NCBI GenBank assembly: GCA_026984915.1
Contig: JALSRG010000118.1
Coordinates: forward strand, 1-64,000
DNA from: Marinosulfonomonas sp.
Lineage (GTDB): Bacteria > Pseudomonadota > Alphaproteobacteria > Rhodobacterales > Rhodobacteraceae
Reading direction: 5' to 3'
DNA length: 64,000 nucleotides
The notes under the pieces are model-generated. The model ran no database searches. It worked only from the letters and a program-made list of their open reading frames with translations, and had not been told where the DNA came from. This document shows, piece after piece, positions 1 through 64,000 of the stretch. Every line of letters starts with the position of its first letter. Position 1 is the first letter of the stretch. The position numbers and the translations under genes were made by a program.

Positions 1-562
1 CAGGGGCCGACTGTGTTGCAGGGGCAGGTGGATTGGTCACCACTTTGGCCGGCGAACCCGGCAAGGGCGGGCCGGGCACATCCGGATTCTGCGGCAATGA
101 CGTGGTTGATAACGGGGCGCTGACGATAAATGAAACCGCCGGAAAGGCCTCTGTCGTCGCCGGATCCTCCTGCTTTATCCGCACAGGTTCGATCGGCAGC
201 CCGCGATCGGAATTCCGGGTTTGTGATCCCCGCTGCGCAGGTATCTTCAAACCCTGAGAGACGCCCTGCGACAGCAGAACAGAATCTGGAGGAACATCAT
301 CCGGACCCATCACAAGGTCAACAGGCAGGGCCGATTGCCTGCCGGCCAACCCTGCCATCGGGATTGGCACAAAACCGGCCGGCACAACAAAGGGCTGCTT
401 TTCCCGGAGGGATTGATCCAAAGCCGATTCGGCATTGTCCAATGGCTTTTGCAACAGATCGGCAAAGCGCGTATCCCCGCCCGCAGGTGGAATATCCTGC
501 TGTGCTGATTCCGTCCCGTCAGGCACTGGCGTCCCGATGGGACCTATTCTTGGCATCTGCAT
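1..562 (-). CDS. FliK-like flagellar hook-length control protein, N-terminal part (partial)
   Basis: The minus strand is open from an ATG at 562 to the left window edge, about 187 codons without a stop, so the C-terminus lies outside the window. An in-frame stop lies 17 codons upstream of the ATG, so the start is at 562 or the second Met at 556; an AGGAAG ribosome site precedes it. The product is rich in Pro, Gln, Ala and Ser, starts MQMPRIGPIGTP and shows no folded-domain pattern, as expected for the N-terminal region of FliK, the secreted molecular ruler for the hook. It diverges from the rod-binding gene. Identity rests on composition and context; the diagnostic C-terminal FliK domain is not visible. 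Confidence 0.5.
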   Translation of the reverse strand, partial: MQMPRIGPIGTPVPDGTESAQQDIPPAGGDTRFADLLQKPLDNAESALDQSLREKQPFVVPAGFVPIPMAGLAGRQSALPVDLVMGPDDVPPDSVLLSQGVSQGLKIPAQRGSQTRNSDRGLPIEPVRIKQEDPATTEAFPAVSFIVSAPLSTTSLPQNPDVPGPPLPGSPAKVVTNPPAPATQSAP

Positions 563-613
563 TTCGAATCCCGGATTTCTTCCTGAGCTTGGCCAGACAA
601 TGCAGACGACTGG

Positions 614-628
614 TTACTGATTCTTTAC
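614..628. promoter_or_regulatory. degenerate CtrA-like motif (TTAC-N7-TTAC)
   Basis: Two TTAC half sites are separated by 7 bp in the 116-bp gap between the divergent fliK-like and rod-binding genes. The CtrA consensus is TTAA-N7-TTAA, so each half has one mismatch. Taken alone it is weak; it is listed because better copies occur before other flagellar units here. Confidence 0.2.
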
Positions 629-678
629 CCGATACCGTCATGCTCGGGGAAACTGACTCGAATTTGACGGAATTTATC

Positions 679-984
679 ATGACGCTATCCCAGATTTCGA
701 ATGCGACGGTCCCGGGTTCAACCCTTTCACAGGCGGACAAGGACACGCGGCAGGACAATGCCCTGCGCGCGGCAGCAAGGGAGCTTGAAGCCAGTTTCCT
801 GGCGGAAATGCTGAAATCTGCCGGATTAGGCAAACCGCGCCAGAGCTTTGGCGGCGGTGAGGGGGAAGACCAGTTTGGCTCATTCCTGCGCACCGAGCAG
901 GCCAGGGAAATGGTAAAGGCCGGCGGCATTGGTCTGGCCGAAAGCCTGTACGAAGCCCTGAAGGAGAAATCGAATGAGATATAG
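679..984 (+). CDS. flgJ: Rod-binding protein (FlgJ N-terminal domain type)
   Basis: A 101-residue protein that matches only the rod-capping half of FlgJ; it carries no muramidase domain. FlgJ of this type helps assemble the flagellar rod in the periplasm. The Rod-binding pattern is visible: ALRAAARELEASFLAEMLKS near residue 30, a glycine-rich stretch, then EDQFGSFLRTEQAREMVKAG and GIGLAESLYEAL. The start at 679 is chosen because GACGGA lies just upstream; in-frame codons back to 130 belong to the antisense of the fliK-like gene. Its end overlaps the FlgN-like gene by 11 bp. The peptidoglycan-cutting role is probably supplied by the lytic transglycosylase at 15095-15895. Confidence 0.75.
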   Translation: MTLSQISNATVPGSTLSQADKDTRQDNALRAAARELEASFLAEMLKSAGLGKPRQSFGGGEGEDQFGSFLRTEQAREMVKAGGIGLAESLYEALKEKSNEI

Positions 985-1333
985 TGCTTCTGGCCGGCTG
1001 GCCGACGAACTGGAGGATCTGCTGGATGCGGAACGCCAGATCCTGCTGTGCGGCAATCTGGACGCGATCAACCGCCTGACCAAACAGAAAACGCGCATTC
1101 TGGACAACCCGCACCTGAAGGTGAACAACGCGGAAACCCTGCAGCGCATTCGCCGCAAGGCACAGCGAAACGCGGTTCTGCTTGCCGCAGCCATGGAAGG
1201 CGTGAAGGCTGCGGTCGCACGGCTTGGGCACTTGCGAAAAGGACCAGCGCCATTGGATACATATGACTGTCACGGTCAGCGCAGGCGGTTGGGCGACCAA
1301 TCCATTGCCTCCGGTATGGAGCATAAAGCCTGA
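974..1333 (+). CDS. flgN: FlgN-like flagellar chaperone
   Basis: A small, mostly helical 119-residue protein with heptad-like leucines (LADELEDLLDAERQILLCG) followed by a basic helix and a C-terminal LDTYDCHGQRRRL segment. This tail (LxTYDxxGxR) is seen in FlgN-like proteins of Rhodobacterales. FlgN acts in the cytoplasm as export chaperone for the hook-filament junction proteins FlgK and FlgL, both encoded later in the cluster. The gene overlaps the rod-binding gene by 11 bp, so the two are probably translationally coupled. The assignment rests on the tail motif, size and position. Confidence 0.65.
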   Translation: MRYSASGRLADELEDLLDAERQILLCGNLDAINRLTKQKTRILDNPHLKVNNAETLQRIRRKAQRNAVLLAAAMEGVKAAVARLGHLRKGPAPLDTYDCHGQRRRLGDQSIASGMEHKA

Positions 1334-1349
1334 GCCTGCTGGCATGGAC

Positions 1350-1371
1350 CCGGACCGCTTCTGCGGGCCGG
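1350..1371 (+). terminator. GC-rich stem-loop after the FlgN-like gene
   Basis: The arms CCGGACCGC and GCGGGCCGG pair over 9 positions with one A-G mismatch around a TTCT loop, 16 bp after the FlgN-like stop. No T-run follows, so it is only a possible end-of-operon structure. Confidence 0.3.
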
Positions 1372-1410
1372 ACCGGTTAATTCAAATACCACCGAAATGC
1401 CTGCGGCGAT

Positions 1411-1425
1411 TTAGGAAAGCCTTAG
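1411..1425. promoter_or_regulatory. degenerate CtrA-like motif upstream of flagellin (TTAG-N7-TTAG)
   Basis: Two TTAG half sites with 7-bp spacing lie about 160 bp before the flagellin start codon. Each half differs by one base from the CtrA half site TTAA. Weak on its own. Confidence 0.2.
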
Positions 1426-1546
1426 GATTTTGCACCGAATGTGGCTTTGCGCCCCAAAAGGGGTGGCGCGGCACCCGATAAGTTCAGGTTTGCCGCATTT
1501 GTCAGAATGGCACTTCAACAACCGGGCACATGACCGGTTCGGAAAC

Positions 1547-1563
1547 GCGGCGTAAAGCGCCGC
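1547..1563 (+). promoter_or_regulatory. GC-rich hairpin in the flagellin 5' leader
   Basis: GCGGCG and CGCCGC form a perfect 6-bp stem with a TAAAG loop. It ends 20 bp before the flagellin ATG and just upstream of the GGAAAA ribosome site. In Caulobacter, FlbT acts on the flagellin leader mRNA; flbT is encoded three genes downstream here, so this hairpin is a plausible target. The structure is seen directly; the regulatory role is inferred. Confidence 0.35.
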
Positions 1564-1583
1564 TTTGACTAAAGGAAAACGAT

Positions 1584-2876
1584 ATGTCCAGTATTCTGAC
1601 AAATACCAGCGCAATGGTTGCTCTTCAGACATTGAAGAATACCAACATGAACCTGACCAAGGCGCAGGGTGAAATTTCAACCGGTAAATCCATCGCCTCT
1701 GCCAAGGACAATTCGGCAATATGGGCGATCTCGAAGGTTATGGAAGCCGATGTGAACGGCTTCAAGGCAATCTCCGACAGCCTGTCGCTTGGGGAATCAA
1801 CTGTTGCCGTTGCCCGGCAGGCATCCGAAACGGTGACCGATCTTCTGACCCAGATCAAAGGCAAGGTCGTTGCGGCGCAGGAAGACAATGTTGACCGCGG
1901 CAAAATCCAGGCCGACATTGCCGCCCTGACCAAACAGGTGACATCTGTTGTCAACGCCGCGCAGTTCAACGGGCTGAACCTTGTTGACGGCAATATCACG
2001 ACAACCAATACCGATGGCAACACGGGTATCGATGTTCTTGCCTCTCTCAATCGGGATGCCTCGGGTACGGTTTCGTCCAGTTCCATCGGCGTTGCCTCGC
2101 AGAACCTTTCGCTGACAGGCGGTACCGCCCTGACCAGTGCCGCGGCCTCTGTCGGTACGGATCCAGGAACCGCCGGTGTTATCGATGCAAACAATGGCGG
2201 CACCAGCGATTCGATCAAGCTGGATACATTCGCCTTTCTCGATGCGTCCGGCGGTGCAACCGGCACGGCGGCGCTGGCCCGCGGCACGGCCGGCCTGGAC
2301 AATACAGTGGCCGGTGGCGTCATGGCCGGAGACCAGCTTACATTCCAGATCGGATCCGTCGAGGCGCAATATACCGTTCGCGAAGGCGATACAGCCGAAG
2401 CCATCGTTGCCGGCATGAAGTCGGCCTTTCAGGCGGCTGGCCTGAGCAATACTGATTTCACGATGGATATTGATGCCGTTGCCGGTGAACTGAAGATCAC
2501 GAACAACACCAATGCCGACGTGGCATTTTCAATGTCTGCCTCGCGCGGCTCCGGCGGCTTGTCTGGTCTGGCCACCATTGATGTTTCCACCGCCACCGGA
2601 GCGCTTGCAGCGCTTGGTTCGGTGGAAAACCTGATCCAGACATCAATTGACGCCTCGGCATCTTTTGGTTCTGTCGAAGGCCGGATCGAAATTCAGAACA
2701 ACTATATCGGCAAACTGACCGATTCACTCAAGGCCGGGATCGGATCTCTGGTGGATGCCGACATGGAAGAGGCATCGGCCAGACTGCAGGCCCTGCAGGT
2801 CCAGCAGCAGCTGGGCATTCAGGCCCTGTCGATTGCGAATCAGGCCCCGCAGTCAGTCCTGTCCCTGTTCCGTTAG
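1584..2876 (+). CDS. fliC: Flagellin
   Basis: Main filament subunit, 430 residues, exported by the flagellar type III system. The conserved N-terminal helical region is clear (MSSILTNTSAMVALQTL, then KAQGEISTGKSIASAKDNSA), as is the C-terminal region (FGSVEGRIEIQNNYIGKL and the end SIANQAPQSVLSLFR). The middle, roughly residues 150-330, is rich in Gly, Ala, Thr and Ser and forms the surface-exposed variable domain. The start has a good AAGGAAAA ribosome site. The gene is flanked by GC-rich stem-loops on both sides and followed by flaF and flbT, the flagellin regulators of alphaproteobacteria. Confidence 0.95.
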   Translation: MSSILTNTSAMVALQTLKNTNMNLTKAQGEISTGKSIASAKDNSAIWAISKVMEADVNGFKAISDSLSLGESTVAVARQASETVTDLLTQIKGKVVAAQEDNVDRGKIQADIAALTKQVTSVVNAAQFNGLNLVDGNITTTNTDGNTGIDVLASLNRDASGTVSSSSIGVASQNLSLTGGTALTSAAASVGTDPGTAGVIDANNGGTSDSIKLDTFAFLDASGGATGTAALARGTAGLDNTVAGGVMAGDQLTFQIGSVEAQYTVREGDTAEAIVAGMKSAFQAAGLSNTDFTMDIDAVAGELKITNNTNADVAFSMSASRGSGGLSGLATIDVSTATGALAALGSVENLIQTSIDASASFGSVEGRIEIQNNYIGKLTDSLKAGIGSLVDADMEEASARLQALQVQQQLGIQALSIANQAPQSVLSLFR

Positions 2877-2886
2877 GGGACATGAC

Positions 2887-2908
2887 GGGGCGCCCGATGC
2901 GGCGCCCC
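2887..2908 (+). terminator. Stem-loop after flagellin
   Basis: GGGGCGC and GCGCCCC form a perfect 7-bp stem 10 bp after the flagellin stop. A second hairpin (CGCGGG/CCCGCG, 2917-2932) follows. There is no T-run, so these fit partial termination or 3'-end stabilisation of flagellin mRNA ahead of flaF better than full termination. Confidence 0.45.
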
Positions 2909-2965
2909 TCACCCCCCGCGGGACACCCCGCGTTCTGATGACCCCTGTCATTGAAAGGTAATGAC

Positions 2966-3340
2966 ATGAACGCTCTGAACCTGGCCCGATCCGCCTATGC
3001 CGGAACAGCCACCCCAATTCGCACCGATCGCGGCACCGAATACGATGTATTTGCCCGGATCACCCATCAGATGAAATCAGCCGCCGAACACCCTGACCGA
3101 TTTCCCGCCCTTGTGCAGGCACTGCATGAAAACCGAAGGTTGTGGACCATACTGGCGGCAGATGTATCGGGAAAGGATAATGCGCTTTCCGAGACCCTGC
3201 GGGCCCAGATTTTCTATCTGGCCGAATTTACCAAACACCATTCACGCAAGATTCTGGCCGGCGAAGGCACAATCGACGCGCTGATCGACATCAACACCGC
3301 CATCATGCGCGGCCTTCGCGGAGAGGAGGCCCCGTCATGA
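2966..3340 (+). CDS. flaF: Flagellar biosynthesis regulator FlaF
   Basis: A 124-residue protein with the FlaF pattern: MNALNLARSAYAG at the start, then helical segments including LHENRRLWTILAADV and LRAQIFYLAEFTKHHSRKIL. In Caulobacter FlaF is needed for flagellin synthesis or secretion and works opposite FlbT. The ATG at 2966 is preferred over an in-frame TTG at 2951 because GAAAGG sits just before it. The gene overlaps flbT by 4 bp (ATGA), indicating translational coupling. Confidence 0.9.
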   Translation: MNALNLARSAYAGTATPIRTDRGTEYDVFARITHQMKSAAEHPDRFPALVQALHENRRLWTILAADVSGKDNALSETLRAQIFYLAEFTKHHSRKILAGEGTIDALIDINTAIMRGLRGEEAPS

Positions 3341-3741
3341 GTGGACTGATCCTGAAACTTGGCCCAAAAGAGCGGGTGTTGATCAACGGTGCGGTCATCG
3401 AAAACGGAGACCGCCGCAGCCGGCTGGCAATTGTGACACCGAACGCGAATATTCTGCGTCTGCGTGATGCAATTCATCCCGAGGAAGTGAACACACCGGT
3501 ACGCCGTGTCTGTTATATTGCCCAGCTTGTGCTTTCCGGCGACGCGGACAAGGACGAGGCCCGGCTGCAACTGCTGCGCGGCATTGAACAACTGAGCCAG
3601 GCGCTGAATGATCCGGACAGCCACAAGCAGCTGAGCCTGGCAACCCAGGCAGTGATCGACGGCCAGTATTATCAGGCCCTGAAGGCACTGCGCAGCCTGT
3701 TGCCCAGAGAGGGGCGGCTGCTGGCCGCGCATCCCCACTGA
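3337..3741 (+). CDS. flbT: Flagellin synthesis repressor FlbT
   Basis: A 134-residue protein with typical FlbT sequence: MSGLILKLGPKERVLINGAV, ENGDRRSRLAIVTPNANILR and RRVCYIAQLVLSGD. FlbT post-transcriptionally regulates flagellin in alphaproteobacteria by acting on the flagellin mRNA leader. It starts inside the flaF stop (4-bp overlap), and its own stop shares one base with the next ATG (TGATG), so flaF-flbT-DUF1217 form one tightly coupled unit. Confidence 0.9.
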   Translation: MSGLILKLGPKERVLINGAVIENGDRRSRLAIVTPNANILRLRDAIHPEEVNTPVRRVCYIAQLVLSGDADKDEARLQLLRGIEQLSQALNDPDSHKQLSLATQAVIDGQYYQALKALRSLLPREGRLLAAHPH

Positions 3742-4538
3742 TGTTTCAGCCAACCATACCCTTGGGCGGCTATGCTGGCTGGGCCTTTCTCAGCCGGACA
3801 AAGGAGAAGCAGCAGGCGGCTTTTGAACATTCGCCCGTAATCGAAAGGGAAACCCGTTATTTCGAAAAGAACATCGGCAAAATCAGAACCGCGGAAGAGC
3901 TGGTTTCAGACCGGACACTCCTGAAGGTTGCCCTGGGGGCATTCGGGCTGGACGATGACATCAACAGCAAGGCATTCATCCGGAAAATACTTGAAGACGG
4001 CACACTGACGACCGACGCCCTTGCCAACAAACTGTCCGATAAACGGTATCTGGCATTCTCCAAGGCGTTCGGATTTGGAGATTTCGCGGTCCCGCGCACC
4101 GGCCTGAGTGAGTTCGGGGCCGAAATTACCGGCCTTTTCAAAGCGCGAAGCTTTGAAAAGGCCGTGGGTGACCAGAATGGTGATTTGCGTCTTGCCCTGA
4201 GTTTGCAACGCGACCTGAAGGAGATCGCTGACAAGAAAACAAGCGTGGACACCAAGTGGTACTCGATCATGGGGCAACCGCCGCTTCGCAAGGTTTTTGA
4301 AACAGCTTTTGGTCTGCCCTCCTCTTATGCCACAATTGATCTGGACACACAGCTGAAGGGTTTCAAGGACCGCGCTGAAAGGACATTTGGCAGTGCCGAT
4401 ATTTCCCAGTTCACCGACCCGGCAAAACAGGAGAAACTTATCCGGCTGTTTCTGGTCCGCTCTGAGGCTCAGGCCTTTACCGCCGGCGCGGTTCGTGGCC
4501 AGACCGCACTTGCGTTACTGCAGGGTGTTGGCCGTTAA
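3741..4538 (+). CDS. DUF1217 flagellar-cluster protein
   Basis: A 265-residue protein recognised as the DUF1217 type, which recurs in flagellar loci of Rhodobacterales and rhizobia. Its role is unknown. Visible features are a repeated all-helical pattern with motifs such as FEHSPVIERETRYFEKNI, LLKVALGAFGLDDDINSKAF and LRKVFETAFGLP, and no signal peptide or membrane segment. Its first base is the last base of the flbT stop. The C-terminal codons overlap a possible transposase remnant on the other strand, so the last residues may differ from the ancestral protein. Confidence 0.75.
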   Translation: MFQPTIPLGGYAGWAFLSRTKEKQQAAFEHSPVIERETRYFEKNIGKIRTAEELVSDRTLLKVALGAFGLDDDINSKAFIRKILEDGTLTTDALANKLSDKRYLAFSKAFGFGDFAVPRTGLSEFGAEITGLFKARSFEKAVGDQNGDLRLALSLQRDLKEIADKKTSVDTKWYSIMGQPPLRKVFETAFGLPSSYATIDLDTQLKGFKDRAERTFGSADISQFTDPAKQEKLIRLFLVRSEAQAFTAGAVRGQTALALLQGVGR

Positions 4539-4598
4539 ACGGCGACCGAGCGGCTCGATAATCTGCCGCGCCGCATCACTCAGCTCAAATCTCGCCAT
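4515..4598 (-). pseudogene. Possible remnant of an IS5-type transposase start
   Basis: A 27-codon minus-strand reading frame begins MARFELSDAARQIIEPL and soon stops. This resembles the opening of many IS5-family transposases (M-x-R-F-x-L-x-D-x-x-W-x-x-IEPL), with Ala-Arg where Trp is normally found. No further transposase or clear terminal repeat was seen. It sits exactly in the junction between DUF1217 and fliI. The match is short and could be chance. Confidence 0.3.
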
Positions 4599-4691
4599 CT
4601 TCACCCCCCTGCTCTTTGCAGAAGCGAACCACACACCGATGGATCAGGGTATCTTCTTTATGGATACAGAACCTACCCTGCACCGGGCTTG

Positions 4692-6032
4692 TCAATCGTC
4701 AGCCGGTTCTTGTTCATCCGCCTCCAGACAACGTGCAAGACGCCTGAAACATGCGTCTATGCCATCACTGGAATCTTCTGACAGAAACCGCTCCAACGCG
4801 GGCCAGACGCGGATGGCAGCATCTGTCAGCGGATCGGAACCCTGAGAATACAGACCGGCCTTGATCATCATCTCAGCGTTTTCATAGGCCCCCAACAGGC
4901 TGCGCGCACGGGCAATTACCGCGTTCTCCTCTGGTGTTGCCGCCTCTGGCAGGCTCCGCGACACGCTGCGCAACAGATCTATCGCCGGAAACCGGCCGCG
5001 CTCGGCAATTTTACGGTCAAGAACCACATGCCCGTCCAGAACACCGCGCAGAATATCGGCGATCGGCTCTTCCATATCCGAGCCGGCCACCAGCACGCTG
5101 AACACGGCTGTTATGTCCCCACTTTGGGCTGACCCCGGCCCCGCCCGTTCGCACAGGGACATGATCAGATGCGCCGTGGATGGCGGATACCCCCGCAGTG
5201 ACGCGGCTTCGCCCGAGGCCAGGGCCACCTCGCGATGCGCATCGGCAAACCGCGTGATCGAATCTGCCAGCAACAACACGTGCTGGCCCTGATCGCGAAA
5301 ATGTTCAGCCACCGCCATTGCCGTCCAGGCACAGCGCCGACGCACCAGCGGCGACTGATCGGACGTGGCCGTAACAACAACCGACCGCGCCATGCCTTCG
5401 GGCCCAAGCACATGGTCGACAAACTCTCGCACCTCCCTGCCGCGTTCGCCGATCAGGGCAATGACCACGACATCGGCCTGAACACCGCGGGCAAACTTTG
5501 CCAGCAGCGTTGATTTGCCCACACCCGACCCGGCAAACAACCCGATCCGCTGACCGCGCACGATCGGCAGCAAGGTATCAAAAACCGCGATATGTGTTTC
5601 CAGCCTTCCGCGCATCGGCCGCCTCTCAGCCGCCTTCGGGGGCTGCGCACGCAGAGGGTGATCAATGGCACCACGCAACAATGCACGGCCATCAAGCGGC
5701 CGTCCCGAGGGATCAATAACCCGTCCGATCCAGTGATTACTGGGCGCAATGCGAAGCTCTCCGAGCAATAAGACACGATCCCCAATGACGACACCCTCGG
5801 CCGACTGGTCGGGCAGCACCGTTATTGTTTCCGCCTGCAGCTCAAGAACCTCACCATATATATCCGCCCCGGTTCTGTGGCAGATGCAAATCTGGTCGCC
5901 CAGACTCGCCAGATGCGATAACCCGGTCACTGTCAACACACCCCGGCCGACACCGGCAACACGTCCGACATTATAAATGGGACGAAGCGCCGAAATTTCA
6001 GCGGTAAGACATTCGAGTTCAGAAACGGGCAT
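4692..6032 (-). CDS. fliI: Flagellar export ATPase FliI
   Basis: A 446-residue ATPase of the F1-beta-like family that energises flagellar type III export at the cytoplasmic face of the basal body. The Walker A loop is GLFAGSGVGKSTLL, followed by the conserved GERGREVREFV and, for Walker B, HVLLLADSITRFADAHRE; the RGYPPSTAHL motif is also present. The ATG at 6032 is preferred over one 24 bp upstream because AGGAGA lies 5 bp before it. It is transcribed alone, divergently from flgB, with an 84-bp shared promoter region. FliH, its regulator, is at 22700, and a possible FliJ counterpart at 10741-11127. Confidence 0.95.
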   Translation of the reverse strand: MPVSELECLTAEISALRPIYNVGRVAGVGRGVLTVTGLSHLASLGDQICICHRTGADIYGEVLELQAETITVLPDQSAEGVVIGDRVLLLGELRIAPSNHWIGRVIDPSGRPLDGRALLRGAIDHPLRAQPPKAAERRPMRGRLETHIAVFDTLLPIVRGQRIGLFAGSGVGKSTLLAKFARGVQADVVVIALIGERGREVREFVDHVLGPEGMARSVVVTATSDQSPLVRRRCAWTAMAVAEHFRDQGQHVLLLADSITRFADAHREVALASGEAASLRGYPPSTAHLIMSLCERAGPGSAQSGDITAVFSVLVAGSDMEEPIADILRGVLDGHVVLDRKIAERGRFPAIDLLRSVSRSLPEAATPEENAVIARARSLLGAYENAEMMIKAGLYSQGSDPLTDAAIRVWPALERFLSEDSSDGIDACFRRLARCLEADEQEPADD

Positions 6033-6078
6033 CGGATTCTCCTGATCAACCTGCAAACCATTTCTAAAGGAATCAGGG

Positions 6079-6093
6079 TTAAGGCTTGATTGA
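6079..6093. promoter_or_regulatory. CtrA-like motif between fliI and flgB (TTAA-N7-TTGA)
   Basis: The 84-bp gap between fliI and flgB contains TTAA, 7 bp, TTGA, one mismatch from the CtrA consensus TTAA-N7-TTAA. It lies 24 bp before the flgB start, so it could act on either divergent promoter. It has not been tested experimentally. Confidence 0.35.
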
Positions 6094-6116
6094 AGCTATT
6101 CGAGGGAGAAGCCCCG

Positions 6117-6509
6117 ATGTTTGAAAAACTGGAAATATTCCGCATGGCGCAGGCCATGGCTGTCCATGCCTCTGCCCGCCAGTCGCTGATTGCCGAGAAC
6201 GTGGCCCAGGCCGATACTCCGGGCTACAAGGCGCGTGATATTGCATCCTTTGCCGAAATGTATCGTGACCAGACAAAACCCCAGATTCTCCGCACCACCC
6301 GACCAGGCCATTTTGGCGCGGCGCCGCCTTTGCAGTTTTCTGAAAGCTTGGCCGTCATGTCCGATGGAAACGAATCCCCAAACGGCAACACTGTATCGCT
6401 CGAAGCAGAAATGGTGAAAGCCGCCGACGTGCGCCAGGAAAACGATATGGCCATCGCGATCTACAAGAGTGCGCTGGGCATTCTGCGAACCAGTCTTGGG
6501 CGCCGGTAA
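6117..6509 (+). CDS. flgB: Flagellar proximal rod protein FlgB
   Basis: A 130-residue rod subunit with the rod/hook N-terminal motif QADTPGYKARDIASF near residue 35 and the C-terminal helix that packs the rod (AIYKSALGILRTSLGRR). The ATG at 6117 follows GAGGGAGAAG; an upstream TTG at 6090 is less likely. It is the first gene of a nine-gene plus-strand block (flgB to the FliL-like gene at 10201) with short gaps, so it is probably one operon. Confidence 0.93.
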   Translation: MFEKLEIFRMAQAMAVHASARQSLIAENVAQADTPGYKARDIASFAEMYRDQTKPQILRTTRPGHFGAAPPLQFSESLAVMSDGNESPNGNTVSLEAEMVKAADVRQENDMAIAIYKSALGILRTSLGRR

Positions 6510-6520
6510 GGGGATGACAG

Positions 6521-6913
6521 ATGAGTGATCTTCTGAAATCTCTCGCGGTTTCCGCAAGCGGCATGCAGGCCCAGGCCACGCGTCTGCGCTATACATCAGA
6601 GAACATCGCAAATACCGACACCCCCGGCTACCATCGTAAAACTGCGACATTTGAAAATGTGGTGGCAGCGGGGCACCGCACAGGAGAAGTGAGGACAGGG
6701 CCGGTAAAACTGGACCCGTCTGAGCTGAAGCGGATCTATGATCCGGGAAACCCGCTTGCGGATGCAACTGGCCACTATGATGGATCGAACGTCGATCTGG
6801 TGGTCGAAATCGCTGACGCGCGCGAAGCGCAGCGCAGTTACGAGGCGAACCTGAAGATGTTCGACCAGGCGCGGCAAATGTCCGCAAGCCTGCTCGATCT
6901 TCTGCGCCGATAG
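6521..6913 (+). CDS. flgC: Flagellar proximal rod protein FlgC
   Basis: A 130-residue rod protein. The family signature is near the N-terminus: ASGMQAQATRLRYTSENIAN followed by TDTPGYHRK. The C-terminal helix ends SYEANLKMFDQARQMSASLL, as usual for FlgC. It assembles with FlgB and FlgF above the FliE base of the rod. It starts 11 bp after flgB with a GGGGATGACAG leader. Confidence 0.95.
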   Translation: MSDLLKSLAVSASGMQAQATRLRYTSENIANTDTPGYHRKTATFENVVAAGHRTGEVRTGPVKLDPSELKRIYDPGNPLADATGHYDGSNVDLVVEIADAREAQRSYEANLKMFDQARQMSASLLDLLRR

Positions 6914-6924
6914 AGGAGACCAGA

Positions 6925-7215
6925 ATGGACATACGTTCCTCACTTGCCGCCCGGCAATACGCCGCAACGCGACCTGCAACAGCGCCAAAGCCTGATGCCG
7001 GCCGCAACACAGACGCCTTTGCCAAAGTTGCAAATGATTTCGCGGCTACTCTTCAGAAGGGAGAGGACACCGCGCGCGCGTCAATGGCCGGGAATGCGGA
7101 TCCGCACGCTCTGGTTCAGGCCCTCGCCCAGACGGAATTGGCGATCGAGACCGCGGTAACCGTGCGTGACAAGGTGGTCGAGGCTTACCAGGAAATTCTG
7201 CGGATGCCGGTTTGA
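6925..7215 (+). CDS. fliE: Flagellar hook-basal body protein FliE
   Basis: A 96-residue protein of the usual FliE size. The C-terminal half shows the FliE pattern, ending IETAVTVRDKVVEAYQEIL-RMPV. FliE joins the MS-ring FliF to the rod. A GAGGAG ribosome site precedes the ATG. The 3-bp gap to fliQ suggests translational coupling. Confidence 0.93.
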   Translation: MDIRSSLAARQYAATRPATAPKPDAGRNTDAFAKVANDFAATLQKGEDTARASMAGNADPHALVQALAQTELAIETAVTVRDKVVEAYQEILRMPV

Positions 7216-7218
7216 GCC

Positions 7219-7485
7219 ATGGACGAGCTTATCTTCTTTGACACATTACGCCAGGGCTTGTGGATTGCCGTCAAGGTCTCGACACCCATTCTGATGGTGG
7301 CCCTGGTGACGGGCCTGGTGATCGGCCTGTTTCAGGCTCTGACTTCCGTTCAGGAAATGACGCTGACATTTGTACCAAAAGTTGCGGCAATCCTGGCTGT
7401 TTTCTGGGTTTCGATGAGCTTCATGACCGAAACGTTGGTCGGGTTCTTTACCGATCAGCTTATCCCGCTGATTGCCGGAGGCTAG
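7219..7485 (+). CDS. fliQ: Flagellar export gate protein FliQ
   Basis: An 88-residue membrane protein with two hydrophobic segments (about residues 15-38 and 52-75) and the family motif FQALTSVQEMTLTFVPK between them. FliQ forms the export gate with FliP and FliR. Here fliQ sits with the rod genes, while fliP and fliR are in two other blocks of the cluster. Confidence 0.95.
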   Translation: MDELIFFDTLRQGLWIAVKVSTPILMVALVTGLVIGLFQALTSVQEMTLTFVPKVAAILAVFWVSMSFMTETLVGFFTDQLIPLIAGG

Positions 7486-7488
7486 CGT

Positions 7489-8205
7489 ATGGAAAACGCC
7501 GGATACACAACGCTTACCCGCCAGTCGGGGCTGATGCGTGAAATGCAGACGGTTGCCAACAATCTGGCGAACATGTCAACGACGGGCTTTCGCAAGGAAG
7601 GTGTCATCTTTTCAGAGTACATCGCAGCCATCGACGATAAGGGGGGCTCTCTCTCCATGGCGACAGCCGATGTGCGGCAGACCGACAATCGTCAGGGGGC
7701 GCTGACCCTGACCAAGGCGACATTCGATTTCGCCATAGAAGGCGGCGGCTTCTTTCTGCTTGAAACCCCGGCCGGCCAGCGCCTGACCCGCGCGGGCGCA
7801 TTCACACCGAATGCCGAAGGGGAACTGGTCAATCCGGACGGATACCGTTTGCTGGACAGCGGCGGCTCACCCGTTTTCATCCCGCCGGACGCGTCTTCGA
7901 TTTCGTTGGCAAATGACGGAACCCTCAGCGCCGATGGCCGCCCGCTGACCCAGATTGGCCTGTTCCAACCGCTCGACCCCAATGATCTTGTTCGCGAAGA
8001 CGGGGTCCGGTTTCGGGCCGACAAAGGCACCAGGCCCATGGAAAACGCCGTAATCTTGCAAGGGTATCTGGAAGATTCAAACGTAAATCCGATCACTGAA
8101 ATATCAAGAATGATCGAGGTGCAGCGCGCTTACGAACTGGGCCAGAGCTTCATGGACAAGGAAGACGAACGCATCCGGTCTGTTCTGCAGACACTCGGCC
8201 GCTAA
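7489..8205 (+). CDS. flgF: Flagellar rod protein FlgF
   Basis: A 238-residue protein of the FlgE/F/G family. The N-terminal rod motif is NNLANMSTTGFRKEGVIFSE near residue 23, and the C-terminal motif is EISRMIEVQRAYELGQSF. It is shorter than FlgG and directly precedes it, the usual arrangement that separates FlgF from FlgG. It lies 3 bp after fliQ. Confidence 0.9.
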   Translation: MENAGYTTLTRQSGLMREMQTVANNLANMSTTGFRKEGVIFSEYIAAIDDKGGSLSMATADVRQTDNRQGALTLTKATFDFAIEGGGFFLLETPAGQRLTRAGAFTPNAEGELVNPDGYRLLDSGGSPVFIPPDASSISLANDGTLSADGRPLTQIGLFQPLDPNDLVREDGVRFRADKGTRPMENAVILQGYLEDSNVNPITEISRMIEVQRAYELGQSFMDKEDERIRSVLQTLGR

Positions 8206-8223
8206 CCGACAAGGAGAGCAAAC

Positions 8224-9009
8224 ATGCGCGCCCTGAAAATTGCCGCAACAGGCATGCTGGCCCAACAAACCCGGGTCGAAGTGATTTCCAACAATCTCGC
8301 GAATATGAGCACGACCGGCTACAATACCCGGCGCGCCGAATTTGCGGATTTGCATTATCAGCAGGTCGCCCGGGCCGGTACGATAAATGCTTCGGACGGA
8401 ACAGTGCTTCCGACCGGGGTGCAACTGGGCCTGGGGGTCCGGCCCTCCTCCGTTACCGTACAGTTGTCACAGGGATCGCTGGCACAAACCGGCGGAGATC
8501 TTGATCTTGCGATCGAAGGCAGTGGCTATCTGGAAGTCACCCTGCCGTCCGGTGTTTCCGGCTATACCCGGGATGGTGCGCTGAAACGGTCCGCCGACGG
8601 GCAGATCGTCACGGCCGACGGGTTTGCGGTGGCACCGGGGATCACCATCCCGTCGGATGCCAGAAGCATTTCTGTCAATGCCGAGGGCGAGATTTATGCC
8701 TATTTCAATGACCGTATCGAACCGGAACTTCTGGGGCAGTTTACGCTGGCACATTTCACTAACCCGGCAGGGCTGGAGGCAAAAGGCAGCAATCTGTTTC
8801 TGGAAACCACTGCCTCCGGGCCGTCGCTTGTGGGCACACCGGGCAGCGATGGCCTGGGGGTTCTGCGCCAGGGGTATCTGGAGGATTCCTCCGTCGATGC
8901 CGTCCGGGAAATCACCGAACTGATCGAGGCGCAACGTGGATACGAAATGAACTCCAAAGTCATATCCGCCGCCGACCAGATGCTCGGCGCAACGACGCAG
9001 ATACGCTGA
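8224..9009 (+). CDS. flgG: Flagellar distal rod protein FlgG
   Basis: A 261-residue distal rod subunit at the standard FlgG length. It has NNLANMSTTGYNTRRAEFAD near the N-terminus and ITELIEAQRGYEMNSKVI near the C-terminus, ending in the family pattern AADQMLGATTQI. An AAGGAGAG ribosome site precedes the ATG. Its stop overlaps the flgA start by one base (TGATG). Confidence 0.95.
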   Translation: MRALKIAATGMLAQQTRVEVISNNLANMSTTGYNTRRAEFADLHYQQVARAGTINASDGTVLPTGVQLGLGVRPSSVTVQLSQGSLAQTGGDLDLAIEGSGYLEVTLPSGVSGYTRDGALKRSADGQIVTADGFAVAPGITIPSDARSISVNAEGEIYAYFNDRIEPELLGQFTLAHFTNPAGLEAKGSNLFLETTASGPSLVGTPGSDGLGVLRQGYLEDSSVDAVREITELIEAQRGYEMNSKVISAADQMLGATTQIR

Positions 9010-9434
9010 TGTTGCGGTTTGTTGCGATCCTGCTGGCCCTTGTCGCCACAACGCGGCCGGTTCTGGCCGAAACCCTTATGGCGGCCCGCACAATCCGCAG
9101 CAAATCCATTCTCTCAGCGGCGGATCTTGTCGTGGAAGACAGCCGCATTCCCGGTGCCCTCACCAACCCGGAAGACGCAATTGGCATGGAGGCGCGTGTG
9201 GTACTTTACGCTGGCCGACCAATCCGGCCCGAAGATATCGGCCCACCGGCTATTATTGAACGAAATCAAATTATTACGCTGGTATACCTGCGCGGTACTT
9301 TGCGCATATCGGCCGAAGCACGGTCCCTCGGGCGTGCCGGTGTGGGCGACCGGCTGAGGGTGATGAACCTTGCTTCCCGAAATACCGTGACCGGAGTTGT
9401 CAATGCTGACGGTACGGTCACGGTTGGCAACTGA
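9009..9434 (+). CDS. flgA: P-ring assembly chaperone FlgA
   Basis: A 141-residue secreted protein with an N-terminal signal peptide (hydrophobic FVAILLALVATTRPVLA) and the SAF/FlgA C-terminal pattern with LVYLRGTLRISAEARSLGRA and VMNLASRNTVTGVV. FlgA helps FlgI polymerise into the periplasmic P-ring. It is shorter than the roughly 220-residue enteric FlgA, as is common in alphaproteobacteria. It is translationally coupled to flgG. Confidence 0.9.
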   Translation: MLRFVAILLALVATTRPVLAETLMAARTIRSKSILSAADLVVEDSRIPGALTNPEDAIGMEARVVLYAGRPIRPEDIGPPAIIERNQIITLVYLRGTLRISAEARSLGRAGVGDRLRVMNLASRNTVTGVVNADGTVTVGN

Positions 9435-9454
9435 ATCCAGAAAGGACGCCACCA

Positions 9455-10189
9455 ATGCGCTTTACGCAGACAATCATTTTCCTTTCCCTGCTGCTTGCAA
9501 CAACTGCCTGCCAGCGCCTGAATGATGTCGGAAAAGTTCCGCAGTTTACCCCCACCCAGGAAACCAGTGAATTTCGCGCCATGATGACCCCGCCGCTGCC
9601 TGAAGTTGTGGAAAACCGGCGGCAATCCGGCCGGGCTTCGCTCTGGACCGGTGAGCGTTCTTCCCTCCTGGGGGACAGGCGCGCCGTCAAACGCGGCGAT
9701 ATCCTGACCGTTGTCATCAAAATCGACGACAAGGCCGAAATATCCAATTCGACAAAACGGTCCCGCAAGGGCTCGGAACGAATGGGGATTCCGTCACTGC
9801 TGGGTATTCCGCAACGTATCAATCAGAGCCTGCCGCAGGGCGCGACAATGGATCCGGCCGTCGCCACGAATTCCACCAGCTCTTCCTCGGGAGATGGCTC
9901 GGTCCGGCGTAAGGAGAAACTGACGCTGCGGGTTGCCGCAACCATCGTTGATGTTCTGCAGAATGGTGTTCTGTCAATCCAAGGCTCTCAGGAAGTACGC
10001 GTCAACTTTGAAATCCGGGAGCTGCTTGTCTCGGGGTATGTCCGGCCGGAAGACATCTCGCGCCAGAACGAAATTACCTATGACAAGATTGCCTCGGCCC
10101 GCATTTCCTATGGTGGCCGTGGACAGATCTCAGACGTTCAGCAACCCCGTTACGGCCAACAGGTGGCCGATATCGTTCTTCCGTTCTAG
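9455..10189 (+). CDS. flgH: Flagellar L-ring lipoprotein FlgH
   Basis: A 244-residue outer-membrane lipoprotein that forms the L-ring. The signal peptide ends with the lipobox LATTAC, giving a mature N-terminal Cys. Family motifs include RAVKRGDILTVVIKIDDKAE and VLSIQGSQEVRVNFEIREL, with the C-terminal RISYGGRGQISDVQQPRYGQ. An AAAGGA ribosome site precedes the ATG. Confidence 0.95.
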   Translation: MRFTQTIIFLSLLLATTACQRLNDVGKVPQFTPTQETSEFRAMMTPPLPEVVENRRQSGRASLWTGERSSLLGDRRAVKRGDILTVVIKIDDKAEISNSTKRSRKGSERMGIPSLLGIPQRINQSLPQGATMDPAVATNSTSSSSGDGSVRRKEKLTLRVAATIVDVLQNGVLSIQGSQEVRVNFEIRELLVSGYVRPEDISRQNEITYDKIASARISYGGRGQISDVQQPRYGQQVADIVLPF

Positions 10190-10200
10190 CGAGGCCAGAC

Positions 10201-10725
10201 ATGCGCAAACTGCTCCCCTTGATACTCCTCCTGATCGGAACCGGCGCCGGTATTGGCGCCGGCGTTGCGATGAAACCCAAAGCCTCAGAGGAAACCGAGG
10301 CGGCAAACTGCAACCCTGCCACGACTGAATCAGACCATCCGGCAGCAGAAGCCACCATGCCAGAGGAATCAAATGGCCACCAGGGCGGTGAAAACAATCA
10401 GGAACATGATTATGTCAAACTCAACAACCAGTTTGTGATTCCGGTCGTCAAACACGAGAAAGTGGCCTCGCTGGTGGTTTTATCGCTTAGCCTTGAGGTC
10501 GAGCCCGGTAGCAATGATGAGGTCTTTGCCAAAGAGCCAAAGCTCCGAGACGCCTTTCTGCAGGTTCTGTTCGATCACGCAAACTCCGGAGGTTTCGACG
10601 GGGCGTTCACCCGAAGCAACAATATGATAATCTTGCGAAACGCACTGTTGGAGGTTGCCAGGAAAACACTTGGTGCAATTGTTTCTGATGTTCTGATCGT
10701 AGACATCGTGCGTCAGGATACCTGA
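10201..10725 (+). CDS. FliL-like flagellar basal-body-associated protein
   Basis: A 174-residue single-span protein: a hydrophobic helix near residues 5-24, a long acidic, low-complexity linker (about 28-72), then a C-terminal domain of the FliL type (NNQFVIPVVKHEKVASLVVL, KLRDAFLQVLFDHANSGGF). It is the last gene of the flgB operon. A second, more canonical FliL is encoded at 20407-20904, so the cluster carries two FliL-family proteins. FliL strengthens stator-rotor coupling; whether this paralogue does the same is unknown. Confidence 0.7.
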   Translation: MRKLLPLILLLIGTGAGIGAGVAMKPKASEETEAANCNPATTESDHPAAEATMPEESNGHQGGENNQEHDYVKLNNQFVIPVVKHEKVASLVVLSLSLEVEPGSNDEVFAKEPKLRDAFLQVLFDHANSGGFDGAFTRSNNMIILRNALLEVARKTLGAIVSDVLIVDIVRQDT

Positions 10726-10740
10726 CGACGGGTTGTGTAT

Positions 10741-11127
10741 CTACCGAATCCGGCGCTTGGCTAGAATACGTTTCTGCACAGCGCTTTCCTGACAGATCGC
10801 CTTTAGTGCCTCGCAACGCCCGAAAGCTTTTTTAGATTTGCCCTTCCGCTCCTGGATGTTTCCGATAAGACCCGCGCGTTGGGTGTTCAGAACCGCAAGG
10901 TTCTGTTCCAGCCAGACAGATCGGCGCTGATCAGCCCCCGCAAAAGAGGCGGCATCCGGGCTTTTGCTCCGCAGCAGGCTTGCCGCGCGTTCTCTGGCAC
11001 CTCTTTTCAACAGGTCCACCTGCTGGGCCAGGGCGGCCTCATCGCGGATCAGACTCTGAAGTGAACTGAGTTCAACCTGCAAGATCAGTTCACTCAGTTT
11101 GAGCAGCTCTTTCATTCTTTTATCCAT
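10741..11127 (-). CDS. Coiled-coil protein, possible FliJ counterpart
   Basis: A 128-residue, strongly helical, basic protein with no signal peptide. It starts MDKRMKELLKLSELILQVEL and has Leu/Gln/Arg-rich heptads throughout. It starts 6 bp after the flhB stop, with an AGGAG further upstream, so it is the last gene of the minus flagellar block. FliJ is a small helical rod that links FliI to FlhA; no other FliJ is visible in the window and the size fits, but no sequence signature proves it. It meets the FliL-like gene tail to tail. Confidence 0.55.
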   Translation of the reverse strand: MDKRMKELLKLSELILQVELSSLQSLIRDEAALAQQVDLLKRGARERAASLLRSKSPDAASFAGADQRRSVWLEQNLAVLNTQRAGLIGNIQERKGKSKKAFGRCEALKAICQESAVQKRILAKRRIR

Positions 11128-11133
11128 TCAGGT

Positions 11134-12222
11134 TCACATGCTCCTGCCTGCCCTGGTGCGAATAGTCTCGGCAAAGCGAATGGCGGCAGCAACTGCAGGG
11201 TAGTGTTCGGGCCAGATTTCCTGACCAATTTCCACAACCGCAAACAGCGCCCGGGCGGTGGGAGGATCACGGTGAATCGGAATGCCCGATTCAATCGCAA
11301 TCTCACGAATTCTGGCGGCAATCTCATCCGTGCCCTTTGCCACACACAACGGTGCAGCACCCGGCTGCCTGTTCCATTTCAAAGCGACGGCATAATGTTC
11401 GGGATTGACGATAACAACGTCTGCTTCCGGTACGGATGACAGCATCTGGTTCATGGCAATGGCATAGCCTTTCTGCCGGCGCTGCTGTTTTACGTGTGGG
11501 TCACCTTCCGACTGTTTCGTTTCATCGGTCAGATCCTTTCGGGACATCCGGTTTTTACGGATGTGTTCCTGATACTGCCAAAGGTAATCTACCGCGCCAA
11601 TGACAATTGCAATTGCCAGGACAAACAGCAAAAACTCCATCGTCAGCCTGACGAGCACGGCGGCTGCCACCTGGGCTTCTGCATGCAGAGCGCCGAGTAT
11701 TTCGGGCAGGCGGTTCAACAGAAAATAGGTCAGAACCACCGAGTAGATCAGGAGCTTGAAAAAACTTTTCCCAAACTCGAACAACCCGCTGCGCCCAAAC
11801 TTGTTTTTTGCATTTGCCAACACTGAAACACGAGACAATTTGAAATGCAGTTTTTCCGGCGCGAATGTCAGACTTTTCTGCAGGATAATCGAAAGCAGCA
11901 CAAATAGCCCCGGAACCACAAACCAGATGCCCATTTCTCTGACGATGCCCATGAGCAGGCTTCCCGAAAAGGCCTGTGACGAACCCGCAAATATCTGGCT
12001 GGAAAGCCTGTCGGAATTTGCCAGCAAACCCGCCAGAACATTGCCAAGCCCCAAGAGTGAATTGCTGCCCACGGCAAAAGCAACCATGACAAGGCCGCCA
12101 TAGGATGCGGCAACGTTCAGATCAGCCGAGCGCGCTATCTCTCCTTTTTTTCTTGCGTCATCCAGTTTCTTTTGCGACGGCTCATGGGTTTTTTCACCCT
12201 GATCTTCTGCTGAATCGCTCAT
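11134..12222 (-). CDS. flhB: Flagellar export switch protein FlhB
   Basis: A 362-residue export-gate protein with four membrane segments in the N-terminal half and a cytoplasmic domain that switches substrate specificity. The start shows the family pattern HEPSQKKLDDARKKGEIARS. The autocleavage site, normally NPTH, reads NPEH here (IVNPEHYAVALKWN); the Asn and Pro needed for cleavage are kept. The ATG shares a base with the fliR stop (TGATG); an adjacent upstream GTG at 12225 is the alternative start. Confidence 0.95.
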   Translation of the reverse strand: MSDSAEDQGEKTHEPSQKKLDDARKKGEIARSADLNVAASYGGLVMVAFAVGSNSLLGLGNVLAGLLANSDRLSSQIFAGSSQAFSGSLLMGIVREMGIWFVVPGLFVLLSIILQKSLTFAPEKLHFKLSRVSVLANAKNKFGRSGLFEFGKSFFKLLIYSVVLTYFLLNRLPEILGALHAEAQVAAAVLVRLTMEFLLFVLAIAIVIGAVDYLWQYQEHIRKNRMSRKDLTDETKQSEGDPHVKQQRRQKGYAIAMNQMLSSVPEADVVIVNPEHYAVALKWNRQPGAAPLCVAKGTDEIAARIREIAIESGIPIHRDPPTARALFAVVEIGQEIWPEHYPAVAAAIRFAETIRTRAGRSM

Positions 12223-13001
12223 CACGGGCCCCTGAACGGATTGGCCAGCAATTCAGAAAATGCCGCCGACCATACCGACAGCAGTGAGGGCAAAACGAGA
12301 AAAAGCAGAATCAGGCCGCCTGCGGTGATGGCAGGGGCCCCGATAAAGGCGACCATCAGTTGCGGCATGGCCCGATTGATGACGCCCAGGGTCACATTGT
12401 AGATCAGCGACGCGACAATAAAGGGAGCAGCGAGAGAAAACGCCAGTGAAAAAGCTTTGGCAATACGCCCGATCCCCCATTCAGACAGCATGCCCGGACC
12501 AGGAAATACACCGGCGGGCATCATGTCATAGGAGAGTATGAAGACTTCGGCAATACGCACATGCAGCCCGGTGATCACGGCTAGGGCCAACCCGGCAACA
12601 ACCATGATATGGCCGATCGCCGGTTGCGGCTCTACCCCGGCCGCCCCGCCAAAAATCTGCGAAAGAGATGTCGACTGTGCGGCGATCGAACCCGCCATCT
12701 GAAGCGCGAGAATGAAAAGGCGCAGAACAATACCGATAACAAGGCCCGCGATAACCTCCGTGGCCAGGAAAACCGGTTGCGGATCCTGTGCGGACACCAC
12801 CGGGGCCAGTCTGTCAGAAACCGCCGGAAAGATGACGATCGAAAACGCCAGAGCCAGTGACAGGCGGATGCGTTGCGGGACCGAGCGCTCACCAAAGGCG
12901 GGCAGCAGGGCCATCGCAGCCCCAACCCGAAGAAAAACCAGAACGGCTGTGACAAAATCTGTCCTGACAAGCTCGGCCAGGTTTTGAAGGGCGTCATTCA
13001 T
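12222..13001 (-). CDS. fliR: Flagellar export gate protein FliR
   Basis: A 259-residue integral membrane protein with about six hydrophobic segments. The family start is recognisable (FVTAVLVFLRVGAAMALLPA, then FGERSVPQRIRLSLALA). FliR forms the export gate with FliP and FliQ and contacts FlhB. It overlaps flhA by 4 bp and flhB by one base, so flhA-fliR-flhB are translationally coupled. Confidence 0.95.
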   Translation of the reverse strand: MNDALQNLAELVRTDFVTAVLVFLRVGAAMALLPAFGERSVPQRIRLSLALAFSIVIFPAVSDRLAPVVSAQDPQPVFLATEVIAGLVIGIVLRLFILALQMAGSIAAQSTSLSQIFGGAAGVEPQPAIGHIMVVAGLALAVITGLHVRIAEVFILSYDMMPAGVFPGPGMLSEWGIGRIAKAFSLAFSLAAPFIVASLIYNVTLGVINRAMPQLMVAFIGAPAITAGGLILLFLVLPSLLSVWSAAFSELLANPFRGP

Positions 13002-15091
13002 GCCGGCACAAGTCCGACCAGGGATGGACGGGCCTCCAGCGCTATTTCTTCAAAGGACAGAACCGGGTTTTGAATGCCTTTTGCCATCAGAACGGTGTGG
13101 AGAAACCGGCGTCTGCGCCGGGAGGTGGCGATAGCGGCATAGATACCCGATTCGCCCGCTTTGGCTATTTTTTCAGCGATGCCGTTTGCCAGCCGGTTAA
13201 AAGCCTCTGGCGGCAGGGCAACATCATTCTGACCCCGATCGCCTTCGATCTGATAGGTGTTGAAAGCCTCTTCCCATTCCGGGGAAAGCTGCACCAGCGG
13301 AATGGTACCATCCTCACGTTTCAGTTCCGCGACGATCTGAAAACCCAGGCGCTGGCGCACATGTTCACAGATCATTTCTGCCGTGGGCAATGATGTCCGC
13401 ACTTCTGCGATGGCTTCCAGGATCAACGGAAGGTTACGCACACAAACCCGTTCTTCCAGGAGCAACCGCATAACCGCCAGCAACAGATCAACCGGCACCT
13501 TTTCAGGAACCAGTTCGTCAATGACCCGCCGGTTTGCCGCAGCTCTGTCGGAGTCTGAAAGATTGACGAACTCGTCCAGAATCCGCCGCAATGCCTTTAA
13601 TGTCAGAAGCCGCGAGAAGTTGTGCTTGATCACCTCCAGAAGATGCGTGGCCAGAACTTCTGTAGCGGTGACCACAGTCGAGCCGGACAATGCGGCCTCT
13701 TCCTGCTGGTCGGCGGGAATCCAGCGCGCCGGGGCGCCGTAGACCGGCTCTTTTACTTCTTCGCCATCCGGCAGGTTCTCTGGCCTGTCTGTCAACAGCG
13801 CCAGCGCCTTTTCCGGGAACAACTTGTCACGCGCCTGCTCAACACCCTGAATTCGGATGACATAGGTTCCGCCGGGAAGCGAGGCATCATCGGTCAGACG
13901 GATTTCCGGAAGGATCAGCCCATAAACAGATGCAACATGCAGGCGCATGTTGGCAATTCGCGCATCAAGCCCTGTGGCCGGATCCAGCGCCATACCCACA
14001 AGGTCGGGTGCAAACTCTACATGGATATCATCAAGATCCAAAACATCGCCAATGGGCCTTTCTTTTGCCGCTGCATCTGTCTCCGTTTCCGGTGTGGCGC
14101 GCTGTTGTGCTTTCGCAACGGCCTTGCGGTGCACGATCCATGCGAATGAAGCCAGCGTCACCGCGCCGGCGAGAAACGGAATGAACGGCAGGCCCGGAAC
14201 CAGGGCAAACAGCGCCATCAGCACAGCAACAGTTGCAAGGGCTGGCGGATAACGTCCGAGTTGCGAGATCAGGGCCAGATCGGTTGAGCCGGTGGCGCCC
14301 CCGCGTGCCAGCAACAGTGCGGACGCAATCGAAATGATGACGGCCGGGATCTGGGAGACCAGCCCATCCCCGACAGTCAGAATGGTATAAGTCTTGAACG
14401 CCTGGGAAATCGGCATGCCATGAACAACCGTTCCCATGATCAGACCCATCACCAGATTGAGCATGGTAATAAGAAGACCGGCGATGGCATCACCTTTGAC
14501 AAACTTGGAAGCCCCGTCCAAAGACCCGAAGAATGTTGTTTCGGCCTGCTCTGTCTCTCGTCTCGCTTTTGCTTCGGCATGGTCAATGGCACCTGCCGAC
14601 ATATCGCTGTCGATCGCCAACTGTTTGCCCGGCATTGCGTCCAGGGCAAACCGCGCGCCAACCTCGGCCATCCGGGTCGCACCTTTGGTGATAACAATGA
14701 AATTCACGATCAACAGGACGCCAAAAACCACAAGCCCCAGAAAGACACTGCCCCCCATGACAAAGTTGGCAAACCCTTCGATCACATCCCCTGCGGCACC
14801 TGTCCCGGTATGTCCCTGCCCGACAATCAGTTTTGTGGAAGAAACATTCAGTGAAAGCCGCAACATCAACGATGCAAGAAGAATTGTGGGAAAGGCGGAA
14901 AAATCCAACGGGCGCTCAATAAACAGGGTGATGGTGAAAATCAGAATTGCCAATGCGAATGATGCGGCCAGCCCGATATCAAGTACCCAGGCAGGGACCG
15001 GCAGAATCATCATGACGATCACGGCCATCAGGGCCAAGGCCAACAGGACGGTCGGCTGAAATACCCTGGAAAGAGAGAACGAAGAGGTCAT
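12998..15091 (-). CDS. flhA: Flagellar export gate protein FlhA
   Basis: A 697-residue protein of normal FlhA length. The N-terminal half has about eight membrane segments and the conserved loop with KGATRMAEVGARFALDAMPG and QLAIDSDMSAG, the proton-driven export core. The C-terminal half is the cytoplasmic ring domain that docks chaperones, with VLATHLLEVIKHNFSRLLT and the end RPSLVGLVPA. It starts 3 bp after the stop of the lytic transglycosylase gene. Confidence 0.97.
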   Translation of the reverse strand: MTSSFSLSRVFQPTVLLALALMAVIVMMILPVPAWVLDIGLAASFALAILIFTITLFIERPLDFSAFPTILLASLMLRLSLNVSSTKLIVGQGHTGTGAAGDVIEGFANFVMGGSVFLGLVVFGVLLIVNFIVITKGATRMAEVGARFALDAMPGKQLAIDSDMSAGAIDHAEAKARRETEQAETTFFGSLDGASKFVKGDAIAGLLITMLNLVMGLIMGTVVHGMPISQAFKTYTILTVGDGLVSQIPAVIISIASALLLARGGATGSTDLALISQLGRYPPALATVAVLMALFALVPGLPFIPFLAGAVTLASFAWIVHRKAVAKAQQRATPETETDAAAKERPIGDVLDLDDIHVEFAPDLVGMALDPATGLDARIANMRLHVASVYGLILPEIRLTDDASLPGGTYVIRIQGVEQARDKLFPEKALALLTDRPENLPDGEEVKEPVYGAPARWIPADQQEEAALSGSTVVTATEVLATHLLEVIKHNFSRLLTLKALRRILDEFVNLSDSDRAAANRRVIDELVPEKVPVDLLLAVMRLLLEERVCVRNLPLILEAIAEVRTSLPTAEMICEHVRQRLGFQIVAELKREDGTIPLVQLSPEWEEAFNTYQIEGDRGQNDVALPPEAFNRLANGIAEKIAKAGESGIYAAIATSRRRRRFLHTVLMAKGIQNPVLSFEEIALEARPSLVGLVPA

Positions 15092-15094
15092 GAG

Positions 15095-15895
15095 TTATCC
15101 GTCTCTCGGTGTCATACCGATAACACGGACTGGCTGGTTGCCGGAAATCGGAACCAAAGAGCCCAGCCCGCGCGAAGCCCCTCCGGCCTGCAACAGTGGA
15201 TAGCGGTTGATGCGGGGCGCTTCCCTCATCACCCGCGCCGCTGGCTCTTTGACTGGCAGAACCGGTAGTTTTCCGCTAGCTGGCCCGGCAAGAGCCGTGC
15301 GGTAGGCTTCAAATCGCTTCTGATATTTGCGTGCAAGTTTCGGCGTTCGGGAATGATAGGCACCGGCAGCAGCACCCCAACTGCCCTTTTCCTGATACAG
15401 GTCCATCAGATAACGGGCCGCATAAAGCGCATTCACCTTCGGATCAAACATTTCCTCGATCGAGGCAAATGCGTGGCCATGCCATTTGAAATTGATCTGA
15501 AAGCACCCGATGTCAAAGCTTCGCGCACCACGCTTGTAGTTCTTGTAAACAAATGCCCGTGCTGCATCTTCTGTTTGAAACCATACACCCTTACCCTCCA
15601 TATTCACCGTCCAGGGCCATGGCCGCATCTTGCCGTTTCGCCTTCGCCCGGTTTCATTCAGAGAGATCGCCTGCAGGACGGCCAGCGGCACGTCGGTCTT
15701 TGCCGCGGCAAAGGAAGCCGCCTGATCGCATATCACGGACAAATCTGCAGACCCGGTAGAGGCCGATGCATCTGTGGCCAATACCGGCATCAATAAAACC
15801 GGAAACAGGAGTGCACGAAGCAACAGCCCAGCCCAGGGGCGTTTTGTAACGGCTATGATTTTGGATTGACTCAAGGTGCTTCTCACCCTTTCCAT
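15095..15895 (-). CDS. Secreted lytic transglycosylase (SLT type), probably flagellar
   Basis: A 266-residue secreted protein: basic N-terminus, hydrophobic signal segment (about residues 22-45), then a Slt domain. The catalytic Glu is likely that of AISLNETGRRRNG, followed by DIGCFQINFKWHG and GAAAGAYHSRTPKLARKY, which match the GxxQI and AYNxG-type motifs. Lytic transglycosylases open the peptidoglycan for the rod; Rhodobacter sphaeroides SltF is the known flagellar example. This gene lies between motA-TPR and flhA, and the rod-binding protein here lacks its own muramidase. The start is uncertain. Confidence 0.75.
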   Translation of the reverse strand: MERVRSTLSQSKIIAVTKRPWAGLLLRALLFPVLLMPVLATDASASTGSADLSVICDQAASFAAAKTDVPLAVLQAISLNETGRRRNGKMRPWPWTVNMEGKGVWFQTEDAARAFVYKNYKRGARSFDIGCFQINFKWHGHAFASIEEMFDPKVNALYAARYLMDLYQEKGSWGAAAGAYHSRTPKLARKYQKRFEAYRTALAGPASGKLPVLPVKEPAARVMREAPRINRYPLLQAGGASRGLGSLVPISGNQPVRVIGMTPRDG

Positions 15896-15962
15896 CGCAA
15901 TTCTTGCTGATCTGGTTGCTCTGAACGTTAGACCGAAGATGTTTAGGAAAAGTAATGACGCA

Positions 15963-18383
15963 TCATTTTTGCAAGCCGTTTTCCGCAGGCGACGGGAAAG
16001 CTGTCAGAACCTCCTCGATTGCCTTGCGTCTGGCTTGGCTTTCCGCCAGCAATTTCTGATATTCTGTCAGGCTTTGTTTGCCATCGCCCCCCGCTGCAAC
16101 CACCTGATCAGGCATGTTTTCTTGTGCGGAAAGTGCCAGTTCGGACACTTTCTTTTCCGCGCCAGAGCCGATTTTCCGGAGGCTCTCCCAATTTTTCTGC
16201 CGCCACAGGGCAAGCCGTCTGGCCTCTTCGTCGCCAATGGCATCAAACGTCTGCGCGGCCATTTGCAAATTACCGAGGCTTTCATATGCCCTGGCTCGTA
16301 CTCCGAGAGCCTCGTCGCCGCTCATATTCGCGAGCAAATCAAGGGCCCGGCGGGCCTGCCCCTGAGCAAGTGCGATCCTGGCCACGATGATTCTGCTTCG
16401 GTCTTCCGGTGCCACTGAATCAGCCAGTATATTTTCTGCCATTGCCGGAAACCCCAAATCCAGAAGGCGGCGTGCAGCCTTTCTGCGGGCTGGCAGGTCG
16501 ATCACGGCGCCTTTGATGTCATTGCTCACCCCATAGACAAACTGCAGGAATTCCCTGTCATCGGCTGTATCGGTCACATCCGACAGAACTGCCGACCATA
16601 GCTCTTGCAGGTCGATACCGCTCTCCGGATGGGTTTTCTGAATGTTGCGAAGACGGTTGAGCGCCTGAAACGGCCTGCCGGATTTGCTGAGCGCAAGAAC
16701 CGACAGCATATAAAGTTGATCACCAGTTTCCGTACCCTGCCGTTCAAATGCCTGGGCTTCAGCAGACGCGATCAAATCTGGCCCTATTTCTTCGTTCTCT
16801 TCCAGTTTTGCCCTGAGCAGCTCTATCAACGCCTTTGCGGCCTCGGGGCCGTCCTGCCTGTATATCTTCTCATATGACTGTATCGCTGCGCTGCGCTGGC
16901 CTTCCTCCTCATCCATATGTGCATTCAGCATTTCCAGCGCTGCATCCGCTTTGCCTTCTGCTCTGGTAATCGCATTCTTGATCTCGGCCGCTGTTTCCTT
17001 GTCGCCAATAGCCAGAAATCGTTCGGCCAGTATCGGCCCGAGCCGCCGACGAAGGTGCAATGGCAGCGCCGAAAAATTCCTTGTCACAGCTGCTCGGTTG
17101 ATCATCAGGCCCCGCGGGAAATCTGGCAGGGCAAGAACGGACCAGAGCGCAGCTGCGGTTTCACAATCGCTCTGGCCTTCCAGCCTCTCGCGTTCAAACG
17201 CCCAACCGTCATCCACAATTTCCGCCATCGCCCGCAATACGTCGTGATTCGGAATATCCTTGCCAAACTGCTGTATGACTGTGCGGGCCTCAAGGCCGAA
17301 CCCGGCGTAAATATACGCTTTTACCAGCCCCTCGGCTGCCGCCTGGTTCGTTTTGTCAAACTCACCCATCAGCTGTCTGCGTTGCGCAGAGATCTGATGG
17401 AAAGGGCTGCTCTCATCTCCCCAGTCGGCAATATTGAACACCGACGAATCAAGGCATTCATCGCCAATGCCGGTCAGGGCGGCGGGCTGTTCGGATACAC
17501 TGCCCGAGTCACGGTCTATGCTGGTTTGCGCACGCAGACGAATATGCTCTTCAGGTGTTTGCATCTCGCTTTCTTCAGCCTGCGCCAATGGCGGATCCTT
17601 CGGGAAAGGATCCGGTTCTTCCTGCGTTCTCAATTGCTGTTGACTGTCCACATCCAGAAGCCCCTGGCTGGCCGCGCGCGCCAATTCCCGAACCACATCG
17701 GATTGCATTGCGGCTACCCGGCCGTCCGGTTCCGACCTGCCCAGCTTCATTGGCAAGAGGGCGTCTTCCGATTTTCTTTCCACAAGCAACGGGACCTGCA
17801 AGCTGCCCGGCGGCCTTTCGCTATTCCGGGCAACATCCTGTGCAACAGGTGGGGCGGATTCCGCCGCCTTCTGATCAATCTCTACGGGATGGATGCCGGC
17901 CGCGGGGATGGGTTCTGCATTGCGTGGCGCCTCAAATGGCAAAACGGTTTTCGCCTGATCTGTGATTTCAGTCTCATCAGCCGCAAACGCCGCTTCAAAT
18001 GGCCCGTCTTTCTCTGGCAAACCGTCCTTTATATCAACAACCAACAGGCCCGAGCGAAACTCGAATGCATCTGCGTGGCAATCACACGCCAGATCAATTG
18101 CAATACCCGCACCCGTGGGGGTTACCCTCAGATTACGAACGCGATTGTGGGAAATTTTCTTGAAAACTTCGCTGGTATCAAAGGACAGGCCTTTTCTGCT
18201 CAGGCGTATTTCATAACCGGTATCGGTGCGGCCCATTTTCCAACCGACAGGTTCGCTGAACTTGAAGGCCAGGCGCGAAAACCCGGCATGGTCGCCGGAG
18301 CGGACCAGCACAGTTTCTGCCCATCCTTCCAACGGAATGCCTATTGAAAAAACCATGCAGAGGATCAAGAACGCACGCCACAT
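15963..18383 (-). CDS. Large periplasmic TPR-rich protein of the motor operon
   Basis: An 806-residue protein with a signal peptide (AFLILCMVFSIGIPLEGWAE). Residues about 25-130 look like a beta-rich domain (LAFKFSEPVGWKMGRTDTGY). A Pro/Glu/Gln-rich linker follows to about 290, and the rest is a long helical array of TPR-like repeats (for example AIQSYEKIYRQDGPEAAKAL and LALAQGQARRALDLL). Its ATG shares a base with the motA stop, so it is translationally coupled to the stator gene. No precise family was recognised. A periplasmic scaffold for the stator or rod is a reasonable guess, comparable in role to MotC of rhizobia. Confidence 0.6.
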   Translation of the reverse strand: MWRAFLILCMVFSIGIPLEGWAETVLVRSGDHAGFSRLAFKFSEPVGWKMGRTDTGYEIRLSRKGLSFDTSEVFKKISHNRVRNLRVTPTGAGIAIDLACDCHADAFEFRSGLLVVDIKDGLPEKDGPFEAAFAADETEITDQAKTVLPFEAPRNAEPIPAAGIHPVEIDQKAAESAPPVAQDVARNSERPPGSLQVPLLVERKSEDALLPMKLGRSEPDGRVAAMQSDVVRELARAASQGLLDVDSQQQLRTQEEPDPFPKDPPLAQAEESEMQTPEEHIRLRAQTSIDRDSGSVSEQPAALTGIGDECLDSSVFNIADWGDESSPFHQISAQRRQLMGEFDKTNQAAAEGLVKAYIYAGFGLEARTVIQQFGKDIPNHDVLRAMAEIVDDGWAFERERLEGQSDCETAAALWSVLALPDFPRGLMINRAAVTRNFSALPLHLRRRLGPILAERFLAIGDKETAAEIKNAITRAEGKADAALEMLNAHMDEEEGQRSAAIQSYEKIYRQDGPEAAKALIELLRAKLEENEEIGPDLIASAEAQAFERQGTETGDQLYMLSVLALSKSGRPFQALNRLRNIQKTHPESGIDLQELWSAVLSDVTDTADDREFLQFVYGVSNDIKGAVIDLPARRKAARRLLDLGFPAMAENILADSVAPEDRSRIIVARIALAQGQARRALDLLANMSGDEALGVRARAYESLGNLQMAAQTFDAIGDEEARRLALWRQKNWESLRKIGSGAEKKVSELALSAQENMPDQVVAAGGDGKQSLTEYQKLLAESQARRKAIEEVLTAFPSPAENGLQK

Positions 18384-19252
18384 TATGCTGCCTCTTGCTT
18401 GACGGCTTTCAATGCATCCTCCAGTTCTCCGAAACTTGGTCTGTTGTGGCCCGGCGCATTCTGGCGCCCGACCTCTATGCAGATATTGGTCGCATGATTG
18501 TACAGGTTGGCAACCAGAACTTCGCGGATGAGTTGATAAAAATGCGAGTCTTCCTCTACAACGTTTCTGACCTTGGCACCAAACGGGCCGACTATTCCGT
18601 AAGCCAGAAAGATACCAAGAAACGTTCCGACGAGAGCGCTGCCGATCATCTCGCCCAGGATTTCCGGCGGCTGATCAATGGAACCCATCGTTTTCACGAC
18701 ACCCAGGACCGCCGCAACAATTCCAAGCGCCGGCAACCCGTCTGAAACGGCCTGTAACGCATGGCTTGAATGCAGGGCATGTGACAGGTTTGCTTCCATC
18801 CTTTTTTCCAGAACTTCTTCCACCTGGTGCGGATCATCATAGTTCATGGACGCCGAACGAAGCGTGTCACAAATCAGGGCAATGGCTTCGTCATCTTCGA
18901 GGAGCTTCGGGTATCGGGAAAAAATCGCCGATTCTTTCGGCGCCTCGATATGTTCTTCCAGCCCCACGGGGTTCTGCCGCGCCATGCGTATCAACTCGAA
19001 CAGAAGGCAGAGCAGATCCCGATAGTCTTCATGTTTCCATTTCGGGCCTTTGAAAACCTTGCCGATGTCTTTTGCCGTTTGTTTCACCGTGGACATGTCA
19101 TTGGCAATAATGAACGCACCCACCGCCGCGCCACCGATTGTGGCAAGCTCGGCAGGTAGCGCCTCAAGGACTATGGAGATATCACCGCCATGAAGGATAT
19201 AGACCCCAAAAACACAAACGAAGATGAGGGCAATGCCTGCAATACTGATCAT
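18383..19252 (-). CDS. motA: Flagellar motor stator protein MotA
   Basis: A 289-residue inner-membrane stator subunit with four membrane segments. The conserved transmembrane 3-4 region is clear: SDGLPALGIVAAVLGVVKTM and ALVGTFLGIFLAYGIVGPFG. The cytoplasmic loop carries HIEAPKESAIFSRYP, where the rotor-contacting charged residues lie. Its partner motB is about 5 kb away on the other strand (24457), unlike the usual motAB pair. It lies 78 bp after the MotE-like gene. Confidence 0.95.
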   Translation of the reverse strand: MISIAGIALIFVCVFGVYILHGGDISIVLEALPAELATIGGAAVGAFIIANDMSTVKQTAKDIGKVFKGPKWKHEDYRDLLCLLFELIRMARQNPVGLEEHIEAPKESAIFSRYPKLLEDDEAIALICDTLRSASMNYDDPHQVEEVLEKRMEANLSHALHSSHALQAVSDGLPALGIVAAVLGVVKTMGSIDQPPEILGEMIGSALVGTFLGIFLAYGIVGPFGAKVRNVVEEDSHFYQLIREVLVANLYNHATNICIEVGRQNAPGHNRPSFGELEDALKAVKQEAA

Positions 19253-19330
19253 GCGTGATTTTCCCGTTCGTCATCTGGTTTCTTTGGGCAAGCATTGCAG
19301 ATGAGAGTTAAGAAACCCTGTCCAAGCGCT

Positions 19331-19930
19331 CTATCTGGTCGGAATACCGGCATTTCTACCCGCCAGAACAACGCTGATTGAATAGGCCTGTTGTGGCTTG
19401 AGACCTGCCATGATGGCGGCCGCAGCATCCGGGCGCATACGGCTCAGGAATCCGGCTGAAAACTCCGGGTCCATTTCTCCGAACAATGCCGCTGCGGCTT
19501 TTGGTTTCATGTTCTCATAAACCGATGTCAATCGCGCCAGATCATCCTCTGCCGCTGTATCCGCCAGCGCAATTGTACTCTTGAGCGATTCTTCGGCTTT
19601 GGCCAGGGTGGCCAGATCATTCTTTACTTCGGTCTCCGCGACCGCCAGAACCTGCAATCGATCTTTCAGCTTCTCTTCGCGCTCGGCCACTCTTTTTTCG
19701 CGTTCCTGCAGGTCTGAAAGCAGCTCTCCTATACCTGCCGGTGTCTCACAAATCGGCGTCTCCATCTCTTTTGGCGGGCTGCTGGCCAGTGATTCGACGC
19801 TCTTGGCAATTGCTTCGCCAGTGCCATCACCCAACCGCAGCAGACCCGACAACAGAAACAGGCTTGCGATCAGAACCAGAGCACCGCGACCTGTTCGTCT
19901 CCTGGCCTTCTTTACAGTTGGTTTTTTCAT
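19331..19930 (-). CDS. MotE-like protein with MgtE-N type domain
   Basis: A 199-residue protein with a basic N-terminus and one hydrophobic segment (about residues 17-34), a central coiled coil (LQEREKRVAEREEKLKDRL), and a C-terminal helical repeat of the MgtE intracellular N-domain type (MKPKAAAALFGEMDPEFSAG, then SRMRPDAAAAIMAGLKP). This layout is that of MotE, the periplasmic chaperone for MotC in Sinorhizobium. It overlaps the DUF6468 gene by 4 bp and precedes motA. A recognisable MotC is not in the window, so its client may be the large TPR protein. Confidence 0.7.
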   Translation of the reverse strand: MKKPTVKKARRRTGRGALVLIASLFLLSGLLRLGDGTGEAIAKSVESLASSPPKEMETPICETPAGIGELLSDLQEREKRVAEREEKLKDRLQVLAVAETEVKNDLATLAKAEESLKSTIALADTAAEDDLARLTSVYENMKPKAAAALFGEMDPEFSAGFLSRMRPDAAAAIMAGLKPQQAYSISVVLAGRNAGIPTR

Positions 19931-20397
19931 TCCGCAGCCTCCACCACGCGATCACGATGGCGCAAGAACAACGCCTCCGATTCAGCTTCTTTGCGATCAG
20001 GTTGAGCCGCAGGCACAGGTTGCTGTTTTTTCGTTTCCGGGTCTTTGGCTGTCGGCTCTTTCGCTTGCGGCGGTTTCACTGCGGGGCCTTTCGCATCCGG
20101 AATCGGCCCCGGTTCCGGCAAATCGTGCATAGAGGCGACAAGCAGTTCCAGACGTTTCGCCGCGTTTTCCGCGCGTTTTGTCAACTGTTCCAGAGAACAG
20201 GTTGAATCACTTGCAGCCGCCTGCGCCTTGACCAGTGTTCTGGTCATGTCATCGACTTGGGCAGACAACACCGCCACCGCCCCGCCAACACCTTTTTCAA
20301 GGTCATTGAACCGGCTCAGCCTTCGTGACAAGACCATGCAGTAAAAGGTTGCGCCCAGCGCGGCGGCAACCAGCAGAATATCGGAAATCAGGGTCAT
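19927..20397 (-). CDS. DUF6468-type membrane-anchored coiled-coil protein
   Basis: A 156-residue protein with an N-terminal membrane helix (DILLVAAALGATFYCMVLSR), a short coiled coil (KGVGGAVAVLSAQVDDMTRT, then LTKRAENAAKRLELLVASM), and a Pro/Lys-rich, low-complexity C-terminal tail. The N-terminal part looks like DUF6468, a family recurrent in alphaproteobacterial flagellar loci; that name is from memory. Its role is unknown. It sits between fliL and the MotE-like gene, so a stator or motor accessory role is likely. Confidence 0.6.
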   Translation of the reverse strand: MTLISDILLVAAALGATFYCMVLSRRLSRFNDLEKGVGGAVAVLSAQVDDMTRTLVKAQAAASDSTCSLEQLTKRAENAAKRLELLVASMHDLPEPGPIPDAKGPAVKPPQAKEPTAKDPETKKQQPVPAAQPDRKEAESEALFLRHRDRVVEAAE

Positions 20398-20406
20398 TCC
20401 ACGCTC

Positions 20407-20904
20407 CTAGTTCAGAACAAATTCCATGATCAGAAGATCGTTTACCCGGCCTTCTCCGACCACGGTTTGGATGCGGCGCAACATTTGCGCCCGTAACTTT
20501 ATCAACGCTTTCGGGTCTTCCAGATCCTGCACATCCACCGCCCGCAGATAGCTGTTCATCACATCGACAACGCGGGGCAGAATGGCCTCTACCTCGGCCT
20601 CGCTTTCCTTGGTGACCTCCAACTGTGACTTGAAGAGCAGGTGTTTGTTTCTGGACCCTTTTCCGAGCGATATGATCAACTGGTCAATCGGCACAAAAGC
20701 AACCTCCGGCAACGGATCTCCCTCTTCCTGAGGTGCAGGCGTTTCAGCCGCCTCAGCCTGATCATGTGACCCGAACAGAAGGCCGGATTGCACGGCAAAG
20801 AAACCGCCACCGCCGCCCGCAAGAGCCAGCACCAGCCCAATTATCAGCAGCCGTTTCGACTTCTTTTTTGGCGCGCCTTCCTCGGCGGTTTCTTCATCTG
20901 CCAT
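20407..20904 (-). CDS. fliL: Flagellar basal-body-associated protein FliL
   Basis: A 165-residue protein: cytoplasmic KKKSKRLLII start, one membrane helix (LLIIGLVLALAGGGGGFFAV), an acidic linker, then the FliL domain with VDVMNSYLRAVDVQDLEDP and IQTVVGEGRVNDLLIMEFVL. The C-terminal LLIMEFVLN is the typical FliL ending. FliL surrounds stators and supports torque. It is first in the minus motor/export block and diverges from fliF; the ATG at 20904 is preferred over an adjacent GTG. Confidence 0.93.
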   Translation of the reverse strand: MADEETAEEGAPKKKSKRLLIIGLVLALAGGGGGFFAVQSGLLFGSHDQAEAAETPAPQEEGDPLPEVAFVPIDQLIISLGKGSRNKHLLFKSQLEVTKESEAEVEAILPRVVDVMNSYLRAVDVQDLEDPKALIKLRAQMLRRIQTVVGEGRVNDLLIMEFVLN

Positions 20905-20950
20905 CACATCACCAGATTTTTTTCGTCGAATCTCTATAACCTGTCAGGCA

Positions 20951-20965
20951 CTAACCGATTGTTAA
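20951..20965. promoter_or_regulatory. CtrA-like motif between fliL and fliF (CTAA-N7-TTAA)
   Basis: In the fliL-fliF divergent gap, CTAA and TTAA are spaced by exactly 7 bp, one mismatch from the CtrA full site. It is placed to control both the export/motor block and fliF-H-N-P. The prediction comes from the motif alone. Confidence 0.4.
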
Positions 20966-21029
20966 GCCTGATCTGTGAAGGATGCATGCAAGACGGGGGC
21001 AGAAAGCCCGCCGGAAACAGGAGATTATC

Positions 21030-22700
21030 TTGCAGCAGCTATTGTCCGTCTGGTCAGGCCTTGATTCGCGGCGCCGTGTGATTGTTGTCATGGCTACCCT
21101 GGCCATGTTCGCCGCTGTTCTGATGCTTTCCCGCATGGCGGCAACACCAAACATGGCCCTTCTCTATGCCGGATTGAAAAGTGATTCCGCCGGAGAGGTT
21201 ATTCAGGCGCTGGAGCAACAGGGCGTTACCTATGAGGTGCGCGGCGGCGCCATATTTGTCGACCAGTCCCGGCGTGATGAGCTGCGCATGACCCTGGCGA
21301 GCAGAGGCCTGCCAAAAAACAGCACCGCCGGATATGAGCTGCTGGATTCGCTCTCGGGATTTGGCACAACATCGCAAATGTTTGATGCCGCCTACTGGCG
21401 CGCAAAAGAAGGAGAACTGGCCAGGACAATCGTCTCAAGCCCGGAAATATCGGCGGCGCGTGTCCATATCGCCAACCCGTCCTCACGCCCGTTTCGCCGG
21501 GAAATCAAACCAACGGCATCGGTGACGGTCACATCCGCCAGCGGTCGGCTTTCATCGGGCCAGGCAAAAGCACTGAAATATCTTGTCGCGTCAGCCGTGG
21601 CCGGAATGAACCCTGACGATGTGTCGATAATCGACACGCGCAGCGGCCTCATTCAGACCGACGACGGAACACCCAGCGGCACCCCCGCCGGAACCGACCG
21701 GGAAAAAGCCCTGAAAGCGAGTGTTGAGAGATTGCTGGCGGCACATGTGGGGCCGGGCAATGCAATGGTCGAAGTCAGTCTGGAAACAAACACCGATCAG
21801 GAATCTATCGTTGAGCACCGGTTTGATCCGGATTCACGTGTCGCGATCAGCACGGACACACAGGAGAAATCCACATCAACCAGGGACAGCGGCGGCGGGG
21901 CCTCCGTAACGGTTGCCAGCAACCTGCCATCCGGCAACGCCGCCGGCGACAGAAGCTCCAGCAGCCAGAACAGCGATACGCGCGAACGGATCAACTACGA
22001 GGTGTCTGAAACCAAGCGCGAGATTCTTCGCGCTCCCGGTGCCATCAAACGGCTGACCATTGCAGTTCTGGTCAACGGAAGAATCGCCGAGGATGATGCG
22101 GGGAACAAGGTGTTCAGCCCTCGCAGCGACGAAGAAATTGCCTCGCTTCGCGAGTTGGTTGCCTCTGCCGTTGGTTTCCAGGAAGAGCGTGGAGATATCA
22201 TTACCCTGAAATCGATGGAATTCACGCCGATCAATGAATCAGAGACGATCAATGCTCCTTCATTCATGGAGACTCTGAATCTGGACATTCTCTCCATCAT
22301 TCAACTGGCGGTTCTTGCCGTGGTTTCCCTGGTTCTGGGTTTGTTTGTTGTGCGCCCAATTCTGCAAAGCGCGACAGCCTCTGCAACATTGCCCGCCCCC
22401 GATTCCATGAGTGATCTTTCGGAGAATGCGCTCGCAGACATGTCTTCCGGGCCGGCTTCCGATCTGCCTTCGCTGACCGGGGAAATTGCCGATGGTGAAA
22501 TGCTGGTTCCGAATATGGCTGTCGTTTCTGATTTTGACTTGCCCGGCGACCCCTCTGGCGGTTTTGCCGGTGGCCTGGAAACGCAGGCCGGCACATCACC
22601 GGATCCGGTGGCACGACTGCGCCAGGTCATTGAGAGCCGCCAGGAGGAAACCGTTGAAATCCTGCGCGGATGGATGGGTGAAACACAGGAGAACGCTTGA
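21030..22700 (+). CDS. fliF: Flagellar MS-ring protein FliF
   Basis: A 556-residue MS-ring subunit. The N-terminal membrane helix is VIVVMATLAMFAAVLMLSRM. The ring-building motifs follow: MALLYAGLKSDSAGEVIQAL, ASRGLPKNSTAGYELLDS and ARVHIANPSSRPFRRE. A second membrane helix near residue 420 precedes a cytoplasmic C-terminus that binds the switch. The start is taken as TTG at 21030 because AACAGGAG lies just before it and MQQLLSVWSGLD is the usual family start; the ATG at 20982 adds 16 poorly conserved residues. Its stop shares a base with the fliH start. Confidence 0.93.
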   Translation: MQQLLSVWSGLDSRRRVIVVMATLAMFAAVLMLSRMAATPNMALLYAGLKSDSAGEVIQALEQQGVTYEVRGGAIFVDQSRRDELRMTLASRGLPKNSTAGYELLDSLSGFGTTSQMFDAAYWRAKEGELARTIVSSPEISAARVHIANPSSRPFRREIKPTASVTVTSASGRLSSGQAKALKYLVASAVAGMNPDDVSIIDTRSGLIQTDDGTPSGTPAGTDREKALKASVERLLAAHVGPGNAMVEVSLETNTDQESIVEHRFDPDSRVAISTDTQEKSTSTRDSGGGASVTVASNLPSGNAAGDRSSSSQNSDTRERINYEVSETKREILRAPGAIKRLTIAVLVNGRIAEDDAGNKVFSPRSDEEIASLRELVASAVGFQEERGDIITLKSMEFTPINESETINAPSFMETLNLDILSIIQLAVLAVVSLVLGLFVVRPILQSATASATLPAPDSMSDLSENALADMSSGPASDLPSLTGEIADGEMLVPNMAVVSDFDLPGDPSGGFAGGLETQAGTSPDPVARLRQVIESRQEETVEILRGWMGETQENA

Positions 22701-23296
22701 TGACGATTCCTTTCAATCTGGAGGTTTTCGATGATGTGGTTACGCGCCCGGCAACACCGCTACAGTTAAACGCAATTAGCGAGGAAGAAAAGTTGCAAGC
22801 CTACGAACAGGGTTACAAGGCCGGTTGGGACGATGCGGCCGCCGCGCAGGCAGAAGACCAGACACGTATTTCCGCCGATTTCGCGCGAAACCTGCAGGAG
22901 CTTTCCTTCACCTACCACGAAGCCAAAGGCAAGGTTCTGAATGCACTTGAACCATTGCTGTCGGAAATGGTTTCCAAGGTTCTTCCGAAACTGGCCACGG
23001 AAAATCTGGTTGAAATGGTGGTTGAAGAGGTTCAGGAAATCGCCCGGAATGCCGCCAATGCCAGTGTTGAACTGGTGATTTCTCCTGAAAACCGTCCGGC
23101 CCTGGAACGACTGTTGGAAGGTCAGGAAAGCTTGCCGATCACCATTGTCGAAGAACCCTCCCTGGGCGCTGGCCAAGTCTATCTGAGGTTTGAGGACCTG
23201 GAAAAAAAGATCGATCTGGAGGCGGTTTTAACCCGCTGCCAGCAGGCCATTGATGGATTCTTTAATCAGCCCGAAGAGGATGTCGCTTATGGATAG
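22700..23296 (+). CDS. fliH: FliH-like flagellar export regulator
   Basis: A 198-residue protein. The N-terminus is short and variable, then comes an acidic/Ala-rich helix (EEKLQAYEQGYKAGWDDAAA), then a FliH/V-ATPase-E-like domain ending EDLEKKIDLEAVLTRCQQAI. FliH binds FliI and tethers it to the export gate. The ATG at 22700 overlaps the fliF stop by one base; the gene end overlaps fliN by 8 bp. Confidence 0.8.
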   Translation: MTIPFNLEVFDDVVTRPATPLQLNAISEEEKLQAYEQGYKAGWDDAAAAQAEDQTRISADFARNLQELSFTYHEAKGKVLNALEPLLSEMVSKVLPKLATENLVEMVVEEVQEIARNAANASVELVISPENRPALERLLEGQESLPITIVEEPSLGAGQVYLRFEDLEKKIDLEAVLTRCQQAIDGFFNQPEEDVAYG

Positions 23297-23588
23297 CGTA
23301 ACCCCTGAAACGCTCGGCGATGCCGGTCATGAAAAGCAAAATCCCTTTACGCAGGTTCCGATTGAGATAACAATTTCGGTCGGCAAGGCCCGCCCAACGG
23401 TGAAGGAACTGCTTCAGCTGGGCCCGGAGGCCGTGCTCCCCCTGGACAAGAAAATCGAAGACCCCGTTGAACTGTTTGTTGGCGACCGGCTGATCGCCAG
23501 AGGTGTTCTTGAAGAAATGGAAGGGCAGCAGAAAGGTCAGCTTGCTGTTCGCCTGACGGAAGTTGCCGATCTGCAGAACGGCCTATAA
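23289..23588 (+). CDS. fliN: Flagellar motor switch protein FliN
   Basis: A 99-residue C-ring subunit with the SpoA fold pattern: TQVPIEITISVGKARPTVKE, LLQLGPEAVLPLDKKIEDPV and ELFVGDRLIARGVLEEMEG. The ATG at 23289 lies inside the fliH coding end, so earlier in-frame starts are rejected. FliN normally works with FliM and FliG, which are not in this window. Confidence 0.92.
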   Translation: MDSVTPETLGDAGHEKQNPFTQVPIEITISVGKARPTVKELLQLGPEAVLPLDKKIEDPVELFVGDRLIARGVLEEMEGQQKGQLAVRLTEVADLQNGL

Positions 23589-23591
23589 CCC

Positions 23592-24341
23592 ATGCGGACA
23601 GTTCTTCATGCAAAAGGTATACATCTCCTTCTGGGGATTCTCTGCCTCTGGCTTGTATCCGGTCCGGTTTCCGCACAGGAATTCACCATAAACCTGGGTG
23701 ATGACAGCTCTCTGGCGGCGCGCAGTATTCAGATCATGGTCCTGATCACTGTGCTCAGCATTGTACCGGGTCTTGCGATCATGATTACATGTTTTCCGTT
23801 TATTGTAACGGTGCTTGCCATACTGCGGCAGGCGATTGGCCTGCAGCAATCGCCTCCGAATATGTTGATCGTCAGTCTGGCAATGTTCTTGACCTATTTT
23901 GTCATGGAACCGGTATTTACACAGGCTTGGGCCAGCGGGATAGAGCCATTGATCAACAACCAGATCAGCGCACAACAAGCCTTTGCGCAAGCCATGGAAC
24001 CATTCCGCACATTTATGACCGGGCGGATAGACCCCGATACATTTGAGGCATTGGCCAGCCTGCGCCCGGATACTGCGAACGCAACCCTTTCAGCCAATCA
24101 GCCGCTTTCCGTGCTTATTCCATCTTTTCTGTTGTCAGAGGTTGCCCGGGCTTTCGAAGTTGGTTTCCTGATTTTCCTGCCCTTTCTGATCATTGATCTG
24201 GTTGTTGCGGCCGTCCTGATGTCGATGGGCATGATGATGGTGCCGCCAGCGATCGTTTCGCTTCCTTTCAAGCTGGCTTTTTTCGTGGTCGCTGATGGAT
24301 GGGCTCTGGTTTCCTCGGCGATTGTCCGGAGTTATTTTTAG
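23592..24341 (+). CDS. fliP: Flagellar export gate protein FliP
   Basis: A 249-residue gate protein with a cleavable signal peptide (LLLGILCLWLVSGPVSAQ), as is usual for FliP, then four membrane segments. Family motifs are RSIQIMVLITVLSIVPGLA, RQAIGLQQSPPNMLIVSLA and EVGFLIFLPFLIIDLVVAAV. It forms the core of the export channel with FliQ and FliR. It begins 3 bp after fliN. A perfect TATAAT follows at 24373-24378. Confidence 0.95.
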   Translation: MRTVLHAKGIHLLLGILCLWLVSGPVSAQEFTINLGDDSSLAARSIQIMVLITVLSIVPGLAIMITCFPFIVTVLAILRQAIGLQQSPPNMLIVSLAMFLTYFVMEPVFTQAWASGIEPLINNQISAQQAFAQAMEPFRTFMTGRIDPDTFEALASLRPDTANATLSANQPLSVLIPSFLLSEVARAFEVGFLIFLPFLIIDLVVAAVLMSMGMMMVPPAIVSLPFKLAFFVVADGWALVSSAIVRSYF

Positions 24342-24395
24342 GGGCATGCCCGGCCACACGACACGGGTCCGATATAATCCGGACAATTTGAAAGG

Positions 24396-24410
24396 TTAAT
24401 ACCGCCTTTA
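24396..24410. promoter_or_regulatory. CtrA-like motif upstream of motB (TTAA-N7-TTTA)
   Basis: TTAA and TTTA are separated by 7 bp, one mismatch from the CtrA consensus, 46 bp before the motB ATG. A separate TATAAT box lies 18 bp further upstream (24373-24378), so motB may have its own promoter despite following fliP. Confidence 0.35.
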
Positions 24411-24456
24411 CTCCCTGCTGATATTTCTGGTCCTGGGTGAAAAATGAGGTGGTGGA

Positions 24457-25287
24457 ATGGGCGCGCAATCAAACGCGCCAGTCATTATCAAACGCAAGAA
24501 GGTTGTGGCGGCCGGTGGCCACCACGGGGGCGCATGGAAGGTGGCTTATGCCGACTTCGTGACCGCCATGATGGCCTTCTTCCTGCTGATGTGGCTGTTG
24601 AACGCGACGACAGAAAAGCAACGTAAAGGGCTGGCAGATTATTTCAGCCCGACGGTCCCGATGGCCCGCGTTTCCGGCGGAGGGGACGGTGCATTTGGCG
24701 GAAACAGCGTTTTTTCCGAAGAATCCATGTCAAACGACGGTGCCGGAGCGACCAATCTTCGACCAACCGAAGCTGACAAGGCAAGCGGGGAAAGCACAGG
24801 CGAATCAGATCAGAGCATGAAAAAGGTCGAAGAAGCCCTTTTTGGCACCAGTGGCGAAAGTCTTGTCTCGGAGAACGCCAAAAAGCATATCCTGACCAGA
24901 GTAACGGATGAGGGCCTTATTGTCGAAATCTTCGACATTGAGGGGGACCCTCTGTTTTACGAAAATACTGCAGAACCGACCCCATTGTTACAGGAAATCA
25001 CCGCCATGCTTTCCGAGGTGTTCGGCCTTGTAAACAACTCTGTCGCAATAAATGCCCATACGCGCGCATACCCTTTGGTGATAGCAAAAAACCCGGTTTG
25101 GGATCTTTCCTCGGCCCGTGCGGACAAGGTTCGCAAACTGATGAAATCGGACAAGCTAGCGCCTGAAAGGATACAACGGGTCAGCGGCTATGCCGACCGA
25201 AAGCCTGCGGTTCAAAACCCGATGGCAGTGCGCAATAACCGGCTGGAGCTGATCCTCCTGCGATCGGACCAGGATTCCCGCCAGTAA
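24457..25287 (+). CDS. motB: Flagellar motor stator protein MotB
   Basis: A 276-residue stator subunit. The single membrane helix holds the proton-carrying Asp: WKVAYADFVTAMMAFFLLMW. A linker follows, then an OmpA-like peptidoglycan-binding domain with INAHTRAYP, WDLSSARADKVRKLM and RNNRLELILL. The basic N-terminus (IIKRKKV) is typical. Its partner motA is in the minus block at 18383-19252. Confidence 0.93.
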   Translation: MGAQSNAPVIIKRKKVVAAGGHHGGAWKVAYADFVTAMMAFFLLMWLLNATTEKQRKGLADYFSPTVPMARVSGGGDGAFGGNSVFSEESMSNDGAGATNLRPTEADKASGESTGESDQSMKKVEEALFGTSGESLVSENAKKHILTRVTDEGLIVEIFDIEGDPLFYENTAEPTPLLQEITAMLSEVFGLVNNSVAINAHTRAYPLVIAKNPVWDLSSARADKVRKLMKSDKLAPERIQRVSGYADRKPAVQNPMAVRNNRLELILLRSDQDSRQ

Positions 25288-25289
25288 AG

Positions 25290-25368
25290 TCTGCTGCATT
25301 TTATCTGTTAGTGGCCTGTTAAGCGGTCATCTGTAAGGGTGGCCACTATAGATAAATGTTGCAGCAGA
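25290..25368. promoter_or_regulatory. Long inverted repeat in the motB-flgE gap
   Basis: The left arm (25290-25316) and right arm (25341-25368) match as inverted repeats over about 27 positions with a few differences: outer TCTGCTGCA/TGCAGCAGA and inner TAGTGGCC/GGCCACTA are perfect. The loop is 24 bases. The repeat ends about 10 bp before the flgE ATG, so the mRNA would carry a strong hairpin next to the ribosome site. A CtrA-like motif (25308-25322) is embedded in it. No T-run follows, so it is not a standard terminator. Confidence 0.7.
25308..25322. promoter_or_regulatory. CtrA-like motif upstream of flgE (TTAG-N7-TTAA)
   Basis: TTAG and TTAA are separated by 7 bp, one mismatch from the CtrA full site, 57 bp before flgE. 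It overlaps the left arm and loop of the long inverted repeat. Confidence 0.4.
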
Positions 25369-25378
25369 AAGGCGCACC

Positions 25379-26686
25379 ATGACAATTTCTTCATCGCTCA
25401 ATGCCGGTGTTGCCGGCTTAAATGCGAATGCTACCCGGCTGGCGACAATTGCAGATAACATCGCAAACTCCAGTACCTTTGGCTATAAACGGGCGCAGGC
25501 CGATTTCGGCTCAATGGTAATCAGCAATAATCCGGGTTCCGGCACTTATTCGGCTGGTGGTGTCCGCGCATCTACAACGCGCCTGATTGACCAACATGGT
25601 GCTCTGGTCTCGACCAACAACGCGATGGACATTGCCATTGCGGGCCGGGGGATGCTGCCCGTAACAGAGGCTGTATCCATCGGTTCAACATCCGGTGATC
25701 AACCGCTGATGATGACAACAACGGGGTCATTCCGGTCTGATTCCGAAGGTGTGCTCAAAACCGAATCCGGACTTGTCCTCATGGGATGGCCGGCCGAAGC
25801 GGATGGAAGCATCCTGACTTACCCGCGTGATACAATTACCGGGTTGGAACCCGTGGTCATCAATGCCAACCAATCTGCCGGCGACCCGACAACAGCAATG
25901 AAGCTGGGTGTAAACCTGCCGGCAACGGAAACAGAAGCTGGAAGCTCAGGTACAGCCCTTCCTTTGTCGGTTGAATATTTCGGCAACCTGGGCACCTCGG
26001 AGACCTTGGACATAACGTTTACCCCGACAGTTCCTGCAACCGGTTCGTCAAATACATGGACGATGAAAATTACCGATTCCGCCCAGGCGGGCGCCGTTAT
26101 TGGCGAATACACAATCACATTTGACGCAAGCCGTGCCAGTGGCGGCACACTGGCATCTGTTACGGTCGTTTCAGGGGGGGCTTATAATGCCGCCACCGGA
26201 GAATTGGCCCTTACGGTTGCCGGCGGACCCTTGTCCATGACCATCGGCAAGGTCGGAGATCCGAACGGCCTGACTCAGTTATCTGACAGTTTTGCGCCAA
26301 CCAACATTACCAAAGACGGCTCTCCTGTCGGTAATCTGACCTCCGTCGATATTGACGATAACGGCTTCATAACCGCAACTTATGATACCGGATTTACCAG
26401 GCGGATTTATCAGATTCCGCTTGTCGATGTTCCCAACCCGAACGGTCTGATTTCCCTCAATAATCAGACCTATCAGGTCTCGCCCGACAGTGGATCATTC
26501 TTCCTTTGGGATGCGGGGGATGGCCCGACCGGCACCGTCGCCGGTTACGCGAGGGAAGGCTCCACCACTGACGTTGCCGGAGAGTTGACATCCCTCATCC
26601 AGACACAGCGGGCTTATTCCTCCAATGCCAAGGTCATCCAGACTGTCGATGAAATGCTGCAGGAAACGACGAACATCAAACGATAA
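25379..26686 (+). CDS. flgE: Flagellar hook protein FlgE
   Basis: A 435-residue hook subunit with the rod/hook N-terminal motif ATIADNIANSSTFGYKRAQA, a long variable Thr/Gly-rich centre, and the C-terminal motif LTSLIQTQRAYSSNAKVIQT followed by VDEMLQETTNIKR. It starts a plus-strand run with flgK, flgL and flgI. An AGAAAGG ribosome site is present, close to the large upstream hairpin. Confidence 0.95.
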   Translation: MTISSSLNAGVAGLNANATRLATIADNIANSSTFGYKRAQADFGSMVISNNPGSGTYSAGGVRASTTRLIDQHGALVSTNNAMDIAIAGRGMLPVTEAVSIGSTSGDQPLMMTTTGSFRSDSEGVLKTESGLVLMGWPAEADGSILTYPRDTITGLEPVVINANQSAGDPTTAMKLGVNLPATETEAGSSGTALPLSVEYFGNLGTSETLDITFTPTVPATGSSNTWTMKITDSAQAGAVIGEYTITFDASRASGGTLASVTVVSGGAYNAATGELALTVAGGPLSMTIGKVGDPNGLTQLSDSFAPTNITKDGSPVGNLTSVDIDDNGFITATYDTGFTRRIYQIPLVDVPNPNGLISLNNQTYQVSPDSGSFFLWDAGDGPTGTVAGYAREGSTTDVAGELTSLIQTQRAYSSNAKVIQTVDEMLQETTNIKR

Positions 26687-26718
26687 CGCGCCAACCGTAA
26701 AGCCATAGAGGTTAATCC

Positions 26719-28176
26719 ATGACTATTTCAGGGGCTCTATCCAATGCGCTTACCGGGTTGACAGCTGCCGCCCGATCAACCGAAGTCGTATCATCAAACA
26801 TAGCAAATGCGATGACAGACGGCTACGGGCGGCGACAGCTTGACCTGTCGGCCCGGACCGTTGGGGGAAACGGGACAGGTGTCTGGATTGACGGGGTTTC
26901 GCGCCTGGTGGATGAGGTCGTCATTGCCGACCGTCGCCTTGCCGATGCTTCCGTCGGAAACAGCCAGACACGGGCGCAGTTCCTGAAAAAGATCGAAGCG
27001 GCTATCGGCTCTCCGGAGGATCCCGGATCACTCTCAGACCGGCTTGCAAAACTTGAATCCGCACTCATTCAGGCAAGCAGCCGGCCTGACTCCGAAACGC
27101 GTCTGCAGAATGTTCTGCAATCTGCCAAATCTCTGGTCGGTCATATAAACGGGATCTCCAACAGGATCCAAACCCTGCGCATGGAATCCGATCAGGAGAT
27201 AGGCCTCCAGGTCAGCCGGTTGAACGATACCCTTCAACGTATCGAGCAACTCAACACCGATATTGTCGCACAAAGGGGGGCTGGTCATGATGCAAATGGT
27301 CTTCTGGATCAACGTCAGCAACTTGTTGACAGCATCTCCTCGATCATTCCACTTCGGCAGATCCCCCGCGAGAACGGCAAGATTGCTCTGATCACGCCGG
27401 GTGGTGCCATTTTGCTGGATGGTCCGGCAGCCGAACTCGGCTTTACGCCCGTCGGGGTAATCGTGCCGGAAATGACACTTGCGTCCGGTGGCCTGTTCGG
27501 GCTGACAATCAATGGACGTCCGGTTGATACTTCCGGACAATACAGTCCGATCAAAGGCGGATCTCTCGCGGCCCTGTTTGAAACGCGCGACAACATTTCC
27601 GTTACGGCCCAGGAAAACCTTGACGCGTTCGCCCGTGATCTGGTGGAAAGATTCCAGAACCCGTCTGTCGACGCAACACTGGCGCCCGGAATGGCCGGCC
27701 TTTTTACAGATGCCGGCGCGGCTTTTGTCCCGGCAAATGAAATTGCCCTTTCCTCCAGACTGTCAGTAAACACGGCCGTTGATCCTGCGGCCGGGGGCCA
27801 GCTTTGGCGCCTGCGAGACGGGATCGGGGCCGCTGCCGCCGGAGACGTCGGCAATGCCAGCTTGCTGCAGAAACTCTCGACCGCTCTTTCGTTCGCGCAG
27901 GTTCCTGTCTCTGGCGCGTTTGGCCCTGCGGCCCGCTCTGCCTCCGCCTTGGGCGGGGCATTATTGTCACTTGTCGCCGGCGAGCGGCAGTCAGCCGATT
28001 CTCAAACGGCCTACACCTCAACCCGTCTCAGCGCCCTGCAGTCACAAGAGCTGCAAAACGGCGTTGATACCGACCAGGAGTTGCAGCAACTGTTGCTCGT
28101 GGAGCAGGCCTATGCTGCCAACGCCCGCGTCATGCAGACTGCAGACGATCTCATTCAGACTTTGCTGGGGATCTGA
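26719..28176 (+). CDS. flgK: Hook-filament junction protein FlgK
   Basis: A 485-residue hook-associated protein 1. The N-terminus has SSNIANAMTDGYGRRQ, as in other axial proteins; the C-terminal helix includes DTDQELQQLLLVEQAYAANA and VMQTADDLIQTLLGI. The middle contains a typical FlgK helical part (EQLNTDIVAQRGAGHDANGL, then LDQRQQLVDSISSI). It lies 32 bp after flgE and 3 bp before flgL. Confidence 0.95.
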   Translation: MTISGALSNALTGLTAAARSTEVVSSNIANAMTDGYGRRQLDLSARTVGGNGTGVWIDGVSRLVDEVVIADRRLADASVGNSQTRAQFLKKIEAAIGSPEDPGSLSDRLAKLESALIQASSRPDSETRLQNVLQSAKSLVGHINGISNRIQTLRMESDQEIGLQVSRLNDTLQRIEQLNTDIVAQRGAGHDANGLLDQRQQLVDSISSIIPLRQIPRENGKIALITPGGAILLDGPAAELGFTPVGVIVPEMTLASGGLFGLTINGRPVDTSGQYSPIKGGSLAALFETRDNISVTAQENLDAFARDLVERFQNPSVDATLAPGMAGLFTDAGAAFVPANEIALSSRLSVNTAVDPAAGGQLWRLRDGIGAAAAGDVGNASLLQKLSTALSFAQVPVSGAFGPAARSASALGGALLSLVAGERQSADSQTAYTSTRLSALQSQELQNGVDTDQELQQLLLVEQAYAANARVMQTADDLIQTLLGI

Positions 28177-28179
28177 TAG

Positions 28180-29190
28180 ATGAGTTATGTTTCAGTTGGC
28201 GATATGGCCCATCAGTTTCTGTTGCGTCAGCACAGTACAAAACTGAAAACTGATCTGAACCGACTTGCGCTGGAACTGTCAAGCGGCGTGGTTGGCGATG
28301 TTGCAAAAACCGTTGCGGGGGATTTCACGCCGCTTGCCGGAATAGAGCTCTCACTAGCAAATCTGGAAACCTACAAGACTTCCACAAATGAGGCGGCCAG
28401 CTTTACCCAGGCGGCACAGGATTCCCTGGGGTTGCTGCAGGACTTGTCTGAAAGCTTGTCATCTGCGCTCCTGACCGCAGGAAATTCCGGCCATGCAACT
28501 CTGATTACAACGACAGCCACTGATTCAAGGCAGAAATTCAGAGCCGCTGTTTCTGCCCTGAACACGCAGGTGGCCGGCCGCAGCCTGCTTTCCGGCACCG
28601 CAACCGACAAACCGGCAATGGCATCCCCTCAGGTCATACTGGCCAGTTTGCAAACCGCTATCGCCGGGCAGACGACAGCTGCGGGAATCCAATCCGCTGT
28701 GAACGCGTGGTTCGATACCCCTGGCGGCGGATATGATACCGTAGCCTATCTGGGCTCATCTGATTCCCTGTCCCCTTTTCAGATCGGACCCGGTCAGCAA
28801 GCTTCCATGAATGCAACCGCGTCTGACCAAGCCATTCGCGATAATCTGAAAGGGTTTGCCATGGCTGCACTGGTTGCCGAAGGCGCCCTTGCCGGAGATG
28901 TCGAAGAACAGCGAAAACTTCTGCTTTCCGCCGGAGAAGGGCTGCTTTCATCGCAACAGGGTGTTGGCGAATTGCGGGCCGCTGTCGGCTCAGCCCAAGG
29001 GTTGATAGAAAATGCGGCAACGCAGAACCAGGCTGAGTCCGCCAGCCTCAACATTGCAAGGAACAACATTGTGTCAGCCGACCCCTACAAAACGGCAAGT
29101 GATCTTGAATCGGTTCAGTCGAGCCTGGAGATGCTTTATACCCTGACTGCGCGAATTTCGCGCCTTAGCCTGGTGAACTTCCTGAAATGA
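28180..29190 (+). CDS. flgL: Hook-filament junction protein FlgL
   Basis: A 336-residue flagellin-like junction protein. The N-terminal helix (HQFLLRQHSTKLKTDLNRLA) and C-terminal helix (YTLTARISRLSLVNFLK) match the terminal domains of FlgL, and position right after flgK confirms it. It overlaps flgI by 4 bp (ATGA). Confidence 0.85.
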   Translation: MSYVSVGDMAHQFLLRQHSTKLKTDLNRLALELSSGVVGDVAKTVAGDFTPLAGIELSLANLETYKTSTNEAASFTQAAQDSLGLLQDLSESLSSALLTAGNSGHATLITTTATDSRQKFRAAVSALNTQVAGRSLLSGTATDKPAMASPQVILASLQTAIAGQTTAAGIQSAVNAWFDTPGGGYDTVAYLGSSDSLSPFQIGPGQQASMNATASDQAIRDNLKGFAMAALVAEGALAGDVEEQRKLLLSAGEGLLSSQQGVGELRAAVGSAQGLIENAATQNQAESASLNIARNNIVSADPYKTASDLESVQSSLEMLYTLTARISRLSLVNFLK

Positions 29191-30293
29191 AAAAGCTCGC
29201 ATCCCTCTTTCTGATCAGTCTGTTCGCCTGGCCCGGTTTTGCTTCTTCGGCCCCAATCCGCATCAAGGATCTGGTGGAATTTGACGGTGTGCGTGGCAAT
29301 GACCTGATAGGTTATGGCCTTGTTGTTGGCCTCAACGGAACCGGCGACGGATTGCGAAACTCTCCCTTTACCGAAGAGATCATGTCCAACATTCTTGAAC
29401 GTCTTGGCGTCAACGTTACCGGAGAGCAATTTCGGCCAAAGAATGTGGCGGCTGTTTTTGTGACCGCAACGCTGCCGCCCTTCGCCCGGTCGGGCGGGCG
29501 TATAGACGTGACGGTTTCAGCAATCGGTGATGCCAAGAGCCTGCTGGGCGGAACCCTTGTAATGACACCCCTGAATGCCGCAGACGGGCAAATCTATGCC
29601 GTTGCACAGGGAACCATCATTGCTGGCGGAGCCTCGGCCAACGGCGATGGCGCCAGCGTGGTTGAAGGTGTACCAACATCCGGTACCATTCCATCGGGTG
29701 CCGGCATTGAACGAGAGATAGACTTTGATTTTGGTGGCCTCAAACAACTGCGGCTTGCGTTGCGCAGTCCGGATTTTACAACAGCCAGCCGGATCGAGAG
29801 GGCCATCAACCGTCAGTTTCGCGGCAATGTTGCATCCATGCTTGATGCCGGTACGGTTCTGATCGACATCGCGGCAACCGGCCAACGTTCCCCCGCACAC
29901 GCACTTTCAAAGATTGAAAATATCCTGGTCAATCCGGAACGCAAGGCACGCGTTGTCGTTGACCAGAGATCCGGCACGATTGTCATGGGTGAAGATGTTC
30001 GCATTTCCCGTGTGGCCGTATCCCAAGGCAACCTGACGTTGCGAATTCGTGAACAACCCATTGTCGTTCAGCCGAATCCTTTTTCGCCGGGAGATACAGT
30101 CGTGATACCCCGCACAGATGCATCCATCAATGAAGAGCCGGGAACGGGTTTGGCCGAAGTGGAAGAGGGGACATCACTTTCTGAAGTGATTGACGGCCTC
30201 AATGCACTGGGGGTGTCCCCGCGTGACATGATTGACATTCTGAAAAGCATCAAAGCCGCTGGCGCCCTGCATGCGGAATTCATCGTTCAATAG
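29187..30293 (+). CDS. flgI: Flagellar P-ring protein FlgI
   Basis: A 368-residue periplasmic P-ring subunit with a signal peptide (LASLFLISLFAWPGFASS). Family motifs include GVRGNDLIGYGLVVGLNGTG, NVAAVFVTATLPPFAR and RVVVDQRSGTIVMGEDVRIS. The ending (LSEVIDGLNALGVSPRDMID, then LKSIKAAGALHAEFIVQ) is typical. FlgA from the flgB operon assists its assembly. It is the last flagellar gene on this side. Confidence 0.97.
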   Translation: MKKLASLFLISLFAWPGFASSAPIRIKDLVEFDGVRGNDLIGYGLVVGLNGTGDGLRNSPFTEEIMSNILERLGVNVTGEQFRPKNVAAVFVTATLPPFARSGGRIDVTVSAIGDAKSLLGGTLVMTPLNAADGQIYAVAQGTIIAGGASANGDGASVVEGVPTSGTIPSGAGIEREIDFDFGGLKQLRLALRSPDFTTASRIERAINRQFRGNVASMLDAGTVLIDIAATGQRSPAHALSKIENILVNPERKARVVVDQRSGTIVMGEDVRISRVAVSQGNLTLRIREQPIVVQPNPFSPGDTVVIPRTDASINEEPGTGLAEVEEGTSLSEVIDGLNALGVSPRDMIDILKSIKAAGALHAEFIVQ

Positions 30294-30378
30294 CAAAGCC
30301 TTATACCTTTTGTTGCGGCATCTGCCTGACATCATCTTGGCTGGGTGCTCATAAATCCTGCAAACCGATAGGTATTCG

Positions 30379-30454
30379 TGGTGCCGCTGATAGGACTCGA
30401 ACCTACGACCCCATCATTACGAATGACGTGCTCTACCATCTGAGCTACAGCGGC
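30379..30454 (-). tRNA. tRNA-Thr (anticodon CGT)
   Basis: The minus strand folds as a full cloverleaf. The acceptor stem pairs GCCGCTG with CAGCGGC; the D-arm is GCTCAGATGGTAGAGC; the anticodon stem CGTCA/TGATG flanks the loop TTCGTAA with anticodon CGT; the T-arm contains GGTTCGAGTCC. The discriminator is A and CCA is encoded (30379-30381). It lies between flgI and hemY. A tRNA at the edge of a large cluster could serve as an integration site, but no mobile genes are seen. Confidence 0.97.
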
Positions 30455-30496
30455 ATCGACAGGGCTTTTATCCAGTTTCATGGCGGAGCGGTAGCC

Positions 30497-32083
30497 CTAT
30501 TTTTCAGCTTTGTTATCCCCGCCCAATGCGACGACCTCTCCCTCCAGAACCTTGGGCGGTTCTGCCTCTGTCTGTTTCTCGACTTCTGTCGTCTCGGGTT
30601 CTTTCGTATGCTGCACCGGTTCGGTGTCTTGCGTTTGCTCATTCCGGGATTTGGCCGCTGAGACATCGGCGTCCGCGCCCTTGTCCTGGAGAGACTCCTC
30701 TTCTTCCGGTGCGCCCACAATCAGTGGCAGCATTTCGGTTGAGGCTGGCACCGCCGTCACGTTTTCGGTGGGCGTACGCCAGCTCAGTGTATCAAAACTG
30801 CCGCAATTTTCGCAGACTGGCGCCCATTCGGCATGCACGGTCTGGCAGTTGTCACAAACCCATTGTGGTCCCCGTGGTGCAGACAGCGCCTTGGTCAGCC
30901 ATGCGCGCACAACCCTGTCATCCGAGCCTTCACCACGCTCGATTGCCGCCATTATGGTCAGTACGCGCGCTGTCGGATTCTTTTCAACCAGATCACCCAG
31001 TGCCTGGCGTGCCGCAGGGAAATCCCCGGCAGCAATGTTCAGCTCTGCCAACAGCATTCTGGTTTCAGGGTTGTCCGGATTCTGTTTTGTAAGGGCCCGA
31101 AACCGTTTTAGCCGCTGCTGTGGCGTCTCATCCGGAACGATCTCGGCAAATGCGGCTGCAAGGTCGGGATGCGGATTGACACCCCACGCTTTCTTCAAAA
31201 TCCGTGTTGCGTAGCGGGGTTTGTTTTGCTCGATATATGTTCGGGCTGCCATGACGGCCGCCGGGATCAGATCAGGGGAAAGCCGATTGGCCTCGATCGC
31301 GTCCTCCCTGGCTTTTATGGTCTTTCCTTCGGCCAGAACATCACGCGCTTCGGAAAGCGCCAGTACGGCATCGCGTCGTCTGTAGACATCGCGTGGCAGC
31401 GTTCCGCTTTTCAACTTGGCTGCAAGCGTTTTACGCGCGCCCTGCCAATCCTCTTTCTCGGCCTGCAGTTTCAGGAGTGTATCCTGAATTTCCTCTTGTC
31501 TGGGTTTCAGCGCCAAAGCTTTTTTGGCCAGTTGCAAGGCCGTATCAGTATCACCCTCGTCCAGCTTTTGCTTTAGCAGGCCCCGCACGCCAACAAATCT
31601 GGTCCGATTATCTGACAATAACCGCTTGTATACTTCCCGGGCTTTTCTTGTGTCGCCAGTCATTTCCGCGGCCTGCGCCGTCAACAGGTTTGTCAGTTCG
31701 GGTCTTTCAAGCAGTTTCTCGGCCTTCGCCGCTTTTGACATCGCCGTTCGGCCTTCGCCAGATGCCAGCGCCAACATGCCATCTGCCAGCGCCTCATAGC
31801 CTTTTTTCTGGCGGTTCCGGTCAAAATACCGCGAGATTGCCGTTTCGTCTCCGTTCAGAAATTTCAACACTGCGACCAGAAACCCGACGAACTTGATCAG
31901 AAGCCAAACAAATAAAACCAGCAAAAGCGCGGCAATGACCGCCTGCAATGGTCCCAAAGAAAACTCGGTATTCCCGAGTGTAATGCGAATCCCCGGGCCC
32001 GTTTCCATGAGGTATCCCGCGCCCAGGGCAAGCCCGGCAACCACGGCAACAAATAATAGTATTTTTATCAACGACCAGAGCAT
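30497..32083 (-). CDS. hemY: HemY-like inner-membrane TPR protein
   Basis: A 528-residue protein: two N-terminal membrane helices (about 4-25 and 43-73), the HemY N-terminal domain (LNGDETAISRYFDRNRQKKG), then TPR repeats to about residue 410. Near residue 420 lies a zinc-ribbon-like CDNCQTVHAEWAPVCENCG, similar in design to the rubredoxin-like metal site of LapB. The tail is acidic and low-complexity. HemY here is the TPR protein associated with heme-gene operons, not protoporphyrinogen oxidase; its biochemical role is unsettled. It starts 10 bp after mic60. Confidence 0.85.
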   Translation of the reverse strand: MLWSLIKILLFVAVVAGLALGAGYLMETGPGIRITLGNTEFSLGPLQAVIAALLLVLFVWLLIKFVGFLVAVLKFLNGDETAISRYFDRNRQKKGYEALADGMLALASGEGRTAMSKAAKAEKLLERPELTNLLTAQAAEMTGDTRKAREVYKRLLSDNRTRFVGVRGLLKQKLDEGDTDTALQLAKKALALKPRQEEIQDTLLKLQAEKEDWQGARKTLAAKLKSGTLPRDVYRRRDAVLALSEARDVLAEGKTIKAREDAIEANRLSPDLIPAAVMAARTYIEQNKPRYATRILKKAWGVNPHPDLAAAFAEIVPDETPQQRLKRFRALTKQNPDNPETRMLLAELNIAAGDFPAARQALGDLVEKNPTARVLTIMAAIERGEGSDDRVVRAWLTKALSAPRGPQWVCDNCQTVHAEWAPVCENCGSFDTLSWRTPTENVTAVPASTEMLPLIVGAPEEEESLQDKGADADVSAAKSRNEQTQDTEPVQHTKEPETTEVEKQTEAEPPKVLEGEVVALGGDNKAEK

Positions 32084-32093
32084 CTCCGCCCCC

Positions 32094-33440
32094 TTATTTT
32101 TTATTGAGAGCTTGTTTCAACTCAGCCAAAGCTTTTTGTGCATCGACACGCGCCTGCGCCTTTTCCAGCCAATCGGCCATCGCCACGCGGCCATCATCCG
32201 GAAGCGATTTCAGGGTGACGAGCGCCTTTTCAAGATCGCCTGCTTTCAATTCCGCCTCGGCCCGGGATAGAACGGCGTCAGGATCGTCGCCCTCACGCGG
32301 CTCCAGAGAACGGGGCGAAACCTGCGATTTCAGAAAAGCCGTCAGCCGGTCAACCGTGCCGTCCCCGGCAGTTGTGCGTATGGAAACGGCAAGCGCTGTA
32401 CGCGCGGCTTCGGGAAAGGACGCTTGCAGGTTGGCCAACGAGGTTACGCCATTTTTTGCTGCATTCTGCAGGGCTGCCGGCGGCGTGATTCCGGTTGCTT
32501 CAGAAAACTCGCTCAACGCAGTTTCAAACCCGCCACCGGCTTCCAAGGCGGCCTCGATACGGCTGATGGCCGCGCGGGCTGTGGCCGCTTTTGCCGTTTC
32601 CTCTGCTGTTTTCTGAATTTCTCCGGCCTGCTCTTTTGCGTTATTGATGCGTGCGGTGACCTCGGCCGACAAGTCTTCAAACTGCTTTTTCTGGTCCTCC
32701 AGTTGCGCCCTTAACGCTTGCAATTCCCCTTCGTAGGCCGCGACAGCCGCTGCCGCAGCGCCTTTTGTGTCTGCTATGGGGCGTTTTTCAATTTCCAGAA
32801 CCCGTGCCTCCAGCGCGGAAACCTGCTCTGCCGTTTTCTTCATCTCAACAGAAACCGCATCCAGTCTCTCCCCGAGATCACCCTGCAGTGTTTCAACGCT
32901 TGCTTTCAGGGTGTCGATTTCCGGTTCTATTGCCCCGACTTTCTTGCTCAGTGTTTCCAGGCGTTGCGTCAAAGATGTTTCAACCTTTGTCACCGTATCC
33001 GCAACCCCGGTCAGTTTTGCCTGCTGATCCGTTAACGCCGCTGTGGTTTCATCGGAGATGCCCCGTGGCAATATATAATAAGCGGCCCCAAACCCAAGGG
33101 CCGCAGCGATAGCCCCACCCAGAAGAGTTGGAAAAAAGCCCGAGCTCTTCCGGGCCTCCGTTTGCGGTTTTGAATGGTCGGACACAAGAGGCTCTGGCGT
33201 TTGCGCCATTTTCTTTTCCGGTGAAGCTTTTTCCTGCTCTCGCGGGCCGCTCTCTATGGTCTGCACAGCTTTAGCAGTGCTCTCCTTTTTTGATGCATCT
33301 GTTTGTTTCGCATCTGCCGGCTTGTCGACATGGCTGCCGGCAGCCGTGTCAGCCTTTTTTGCCTGACCCGCCTTTGACTGACCCGCCGCCTTCCCGGATC
33401 CAGAGCGTTTCTTTCCTGTAGGTTTTCTTGCAGCAGCCAC
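32094..33440 (-). CDS. Mitofilin-family protein (bacterial Mic60)
   Basis: A 448-residue protein: a Lys/Ala-rich disordered N-terminus (about 100 residues), one membrane helix (FFPTLLGGAIAAALGFGAAY), a long coiled coil (residues about 145-300), and a C-terminal mitofilin-type domain with LANLQASFPEAARTAL and LEKALVTLKSLPDDGRVAMA. Alphaproteobacterial mitofilin genes lie beside hemD and hemY, as here, and are the bacterial relatives of mitochondrial Mic60, which shapes cristae junctions. In bacteria the family bends membranes and contacts the outer membrane. Confidence 0.85.
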   Translation of the reverse strand: MAAARKPTGKKRSGSGKAAGQSKAGQAKKADTAAGSHVDKPADAKQTDASKKESTAKAVQTIESGPREQEKASPEKKMAQTPEPLVSDHSKPQTEARKSSGFFPTLLGGAIAAALGFGAAYYILPRGISDETTAALTDQQAKLTGVADTVTKVETSLTQRLETLSKKVGAIEPEIDTLKASVETLQGDLGERLDAVSVEMKKTAEQVSALEARVLEIEKRPIADTKGAAAAAVAAYEGELQALRAQLEDQKKQFEDLSAEVTARINNAKEQAGEIQKTAEETAKAATARAAISRIEAALEAGGGFETALSEFSEATGITPPAALQNAAKNGVTSLANLQASFPEAARTALAVSIRTTAGDGTVDRLTAFLKSQVSPRSLEPREGDDPDAVLSRAEAELKAGDLEKALVTLKSLPDDGRVAMADWLEKAQARVDAQKALAELKQALNKK

Positions 33441-33534
33441 GTTACAAACCCCCTCTGATCGTCATTTCACTCTTTGCCGCCATGCGGCGTCAGTTCTTAC
33501 AGTAGCTGCGCATTCCCGATCTCTCAAGCAATCC

Positions 33535-34245
33535 TCATGCGTCCATAAGTCTCGCCATCGTGCTTAATACACCATCAGCGTCCGGTTGGGGAGAAACAAG
33601 TATTTCCCCTGATATACAGCCAGATAACGCATCTTTCACAGCGGCACTGATCGCAACGACACGTAAGCTTTCCGAACAGGGCCTCGCCTGTTCCACAAAT
33701 AGAACTGCGCTGCGGGGGGAGAAAAGGGGAAGAATCACCGGCATGTCACCCTGAAGCACCTCTTTCGCCTCTTTCGTCAGGCATTGGGGGCTTTGCCGGT
33801 AGACAATTCTTTCCTCTGCCTTCACGCCCGCCGCTTGCAGAGAGCTTGCAACAGCTCCTCTGGTATGTTCCCCTCGCAGGTGCAGCAAACATCCTGTTGG
33901 CGCATCAGAAATAATCATATCCACCAGATTGCCGGCGTCGCCCTTGGCCGACCGGGCCGACAGCCCTGCCCTGGATGCAGCCTTTGCTGTTCGGTCACCA
34001 ACACACCATGCGGGCAGGTCTGTGTTTTGCCAGTTATGCTGGAACGCACGCACACCGTTTTCCGATGTGAAAATCAGGCCGCTGTATTGCTCAATGGAAG
34101 CAGTCTTCTGCAACATTTCTATTTTGATCAGGGGTGAAATCACGATCGGCACCATACTGCCGAACCTCTTGCGACACGTTTGTGCAAAACGTTTCGACTG
34201 GGCCAGCGGCCGCGTCAGCAGTATTGTGTTTGCCGTTTTTGGCAT
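33535..34245 (-). CDS. hemD: Uroporphyrinogen-III synthase HemD
   Basis: A 236-residue enzyme that closes hydroxymethylbilane to uroporphyrinogen III in heme and cobalamin synthesis. The fold pattern is visible: [50 protein letters not shown] and the C-terminal [16 protein letters not shown]. It starts the hemD-mic60-hemY unit; 94 bp separate it from mic60. hemC is not found next to it. The gene diverges from tsaD. Confidence 0.85.
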
Positions 34246-34333
34246 AAAACCCCTGCCGGAATTGTTGTGGCTATTGTCGGGTGTTCCCCAAGGGTGTTAT
34301 CTGTCCTCATCCTTCTTCGCAACCGGTGAGATC

Positions 34334-35431
34334 ATGACAAAACCGCTTACCATATTGGGCCTGGAAAGCAGTTGTGATGATTCTGCGGCTGCAGTGGTTC
34401 GGTACGTCCCAGACAAGAAAGCCGAAATACTGTCTTCAGTGATTGAAGGACAAACAGACCTGCATGCACAGTTTGGCGGGGTTGTCCCTGAAATAGCAGC
34501 GCGCGCCCATGCGGAAAAACTCGACTATTGCGTTGAGCGGGCCTTGCAGGAATCGTCTCTGACCCTGCAAAAAATCGATGCAATCGCGGTCACGGCCGGG
34601 CCGGGGCTGATTGGCGGGGTTTTGGCAGGAGTCATGTGCGCCAAGGGCCTTGCGGCCGGATCCGGCCTTCCCCTGATAGGCGTCAACCATTTGGCGGGGC
34701 ATGCGCTTACCCCCCGTCTGACCGACAACCTGGCATTCCCTTACCTTGTGTTGCTTGTCTCGGGTGGGCATTGCCAGTTCCTGATCGTCAACAGCCCGAC
34801 AGAATACAGACGGCTGGGCGGAACCATTGATGACGCCCCCGGTGAGGCGTTTGATAAAACGGCTAAAATTCTAGGATTGCCCCAGCCCGGAGGCCCCTCT
34901 GTCGAACAGGCGGCAGAAGCAGGAAATGCCGCGTCTTACTCTCTTCCCCGGCCTCTCTTGAACAGGCCAAATTGCGATATGTCCTTTTCCGGGCTCAAAA
35001 CCGCTGTTCTGCGCGCCCGTGATACCGAGGTATCAGACCAAGGCGGCTTGTCTCATCAGGCAAGAGCAGATTTATGCGCCGCATTTCAATCAGCGGTAAC
35101 AGATGTGCTGGCCGAAAAATCGAGGCGGGCCTTGCAGGTGTACCTTGCAGAAAACCCGACAGCCCCCATGTTTGCCGTGGCCGGAGGTGTCGCGGCAAAC
35201 AGTACTATTCGCGCGGCGTTAGAGACTGTTTCAAAGGAATTTGGCGTGGGCTTTATCGCCCCGCCACCTTCCCTGTGTACGGACAATGCCGCAATGATCG
35301 CCTGGGCCGGGATCGAACGGTTCCGTTTGGGTGAGCAGGATGATCTGTCTCTTTCGGCGCGTCCGCGCTGGCCATTGGATACCAAAAGCCCGGTGATGTT
35401 GGGATTTGGAAAAAAGGGGGCTAAAGCATGA
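34334..35431 (+). CDS. tsaD: tRNA N6-threonylcarbamoyladenosine transferase TsaD
   Basis: A 365-residue enzyme that transfers the threonylcarbamoyl group to A37 of ANN-decoding tRNAs. The start [17 protein letters not shown] is the family signature. The metal-binding motif is [10 protein letters not shown], and [13 protein letters not shown] and [15 protein letters not shown] follow. The ATG at 34334 begins exactly at the conserved N-terminus; the upstream open frame is antisense of hemD. Its partner tsaE is at 62377-62856. It overlaps gpsA by 4 bp. Confidence 0.97.
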
Positions 35432-36393
35432 CGATTTCAATACTTGGCGCGGGTGCCTTTGGAACTGCCCTGGCAATTTCCCTGGCGCGCAGTGACAAGG
35501 ATGTGATCCTGTGGACGCATAGCGAAAAACACGCCGAAGAGATGCAGACCAGACGGCAAAATATAAAGCGCCTGAAAGGAATAGCATTGCCTGACGCGGT
35601 GATCCCGACGGCTGATCTGGGTCTGGCCACGCGAACCGGCACAATTCTTTTGACTGTTCCGGCACAGGCCCTGGCCGGCTTTGTGGAGGTCGCCAAATCC
35701 GACCTGAATGGCAAACCCCTTGTCGCTTGTTGCAAGGGGATTGATGTGGCCAGCGGGCGCGGACCTGTCGAGATACTGAAGGCGGCCTGCCCCGAATCCC
35801 CGGTTGCGGTTCTGACCGGGCCCAGCTTTGCCGCTGATATTGCGCGCGGTTTGCCCACGGCCCTTACACTTGCCTGTGCGAATGAAACCATTGGCATAGA
35901 ACTGCAAAAGCAACTGACAACAACCAACCTGCGGCTATATCGCACCACCGATACCATTGGCGCAGAACTGGGCGGAGCCCTGAAAAATGTCGTGGCCATT
36001 GCTTGCGGCGGGGTCATGGGAATGGGAATGGGGGAAAGCGCGCGTGCAGCGCTGATGACCCGCGGATTTGCTGAAATGCAGCGGATTGCCATTGCCCTGG
36101 GTGCACGGCCTGAAACCTTGGCCGGTCTGTCGGGTTTTGGTGACCTTGTGCTGACATGCACCTCGCCCCAGTCCCGCAATTATTCTTTTGGCGAAGCAAT
36201 GGGGCGCGGCGAAAATTTCGACCTGTCGGTTACCGTTGAGGGTATTGCCACAGCCGAAGCAGTCTCTATCCTTGCACGAAAGCTTGGTTTGGAGGTTCCA
36301 ATTACCGATACTGTCAATGCGCTATTAACACGTAGAATCACCGTGAATGAAGCGATGGAAGCTCTGCTTTCCCGACCTTTGAAGAAGGAATAG
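35428..36393 (+). CDS. gpsA: Glycerol-3-phosphate dehydrogenase [NAD(P)+]
   Basis: A 321-residue cytoplasmic enzyme that makes glycerol-3-phosphate for phospholipid synthesis from dihydroxyacetone phosphate. The Rossmann motif is [14 protein letters not shown]; other family motifs are [40 protein letters not shown] and [19 protein letters not shown]. It is coupled to tsaD by a 4-bp overlap and followed 3 bp later by the YciI gene. Confidence 0.97.
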
Positions 36394-36396
36394 ATC

Positions 36397-36669
36397 ATGC
36401 GTTACGCTGTCGTGACAAAAGACAAGCCGGATTCGCTTGAACTTCGCATCTCCAACCGGGATGCACATCTGAACTATATAGAACAAACCGGCGCTGTAGA
36501 GCTTGCCGGCCCATTTCTGGATGATAACGGCAACATGTGCGGATCCTTGGTTATTTTGAATGTTGACAGTTTACAGGCAGCGCAAGATTGGGCCGCATCC
36601 GACCCTTACGCAAGGGCTGGGCTTTTCGAAACCGTGTCGGTTCAACAATGGAAAAAGGTGATTGGCTGA
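36397..36669 (+). CDS. YciI-family protein
   Basis: A 90-residue protein of the YciI/YCII type (ferredoxin-like fold). It starts MRYAVVTKDKPDSLELR and has the usual GPFLDDNGNMCGSLVILNVD followed by AQDWAASDPYARAGLFETV, with the conserved Asp-Pro-(Y/F). Specific reactions are unknown for most members. It ends inside the start codon of the EVE gene, in the tsaD-gpsA operon. Confidence 0.9.
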   Translation: MRYAVVTKDKPDSLELRISNRDAHLNYIEQTGAVELAGPFLDDNGNMCGSLVILNVDSLQAAQDWAASDPYARAGLFETVSVQQWKKVIG

Positions 36670-37088
36670 TGGCTTATTGGTTATTCAAGTCCGAACCGTC
36701 AACCTGGAGCTGGCAGGACCAGCTTGCCAAGGGTGAAGCCGGTGAAGAATGGGATGGGGTACGCAACTATCAGGCCCGCAATTTCATGCGGCAGATGAAG
36801 GTCGGAGAGCGCGGATTCTTTTATCACTCGCAGACGGAAAAGGCGATTGTGGGAATTGTGGAAGTCATCCGCGAAGCCCACCCGGACAGCACCACCGATG
36901 ATCCGCGCTGGGAATGTGTGGATATCAAGGCGGTTCAGTCACTCCCGCACCCTGTAACCCTGCAAATGTGCAAAGAAGATCCGCGTCTGGCAGGTATGAT
37001 GCTGGTGCGAAACCCCCGCCTGTCTGTGCAACCGGTCAGCGCCGAGGAATGGCAGATCATTTGCAAGATGGGCGGATTGGCAGGGTAG
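36669..37088 (+). CDS. EVE-domain protein
   Basis: A 139-residue EVE-domain protein: MAYWLFKSEPSTWSWQDQLA at the start, WDGVRNYQARNFMRQMKVGE, FFYHSQTEKAIVGIVEVIRE, and a C-terminal MMLVRNPRLSVQPVSAEEW. EVE domains are PUA-like folds that bind modified bases in RNA or DNA. The start (36669) shares a base with the YciI stop, and the gene ends the operon that begins with the tRNA-modification gene tsaD. Confidence 0.92.
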   Translation: MAYWLFKSEPSTWSWQDQLAKGEAGEEWDGVRNYQARNFMRQMKVGERGFFYHSQTEKAIVGIVEVIREAHPDSTTDDPRWECVDIKAVQSLPHPVTLQMCKEDPRLAGMMLVRNPRLSVQPVSAEEWQIICKMGGLAG

Positions 37089-37129
37089 CGCGGCGGTTTT
37101 CTTCATAAACCGTGTCAATATGATCCGTG

Positions 37130-37149
37130 GCAGGGCAAAACCGCCCTGC
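37130..37149. terminator. Hairpin after the EVE gene
   Basis: GCAGGGC and GCCCTGC form a perfect 7-bp stem with the loop AAAACC, 41 bp after the EVE stop. No T-run follows on the plus strand, so termination would be weak or factor-assisted. Confidence 0.35.
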
Positions 37150-37175
37150 ATGCGATCGATATAAACAATGTCCGT

Positions 37176-37281
37176 AAAAAACATGGAGGGCCCCGACCCC
37201 CCGAGACCCTCCATCACCCCACGTGCTCCCTTCGCACCACACGTGAAAATTTCAAAAGGTCTCGGCCGTCCTGGCCTTGAT
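37176..37281 (-). ncRNA. Candidate structured small RNA with intrinsic terminator
   Basis: Within the 341-bp gap between the EVE and DUF2853 genes the minus strand shows a complete small-RNA layout. A TTGCCA/TAGGTT promoter with 17-bp spacing lies at 37288-37316. CCGAGACC (37258-37265) can pair with GGTCTCGG (37201-37208). An inner CACGTG/CACGTG stem follows. The terminator stem ATGGAGGG/CCCTCCAT (37183-37190 with 37207-37214) is followed by G and six T (37181-37176). The first pairing overlaps the terminator arm by two bases, so the two can compete. No protein gene lies downstream on this strand. No known RNA family was recognised; 6S and SRP RNA signatures are absent. Confidence 0.5.
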
Positions 37282-37287
37282 GTGATC

Positions 37288-37316
37288 AACCTAAGCGATA
37301 CGATTATTCTTGGCAA
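37288..37316 (-). promoter_or_regulatory. Predicted promoter for the small RNA candidate
   Basis: On the minus strand TTGCCA (37316-37311) and TAGGTT (37293-37288) are separated by 17 bp. The hexamers keep the most conserved bases of TTGACA and TATAAT. The position is consistent with a transcript starting near 37281. Confidence 0.35.
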
Positions 37317-37372
37317 TCGGGAACTATTGAAAAAACATATTAAATACAATCTGTTAATCATTCGGGTGCCGC

Positions 37373-37408
37373 TTGAAACAACAAACGCCCGCTGATGAAC
37401 AACGGGCG
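37373..37408 (-). terminator. Intrinsic terminator of the DUF2853 gene
   Basis: On the minus strand CGCCCG and CGGGCG (37408-37403 with 37391-37386) form a stem with an 11-base loop, followed by a T-rich run TTTGTTGTTT. It begins 21 bp after the DUF2853 stop. Confidence 0.75.
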
Positions 37409-37429
37409 CTGTCTATTTGCAGATCTGTC

Positions 37430-37771
37430 TTACTTGTAGACGGATTCTTTTCCGAAATGCTTTGTCAGCATATAGTAAATCACCGCGCGATACTTGTTGC
37501 GCTCCGAGCGGCCATAGGTTTCGATAACTGAATTGATCGCATCCATCAGTTCCGGGCCATCAGGCAGGCCAAGTTTTTTGATGAGGAAATTATTTTTGAC
37601 CGTTTCAAGCTCTTCTGGCTGACCAGCCGCAACGGTCGAGGCATCCCGGTTATAAATTGCGGGACCGCAGCCAATTGTAACTTTGGTCAACAGGTCCATA
37701 TCCGGGGTCATGCCGCATTTGTTTTTCAGATCGTCTGCATACTGTGCGATCAAATCGTCTCTTTTACCCAT
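37430..37771 (-). CDS. DUF2853 family protein
   Basis: A 113-residue acidic, helical cytoplasmic protein starting MGKRDDLIAQYADDLKNKCG and containing DMDLLTKVTIGCGPAIYNRD and a C-terminal YRAVIYYMLTKHFGKESVY. It matches the DUF2853 family, common in Rhodobacterales; the function is unknown. The ATG at 37771 is preferred over an in-frame GTG at 37786 because GGGAG lies before it. It is a single-gene unit with its own terminator. Confidence 0.8.
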   Translation of the reverse strand: MGKRDDLIAQYADDLKNKCGMTPDMDLLTKVTIGCGPAIYNRDASTVAAGQPEELETVKNNFLIKKLGLPDGPELMDAINSVIETYGRSERNKYRAVIYYMLTKHFGKESVYK

Positions 37772-37896
37772 GAGTTTTACTCCCACCTAAATTTTCGGAG
37801 ATATTCTCCGCTTAACTGGGCCCGGATTGGGCCTCGCAGGTAACCTAAAGCCAAAAGCTCCAAGAAAAAAGGGATTTTCCTGTCCGGTTCGTCGCA

Positions 37897-37923
37897 GGCG
37901 GGAAGGTGTCGGAATTTCCCGCC
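37897..37923. other. Stem-loop in the DUF2853-CAP gap
   Basis: GGCGGGAA and TTCCCGCC form a perfect 8-bp stem with an 11-base loop. It lies in the 393-bp gap between the divergent DUF2853 and CAP genes. No T-run follows on either strand. A smaller hairpin (ACTCTC/GAGAGT, 38051-38069) lies closer to the CAP gene. Short open frames here were judged spurious. Confidence 0.4.
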
Positions 37924-38164
37924 TCTTGCCAGCCCCGATGCCAGGGGGGTCTGCCCGGCGCACCCGTTGTTGCACAGCACGACAGATCCCGCCCACAGAG
38001 TCGCCGGAAACCGCGCATCTGCATTTGCAACAGAAGCGGATTTTAGCCGAACTCTCCTATTGCGAGAGTATTCATTTCCATTTTTGTGCGAATTCCGCCA
38101 AACAAATGCCAGAATCTATCGCCAAAAGACCATCTTGGGGGGCGTAAGCCTGAGGTCTGCAATA

Positions 38165-38797
38165 ATGAAGAAATATCTGGTTCGTAGCCTGGTCGTCTCA
38201 CTCACGATCGTGCTGACGGTAGGAGCCGCACAGGCCTGCTCACGCAAGCCTGTTTCCGGAGGAGCGCAGTTGATCGATGCATCCCGGAAAATCAATCAGA
38301 GGTTGTTGGACCGCGCCATATTGAGCGAGGTCAATTATGAACGCTGCCGCGCTGGTCTGAGCCCCGTGCGTTCCGAGCCGCGGCTGATCAAAGCCGCAGC
38401 CGGCCATAGTGCCTGGATGGCAAAGGCCCGCCGCGTCAGCCATAAATCAACGGTTTCGGGCCGGCAAACAGTCCGGGCCCGTATTAAACGCACCGGCATC
38501 AAGATCCGGACCGGGGCGGAAAATATTGGGATGGTGCATCGTTTCAAGGTGGACAATGTCAATTTCCTGATCCGCAACGCATCCAGTTGCCAGTTCGCCA
38601 CTCATGGGGGGCAACCCATTCCCCAGCACAGTTATGCAAGCCTTGCGCGCACAATCGTAAAGTTCTGGATGAATTCGCACGGACACCGCGCCAACATTCT
38701 GAACCGCCAGGTCAGGATGATGGGAACCGCAGCAGCGCTTGACAAGAGCGCCGAGTATTGCGGGACCTACTATATCACGCAGGATTTCGCCGGCTGA
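38165..38797 (+). CDS. Secreted CAP-domain (SCP-like) protein
   Basis: A 210-residue protein with a signal peptide (SLVVSLTIVLTVGAAQA) and a CAP/SCP domain: a helix with LLDRAILSEVNYERCRAGL, RLIKAAAGHSAWMAKARRVS, RTGAENIGMV, then FWMNSHGHRANILNRQ. These supply the His and Glu residues of the CAP cavity. Bacterial CAP proteins are extracellular or periplasmic, with mostly unknown roles. The start at MKKYLVRS is chosen because upstream in-frame codons lack a signal-like sequence. Confidence 0.85.
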   Translation: MKKYLVRSLVVSLTIVLTVGAAQACSRKPVSGGAQLIDASRKINQRLLDRAILSEVNYERCRAGLSPVRSEPRLIKAAAGHSAWMAKARRVSHKSTVSGRQTVRARIKRTGIKIRTGAENIGMVHRFKVDNVNFLIRNASSCQFATHGGQPIPQHSYASLARTIVKFWMNSHGHRANILNRQVRMMGTAAALDKSAEYCGTYYITQDFAG

Positions 38798-38930
38798 CCA
38801 CTGGCGCCATTTCGCCACAGTTCGCCTCTAAATATAACTGGTCTATGCAAAATATGATTTTTGTGTCATCACTACAGCGAAGGTTCGCAAGTGCGATTCA
38901 TCATCTGTTTTTGATCTGGAGTAGCGTCAA

Positions 38931-39149
38931 ATGAAAAAAGTAACTCTTCTCTGCGCAGCAGCAGCCGTCGCAGTTTCAGCCATGTCCCCTGCCTATGCAG
39001 GTGGTGCAGGTGCCCCTGTTATCGAAGACGAAGTGTTCGTAGACGAAGCCGCCGCACCTGCCAGTTCCCTTGGTGGTGCCGGTGTTGCCGCAGCCATTCT
39101 GGGCCTCGTTCTGGTCGGTGCCGCGATTTCTTCGTCCAACGGGACCTGA
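38931..39149 (+). CDS. Small secreted Gly/Ala-rich protein with C-terminal membrane helix
   Basis: A 72-residue protein with an N-terminal signal sequence (LLCAAAAVAVSAMSPAYA), a short acidic middle (VIEDEVFVDEAAAP) and a C-terminal hydrophobic helix (GVAAAILGLVLVGAAISSSN). Similar small proteins are frequent in Rhodobacterales, and the tail resembles the extra C-terminal segment of some ferrochelatases there; this is from memory. Function is unknown. A GGAG site precedes the ATG and a strong terminator follows. Confidence 0.75.
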   Translation: MKKVTLLCAAAAVAVSAMSPAYAGGAGAPVIEDEVFVDEAAAPASSLGGAGVAAAILGLVLVGAAISSSNGT

Positions 39150-39190
39150 TATTTCAGAGCTGTTCAAGCACGCCAAGGCGGGTTTGGAAA

Positions 39191-39229
39191 AAACGGCGGG
39201 TGCTGCATCCGCCGTTTTTGTTTTATTTT
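39191..39229 (+). terminator. Intrinsic terminator after the small secreted protein
   Basis: AAACGGCGG and CCGCCGTTT form a 9-bp stem followed by TTGTTTTATTTT. It is a textbook rho-independent terminator between the small secreted protein and the convergent YjbF gene. Confidence 0.9.
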
Positions 39230-39244
39230 CAAAGGGTTATAATC

Positions 39245-39922
39245 CTATCGGCGTAGCTGTTGGGCAACGAGATACCCGACGCCCGGGCTAACCCATTGGC
39301 GTGACTGCCAAATCCATCCATCTGAGCCGATCCAATAGGTATTCTGAAAGGAAAGATCATCGGCGGCACAGGCCTCGCTGACCCGCCGCGCCGTTATCCG
39401 GTTCTTGCCAAGCGCCAGCTTGTCAAGCTGGCCCGGGGAAACCGTACACCTGAAAACCAGACGGTAGGTCTTGCTTTCGCCATCCAGAAAATACATCACC
39501 CTGTTTGCCTCACCTGCACGGCGGGTACGAATCAAGGCGGAAACCGAATCAACCTCTGCGTTCATCAGATCATCGCCCAGCCCGCGGGTTGCGGTCAGAA
39601 TTCCATGTTTCAGGGTTACAGTCTGCCTGGATAGCGACGTCCATGTCACATAGGGGCCGTTTCGCCCCTTCTGGCCCAGAATGGCCACGGCATTCCGCTT
39701 TTCGACAACCCCCAGCATTACCGGGCCCTTGACCGCCTTCAGGGCCAATGGCCCATAAGCCGCCGGATCTGTCACTGCTGGCTGGGGCTTGGCCTTCTTT
39801 CCGGTAAGGCCCTTCAGATAGCCACCGGCAATTTTTGCCCCAACGCCCGCATTCGGGTCATTGCCACATCCTGCCAGAATTGCCAGCGCCGCCATGGCGG
39901 CAAAGATGCCCTTGAAATTCAT
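39245..39922 (-). CDS. YjbF/GfcB-family lipoprotein
   Basis: A 225-residue lipoprotein (signal peptide with lipobox LAILAGC). Family features include AVAILGQKGRNGPYVTWTSL, RQTVTLKHGILTATRGLGDD and a C-terminal WIWQSRQWVSPGVGYLVAQ. YjbF/GfcB proteins belong to exopolysaccharide or group 4 capsule export loci. It overlaps the YjbH gene by 4 bp. The other Yjb partners (YjbE, YjbG) are not in the window. Confidence 0.85.
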   Translation of the reverse strand: MNFKGIFAAMAALAILAGCGNDPNAGVGAKIAGGYLKGLTGKKAKPQPAVTDPAAYGPLALKAVKGPVMLGVVEKRNAVAILGQKGRNGPYVTWTSLSRQTVTLKHGILTATRGLGDDLMNAEVDSVSALIRTRRAGEANRVMYFLDGESKTYRLVFRCTVSPGQLDKLALGKNRITARRVSEACAADDLSFQNTYWIGSDGWIWQSRQWVSPGVGYLVAQQLRR

Positions 39923-42033
39923 CTCCAGAACCTTCCCCAGCGCTGTTCCAGATCGGGACGATGGCTGTCGCGCACACGGTCATACAACCGGCCCTCGACA
40001 TTCAGTTGCGCACCACCATCGCGTGACAGCGACCGTAAAACCGTTTGGCTGGTTGTACGCGAAGGCGTTCCGGTCAACGCGCTGATCGGAATACTCAGAC
40101 GAATGCCTTTGTCAAAGGATCCCTCGCCAAAATCCGTGGCCGAGGCTGTTGTAAACGTCGCGTAGGCGCCGATCTTCCACCCGTTTGCAAACTCGCGGTT
40201 CAGTGAAACCGTAGTGCCCCAGTCCCCCGCCAGATACCGGCCGACATCCAGCTGCCCGCTGAACCCATTGTTGAAAGTATAGTAAGCCGAAGCCTGGCCC
40301 ATAACCACATCATAGTCCCGAAACCCGAGCAACTGATCAAAGTCACGTTGCCTGACAATGTTTACCTCGGCGCCCAGCGCAAGACGGCTGTCAACCGGTT
40401 TCCACAACACCTCTCCGGAAATACCGCCGTACATCTGCTCAAGATAACCGACCGTGATCCGACTATAGAGGTTTTTGCCGGGGCGGGCGTACCAAGCTAG
40501 GGTCAGGTGCTCCAGCGCAGGATCACCCTGCTGGTCATACAGGCCGAAATCCGAACGCACATGCGGCAGGGTCGAATCCGACAGTCGTTTGGCGCTGTCC
40601 AGATTGCCGACCAGTTTCTTGTGTATCCCGCCAGACAGTTCAAAGCCCGGCGCAATCCGGTATTTCGCCCGGGCGCGCAGGCCGAAATCGCCGCGTAACG
40701 GGCTGTCCGGATCAAACAGGCTCACGGTCACATAGGGTGCGAGCGACCAGGTCAGTCTTGGCTCCAGGCCTTCCGTCGGGGTCAGGGCGTAGGCCGGGCG
40801 CCCGGCAGCGTCACTGATCTGGGCACGCGCCAGCATGGCTGTTGCCGGCGCATTCTCCAGCGCCTCGATATCACTGCGGCGCAATGTGACAGAACTGGTC
40901 GGAAGGTCGCCAACAGTGCTGGTGATGACAAAAGTTTCCACCGAGGCCGGCAGGGCGCGGGTCAATACACGCGCGGTTCGCCCGATGGCCTGGGGTTGGG
41001 ACATATAGCGCCTGTTTTCGATCCGCACCTCGGCCCGGGCAGGTTGCAAAGACATCGACTTCAAAAGAATGCCGTCTTTGGCCAGGGCTTTGGCCGTCGC
41101 TGTCTGAATGCCGGGCTGCACGGTCGGGTCGCCAGTCCAATCGGTGCTCCAGGCTGCCGAATTGCTGCTGCGCGACGGGCGGGGGGCAACCGGCAGCGGC
41201 GCCGTTTCATTCCCGCTTGGCACGGTTGAAACACGCGGGTTCAAGGCAAAGCTGAGCTGAATACCAGCCTCTTTGCCATACAGATAGTACCCGGCCAGCT
41301 TGACGCCCTTGCGCAACTGATACTCGGCCCCAAAATTCCAGGATGACTTGCGTTCAATCAATCCGCGCGTTGTTTCGGCCGCATAGGCATCCGACGAATA
41401 TTCCGCCTTCAGCAACAGTTTTTCGGTTGCCTGCCAGCTAATGCCGCCAAAGGCCGACATCGGGCCGCGGAACCATTGATCATAATTCGGTTTGCCACCC
41501 TCACCAAAATTCAGCGGTGGCCGCGTGCCAAACGGGCTGCCAATGCTGTTGGCGCTTCCCAGACGGCCCCAGCCAACACCGGCCGTGACCCGCAGACGCG
41601 GGGTTATGGTTTTTGTGGCAACGAAATATTCTGCGGCATAGATCCCCGTCCCCATGAAATCCTGCAACCCGAAAGACAGGGCAGGTCTCAGGCCTTTTTC
41701 GTCCCAGATACGATAGCGCAGATCAAAGCTCCGGTCATACAGCGTGGCGTTACCCGGCTGATAGCCAAGGATCGCCGAGTAGCGGAAACTACCGGTCAGA
41801 CGCGGGGTGATCTGAAATGTCAGCGTGTTGCGTGTAGTGTTTTTGAAATGGCTGACGGTAAATGAAAGGTTCGCGTCAGGCGCAACTTCCGCTGTTGGCA
41901 AATCAATAAGCCCCGGCGCACCATACAGGTTTGTGCTGTCCGTTATTAATGAATCCGCTTGCGGAGTAGCCGGCCCGGCCAGCAAAAAGGTTGCGCCGAC
42001 GGTTGCGCCAATCCTTGTGACAAAAAGCTTCAA
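39919..42033 (-). CDS. YjbH/GfcD-family outer-membrane protein
   Basis: A 704-residue secreted protein starting with a signal peptide and SLITDSTNLYGAPGLIDLPT, a typical YjbH opening. The sequence alternates as expected for amphipathic beta strands, with motifs such as PRLRVTAGVGWGRLGSANSI and SRITVGYLEQMYGGISGEVL, and a C-terminal part with FGEGSFDKGIRLSIPISALT. YjbH proteins are large beta-barrel proteins linked to extracellular polysaccharide. Coupled to the YjbF lipoprotein downstream. Confidence 0.88.
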   Translation of the reverse strand: MKLFVTRIGATVGATFLLAGPATPQADSLITDSTNLYGAPGLIDLPTAEVAPDANLSFTVSHFKNTTRNTLTFQITPRLTGSFRYSAILGYQPGNATLYDRSFDLRYRIWDEKGLRPALSFGLQDFMGTGIYAAEYFVATKTITPRLRVTAGVGWGRLGSANSIGSPFGTRPPLNFGEGGKPNYDQWFRGPMSAFGGISWQATEKLLLKAEYSSDAYAAETTRGLIERKSSWNFGAEYQLRKGVKLAGYYLYGKEAGIQLSFALNPRVSTVPSGNETAPLPVAPRPSRSSNSAAWSTDWTGDPTVQPGIQTATAKALAKDGILLKSMSLQPARAEVRIENRRYMSQPQAIGRTARVLTRALPASVETFVITSTVGDLPTSSVTLRRSDIEALENAPATAMLARAQISDAAGRPAYALTPTEGLEPRLTWSLAPYVTVSLFDPDSPLRGDFGLRARAKYRIAPGFELSGGIHKKLVGNLDSAKRLSDSTLPHVRSDFGLYDQQGDPALEHLTLAWYARPGKNLYSRITVGYLEQMYGGISGEVLWKPVDSRLALGAEVNIVRQRDFDQLLGFRDYDVVMGQASAYYTFNNGFSGQLDVGRYLAGDWGTTVSLNREFANGWKIGAYATFTTASATDFGEGSFDKGIRLSIPISALTGTPSRTTSQTVLRSLSRDGGAQLNVEGRLYDRVRDSHRPDLEQRWGRFWR

Positions 42034-42177
42034 CTTCTGCCCCTGCTCTTATTGTTTTGTGTCTTTTAGCACGTTGTCAGCAGTCTGGGCAGAGGAAAAA
42101 GACCGGGACACCACATGGCATCGGCAAACTGTCGCGCAAATGCACACCTGTTGGGCAAAAATACGGTTTTGGCGCTG

Positions 42178-43260
42178 TTATTTCCCCAACGGTTCATCCG
42201 CAACCAGCATGGCTTTGTCCGGTTCAATGTGAATCTGCACATTGTCGCCAACAGCAAAGGGTTGCGCAATGGTTTCACCGATCACGAAAATATCGCCGAG
42301 TTCACCCGTCAGCGAATATTGAATCTGGTTTCCCAGATAGGCCGCATAGGTCACGCTTCCTTCAAAGCTTTCGGCGGTGGTCTCTTTTGATAGTGAAACA
42401 TGATGCGGGCGCAGCACCAGTTTTGCGGCACCGGGCCGGGGGAAATCAACCGGCAAGGTAATGGTTTTGCCTTCCACCTGTACGGTGCTGTGGCCGTTTT
42501 CCGTGGCGGTTACCTCGCAGGTAACAAGGTTGGCGTCTCCGATGAAATCGGCGATAAAGGATGAATTCGGGCGCTCATACAGATCATGCGGGCTGCCTTC
42601 CTGCGCGATCTCGGCGTTGCGCATCACGATAATCCTGTCGGACACGGCCATGGCCTCTTCCTGATCGTGGGTCACATAAACCGCTGTCAGGCCCAAATCC
42701 TGCTGAATCTGGCGAATTTCCTCGCGCACGTGGCGGCGCAGTTTTGCATCCAGATTGGACAGGGGTTCATCGAGCAGCAGCACTTCGGGCTCCAGCACAA
42801 TGGCACGCGCCACGGCAACGCGCTGTTGCTGGCCACCTGAAAGCTCACTCGGCAGGCGGTCGCCATAGCCTTTCAGCCCGACCAGCTCCAGCCCTTCTTC
42901 GGCCTTGGCGTGGGCTTCGGCCTTTGGCATCGACTTCACCGTCAGGCCATAGGCCACATTCTGAAGCACGCTCATGTGCGGAAACAGCGCATAAGACTGA
43001 AACACCATCGAAACCTTGCGATAGGTGGCGGAAAGGTGGGTCACATCTTCGCCGCCAATGAAGATTGATCCCTCGGTTGCGGCTTCCAGACCGGCAATCA
43101 GTCGCAGGGTCGTTGTCTTGCCGCAGCCCGACGGGCCCAGCAGTGTTACCAGTTGTCCCGGCTCAATCGACAACGAGAGCTTTTTCAAGGCCGTTACCGA
43201 GCCATATTTTTTTACCACACCGTCAAAGACAACAGACCCTCTGGCGCTATTTTCCATCAT
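42178..43260 (-). CDS. ABC importer ATP-binding protein (FbpC/PotA type)
   Basis: A 360-residue ATPase with Walker A LLGPSGCGKTTTLRLIAG, signature LSGGQQQRVAVARAIVLEP, Walker B EVLLLDEPLSNLDAKLR and the switch His in VYVTHDQEEAMAVSD. A C-terminal TOBE domain follows (about 250-355). The family covers iron(III), polyamine, thiosulfate and 2-aminoethylphosphonate uptake. It is the last gene of the binding protein-permease-ATPase operon. The ATG at 43257 is an equally good start. Confidence 0.9.
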   Translation of the reverse strand: MMENSARGSVVFDGVVKKYGSVTALKKLSLSIEPGQLVTLLGPSGCGKTTTLRLIAGLEAATEGSIFIGGEDVTHLSATYRKVSMVFQSYALFPHMSVLQNVAYGLTVKSMPKAEAHAKAEEGLELVGLKGYGDRLPSELSGGQQQRVAVARAIVLEPEVLLLDEPLSNLDAKLRRHVREEIRQIQQDLGLTAVYVTHDQEEAMAVSDRIIVMRNAEIAQEGSPHDLYERPNSSFIADFIGDANLVTCEVTATENGHSTVQVEGKTITLPVDFPRPGAAKLVLRPHHVSLSKETTAESFEGSVTYAAYLGNQIQYSLTGELGDIFVIGETIAQPFAVGDNVQIHIEPDKAMLVADEPLGK

Positions 43261-43288
43261 TTCACTCTCCGAAAATTCAGCTGCCCGG

Positions 43289-45478
43289 TCATGTTTTCAC
43301 CACAACGGTTTCAACCCGGTCAGAGCGCCGCAAACGGCGTTTTCCAATAATCAGTTGCAGCAGGATGATCACGGTCAGCATGGTAACGATCAGCACGGCG
43401 GAATAGGCAATGGCCAATCCGAAATCGCCGTTTTCAACCCGTCCGACAATAAAGGCCGTTGCCATGTTGTATTTTGCGCTGACCAGGAAAATGACCGCCG
43501 AAACCGAGGTGATCGCCCGCACAAAACTATAGGTCAGGGCCGCCATCATGGCCGGGCCCAGCAGTGGGGCAATAACCCGCCGCGCCGTGGTAAAACTGTT
43601 TGCGCCCAGTGTGATCGAGGCTTCATCCAGGCTTTTGTCTAGCTGCGACATGGCAGCGATCCCGCCCCGCACGCCCACCGGCATGTTTCGGAATACAAAG
43701 ACGATGATCAGAATGATACCCGTGCCGGTCAGCTCGATCGGCGGGAAATTGAATGCCAGAATATAACTGACACCAATCACCGTGCCCGGAATGGCAAAGC
43801 TGAGCATGGTTGAAAACTCGAATACGTTCTTGCCGCGAAAATTCTGCCGCACCAGAAGATAGGCTGTCGACAACCCGACAAACGCCGTCAGTGGCGCCGC
43901 GATAGAGGCGATTTCAAGCGTTGTGAAATAACTGTCCCAGGCAACGCCGGTCAGGTGAATGCCATTTTTGAATTTCACACCAAAGGCGCGAATATAATGA
44001 TCCAGGGTAAAGCTGTTGTTGTAGCCCCACAGTTTTACGAAACTTCCGAAAATGATCATGCTGTAAACAATGGCGGTAAAGGCCGCCCAGGGCAGTGCCG
44101 TCATATAACAGGCTGCCTTCACGCCAGAACTCAGGGCGGCATGGCGGCCGGAATCCGCTTTGCCTGTCACTGTGGCATATGATTTGCTTCCGACCCATCT
44201 GCGCTGCAACAGGAATGCACCCAGCGTCAGTGTCAGCAAGACGATCGCCAAGGTTGCCGCGCGCGCCGGGTTGGCGACCGCCCCGACAATGGAAAAATAG
44301 ATTTCGGTAGACAGCACATTGAAGTTGCCCCCCAGAACCAACGGGTTGCCGAAATCTGCCAGACTTTCGATGAACCCCAGCAGAAAGGCATTCGCCAACC
44401 CCGGCCGCATGAGAGGCAGGGACACATAGCGAAACGTCTGCCAGCGGTTGGCATCCAGAGTCTGGCTGGCCTCTTCCATCGAGGGGCTGACGCCCTCGAC
44501 CACACCGATCAGCACCAGAAAGGCAATCGGTGTAAAGGACAGAAGCTGCGCCAGATACACGCCTTTGAACCCGTACAGCCAGCGTGTCTTTTCAATGCCG
44601 AACACATCTGCAAACAGGGCTGTCGCAGCGCCCGTGCGCCCAAACAGCAGGATCAGGGCCAGGCCGATCACAAAGGGGGGTGTGATGATCGGGATAATTG
44701 TGAGAACCCGCAACAATGGTTTTGCCTTGAAATCCGTACGGGTAAATATCAGCGCAAAAGCCAACCCCATAAGGGTAGAGCCGGCACCGGTCAGAATGGC
44801 AAGGACCACCGAGTTGATCGCCGGACCGCAGGATCCTTTCAGGTCAAGGCAGCCAAGGCCCCATATGTCCGAGTTGAAGAACCGCGGAAAGAACAGGCCC
44901 GGGCTGAAGGTTCCGTCATTAGATTGAAACGCGCTGATCAGAATATGGGCGACCGGATAGAAAACGAAAATGCCAACCAGCGAAATGATCAAGCCGATCA
45001 ACCCGGTGACAAAGGCATCACCGCGCCCCTTTCCCATTGCCGAAATCGCTGTCGTCAGAACAAACAACAGGCCCAGAAGGGTGATCATGGCACCCGCGCC
45101 AAACCCAAGCTGCCCCGCATCCGCTGCGGTACCGGCAAGCAGGCTCTCAAACAATCTCGGGCCACCACGTACGATGATCAGACCCTGAACAAACGTGTAA
45201 AGCAGGCCCAGCGCTGAAATCGCCGCGATCATTCTTGCTGCACGAACCGGCCTGTTCACCAGCCCGAGTACGGCCGCACAGGCCAGCAAGGCGATTAACG
45301 GGCCGGCAAGCCAGAATCGTCCATGCAGGAAAACCTGCAACAGGCCCGAGGAATTCTCTTGCGCCGCAAAATGGAAGATCCAGGTAAACGTCCAGAAACC
45401 ACTGTCGACCATATACCAGGGCAGCAGGCAGAACCCGACAAGCCCAATTACAATCCATAAAGTGATTGTGCGTCTCAT
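43289..45478 (-). CDS. ABC importer fused permease (FbpB type)
   Basis: A 729-residue permease with two binding-protein-dependent transport domains fused in one chain, as in FbpB; about 12-14 membrane segments. EAA-like loops are visible in both halves: EEASQTLDANRWQTFRYVSL, then DEASITLGANSFTTARRVIA. A separate hydrophobic N-terminal region (about the first 170 residues) precedes the first transport half and is longer than usual. It is 28 bp upstream of the ATPase gene. Confidence 0.9.
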   Translation of the reverse strand: MRRTITLWIVIGLVGFCLLPWYMVDSGFWTFTWIFHFAAQENSSGLLQVFLHGRFWLAGPLIALLACAAVLGLVNRPVRAARMIAAISALGLLYTFVQGLIIVRGGPRLFESLLAGTAADAGQLGFGAGAMITLLGLLFVLTTAISAMGKGRGDAFVTGLIGLIISLVGIFVFYPVAHILISAFQSNDGTFSPGLFFPRFFNSDIWGLGCLDLKGSCGPAINSVVLAILTGAGSTLMGLAFALIFTRTDFKAKPLLRVLTIIPIITPPFVIGLALILLFGRTGAATALFADVFGIEKTRWLYGFKGVYLAQLLSFTPIAFLVLIGVVEGVSPSMEEASQTLDANRWQTFRYVSLPLMRPGLANAFLLGFIESLADFGNPLVLGGNFNVLSTEIYFSIVGAVANPARAATLAIVLLTLTLGAFLLQRRWVGSKSYATVTGKADSGRHAALSSGVKAACYMTALPWAAFTAIVYSMIIFGSFVKLWGYNNSFTLDHYIRAFGVKFKNGIHLTGVAWDSYFTTLEIASIAAPLTAFVGLSTAYLLVRQNFRGKNVFEFSTMLSFAIPGTVIGVSYILAFNFPPIELTGTGIILIIVFVFRNMPVGVRGGIAAMSQLDKSLDEASITLGANSFTTARRVIAPLLGPAMMAALTYSFVRAITSVSAVIFLVSAKYNMATAFIVGRVENGDFGLAIAYSAVLIVTMLTVIILLQLIIGKRRLRRSDRVETVVVKT

Positions 45479-45520
45479 ACCATTTCCCCGATGGGCAAGA
45501 GATCAGTCAAAACGTCGGAA

Positions 45521-45556
45521 CCGGGGGCGCAGTCCAAACCCTGGCTGCGCCCCCGG
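45521..45556 (-). terminator. Strong 12-bp stem-loop between binding-protein and permease genes
   Basis: CCGGGGGCGCAG and CTGCGCCCCCGG pair perfectly over 12 bp with a 12-base loop, 16 bp after the binding-protein stop. Only a short T-stretch follows. Such hairpins in ABC operons stabilise binding-protein mRNA or cause partial termination, giving an excess of binding protein over permease. The stem is seen directly; the effect is inferred. Confidence 0.7.
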
Positions 45557-45572
45557 CCACAATAAAGTTGTA

Positions 45573-46592
45573 CTAGTTACCTGACCCTTTGACTTCTTCG
45601 TCCCAGCGTTTCAGCAAACGCTCGCGTGTTTCCGTGCTGCCGTAGGTCGCAAAATCGTAGTCGATCAGTTTGATCGTCGACGGATCGGGCGCCTCGGGCG
45701 GCAGCGTTGCATTTTTGTTTGACGGAACATTGTAAACGCCAACCTGCGGACCCAGCGATTGGGCTTCGGCACTCAGGGCAAACTCGGCAAACTTCTTGGC
45801 CGCATCAAAATTTTTCGCCCCCGTGATGATGCTCAGACCACCAACCTCGTAACCGGTCCCTTCGCAGGGCGATACGATTTTCAGCGGAAAGCCCGCCTTG
45901 GCCAGCTTCACCATGTCATGCTCAAAGCCGATTGAGATACCGGTTTCGCCGCGCGCGGCGGCCTTGCTGGGCGCAGAACCGGATTTTGTATACTGGTTCA
46001 CGTTCTTGCCGATTTCAGTCAGAAGCTTGAACGCCTCATCCTCGCCAAACACCTGCACCAGCGTGGCAAGCTCTGTATAGGCTGTCCCGGAGCTGTTGGG
46101 GTTGGCCACCTGAATTTCACCCTTGTACATCGGGTCGGCCAGATCTCTCCAGCAGGACGGCGGGGTAATACCCTTTTCTTTCAGCACATCGTCATTATAG
46201 GCAATGCCCAGAACGCCCAGGTGAATACCGATCGTGCGGCCACCGGAAATATCGGCCATTTTCTGTGCCCAACCCAGCAGTTCCGACGTATCCACGCCGA
46301 TTGGTTGCGTCAGCCCCTCGGACGCCGCGATCAGATGCGGATCACCTGTACCACCCCACCAAACATCTATTTTCGGATTGCCTGCCTCGGCACGCACCTG
46401 TGCCAAGGTTTCGCCGGTACTCTTGCGCACCATCGAAACATCAATGCCGGTTTTGTCGGAAAAGGCGCCAACCATAAGATCGCACCAGTCCTGTTCATTG
46501 CTGCATACCATGCTCAACTCTTCAGCCGCAGCCTGTTGGACTGCGAAAACAGCGGCAAACACGGCCGCTCCGATTACATAGCGCTTAGTCAT
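45573..46592 (-). CDS. ABC importer periplasmic binding protein (FbpA-like)
   Basis: A 339-residue periplasmic protein with a signal peptide (VIGAAVFAAVFAVQQAAAEE). It matches family 1/8 iron-type binding proteins: FSDKTGIDVSMVRKSTGETL, NPKIDVWWGGTGDPHLIAAS, NPNSSGTAYTELATLV and VGGLSIITGAKNFDAAKKFA. The substrate could be ferric iron, but organophosphate binders (aminoethylphosphonate, phosphoglycerate) are related. First gene of its operon, divergent from the response regulator. Confidence 0.85.
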   Translation of the reverse strand: MTKRYVIGAAVFAAVFAVQQAAAEELSMVCSNEQDWCDLMVGAFSDKTGIDVSMVRKSTGETLAQVRAEAGNPKIDVWWGGTGDPHLIAASEGLTQPIGVDTSELLGWAQKMADISGGRTIGIHLGVLGIAYNDDVLKEKGITPPSCWRDLADPMYKGEIQVANPNSSGTAYTELATLVQVFGEDEAFKLLTEIGKNVNQYTKSGSAPSKAAARGETGISIGFEHDMVKLAKAGFPLKIVSPCEGTGYEVGGLSIITGAKNFDAAKKFAEFALSAEAQSLGPQVGVYNVPSNKNATLPPEAPDPSTIKLIDYDFATYGSTETRERLLKRWDEEVKGSGN

Positions 46593-46701
46593 TGTTTTCT
46601 CCCTTGAACATCGTGACGATCCTGGCCAGTCATCTGAACTTCCGGTGGATGGTCATGGATCACGATAGGCCCAGCCAGCCACCATGCGCGACTCCGCTCA
46701 T

Positions 46702-46739
46702 GTTAACAAATCTACAAGCCAGCCGGGTTTACGTTAACA
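46702..46739. promoter_or_regulatory. Two GTTAACA repeats in the transporter-regulator gap
   Basis: The 289-bp gap between the binding-protein gene and the response regulator holds GTTAACA twice (46702-46708 and 46733-46739), 31 bp apart, about three helical turns. They are candidate operator sites for the adjacent OmpR-type regulator. No clear sigma-70 promoter was picked out in the rest of the gap. Confidence 0.35.
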
Positions 46740-46881
46740 GTGTTTCAATAATTTCCATATTTGGTAACGTTTTCACTGCCCTGCGCAGCAAAGTCACCGG
46801 CTTGAAATCATAGCATTTGTGAGACGCCTCAAGATGGCCTAGGTTTACTCTGTCACACCCGTTCAGGTTTGTGGGGTAGGA

Positions 46882-47634
46882 ATGGAAATGCGTGTTGCAC
46901 CAGACAGTCGCCCGAGAATTGCCATCGTTGACGATGATCCCGACATGCGGGTAACACTTGCTGAACTGCTTGACGAAAACGGCTTTGATACGGAATCCCT
47001 TGCCAGCAGTCAGGAGTTTTATGAACTGGGCGCAGAGCCCGGCATCGATCTCGCCCTGATAGATCTGAAACTGAAGGGAGAATCCGGCCTGACCCTGGCC
47101 ATCAACATCCGCAAGACACATGATCTGCCGATCGTCATGCTGACCGGGGTCGGTGATGTCGTGGACAAGATTGTCGGGCTGGAAACCGGCGCCGATGATT
47201 ATCTGATGAAACCGTTCAACCCGCGTGAGCTTATCGCGCGTATTCGGGCGGTGCTTCGCCGTTATGGTGCTGTTGCTGCACACCGTTCTGGCCGAACCGA
47301 CGCGAATGATGGCAATGAGCTGACTTTTGGCGGCAATACGCTTGACCTCTCTCAGCGAGAGCTTTTTGACGCGGACGGTTCCGAAATTCCACTCACAAAC
47401 GCCGAGTACCGGTTGCTCGAATATTTCCTGCGTAACCCCAATCGTATTATCCCACGAACAGAACTGCTGGCCGAGCTTGGAAGCGATCTGTCGCATTATG
47501 TTGACCGTACTATTGATGTTCTGATCTTGCGGTTGCGCCGGAAAATAGAGCTTGCGCCCTCCAAACCCGTCCACCTGCAAACACGCCGCGGTCAGGGGTA
47601 TATTTTTGTCACTGATCCCGGAGGGCGGCATTGA
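46882..47634 (+). CDS. OmpR-family response regulator
   Basis: A 250-residue regulator. The receiver has the acidic pocket IVDDDPDM, the phospho-Asp in ALIDLKLKG, TGV and the Lys in YLMKPFNPRELIARI. The C-terminal winged helix shows IPLTNAEYRLLEYFLRNPNR and VDRTIDVLILRLRRKIEL, ending RRGQGYIFV. It probably controls the divergent ABC importer. Its stop overlaps the kinase TTG start. A second Met at 46888 is an alternative start. Confidence 0.93.
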   Translation: MEMRVAPDSRPRIAIVDDDPDMRVTLAELLDENGFDTESLASSQEFYELGAEPGIDLALIDLKLKGESGLTLAINIRKTHDLPIVMLTGVGDVVDKIVGLETGADDYLMKPFNPRELIARIRAVLRRYGAVAAHRSGRTDANDGNELTFGGNTLDLSQRELFDADGSEIPLTNAEYRLLEYFLRNPNRIIPRTELLAELGSDLSHYVDRTIDVLILRLRRKIELAPSKPVHLQTRRGQGYIFVTDPGGRH

Positions 47635-50198
47635 TACCCCTGCGACCAGACCGCAGAAAGCTCAGCATCCGGCTGCGCTTGCTATTGGCCCTGGGGCTGC
47701 TGGCAGCCGCGACCATCTTTATCGGCGGGTTGTCCTGGTATGCACTGGACCGGGCCGATGCAAAACTGGAAGCGCTGCACCGGCAAACCCTGTCAGAAGT
47801 TGCGCGCGCCCTGACCCTGTCGAAACGCTCGACAGATCTGGCAACCTCGGCCCCGTTCCTGTTGGGGTTGAAATCACCCTATCTTATCCGTTCGGAAGGC
47901 GTTGACCTGCTTGCGGCAATTGACAAGATCGGCCAGCAATGGCCATCCCGAACCGACCGTGAGCCTTCAGGCTATACCAGCTTTGAATCCCAGGTGCGCT
48001 CTTCGCTGCAACAGATGAAAATCGCGCTGAAAGACCTGATTGATGCGGCCGACCGGCTGGATGAACAGCGCGACAAGACGCTCAGCTTTCGCTCTCGCCT
48101 TGTGGCAATGGACCGCGAGTTTATCCAGAATGCCAGCAATTCGGAAATTACCGGCGAACGGCGGCGATCCTGGTTGATCCTGCAAAAGGTGGCCAATGCC
48201 CTTATCGGGGCGGTTCATGCGGAAAACCTGCCCGGACTTGGTGAATATCAACGGCGTTACACGGCCCTTGTCACAAGACCCGAATGGAAGATTACCGGCA
48301 TACGGGAACTTGCAGCTCTTGAAGAACTGCGCAGCCTGACAGACGCAGAACACGGTTTGTTCAAAATCCGGCGCAAGGAGCTTGACCAGAACCTGCTGGC
48401 ACAGAACGCCCTTTTTCGCATTCGCTATGAATCCGCCCGGATCAGCGATCTTGCGCTGGTTCATGCCCAGAAAGCCGAGGCCTTTCTGTCGCAGAAGCGC
48501 AAGGAAACAACATCATCCATCGGCTATGCAAAACTGATCATCCTGGGTGTCGGAATTTCCAGCACGGCACTTGCCCTGCTCTCTGCGCTTTTCGTTTCCG
48601 GCTATGTGACGGGGAATATCAAGGCCATTTCGAACGCCATGCAGCGTTTGGCTCAGGGCGACCGCAGTTCGAACCTGCCGCGGCCAAAGGGGGCTGTGGA
48701 CGAGATTGGCAAACTTTTGCAATCTTTCCGCGTTTTCCGGGCCAATGCCCTGCGCCTGGACCGGAGCAACAAGCAGCTTCACCGCAGGAACACCCTTTTT
48801 GAAAAGATTTTCAACAACATATCCGATGGTGTCGCGATCATCGACGAAGAAGGCCGGCTTTCCACGGTCAACCCCAGCTTTACGACGGTTCTGCACCTGC
48901 CGGTCGATACAATCGAAAAAACGCCGACCATAAAGGAAGTTCTCGATAATTCTCCTTTCGCCAATACGGCTGAACAGAAAAAGCTGGGCACGAGATTCCG
49001 CCGCTCATGCGAGTTACAGAGCGAGGAAGGCGATGTGCTGGAGGTCCGTTGCAGCCGCCTTCCGGATGGTGGTGAGGTCTGGCTGTTTTCCGACGCCACC
49101 GAACGCCATCGCATCGAAGAACGTCTGGAACAGATACAGCGCATCGAGAGTCTGGGCAAAGTCACCGGTGAGGTGGCACATGATTTTGCCAATATACTGT
49201 CCTCGATTTCGGGCAACCTGCATTTGCTGGAGTCCCGCGATTCCGGCGCGGACACATCGGCCTTTCGCAAACGCATTGCCGGTGCCGTTGAAATCGGAAC
49301 TTCGCTAACCCAGCGGCTGTTGGCCTTTGCCCGCAAACAGCGCCTTGAACCCGAAAAGACAGAACTCAACACGCTCGTGGCCGGGCTGGAGGATCTTGTC
49401 GGTATCGGCCTGAAGGAATCCGTTAGCCTCAAAACGAAACTCAGTTCTGAAAAGCTCTATGTTTGTGTTGATCCCGGTCAGTTGGAAAGCGCCATCCTTA
49501 ACCTCTGCCTGAACAGTAATCAGGCAATTGATGAAAGTGGGGAGATCAGTATTACCGTATCCTCCGGCGCAAACGAAATGGCCGAGATCATCATTGCTGA
49601 CAATGGTTGCGGTATGGAAAAAGCGGTTCTGAAACGCGCGATGGAGCCTTTTTATTCCGCACGAAAGGATGGCAATGGAACGGGATTGGGCCTGTCCAGC
49701 GTCTATGGCTTTATCAAACAGTCCGGTGGTGAATTCCAGATTGAAAGCGCGCCCGGCTCCGGTACGGTCGTGCGATTGTCCTTACCCAAGGTTTCCGGGA
49801 AAGATACGGGTGAAGCGGCGCATATGCAGCCAGCGCGTATTCTGGTCGTCGAGGACGAGGCCGAGGTCATGGAGCATACATCGCGCGCGCTGCGACAGTT
49901 GGGGCATATGGTGGATGAGGCAAGTACCTTTGAAAGGGCACAGAGCCTGCTTCGGCGTAAATCTCATTATGACGTGGTTCTGACGGACATACATCTGGAC
50001 AACGGGCATTCCGGCTGGCGGCTTGTCGATCAGTGTTTGAAAACCCATGCCTTGACCCGCGTTATCGTCACCTCCGGCCGGCTGTCGCGGGAACAGTTGG
50101 TTGCCGAGAAATACGGAGACCGTGTTGTCTGCATTCCCAAGCCGCTGACAGCCGAAATTCTTGACAACCTGCTGCGCGATTCGGTTCCCGCGCAATGA
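47631..50198 (+). CDS. Hybrid sensor histidine kinase
   Basis: An 855-residue membrane kinase: helix 1 (about 15-37), a helical periplasmic sensor (about 40-300), helix 2 (LIILGVGISSTALALLSALF), HAMP, a PAS-like domain (about 400-490), HisKA with His in GEVAHDFANILSSISG, HATPase with NLCLNSNQAIDE, DNGCGM and GTGLGLSSVYGF, and a C-terminal receiver (RILVVEDEAEVME, VVLTDIHL). The H-box reads DFANI where DFNNI is usual. The only start is TTG at 47631, with CGGAGG just upstream. It probably pairs with the preceding regulator to sense the ABC substrate. Confidence 0.92.
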   Translation: MIPLRPDRRKLSIRLRLLLALGLLAAATIFIGGLSWYALDRADAKLEALHRQTLSEVARALTLSKRSTDLATSAPFLLGLKSPYLIRSEGVDLLAAIDKIGQQWPSRTDREPSGYTSFESQVRSSLQQMKIALKDLIDAADRLDEQRDKTLSFRSRLVAMDREFIQNASNSEITGERRRSWLILQKVANALIGAVHAENLPGLGEYQRRYTALVTRPEWKITGIRELAALEELRSLTDAEHGLFKIRRKELDQNLLAQNALFRIRYESARISDLALVHAQKAEAFLSQKRKETTSSIGYAKLIILGVGISSTALALLSALFVSGYVTGNIKAISNAMQRLAQGDRSSNLPRPKGAVDEIGKLLQSFRVFRANALRLDRSNKQLHRRNTLFEKIFNNISDGVAIIDEEGRLSTVNPSFTTVLHLPVDTIEKTPTIKEVLDNSPFANTAEQKKLGTRFRRSCELQSEEGDVLEVRCSRLPDGGEVWLFSDATERHRIEERLEQIQRIESLGKVTGEVAHDFANILSSISGNLHLLESRDSGADTSAFRKRIAGAVEIGTSLTQRLLAFARKQRLEPEKTELNTLVAGLEDLVGIGLKESVSLKTKLSSEKLYVCVDPGQLESAILNLCLNSNQAIDESGEISITVSSGANEMAEIIIADNGCGMEKAVLKRAMEPFYSARKDGNGTGLGLSSVYGFIKQSGGEFQIESAPGSGTVVRLSLPKVSGKDTGEAAHMQPARILVVEDEAEVMEHTSRALRQLGHMVDEASTFERAQSLLRRKSHYDVVLTDIHLDNGHSGWRLVDQCLKTHALTRVIVTSGRLSREQLVAEKYGDRVVCIPKPLTAEILDNLLRDSVPAQ

Positions 50199-50220
50199 CG
50201 CGATTGCAGAAGGTTTGCCG

Positions 50221-50811
50221 ATGTCTGATCTGATCCCGGACGATTTTGCGGCGCTTATCTTTGACTGTGATGGCACTTTGGCCAACACGGCCCCCCTGCA
50301 TTACCAATCAATGGCCGGCGCACTGCGCAATCAGGGGTATTCCATTTCTCGCGAATGGTATGATGCCCGGGTCGGGCTCTCCCGGCAGGATTTATTCCGG
50401 GATTATGAGGCCTGTTTCAAAGTTTCCGTTGACATAGCGGCTGCCAGCCGCCGCAGTCAGGAAATATTTGCCGAACTTGCACATCAGGCCAAACCGATTG
50501 ACCGGATTCTTGCGATCGCCCGGAAACATGCGGGCACAGTCCCCATGGCCGTGGCCTCGGGTGGCGACAGGGATCTTGTTCATGCAACCCTTGCCGCCAT
50601 TGGTGCGCGCGATCTGTTTGATCAGGTCGTCACTGTCAGTGACGTTTTCCAGGGGAAGCCGGCACCAGACCTGTTTCTGGAGGCCGCAAAACGTTTGCGG
50701 GTCAGGCCGGCAGAATGCCTGGTTTTCGAGGATTCGGATGAAGGGCTCGAGGCCGCCCGACGCGCCTCAATGAAGGCTGTTGATGTCCGTATGGGCAACA
50801 TTGCCGGCTAG
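50221..50811 (+). CDS. HAD-superfamily phosphatase
   Basis: A 196-residue hydrolase of the phosphoglycolate phosphatase/YqaB-like HAD group. The nucleophile Asp is in LIFDCDGTLANTAPLHYQSM; a helical cap follows; the motif II Ser is in MAVASGGDRD, and the C-terminal acidic motif is ECLVFEDSDEGLEAARRA. The substrate is unknown, probably a sugar phosphate. It lies just after the kinase gene. Its last 45 bp overlap the end of the opposite epimerase gene. Confidence 0.88.
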   Translation: MSDLIPDDFAALIFDCDGTLANTAPLHYQSMAGALRNQGYSISREWYDARVGLSRQDLFRDYEACFKVSVDIAAASRRSQEIFAELAHQAKPIDRILAIARKHAGTVPMAVASGGDRDLVHATLAAIGARDLFDQVVTVSDVFQGKPAPDLFLEAAKRLRVRPAECLVFEDSDEGLEAARRASMKAVDVRMGNIAG

Positions 50812-51753
50812 CTGCCCTGTAACCGGTTTTGACGGGTAGAGAATATCCTGAAGCCATGCCAGCGTCATGTGAATGCCTTGCTCTACCGTAGTGCTTGGCA
50901 CAAACCCGATATCCTGTTTCATTCTGGTTATATCGGCCCTGTTATGGCGAACTTCTCCGGGCAGGGGTTTGTAATGTTCTATTCGTACGGAGTTGTTTTT
51001 GCCCAGAGACTGGAAAATCCGCACAAGATCCAGAACCGACGTGGCCGTTCCTGTCCCCAGTTGATATGTGCCGCGAATATCTTTCTGGATAACCCGTAAA
51101 ACCGCCTCTGAAACATCATCAACATACATGTAGTCGCGGGTTTGCTTGCCATCACCGAAAACCTGTAGCCGGCCGTCAGTCAGATAAGATTTACAGAATC
51201 TCGTGATAACACTGTCCTGGCGAAGCGAATGCGGGCCGTAAACATTTGAAAACCGAAGGCTTGCCGTATTCATGCCATAAGACCCTGTATAGGCAGAAAG
51301 CAGCCCTTCAACCGCCAGCTTTGATGCACCATAGGGCGAAAGCGGTTTTGCCGGCAGGTTTTCGTGAATTGCTCCGGTTTGGTTGCCCAGAATAGCCCCG
51401 CCGGAAGAGGCGAAAATCACTTTGGTATCGGGCGTATTAAGGCGCAGGAATTCCAGCAACGCGTTTGTTTTGACGACATTGTTCAAAAAACATCGCTGCG
51501 GGTCGGCGATAGAGCCCTGAACCGTTGAATAGGCCGCCAGGTGAATCAGGATATCGGCGCTTCGGTACAGATCCATGATCCTGTCATCCGAGAAACAGCT
51601 TACGTAAGCCTCGTCAAAAGCGGCCTTTTCGGCCACGTCGGCGCCTTCAAACCAGTCTATCGACGTCAAATGAACATCTGGGCAGTTTTGACGCAAATAG
51701 CGGGCCAGATTCTGGCCAATAAACCCCATACCACCTGTTACAACAATCCGCAT
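50767..51753 (-). CDS. NAD-dependent nucleotide-sugar epimerase/dehydratase
   Basis: A 328-residue extended short-chain dehydrogenase. The cofactor motif is VVTGGMGFIGQNLARYL; other motifs are LIHLAAYSTVQGSI, FASSGGAILG, the catalytic pattern SPYGASKLAVEGLLSAY and LRFSNVYGPHSLRQDSVI. It acts on UDP- or other NDP-sugars for surface polysaccharide. The ATG at 51753 begins at the conserved Rossmann strand. The sugar transferase gene lies upstream on the same strand. Its 3' end overlaps the HAD gene tail to tail. Confidence 0.9.
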   Translation of the reverse strand: MRIVVTGGMGFIGQNLARYLRQNCPDVHLTSIDWFEGADVAEKAAFDEAYVSCFSDDRIMDLYRSADILIHLAAYSTVQGSIADPQRCFLNNVVKTNALLEFLRLNTPDTKVIFASSGGAILGNQTGAIHENLPAKPLSPYGASKLAVEGLLSAYTGSYGMNTASLRFSNVYGPHSLRQDSVITRFCKSYLTDGRLQVFGDGKQTRDYMYVDDVSEAVLRVIQKDIRGTYQLGTGTATSVLDLVRIFQSLGKNNSVRIEHYKPLPGEVRHNRADITRMKQDIGFVPSTTVEQGIHMTLAWLQDILYPSKPVTGQLAGNVAHTDINSLH

Positions 51754-51853
51754 CCTGGCATCAGACCTTTTTCTTGAACCCGACAAGACGCCTTACCTTT
51801 TGACACCCTGTCAGCCTGTATTCACGCAACCCGTTTTGCCGTGTTCCTGACCA

Positions 51854-52036
51854 TTAATCGACCCGCGTATTCTTCTTTTCCGCGAGGGCGTTGCCAAACA
51901 AACACTCAAAGGCTTCCAGACCACTATGGATAACAACCTCTGGTAGATATACAGATAACTGTTTCGCACCCGGCATATGGGCGGTTTCCCACCTAAAAGC
52001 CCGCCGCCAAACCATGAATCTGCGAATATCTGGCAA
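51854..52036 (-). CDS. Possible small hypothetical protein (TTG start)
   Basis: The 313-bp gap between the sugar transferase and epimerase genes holds one same-strand open frame of 60 codons with a TTG start and AGAGGA placed before it. The predicted peptide (PDIRRFMVWRRAFRWE and so on) has no recognisable domain or signal. It may be spurious or a decayed gene fragment. Confidence 0.2.
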   Translation of the reverse strand: MPDIRRFMVWRRAFRWETAHMPGAKQLSVYLPEVVIHSGLEAFECLFGNALAEKKNTRVD

Positions 52037-52066
52037 AATGAATCCTCTTAACAGAGAATCGCCCCG

Positions 52067-52729
52067 CTATTCCGCCGCCACCTGAACCGTTTGCAAACGT
52101 GCCACTCTGCGGCTGGGAAGGCGCAACAGCTCTGCGGCCGTCAGATACATGATATACATATCCAGGCCCAGATTTGCGTTGCGGTGATAAATCATGTCCA
52201 GCGTCGCCTTGCGCGGAATACATCTGCGCCGATACACCTTGTCGGTTTCTTCCGCTGTCCGACAGGCTGCCAGAATCTGTTCTTCGTGATTGTGATAAAC
52301 CACTGTTGCCAGCCCCGTTATACCGGGACGGCCACGCAAGATCTTGCCGTAAAGACCGGGAAAAGCCTCGACATACACCCGTTCAGGCGGACGCGGGCCG
52401 ACAAAGCTCATATCACCCTTCAAAACATTGAAAACCTGGGGAAATTCATCAATTCTCGTGCGTCTCAATACCCGGCCAAGCGGGGTAATGCGGTGATGCT
52501 TGTGCCCGCCGGATACACCCGTATTTTCACCCGGTTCCGCGCAACGCATTGTGCGAATTTTATAGAGCATGAATGGTCGGTCAACAGATTTCATGCGCTC
52601 GGACACATACAAAAACGGTTTGCGTCCTTCCTGCAGGCGCATGATCAGCCAAACAACCGCGAGTGTTGGCACAATTGGCACCAGCAGCACCAGGGCAAAA
52701 ACGATATCGAAAATGCGTTTGCTGTTCAC
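52067..52729 (-). CDS. Sugar-phosphate transferase (bacterial sugar transferase, WbaP/WcaJ type)
   Basis: A 220-residue monotopic glycosyl-1-phosphate transferase that loads the first sugar on undecaprenyl phosphate. One N-terminal membrane helix (IVFALVLLVPIVPTLAVVWL) is followed by LYKIRTMR, LRRTRIDEFPQVFNVLKGDM and SFVGPRPPERVYVEAFPG, the core motifs. The 8 kb around it hold an epimerase but no other capsule genes. The gap upstream (52730-53183) has no gene apart from a terminator and a 15-bp tandem repeat. Confidence 0.9.
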   Translation of the reverse strand: MNSKRIFDIVFALVLLVPIVPTLAVVWLIMRLQEGRKPFLYVSERMKSVDRPFMLYKIRTMRCAEPGENTGVSGGHKHHRITPLGRVLRRTRIDEFPQVFNVLKGDMSFVGPRPPERVYVEAFPGLYGKILRGRPGITGLATVVYHNHEEQILAACRTAEETDKVYRRRCIPRKATLDMIYHRNANLGLDMYIMYLTAAELLRLPSRRVARLQTVQVAAE

Positions 52730-53057
52730 GGCGTCCCTGACTTTGTTACTCTACTGTTTTACTCGTTTCTGTATTCTGCGGATCATCTGATTTACCGTCA
52801 TTGCACTATCCCGCTCAAACGTCATAATGGATTTGAAGAAATTTTCAAATGTATCAATAGGCTAAAACCTGCTCGTTGCAGAAATGCGCCTATTGGCCAT
52901 GCGGCAAGTGGCCGGATTCATACGCGCCGCTGGGTACATGCGCCCCACACAGCTCTTGAAAAACGAACGCCGGGCAAGGCATCCTTTGTCAGCCGTGAAA
53001 TGATGAAAGCGGCATGAAAACCAACCCGGATACACCTTGGGCCCAAGACCGGTTAAT

Positions 53058-53087
53058 TCTGCGCCTGGCTCATCTGCGCCTGGCTCA
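53058..53087. repeat. 15-bp tandem direct repeat
   Basis: The unit TCTGCGCCTGGCTCA occurs twice in direct tandem in the 454-bp gap between the sugar transferase start and the ahcY terminator. No open frame of note or known mobile sequence is seen around it. Confidence 0.8.
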
Positions 53088-53123
53088 GCCGCCAAACTGT
53101 TCGGGAAACTGGGACCACTTCAG

Positions 53124-53166
53124 TAAAACAACGACGCGGCGCGGCTGTCTGCCCTGCTGCGTCGTT
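53124..53166 (-). terminator. Intrinsic terminator of ahcY
   Basis: On the minus strand AACGACGC and GCGTCGTT (53166-53159 with 53137-53130) pair over 8 bp with a 21-base loop that can pair further, followed by GTTTTAC. It starts 18 bp after the ahcY stop. Confidence 0.8.
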
Positions 53167-53183
53167 ATCAGGCTTGTCCAAAT

Positions 53184-54578
53184 TTAATAGCGGTAGTGGT
53201 CCGGTTTGTAGGGCCCGTTCACCGGAACACCAATATAATCAGCCTGTTCCTTGCTAAGCTCGGAAAGCTTCACGCCAATCCGGTCCAGATGCAGGCGGGC
53301 AACTTTTTCATCCAGATGCTTGGGCAGGATATAGACGTCGTTCTTGTATTCATCACCTTTGGTCCACAGTTCGATCTGCGCCAGCGTCTGGTTGGTAAAG
53401 GACGCCGACATCACGAAACTGGGGTGCCCCGTGGCGTTGCCAAGGTTCAGCAGACGGCCCTCGGACAGCAGGATGATGCGATTGCCGGAGGGCATCTCGA
53501 TCATATCTACCTGATCCTTGATGTTGGTCCATTTGTGGTTTTTCAGCGCGGCAACCTGGATTTCGTTGTCAAAGTGGCCGATGTTGCCGACAATCGCCAT
53601 GTCCTTCATCGCCCGCATATGCTCGATGCGGATCACGTCCTTGTTGCCGGTGGTGGTGACAAAGATGTCGGCGCTGTCGACCACATCTTCCAGGCGCACC
53701 ACCTCGAACCCGTCCATCGCGGCCTGAAGCGCGCAGATCGGGTCAACTTCGGTCACTTTCACGCGGGCACCGGCGCCGGCCAGCGACGCGGCCGAGCCTT
53801 TGCCAACATCGCCATAACCACACACCACGGCCACCTTGCCGGCCATCATGGTATCGGTGGCGCGGCGGATGCCGTCAACCAGGCTTTCCTTGCAGCCATA
53901 TTTGTTATCGAATTTCGACTTGGTCACGCTGTCATTCACATTGATCGCCGGAAAGGGCAACTGGCCCTGTTTCACCAGCTCATACAGGCGGTGAACACCG
54001 GTTGTGGTTTCCTCGGAAACACCCTTGATCGCGTCACGCTGGGCAGTAAACCAGCCGGGGCTTTCCTTCAGGCGCTTTCTGATCTGGGCGAACAGGGCAA
54101 CCTCTTCATCCGATGTCGGGGTTTCGATCAGGCCGGTTTCGCCGTTTTCGACACGCGCACCCAGCAGAATATACATGGTCGCATCACCACCATCATCCAG
54201 GATCATGTTGCAGGTGCCTTCCTTGAACTGAAAGATACGGTCGGCGTAGTCCCAATACTCCTCCAGGCTTTCTCCCTTTAGGGCAAACACCGGAACACCC
54301 GCCGCCGCGATGACCGCTGCCGCGTGGTCTTGCGTCGAGAAAATATTACAGGACGCCCAGCGCACATCGGCCCCCAGCGCCACCAGCGTTTCAATCAGAA
54401 CCGCCGTCTGAATGGTCATGTGCAGGCTGCCGGCAATTCGCGCGCCTTTCAGGGGCTTGCTGTCACCATATTCCTTGCGCAGCGCCATCAGGCCCGGCAT
54501 CTCGGTTTCGGCGATATCCAGTTCCTTGCGGCCGTAGTCGGCAAGATTGATGTCTTTTACGATATAGTCCTTGGCCAT
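53184..54578 (-). CDS. ahcY: Adenosylhomocysteinase
   Basis: A 464-residue enzyme that splits S-adenosylhomocysteine into adenosine and homocysteine, keeping methylation going. It starts [20 protein letters not shown]; motifs include [46 protein letters not shown], the NAD loop [16 protein letters not shown], and the C-terminal DHYRY. The ATG at 54578 follows GGAGCC; an upstream in-frame extension is rejected. A hairpin surrounds the ribosome site and a terminator follows. Confidence 0.98.
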
Positions 54579-54613
54579 GGCCACGGCTCCTTTTTGGGTT
54601 CGGGTCCGTGGCC
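54579..54613 (-). promoter_or_regulatory. Hairpin enclosing the ahcY ribosome binding site
   Basis: On the minus strand GGCCACGG (54613-54606) and CCGTGGCC (54586-54579) form a perfect 8-bp stem directly abutting the ATG. The loop of 19 bases holds the GGAG ribosome site. Translation of ahcY could depend on this fold. Known SAH and SAM/SAH riboswitch cores were looked for and not recognised. Confidence 0.55.
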
Positions 54614-54655
54614 AATTAACACTGTGCAATCTTTGCGGCAACCGGTTATCGGTTT

Positions 54656-54964
54656 TCAGCTTGGGGTTCCCTTTGGCATCTCGCTGGCCGGTACCGTGAA
54701 CCAGTCCGTTCCCGATGCGACGGCGCAAGTCACACCATCCGGGCGGGTCACCAATACGGTCCATGTTCCCTTTTCGGAAGAAGACCAGATTTCAAACAGG
54801 TTGCCGGCCTGCAATCCGCCGGCGGTAAAGGCCTCGTCATAACGGTTTTTCAGCTGATCGGCAAAAAGCTTGTGCGGGCCGCAGGGGGGTGGTTTGGCCA
54901 GTGCAGGTGGCGCCTGCCCGACCATCCCGAACAACAGCGCTGCGGTCAAGATACGTTTGAACAT
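54656..54964 (-). CDS. Hypothetical periplasmic protein
   Basis: A 102-residue protein with a signal peptide ([19 protein letters not shown]) and a mature part with two Cys ([35 protein letters not shown]). AGGAG lies at ideal distance from the ATG at 54964. It is upstream of ahcY on the same strand with a 77-bp gap. No family was recognised; similar short secreted proteins occur in Rhodobacterales. Confidence 0.7.
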
Positions 54965-55210
54965 TGTGTGCTCCTTTCGATTCCCGAGCATGTTTCTGAT
55001 GTTGCGGACTAAACTCTCCCGCGTGTCATCCAGAGATCGGTACGAATCCGGGTTGCGGCAACCAACGGTTCGACACTTCCGCGGCACCCCGGCTCACAAA
55101 ACCGCCCGCGCGATGCTATGGAAAAGCCGGGCCTGTGGTGGTATTGGCTTACAAAATCAGACATTTCTGCTCTTTGGCAGTCATCAATCGAATTTGAAGG
55201 AGGCACCAAC

Positions 55211-55801
55211 GTGGCGACACCTCGGGCATGGCAACGGATGCTTTCCGGTCGCAGGCTGGACCTGCTGGATCCGACTCCGGTCGATATCGAGATCGAGGAT
55301 ATCGCGCACGGGCTGGCCTTTGTCGCCCGCTGGAATGGCCAGACAATCGGCGATTATGCCTATTCGGTTGCCGAACACTCCCTGCTGGTCGAAGAGCTAT
55401 ACGCCCGCCTGCAATACCATGCGCCGGCAAAATGGCGGCTGGCCGCCTTGCTGCATGATGCGCCGGAATATGTGATCGGGGATATGATTTCGCCGGTCAA
55501 GGCGGCTGTTGGACCGGGCTACAAGGCCATGGATGAACGTCTGACCGCAGCCATCCATATCCGCTTTGGTCTGCCTGCCGAAATTCCGGCTTCGGTCAAG
55601 AAAAAGATCAAGAAGGCGGACCGGATCAGCGCCTGGCTGGAAGCCACGCAGATTGCCGGTTTTTCCGCGCAAGAGGCAGACAAGCTGTTTGGCAAGCCCG
55701 ACCCCAAGGTCATTGACGGGCTGCGCATCCATCTGCGACCGCCTCTCGCGGTCCGGCAGGATTTCACAGCCCGTCACCGGGATTTGCTGGACAAGATGTA
55801 A
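55211..55801 (+). CDS. HD-domain hydrolase (YfbR-like)
   Basis: A 196-residue protein with metal-binding HD motifs: SVAEHSLLVEELY, then LAALLHDAPEYVIGDMISP, and a later Asp in KKADRISAWLEATQIA. It is of the YfbR 5'-nucleotidase-like group. The start is GTG at 55211, with AAGGAGG 7 bp before it. The gap between this gene and the preceding one (54965-55210) shows only short frames judged spurious. Confidence 0.85.
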   Translation: MATPRAWQRMLSGRRLDLLDPTPVDIEIEDIAHGLAFVARWNGQTIGDYAYSVAEHSLLVEELYARLQYHAPAKWRLAALLHDAPEYVIGDMISPVKAAVGPGYKAMDERLTAAIHIRFGLPAEIPASVKKKIKKADRISAWLEATQIAGFSAQEADKLFGKPDPKVIDGLRIHLRPPLAVRQDFTARHRDLLDKM

Positions 55802-55802
55802 T

Positions 55803-55958
55803 TCACCAGCGCGAATGGGACGATTTCAGCCAGCGGCGGTAGTATTCCGTATTCTCCTGCTCGGCCTTCAGTCTGGCGCGGCGGCGTTTTTCGGCATTGT
55901 CATGCCGGCCCTCGGTGCGGCTGGCGATCCGCAGTGCATCTGATATAATAGATAACAT
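55803..55958 (-). CDS. Small basic hypothetical protein
   Basis: A 51-residue frame beginning MLSIISDALRIASRTEG, then a strongly charged helix (NAEKRRRARLKAEQENTEYY). AGGAAA lies before the ATG. It is convergent with the HD gene, whose stop is one base away. The compact charged-helix form resembles small real Rhodobacterales proteins, but the evidence is thin. Confidence 0.45.
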   Translation of the reverse strand: MLSIISDALRIASRTEGRHDNAEKRRRARLKAEQENTEYYRRWLKSSHSRW

Positions 55959-56064
55959 ATTGTTTCCTTTCGCATCCTTTGATGCTCTCAATTTAACGCT
56001 GTTGCACTGCACCGTCGAATCTGTAAGATTTCCAATATGTAAGTTCAACTAGCAAAGGCTATCC

Positions 56065-56934
56065 ATGGACTGGCGCCAGATACCCTCCCTGTCGGCCCTG
56101 CGTGCGTTCGAGGCCACCGCACGGCTAAACAGTTTCAGCGCCGCAGGGCGGGAACTGAATGTCACCCATGCCGCCATTGCCCAGCATGTGCGCGGGCTGG
56201 AAGATTTCTTTGCCCAAGGCCTGATTTTCCGGCAGGGGCGCAAGATGGAACTGACCCCCGCCGGCCAGCGCCTTGCCACATCCCTGAACGAAGGGTTCCT
56301 GACCATTCAGGCCGGCGTAAATGACCTGAAAGCCGAAACCGAAGACCGCCCGCTGAAAATCGCCCTGACCCCGACCTTTGCCGAAAGCTGGCTGATGCCG
56401 CGTCTTGGCGATTTCTGGGCCGATCATCCCGAAATCGAACTGGCCCTGCTGCCCGGTCGCAAACTGGTTGATCTGCGCCGTGATGGCGTGGATCTTGCGA
56501 TCCGCTATGGCAGCGGGGTTTGGGCCGGGTATCAAAGCGAATATCTGGCCTCGGCGCAATTCATCGTGGTTGCGTCAAAGGACTATATCGGCGATCGAAA
56601 TATCCGCAGCCTTGATGACCTGAAAGACGCCAAATGGCTGATCGAATCCGACCGGCGGGAAATGATGCTGTGGGCCGCAGAGCACGATTTTGACCTGGAA
56701 AATCTGGACACGACCGAATTCCCGACCGCGACGCTGGTGCATCTGGCTGCCAGATCCGGTTACGGGGTTGCGATACTGACCAGGGCGGTTGTCGAACATG
56801 ATCTGGAAAATGACCGGCTGGTGAGTTTGTTCAGCGCCAAATCCGGCTCGCTCGGCTATTACCTGGTCACCCGAAAAGAGGCGATACCGGACAAACTGTC
56901 GGTGTTTATCAAATGGCTGAAGTGCTGTAAGTAG
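56065..56934 (+). CDS. LysR-family transcriptional regulator (GcvA-like)
   Basis: A 289-residue regulator. The N-terminal helix-turn-helix is IPSLSALRAFEATARLNSFS, then AAGRELNVTHAAIAQHVRGL; the rest is the two-lobed effector domain (KIALTPTFAESWLMPRLGDF; LDDLKDAKWLIESDRREMML). GcvA/AmpR-type spelling (VTHAAIAQHV) is clear. The target is unknown; the GNAT gene 5 bp downstream probably shares its transcript. Confidence 0.93.
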   Translation: MDWRQIPSLSALRAFEATARLNSFSAAGRELNVTHAAIAQHVRGLEDFFAQGLIFRQGRKMELTPAGQRLATSLNEGFLTIQAGVNDLKAETEDRPLKIALTPTFAESWLMPRLGDFWADHPEIELALLPGRKLVDLRRDGVDLAIRYGSGVWAGYQSEYLASAQFIVVASKDYIGDRNIRSLDDLKDAKWLIESDRREMMLWAAEHDFDLENLDTTEFPTATLVHLAARSGYGVAILTRAVVEHDLENDRLVSLFSAKSGSLGYYLVTRKEAIPDKLSVFIKWLKCCK

Positions 56935-56939
56935 GCGCC

Positions 56940-57425
56940 ATGATAATCCGTCCCGCCACCCCCGATGACGCCGCCGAGATGGCCGTGCTGTTGAACGAAA
57001 TCATCCGCATTGGCGGCACAACCGCCTTTCAGAAAGAATGGACGAGCGAGGCGATGCAGGAGTTTATCCGCAAACTGCAAACCACCGGCTGTATCCATAT
57101 CGCGCGGGATGAAGAAACGGATACGCTACTGGGCTATCAATCGCTTGAGGCCTATCCAGATCTGCCCAAAACCCTTGGCATCATCGCCACCTTTGCCAAG
57201 GTCGGCAACACCACCCGCGGTATCGGCACTGCCCTGTTCGCCGCCACGCGCCAGGCCGCGCCCGCGCTGGGCTTTACCGAGATAGACGCCACCATCCGCG
57301 CCGACAATACCGGCGGGTTGGCCTATTATTCCAAGATGGGCTTTGTGGATCACTCGGTCGCCAAAGCGGTGCCGCTGGACGATGGCACACTGGTTAACCG
57401 GATCAGTAAGCGGTTCGCGCTCTGA
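56940..57425 (+). CDS. GNAT-family N-acetyltransferase
   Basis: A 161-residue acetyltransferase: start MIIRPATPDDAAEMAVLLNE, acetyl-CoA loop motif A around FAKVGNTTRGIGTALFAATR, and a C-terminal IRADNTGGLAYYSKMGFVDH. The substrate is unknown. It follows the LysR gene by 5 bp and ends before an intrinsic terminator. Confidence 0.9.
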   Translation: MIIRPATPDDAAEMAVLLNEIIRIGGTTAFQKEWTSEAMQEFIRKLQTTGCIHIARDEETDTLLGYQSLEAYPDLPKTLGIIATFAKVGNTTRGIGTALFAATRQAAPALGFTEIDATIRADNTGGLAYYSKMGFVDHSVAKAVPLDDGTLVNRISKRFAL

Positions 57426-57449
57426 CCTGACCAGCGTATGTATAAAACC

Positions 57450-57488
57450 CATACGAAAACCATACGTTTTCCATATGCGGATTTTTTT
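57450..57488 (+). terminator. Intrinsic terminator of the LysR-GNAT unit
   Basis: The arms around CGAAAAC and GTTTTC, extended by CATA and TATG, fold into a hairpin, then CGGA and seven T follow. CATACG or CATATG recurs with an 11-bp period in this stretch. Confidence 0.7.
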
Positions 57489-57494
57489 GGGAAA

Positions 57495-57854
57495 TCACGG
57501 CGTCAAGCCGCAGGTGTTTCCGGCAGACACGGCAGGATTCGACCACACTGGCGGCCCGGCAATCCAGCCATCAAACGACCCGTTTATGAAAACCAGCGCC
57601 AAGCCGTTCGGCCATTGCACCACCTCACATCCGCCGGCGGTTTTGCGGGAAGAGGCCGCGCTTGCCGCCAGCCGGTCAATCGCCTTTTCCACACCTGCCT
57701 GTGCGCGGCCAAAGCTGATTTCCAGGCCACCGCTATCGGCAATCTTCAGCCCGCCGGAATAGGGCATGATCCGCTGCGGCACGGGTTTCGTTTCGGCCTG
57801 CGGTGAAACACAGCCCGACAGGGCAACAGCAATTGCAAAAACGGCGCGTTTCAC
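57495..57854 (-). CDS. Hypothetical lipoprotein
   Basis: A 119-residue lipoprotein with a GTG start that overlaps the regA stop (GTGA) and a signal peptide with lipobox VALSGC. The mature part contains YSGGLKIADSGGLEISFGRA, one pair of Cys and a C-terminal VFINGSFDGWIAGPPVWS. The family is unknown. It ends the sco-regA operon. Confidence 0.7.
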   Translation of the reverse strand: MKRAVFAIAVALSGCVSPQAETKPVPQRIMPYSGGLKIADSGGLEISFGRAQAGVEKAIDRLAASAASSRKTAGGCEVVQWPNGLALVFINGSFDGWIAGPPVWSNPAVSAGNTCGLTP

Positions 57855-58405
57855 CGCGGGCTGCGCTTGGCCAGAATGCGTTGCAGAGTGCGCCGGTGCA
57901 TGTTCAGGCGCCGCGCGGTTTCGCTGACGTTTCGATCGCACAGTTCATACACCCGCTGGATATGCTCCCAGCGCACGCGGTCAGCGCTCATCGGGTTTTC
58001 CGGTGGCGGCGGCAGTTCATCCGGCTTGGCCAGCAAGGCTGCGGTGATATCATTCGCGTCCGCCGGCTTTGAGAGATAATCGGTGGCACCGATCTTGACC
58101 GCCGCAACCGCAGTGGCAATGGCGCCATAGCCTGTCAGAACAACGATGCGTGCGTCCGGGCGCTTTTCGCGCAGCAATTCGACAACATCCAGCCCGTTGC
58201 CATCTTCCAGACGCAGATCAATGACTGCATAGGCGGCTGGCCGCGCTGTCGCAATTGCCTTGCCCGCCGCAACCGAAGTGGCGGTTTCCGGCTCAAACCC
58301 GCGTTTTTCCATGGCCCTTGCCAACCGGCGCAGAAAGGGTTCGTCGTCATCAACCAGCAGAAGAGATTTGTCTTCTCCGATTTCCAGCTTTTTGCTGTCG
58401 GCCAT
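57851..58405 (-). CDS. regA: Redox response regulator RegA/PrrA
   Basis: A 184-residue response regulator: acidic pocket LLLVDDDEPFLRRLARAMEK, phospho-Asp in AYAVIDLRLEDGNGLDVV, a Pro-rich linker (KPDELPPPPENPMSADRVRW), and a Fis-type helix-turn-helix (NVSETARRLNMHRRTLQRIL) that is nearly invariant in the family. RegA controls respiration, photosynthesis and carbon- or nitrogen-fixation genes in response to redox state. It follows sco by 79 bp; its kinase RegB is divergent. Confidence 0.97.
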   Translation of the reverse strand: MADSKKLEIGEDKSLLLVDDDEPFLRRLARAMEKRGFEPETATSVAAGKAIATARPAAYAVIDLRLEDGNGLDVVELLREKRPDARIVVLTGYGAIATAVAAVKIGATDYLSKPADANDITAALLAKPDELPPPPENPMSADRVRWEHIQRVYELCDRNVSETARRLNMHRRTLQRILAKRSPR

Positions 58406-58484
58406 CTGCGCGCTCCATCTGCGGTCCTGTTGCCTGAACCGTTCTAAAGCGTTGTGGCAGCCGGGTCAATTTCTCATGCCGGCG

Positions 58485-59111
58485 TCATTCTGCGGCCTTC
58501 GTGAAACATTCCACACTATCGGCCATTTGTTCGGGCGTGACATTGCGGTCATAAAACTCGACAAACCCGTCTTTCGGAAACATCAGATAGGTATAGGTCG
58601 AGTGATCCATAAGGTAATATTCCGGATCACCATCCTCCTGTTTTTTATAGTAGGTATGGTAGGCCTTTGAGGCGGCTTTGACCTGCTCGGGTGTTCCGGT
58701 GAGACCCAGCATTCTGGGGTGCAGAATATCGGTAAAATCGCGCAGGGCTTCGGGCGTGTCCCTTGCCGGGTCAATCGAGATGAAAACGGGTTTCACCATT
58801 ATTCCCCTGTCTTCCAGCAATGTCACGGCCTCGGCGTTGCGGGCATTGTCGAGCGGGCAGACATCCGGGCAGAATGTATAGCCAAAATAAATCAGCGTCG
58901 GGCCGGTAATAACATCCTTGTCCGTTACCGTTTTTCCATTTTCATCCACCAGAGTAAACGGTCCGCCGATCGCACCGGCACCGCCAGCTATCTTTGACGT
59001 TCGGCAGGCGGCAAATTTATCGACGGGTTTATTGAAATATGTTGCATAGGTCAGCCCACCCAGCAAACCGGCCACAACGATTATGGCACCTGCCGCAAGC
59101 CCTTTTGACAT
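58485..59111 (-). CDS. senC: Sco/SenC copper chaperone
   Basis: A 208-residue membrane-anchored thioredoxin-like protein that inserts copper into cytochrome oxidase CuA. The N-terminal anchor is GAIIVVAGLLGGLTYATYF. The copper site has CPDVC in IYFGYTFCPDVCPLDNARN and the distal His in LMDHSTYTYLMFPKDG. The ATG at 59111 follows GGAGAAAA; an earlier in-frame Met is rejected. Known as SenC in Rhodobacter capsulatus and PrrC in R. sphaeroides, always beside regA and opposite regB. Confidence 0.95.
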   Translation of the reverse strand: MSKGLAAGAIIVVAGLLGGLTYATYFNKPVDKFAACRTSKIAGGAGAIGGPFTLVDENGKTVTDKDVITGPTLIYFGYTFCPDVCPLDNARNAEAVTLLEDRGIMVKPVFISIDPARDTPEALRDFTDILHPRMLGLTGTPEQVKAASKAYHTYYKKQEDGDPEYYLMDHSTYTYLMFPKDGFVEFYDRNVTPEQMADSVECFTKAAE

Positions 59112-59211
59112 GTTTTTCTCCACCGGTTTCAACCATTACATTCATCACTGTTTTTCTTCTGATTCACAATCGGATAGGATGCCGCATGGACAGAAAGGTG
59201 ACCCGGATTCC

Positions 59212-60609
59212 ATGGCAGACACGACAGATTTACTGTTAAAGCAAACCGCCCAGGGTGATTTTATCCGCCTGCGCACGTTTATCACGCTGCGATGGGTGGC
59301 GATTATCGGCCAGATTGCAGCGCTTTCCTTTTCCGTCCTGTATTTTGACCTGAAGCTTGAGCTTGGCCTGTGCTTTCTGGCCATTGGCGCATCCATTATC
59401 GTCAATCTTGTCTTGATGACCGTTTATCCGGAAACAAAACGGCTGACCGATGTCGAGGCCGCACAACTGCTGCTTTTCGATATTTCACAACTTGCCTTTC
59501 TGGTTTTTCTGACAGGTGGGCTGAACAACCCCTTTGCCCTGCTGATACTGGCGCCGATCACCATTGCGGCATCTGTTCTGAACCTGCGGGAAACCATCAT
59601 CATCGGCTTTGTGGCCATTGTTCTGATCACACTTATCACCTATTTCCATGTGCCGCTTCGCACCGAGCAGGGCGCGGTTCTGCGCCTGCCACCGATATTT
59701 GTTTTCGGGTTCTGGCTGGCCATTGTGATCGGTGCGGTGTTTCTCGGGTTTTACGCGCGACGCGTTACCAACGAGATCCGGTCAATGTCACGCGCTTTGC
59801 TTGCCACGCAGATGGCATTGGCGCGGGAACAGAAACTGACCGACCTGGGTGGCGTTGTGGCTGCGGCAGCGCATGAGCTGGGAACGCCACTGGCCACGAT
59901 CAAGCTGGCCAGTTCCGAGCTGATCGAAGATCTGGAAGGCCATGAGAATCTGAAAGATGATGCCATTCTCATTCGCGATCAGGCCGACAGGTGCCGCGAT
60001 ATTCTGCGGTCCATGGGGCAGGCCGGCAACGATGATCTGCATATGAAATATGCGCCGATATCAGCCGTACTGGAAGAAGCGGCCGAGCCTCACATGGACC
60101 GGGGCAAACAGCTGACCATCAACCTGAAACCGGCCACGAACACATCCGGGCAAGAGCCGGAACTGCGGCGCGCGCCCGAGATCATTCATGGCCTGCGCAC
60201 CCTGATCCAGAATGCCGTCGATTTTTCAGCGTCGAATGTCTGGATCGAGGCGCGTTGGTCGGATGATACCATCTCGGTCAAGATAACAGATGACGGTGAG
60301 GGCTTTCCGCCACATCTGCTGGGCCGGATCGGTGACCCGTTCATGCGGCACCGAAAACCCCCAACAGAAACCGTGCAGCGCCCGGAATACGAGGGGATGG
60401 GTCTGGGCCTGTTCATTGCCAAGACCCTGTTGGAACGCTCCGGCGCCGAGTTGAATTTCGCCAATTGCTCGGATCCGTTTCTGAGCGCCGAGGAGCGGCC
60501 GGAAAAATGTGGGGCTGTTGTCGTGGTCTCATGGCCGCGCAACAGAATCACCGTGAGCGAAAAAGACCGGCGTCATGCGCTGGGCCGAAACAAGCCGGTG
60601 CAGGTCTGA
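59212..60609 (+). CDS. regB: Redox sensor histidine kinase RegB/PrrB
   Basis: A 465-residue sensor with six membrane helices (about 25-190) and the quinone-sensing heptad GGLNNPF. The H-box is AAAAHELGTPLATIKLAS; the redox-active Cys lies in RDQADRCRDILRSMGQ. The ATPase domain includes LIQNAVDFSASNV, DDGEGFP and GMGLGLFIAKTLLERSG. The start at 59212 (MADTTDLLLKQT) is preferred to an ATG 33 bp upstream, which has no proper ribosome site. It is divergent from sco-regA. Confidence 0.97.
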   Translation: MADTTDLLLKQTAQGDFIRLRTFITLRWVAIIGQIAALSFSVLYFDLKLELGLCFLAIGASIIVNLVLMTVYPETKRLTDVEAAQLLLFDISQLAFLVFLTGGLNNPFALLILAPITIAASVLNLRETIIIGFVAIVLITLITYFHVPLRTEQGAVLRLPPIFVFGFWLAIVIGAVFLGFYARRVTNEIRSMSRALLATQMALAREQKLTDLGGVVAAAAHELGTPLATIKLASSELIEDLEGHENLKDDAILIRDQADRCRDILRSMGQAGNDDLHMKYAPISAVLEEAAEPHMDRGKQLTINLKPATNTSGQEPELRRAPEIIHGLRTLIQNAVDFSASNVWIEARWSDDTISVKITDDGEGFPPHLLGRIGDPFMRHRKPPTETVQRPEYEGMGLGLFIAKTLLERSGAELNFANCSDPFLSAEERPEKCGAVVVVSWPRNRITVSEKDRRHALGRNKPVQV

Positions 60610-60673
60610 CCCTGCCTCCGGACACCGGCACAAGCCGCGCATGTTTTCCCAAAATGATTATTCTTCGGCTTGG

Positions 60674-60688
60674 TTAATCCGCCATTAA
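60674..60688. promoter_or_regulatory. Perfect CtrA-type site (TTAA-N7-TTAA)
   Basis: TTAA, 7 bp (TCCGCCA), TTAA, flanked by GG and by CCAT, matches the Caulobacter CtrA consensus exactly, including the CCAT tail. It lies 55 bp before the chosen start of the PAS/DivL-like gene, well placed to overlap a -35 region. Confidence 0.6.
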
Positions 60689-60743
60689 CCATTGTTTTCC
60701 AGAATGTCCCATGGGGTCAGACGTGGTATTCTGGAAGGGAAAC

Positions 60744-62336
60744 ATGCAATCATTCACTCCGACGGCTTGGCTTTTCATGATTACGGTATCGTTCATGATT
60801 GCGGTGGTTTCCTTATGGCTTCTCTCCCTTTGGAGCAGACAGAAAATCCGTCCGGCGGGGATTCCCGCAGAGGAGACGGCGGTTTTTCTGTTTGACGATA
60901 CAGAACTGATTGACGTTACACCCGTTGCTCAGCGTCTTTTGGATAACGGACCCGACTGTATCGATGACTGGAACCGGTTTCTCGCCATTTTTTTACCGCG
61001 TTTTCCAAACCTTCAGAAGGTGCTGGGGCAAGCCGGCGGCGTAGATTCCAGCATTCTTGCCGCAGGCGATTCAGCGGATCATACCCGGCTTGAAGTGCGG
61101 CGATGGCGTGGCCTGACGCGAATTTCGCTGCTCCCCGAGCGGCAGGGCAATCAGGAAGAGACCCTTGATCAGGTCAGCCTTGCGGCGCTGGAAAATGAAC
61201 TGTGCGTCCTCAGGCAGACAGCCGAACAAGCGCCCTTTCCTGCCTGGAAGGTCGATGATTCGGGCCAGATTGTCTGGGCAAACAGGGCCTATCTGACCTT
61301 GCTGGAAAGGCTGTACCCTACGGATGATTCTACCAGAGCCTGGCCGCCGCGCCTGCTTTTCCCACCGGCAAATCTCATGTCAGAGGCGGTCGACAACCGC
61401 GCGCGGCGCTACGCGATCAAGGCGCCACAACTGAAAGAGGGCCGGCTGTGGTTTGAATGCTATTCCAAACGCGTGAAAGGCGGCATTCTGCAATTTGCGA
61501 CAGAGGCAGATTCGATCGTGCGGGCAGAAACGTCGCTGAGGAATTTCATCCAGACACTTTCTCTGACATTCGCCCATTTGCCAACCGGTCTGGCCATATT
61601 CGACCGTAAGCGGCAACTGACCCTGTTCAACCCTGCCCTGACAGATCTGCTTTCACTGCCAATTGATTTTCTGAGCTCGCGCCCGACCCTGAATGCCTTC
61701 CTGAATCTGCTGCGCGAAAAGCGCATGATACCGGAACCGAAAGACTACAAAAGCTGGTGCCTGCAAATGGAGGACCTTGAAGCCAAGGCCGAGAACGGGA
61801 CTTACGAAGAAATCTGGAACCTGCCGGGAGGCCAGACCTACCGGATTGTCGGGCGCCCGCACCCGGATGGGGCAGTGGCCTTTTTGTTTGAGGATATCAG
61901 CGCCGAGATGTCGCTGACCCGACGCTTCCGGTCGCAGCTTGAAATCGGTCAGGCGGTTGTTGACAGTTTCAACGAAGCTGTTGCCGTGTTTTCGACTGCA
62001 GGCGTTTTGATATATTCCAACACGGCCTATGCCGAACTGTGGGGGGTCGATCCGGAATCCGTATTTGGGGAAATGACATTCAGCGATGCCGTCGGGCATT
62101 GGAAAGCCCTGTGCGACCCAAGCCCGGTTTGGGACGCCGCACAACAATTCCTCGGTCGATACAGTGATCGTGTTGCCATGGGGAAAACCGTTCGGATGAA
62201 GGACGGCCGCTGCCTTGCCTGCCGGCTGGCTCCCCTGCCGGGCGGAGCATCCCTGATCGGGTTTTCAGATGCTGTCGCCGCGCAGCCCACAGATCTGCAA
62301 GGGCAAAAAGAGGGGGCCCTGCCTGTCAAAAGCTGA
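60744..62336 (+). CDS. divL: PAS-domain signalling protein, DivL candidate
   Basis: A 530-residue protein: one N-terminal membrane helix (FMITVSFMIAVVSLWLLSLW), then PAS-like domains at about 175-230 (PFPAWKVDDSGQIVWANRAY), 285-340 (LPTGLAIFDRKRQLTLFNPA) and 410-490 (FNEAVAVFSTAGVLIYSNTA). No histidine-kinase or ATPase motifs follow. In Rhodobacter capsulatus the PAS protein DivL acts on the CtrA phosphorelay, and as far as I recall it lies near regB; the perfect CtrA site upstream supports the link. The start at 60744 follows GGAAGGGAAAC; an ATG 33 bp upstream is the alternative. Confidence 0.7.
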   Translation: MQSFTPTAWLFMITVSFMIAVVSLWLLSLWSRQKIRPAGIPAEETAVFLFDDTELIDVTPVAQRLLDNGPDCIDDWNRFLAIFLPRFPNLQKVLGQAGGVDSSILAAGDSADHTRLEVRRWRGLTRISLLPERQGNQEETLDQVSLAALENELCVLRQTAEQAPFPAWKVDDSGQIVWANRAYLTLLERLYPTDDSTRAWPPRLLFPPANLMSEAVDNRARRYAIKAPQLKEGRLWFECYSKRVKGGILQFATEADSIVRAETSLRNFIQTLSLTFAHLPTGLAIFDRKRQLTLFNPALTDLLSLPIDFLSSRPTLNAFLNLLREKRMIPEPKDYKSWCLQMEDLEAKAENGTYEEIWNLPGGQTYRIVGRPHPDGAVAFLFEDISAEMSLTRRFRSQLEIGQAVVDSFNEAVAVFSTAGVLIYSNTAYAELWGVDPESVFGEMTFSDAVGHWKALCDPSPVWDAAQQFLGRYSDRVAMGKTVRMKDGRCLACRLAPLPGGASLIGFSDAVAAQPTDLQGQKEGALPVKS

Positions 62337-62376
62337 TCCGTCTTGCGAACGCCGCGAACTGCGCTAAGGTCGCCCC

Positions 62377-62856
62377 ATGTCGGGGCCACATTTGACACTT
62401 ACCCTCAACAGTGAGGAGGATACCGCTCGGCTGGGCCAACGGATGGCGCAGCTGCTAAAGCCGGGTGATGTCTTGCTGTTGCAAGGTCCGGTCGGGGCCG
62501 GAAAAACCTTCTTCGCCCGCAGCCTGATTCTATCGCTTCTGAGCAAACCGGAAGACGTCCCATCTCCGACATTTACACTTGTACAAACCTATGAGGCACC
62601 AGCGTTTGAAATCTGGCATTGTGACCTCTACCGCCTGACCTGCCCGGAGGAAGTGCTTGAACTGGGCCTTGAGAATGCAATGGATAGTGCGGTTTGTCTT
62701 ATTGAATGGCCCGAACGTCTGGGCGGGTTCACGCCGGACAAGGCACTGACCCTGACGTTTGAAACGGGCGATGGCGAAAACTGCCGGAATGTAACCCTTT
62801 CATCGACGGATCCGCGCTGGAATACCCGAGTCGAGACTGTGCATGACCTGTCGTAG
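62377..62856 (+). CDS. tsaE: tRNA threonylcarbamoylation ATPase TsaE
   Basis: A 159-residue ATPase that cycles the TsaBD complex. The P-loop is LLQGPVGAGKTFFARSLILS, followed by PSPTFTLVQTYEAPAFEIWH, YRLTCPEEVLELGLENAM and the Trp-rich LIEWPERLG motif. Its partner tsaD is at 34334-35431. The gene overlaps amgK by 14 bp. Confidence 0.95.
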   Translation: MSGPHLTLTLNSEEDTARLGQRMAQLLKPGDVLLLQGPVGAGKTFFARSLILSLLSKPEDVPSPTFTLVQTYEAPAFEIWHCDLYRLTCPEEVLELGLENAMDSAVCLIEWPERLGGFTPDKALTLTFETGDGENCRNVTLSSTDPRWNTRVETVHDLS

Positions 62857-63868
62857 CGCGCAGATCAGGGCCTTTCTTGCAGATGCCGGCTGGGAAACCG
62901 CCAAACGAACCGCCTTTGCCGGCGATGCGTCAAACCGGCGATACGAACGCCTGCTGCGTACCCGCGATGGCGCGCGGGCTTTCCTTATGGACGCCGCACC
63001 GTCGAGCGGAGAGAATGTGGATGCGTTTGTGCGCATTGCCAAACACCTGCAAGCCATCGGGCTCAGCCCGCCGACCATTCTGGCACAGGACATCCGGCAT
63101 GGTCTTTTACTGCTGGAGGATTTGGGGGATGCACTGTTTGCAGCCGAGATCAGGAAAACGCCTTCCCGGGAAAAGGAATTGTATTTGGCGGCGGTGGGTG
63201 TGCTTGCCGAAGTTCACAAACATGCGGCACCAACATGGATACCAGCCTATACGCCAGACGTCATGGCCCGCTGCATTGCCCCGGTGTTTGATTGGTACCT
63301 TGCTGAAAGCTCTGGCGCCATTTCACAGGAAAAAGAAGCGTGTACCGCAGAGCTAGAGACTGTTTTGCAAAACTCGCCCGTGACAAACCCGGTTCTGGTG
63401 CTGCGCGATTATCATGCCGAAAACCTTTTGTGGCTGCCCGATCGCCACGGAGTCAAGCGCGTCGGGATTCTGGATTTTCAGGATGCTGTGCGCGGTCACC
63501 CGGTTTATGATCTGGTTTCCCTGCTGGAAGATGCGCGCCGCGATGTTGGCGAACCTACCCGCAGCGCCGCGATCCGCAGATTTGCCGCGTTGACGGGCCA
63601 GAAGGAGGCCGACATTCTGAAAGAAATGGCGGCACAGGGGGCACAGCGAAATCTGCGTATTCTGGGGGTATTTGCACGCCTCTGTATCAAATCGGGGCGG
63701 CCGGCCTATGTCGGGCTTTTGCCGCGGGTCTGGCACCATCTGATGCGTGATCTGTCGCATCCGGCACTGGCCGATCTTCGGCAAATTGTCATGCGCACCC
63801 TGCCCGCACCGACACCAGAAACCATAAAAAGATTGAAAGCACGATGCCCAGAACACCGAAATCCCTGA
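62843..63868 (+). CDS. amgK: N-acetylmuramate/N-acetylglucosamine 1-kinase AmgK
   Basis: A 341-residue aminoglycoside-phosphotransferase-fold kinase. The catalytic loop is LVLRDYHAENLLWLPD and the metal-binding Asp is in GILDFQDAVRGHPVYDL, then LVSLLEDARRDV. AmgK phosphorylates recovered MurNAc at C1, in the recycling route that bypasses MurA and confers intrinsic fosfomycin tolerance where it is known. Gene order tsaE-amgK-murU is conserved; overlaps with both neighbours suggest coupling. Confidence 0.92.
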   Translation: MTCRSAQIRAFLADAGWETAKRTAFAGDASNRRYERLLRTRDGARAFLMDAAPSSGENVDAFVRIAKHLQAIGLSPPTILAQDIRHGLLLLEDLGDALFAAEIRKTPSREKELYLAAVGVLAEVHKHAAPTWIPAYTPDVMARCIAPVFDWYLAESSGAISQEKEACTAELETVLQNSPVTNPVLVLRDYHAENLLWLPDRHGVKRVGILDFQDAVRGHPVYDLVSLLEDARRDVGEPTRSAAIRRFAALTGQKEADILKEMAAQGAQRNLRILGVFARLCIKSGRPAYVGLLPRVWHHLMRDLSHPALADLRQIVMRTLPAPTPETIKRLKARCPEHRNP

Positions 63869-64000
63869 TGTTGTTCGCTGCCGGTTTCGGGACACGCATG
63901 GGTGACCTGACAAAAACCAGGCCAAAGCCGCTTGTCCCGGTTGGCGGGCGTCCGCTGGTCGATTACGCCCTGGATGTTGCCGCCGGGGCAGGTGTTTCGC
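63844..64000 (+). CDS. murU: MurU-type nucleotidyltransferase (partial)
   Basis: The first 52 codons before the right edge. It starts MPRTPKSLMLFAAGFGTRMG and has LTKTRPKPLVPVGGRPLVDY, the nucleotide-sugar pyrophosphorylase signature. MurU converts MurNAc-1-phosphate to UDP-MurNAc after AmgK. It overlaps amgK by 25 bp. The C-terminal part is outside the window. Confidence 0.9.
   Translation, partial: MPRTPKSLMLFAAGFGTRMGDLTKTRPKPLVPVGGRPLVDYALDVAAGAGVS

Follow-up and report, generated by a model that had tools for sequence, protein, structure and literature searches.

Two questions are raised by a short gap on the minus strand of a Marinosulfonomonas sp. contig (37176-37316): does it hold the gene of a small RNA, and why would one arm of its terminator have a second pairing partner? 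The window is the whole 64,000-nucleotide stretch analysed, and all positions refer to it unless another sequence is named. An earlier note, made from the sequence alone, had listed a -35/-10 pair, an outer helix, a CACGTG stem and a six-T terminator in this order, and direct reading of the minus strand finds all of them. The -35 box TTGCCA (37316-37311) and the -10 box TAGGTT (37293-37288) are separated by a 17-nt spacer, and the whole putative promoter occupies 37288..37316. The predicted transcript is about 105 nt long (37177..37281); its start near 37281 is placed from the promoter and its end, in the T run, from the terminator. At the predicted 5' end of the RNA lies the hairpin SL1, GGCC-AGGAC-GGCC (37264..37276), which has two bases in common with strand A, CCGAGACC (37258..37265), the 5' side of the outer helix. 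The core hairpin CACGUGU-loop-GCACGUG (37220..37245) carries its CACGTG arms at 37245-37240 and 37225-37220. A terminator scan gives a 14-pair stem (37214-37183), with a 5' arm at 37201..37214 and a 3' arm, strand C TCGGGGCCCTCCAT, at 37183..37196; by direct reading, six T at 37176..37181 complete the intrinsic terminator at the 3' end of the RNA. Strand B, GGTCTCGG (37208-37201), is the 3' side of the outer helix and part of the terminator 5' arm, and is needed by both folds. If A holds B, the CCCTCC part of C is freed. The two-base overlap of outer helix and terminator described earlier is correct for the GGAGGG/CCCTCC part only. The whole 8-nt B lies within the terminator 5' arm, and the outer helix and the full terminator are therefore mutually exclusive.

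The window RNA has a folding energy of -45.2 kcal/mol (z -2.76 against dinucleotide shuffles, with 3 of 200 at least as good). This beats the shuffles only moderately and would be weak evidence by itself. The reality of the RNA gene is decided by conservation instead, namely by the family matches, by covariation in every helix and by the position of the promoter. BLASTN gives matches in 25 of the 101 genomes searched, the window's own included, and a scan with the core pattern gives at least 116 stretches in named genomes. Among the 80 matching record titles listed, nearly all name Rhodobacteraceae, Rhodobacterales or genera of these groups. A covariance model, R1, built from 109 sequences, matches the window at 37277-37184 with 94.4 bits. 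In the window's family it matches 178 of the 295 genomes sampled (158 of 260 if only good-quality genomes are counted), with two matches in 3 of the 178 matching genomes listed and one each in the rest. The sample of the class has 5 matching genomes out of 385, a set with an unstated share of the family, and all 5 are labelled as this same family. When 20 family genomes with no match were searched again under laxer filters, 4 gave weak matches (best E 0.002) and 16 gave none, so that absence or strong divergence of the RNA is common in the family. Within the genomes searched, matches are confined to this family. Very probably the stretch is the gene of a small RNA that many bacteria of one family have in common.

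The three-hairpin structure is supported by compensating changes in all of its parts. Alignment A3 holds 90 loci (88 distinct), fetched by BLASTN or by the model and none by the core pattern. Standard pairs make up 96.9% of its cells, and the covariation score is 0.520, compared with 0.228 (sd 0.008) in shuffled alignments and at most 0.140 in slid registers. SL1 is paired in 96.0% of cells with both-side changes in 3 of 4 pairs, the core hairpin in 97.7% with 5 of 7, and the terminator in 96.7% with 11 of 11. The earlier note had named lack of conservation and covariation in relatives as the outcome that would speak against the RNA; all three hairpins covary, with 19 of the 22 pairs changed on both sides. 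A3 was fitted to the covariance model and the model was trained mostly on core-pattern loci, and both lean toward the structure. The same picture emerges more weakly from a plain MAFFT alignment (109 sequences), with 91.9% of cells paired, a score of 0.303 against 0.176, and 14 double-change pairs against 11.4 expected, a number reached by 25 of 500 shuffles. The core loop is partly conserved: it starts with GGTG in 75 of the 90 A3 loci, and GGTG and GGGA occur together in 52. An invariant loop GGUG-N4-GGGA was considered and dropped, this impression being partly produced by the core search pattern. Three loci of A3 (L025, L204 and L206) have insertions in the core loop with the stem kept.

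The promoter keeps its place as well. In 136 of 159 distinct members the end of the pattern TTG-N19..21-TA lies 7-10 nt ahead of SL1, against a background of 0.26 members per offset, and among these 136 the spacer is 17 nt in 99 members and 18 nt in 37. With the promoter at a conserved position, the RNA probably starts at SL1 or a few bases ahead of it. A simple promoter scan of the window did not list this promoter, as its -10 box is too distant from the consensus. With the TTG at -36 to -34, position -14 is C in 50 and G in 35 of 99 members, while the T at -13 and the A at -12 were prerequisites of the count itself. These letters are compatible with the RpoHII logo as it is described in the available portion of PMC3441632; a housekeeping promoter is a possible alternative to an RpoH-dependent one. 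Many relatives carry an ACTT-like box at 9 to 6 nt upstream of the -35 TTG (A 75%, C 59%, T 75% and T 50% of 130), perhaps the site of an activator or a portion of an UP element; the corresponding place in the window (37322-37325, minus strand) reads AGTT. An ATG frame of at least 15 aa is closed within the RNA in only 18 of 159 members, indicating no conserved coding and a non-coding RNA. The T run has a family median of 5 T in the first 8 nt past the stem, and many members have a short run (68 of 159 with at most 4 T in these 8 nt). Such short runs would be weak for Hfq, the gene of which is present in the window's genome. With a conserved promoter, three covarying hairpins and a terminator, the candidate small RNA of the earlier note is borne out as far as sequence reaches.

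The second fold, in which A pairs with B, required a test free of register. For every member, the energy of the duplex between its A and its B was set against the energies that its A gives with B from other members. Own duplexes have a mean of -13.27 kcal/mol and permuted ones of -10.64 kcal/mol (sd 0.165, z -15.9, n=159). Clustering by single linkage at 0.80 put 139 members into one cluster and was a weak control, and greedy representatives less than 0.78 identical were used instead; among these (n=47) z is -8.2, and none of 3000 permutations reaches the observed value. The register-free controls give z of -2.1 for reversed A/B, 0.5 for linker/B, 0.6 for linker/A and 1.9 for spacer/B. Counts in fixed columns are modest because the register varies: 77.3% of A:B cells are paired, with 88 of 500 shuffles reaching the count of pair types, and a second count gives 83.4% against 78.1% dealt at random. 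The pairing is poor in some members, down to -1.1 kcal/mol in L203. As judged from these sequences, the complementarity of A and B is kept by selection across the family, beyond what relatedness gives. A tracks B and B tracks C, and the three strands thus evolve together.

Predicted folds place the two pairings at different lengths of the RNA. Partition-function folding of RNAs that stop directly behind B predicts 4 or more A:B pairs in 152 of 159 members. For the complete RNA it predicts this many A:B pairs in 8 of 159 members, and 6 or more B:C pairs in 150 of 159. With A replaced by that of another member, 4 A:B pairs are still attained in 123 of 159, so conserved composition gives much of the pairing and selection refines an existing tendency. 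In predicted full-length folds of 100 members, P(B:C) exceeds 0.5 in 92 and P(A:B) in 5, namely L003, L004 and L005 (window's genus), L009 and L043. The window RNA itself is balanced, with P(A:B) 0.49 and P(B:C) 0.39, which explains why two folds were seen at first reading. Under constrained folding, A:B plus the core is a median of 8.7 kcal/mol worse than the three-hairpin form; it is lower in 9 of 100 members and within 3 kcal/mol in 20. Since full-length folds rarely keep A:B, its role rests on the selection together with the predicted intermediate. The two competing folds claimed earlier stand, in that A:B complementarity is selected (z -8.2 among the 47 representatives), with the qualification that the terminator prevails in most full-length predictions. 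The finding is real: this small-RNA family is widespread, has no Rfam model and conserves a two-step fold, in which the order of folding, A:B before B:C, is predicted only.

The neighbourhood of the gene shows on one side a DUF2853 gene (37430-37786, minus strand, identified by Pfam) upstream of the RNA, with a separate terminator-like hairpin (37384..37410, minus strand, found by the scan) between this gene and the RNA promoter, outside the RNA. In 90 of the 116 core-pattern loci, a same-strand DUF2853 gene is found no more than 1.5 kb upstream, and so it is in 81 of the 104 that include at least 900 nt of upstream sequence. An EVE-domain gene lies downstream in convergent orientation in 102 of the 116, and in 84 of the 90 with at least 1700 nt downstream; YCII and gpsA come next after EVE. 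The gap from the RNA to EVE has a median of 102 nt and a lower quartile of 17 nt, and ranges from about 0 to 1202 nt (n=102). No conserved same-strand gene was found downstream of the RNA in the core-pattern loci; a mechanical count gives same-strand ATG frames of at least 100 aa starting within 300 nt downstream in 27 of 98 loci. The earlier remark that no gene lies downstream on that strand holds in this sense, with EVE convergent. The RNA is found without DUF2853 in the stretch examined in L189 of R. sphaeroides, L009 and L015. In R. sphaeroides the RNA is beside EVE and has the gene of a PLP enzyme on its other side, which indicates that the RNA is independent of DUF2853. This gene, for a PLP-dependent enzyme (Pfam PALP), occupies 1785-2993 of L189, the place where most relatives have DUF2853.

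Our preferred explanation, to which we give a probability of about 0.6, is a stand-alone small-RNA gene with a two-step fold, both pairings of which are selected, and a product that would act as a regulatory RNA in trans. The gene would be transcribed from its own promoter. Once B is made, the 5' segment A is predicted to pair with it and to close a helix around the core hairpin. The emerging C would then take B from A, form the terminator and leave a three-hairpin RNA. The finished RNA may act in trans by base pairing, perhaps via the G-rich core loop and perhaps with Hfq, and A:B may set when the terminator or arm C becomes available. Where bacteria with Hfq carry a conserved orphan gene of such build, the default expectation is a trans-acting regulatory RNA, and for this reason trans action is the most likely one here. 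As A changes together with B, it is more than a plain seed for one fixed target. The selection on A:B would then concern either a folding intermediate that times the terminator or a means of releasing arm C. The three strands can be altered one by one or jointly, and this offers a clean test of the purpose of the transient fold. The trans-encoded small RNAs SorY and StsR of R. sphaeroides are similar in having an orphan gene, a promoter, a terminator, a short RNA and an Hfq gene in the genome. The present RNA differs from this type in that a conserved 5' segment competes for a terminator arm, it has no Rfam match, and its transcript and targets are putative.

The earlier note recognised no known family, and the Rfam search agrees with it. 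At gathering score, neither the window stretch nor any of 20 relatives gives an Rfam 15 match at the RNA, each having only one tRNA elsewhere. At E up to 5 only weak matches occur at the RNA, of 23.5 bits where 70 are required and 15.5 where 37 are required. This absence of a described family holds for Rfam only, and the RNA of R. sphaeroides may already be catalogued. One of the genomes (G054) was recognised as R. sphaeroides because its reaction-centre M protein is a 100% match. Its homologue, L189, lies on the minus strand of the chromosome at 99304-99399, with 43.4 bits and a model match of 96 nt. The printed 5' ends of SorY and PcrZ are 1,632,642 and 2,565,820, respectively (PMC6238624, as excerpted). 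On the 3,188,524-base contig of G054, CATAAT precedes 2,565,820 and a long hairpin follows it, and a short RNA with a strong terminator begins at 1,632,642. These small-RNA-like elements at the printed ends indicate that the coordinates are those of the published chromosome.

It is unlikely, though worth keeping in view, that the homologue is an already described small RNA such as StsR, so that the family is known under another name; this would be compatible with the stand-alone gene favoured above. StsR is under RpoHI/RpoHII according to the excerpted text of PMC8307010, and the family promoter, with TTG and then C/G, T and A at -14 to -12, would suit the RpoHII logo as far as PMC3441632 describes it. 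The R. sphaeroides small-RNA list counts 38 orphan genes among 79, and these may include the homologue (PMC8625941, in the part available). Against this identity, StsR has 72 nt in the same excerpt of PMC8307010, while the model match of the homologue alone has 96 nt. SorY and PcrZ are excluded by their place, far from 99304-99399, given the printed ends in the excerpt of PMC6238624. UpsM is rejected because the homologue is not upstream of mraZ, the position that the available text of PMC5089854 gives for UpsM; the neighbours here are gpsA, YCII, EVE and DUF2853 (the PLP-enzyme gene in R. sphaeroides). UpsM is nevertheless similar as a Rhodobacteraceae small RNA that ends at an intrinsic terminator and has a proposed alternative fold. 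It differs in being part of the mraZ 5' leader, with a reported refolding that is seemingly not conserved (PMC5089854, same text), whereas the present RNA is no leader and conserves its alternative pairing. Pfam Cupin_7, used to check the place of ChrR, has no match in the R. sphaeroides genome. Among other described RNAs, Paracoccus denitrificans sRNA-29 is antisense to an ABC-transporter gene and thus in another context (PMC6686037, available portion). The P. denitrificans "intergenic 100" has a context in common with a putative R. sphaeroides small RNA, and no link was made since neighbours and sequence are absent from the description at hand in PMC5107571. The Ruegeria pomeroyi small RNAs of PMC4809877 come, in the text available, without coordinates for comparison. 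A regulatory RNA present across the family and lacking an Rfam model would fill a gap in a well-studied family, the model R. sphaeroides included.

Alternative pairing of a terminator arm is normally explained by a downstream gene. Its conservation here with no conserved gene behind it is unusual. A speculative and rather doubtful reading is that A evolved to catch the purine arm, so that CCCUCC can be passed to the ribosome-binding sites of targets or a portion of the RNA is kept hidden until transcription has fully terminated. If strand handing were true, activity and terminator state would be coupled in this RNA. We regard as improbable the specific version in which arm C (CCCUCC) is captured by a purine-rich ribosome-binding site on the target mRNA while A offsets the cost by pairing with B. 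This version would agree with the purine content of the family terminator 5' arm, which has 5.43 purines of 6 (74 script-recognised terminators) compared with 3.04 for the remaining terminator-like hairpins of those loci (n=282). The minority orientation is found in 11 of 438 paired cells of the lower stem and in 43 of 420 of the upper stem, judged pair by pair, and such pair-by-pair counts make the argument weaker than pooled counts had suggested. Transitions between A-U and G-C alone keep the orientation, however, and homologous members are not independent. Moreover, C is buried, and the fold that would expose it is the one with the median cost of 8.7 kcal/mol relative to the three-hairpin fold. 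CcsR1-4 and other small RNAs carry anti-Shine-Dalgarno motifs; the CCUCC stretch is a likeness to CcsR1-4, and here it is in the terminator 3' arm and paired in most predicted folds.

The attenuator invoked by the earlier note survives as an analogy. The terminator and the outer helix do exclude each other, but no conserved same-strand gene follows in the core-pattern loci, and the RNA is not a classical attenuator; attenuation of a downstream gene is rejected on this ground. Attenuators and riboswitch leaders share with the RNA two exclusive helices on one strand, both selected, with the antiterminator-like one predicted first. They differ from it by the conserved same-strand gene downstream that is missing here, and no ligand domain is recognised. 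Another reading is a regulated attenuator in which A:B is the antiterminator and the choice is between the short RNA and antisense read-through into the convergent EVE gene. The mutually exclusive and selected A:B and B:C pairings would suit such a switch, as would an EVE gene that is convergent in 102 of 116 loci and often close (lower quartile 17 nt, median 102 nt). We consider it quite improbable, as the gap to EVE spans about 0 to 1202 nt, 92 of 100 predicted full-length folds favour the terminator, and no conserved same-strand gene was found downstream in the core-pattern loci. Finally, that the RNA is the 3' UTR and terminator of the DUF2853 mRNA and no separate gene is very improbable despite the same-strand DUF2853 within 1.5 kb in 90 of 116 loci, being disfavoured by the conserved place of the RNA's own promoter, by the separate terminator-like hairpin in between in the window, and by loci that carry the RNA without DUF2853 in the stretch examined, such as that of R. 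sphaeroides.

Two minor observations concern the surroundings and the records. A 72-aa reading frame on the plus strand of the window (38931-39149) has a signal-peptide-like start by eye and no Pfam match at E 0.001. The RNA is present in JAFKDC010000051.1 (L051, 10471 bases), which is titled Enemella evansiae, and in G005:C51 (L023, 10471 bases), from the window's family. Enemella evansiae is an actinobacterium, and the title of JAFKDC010000051.1 looks wrong.
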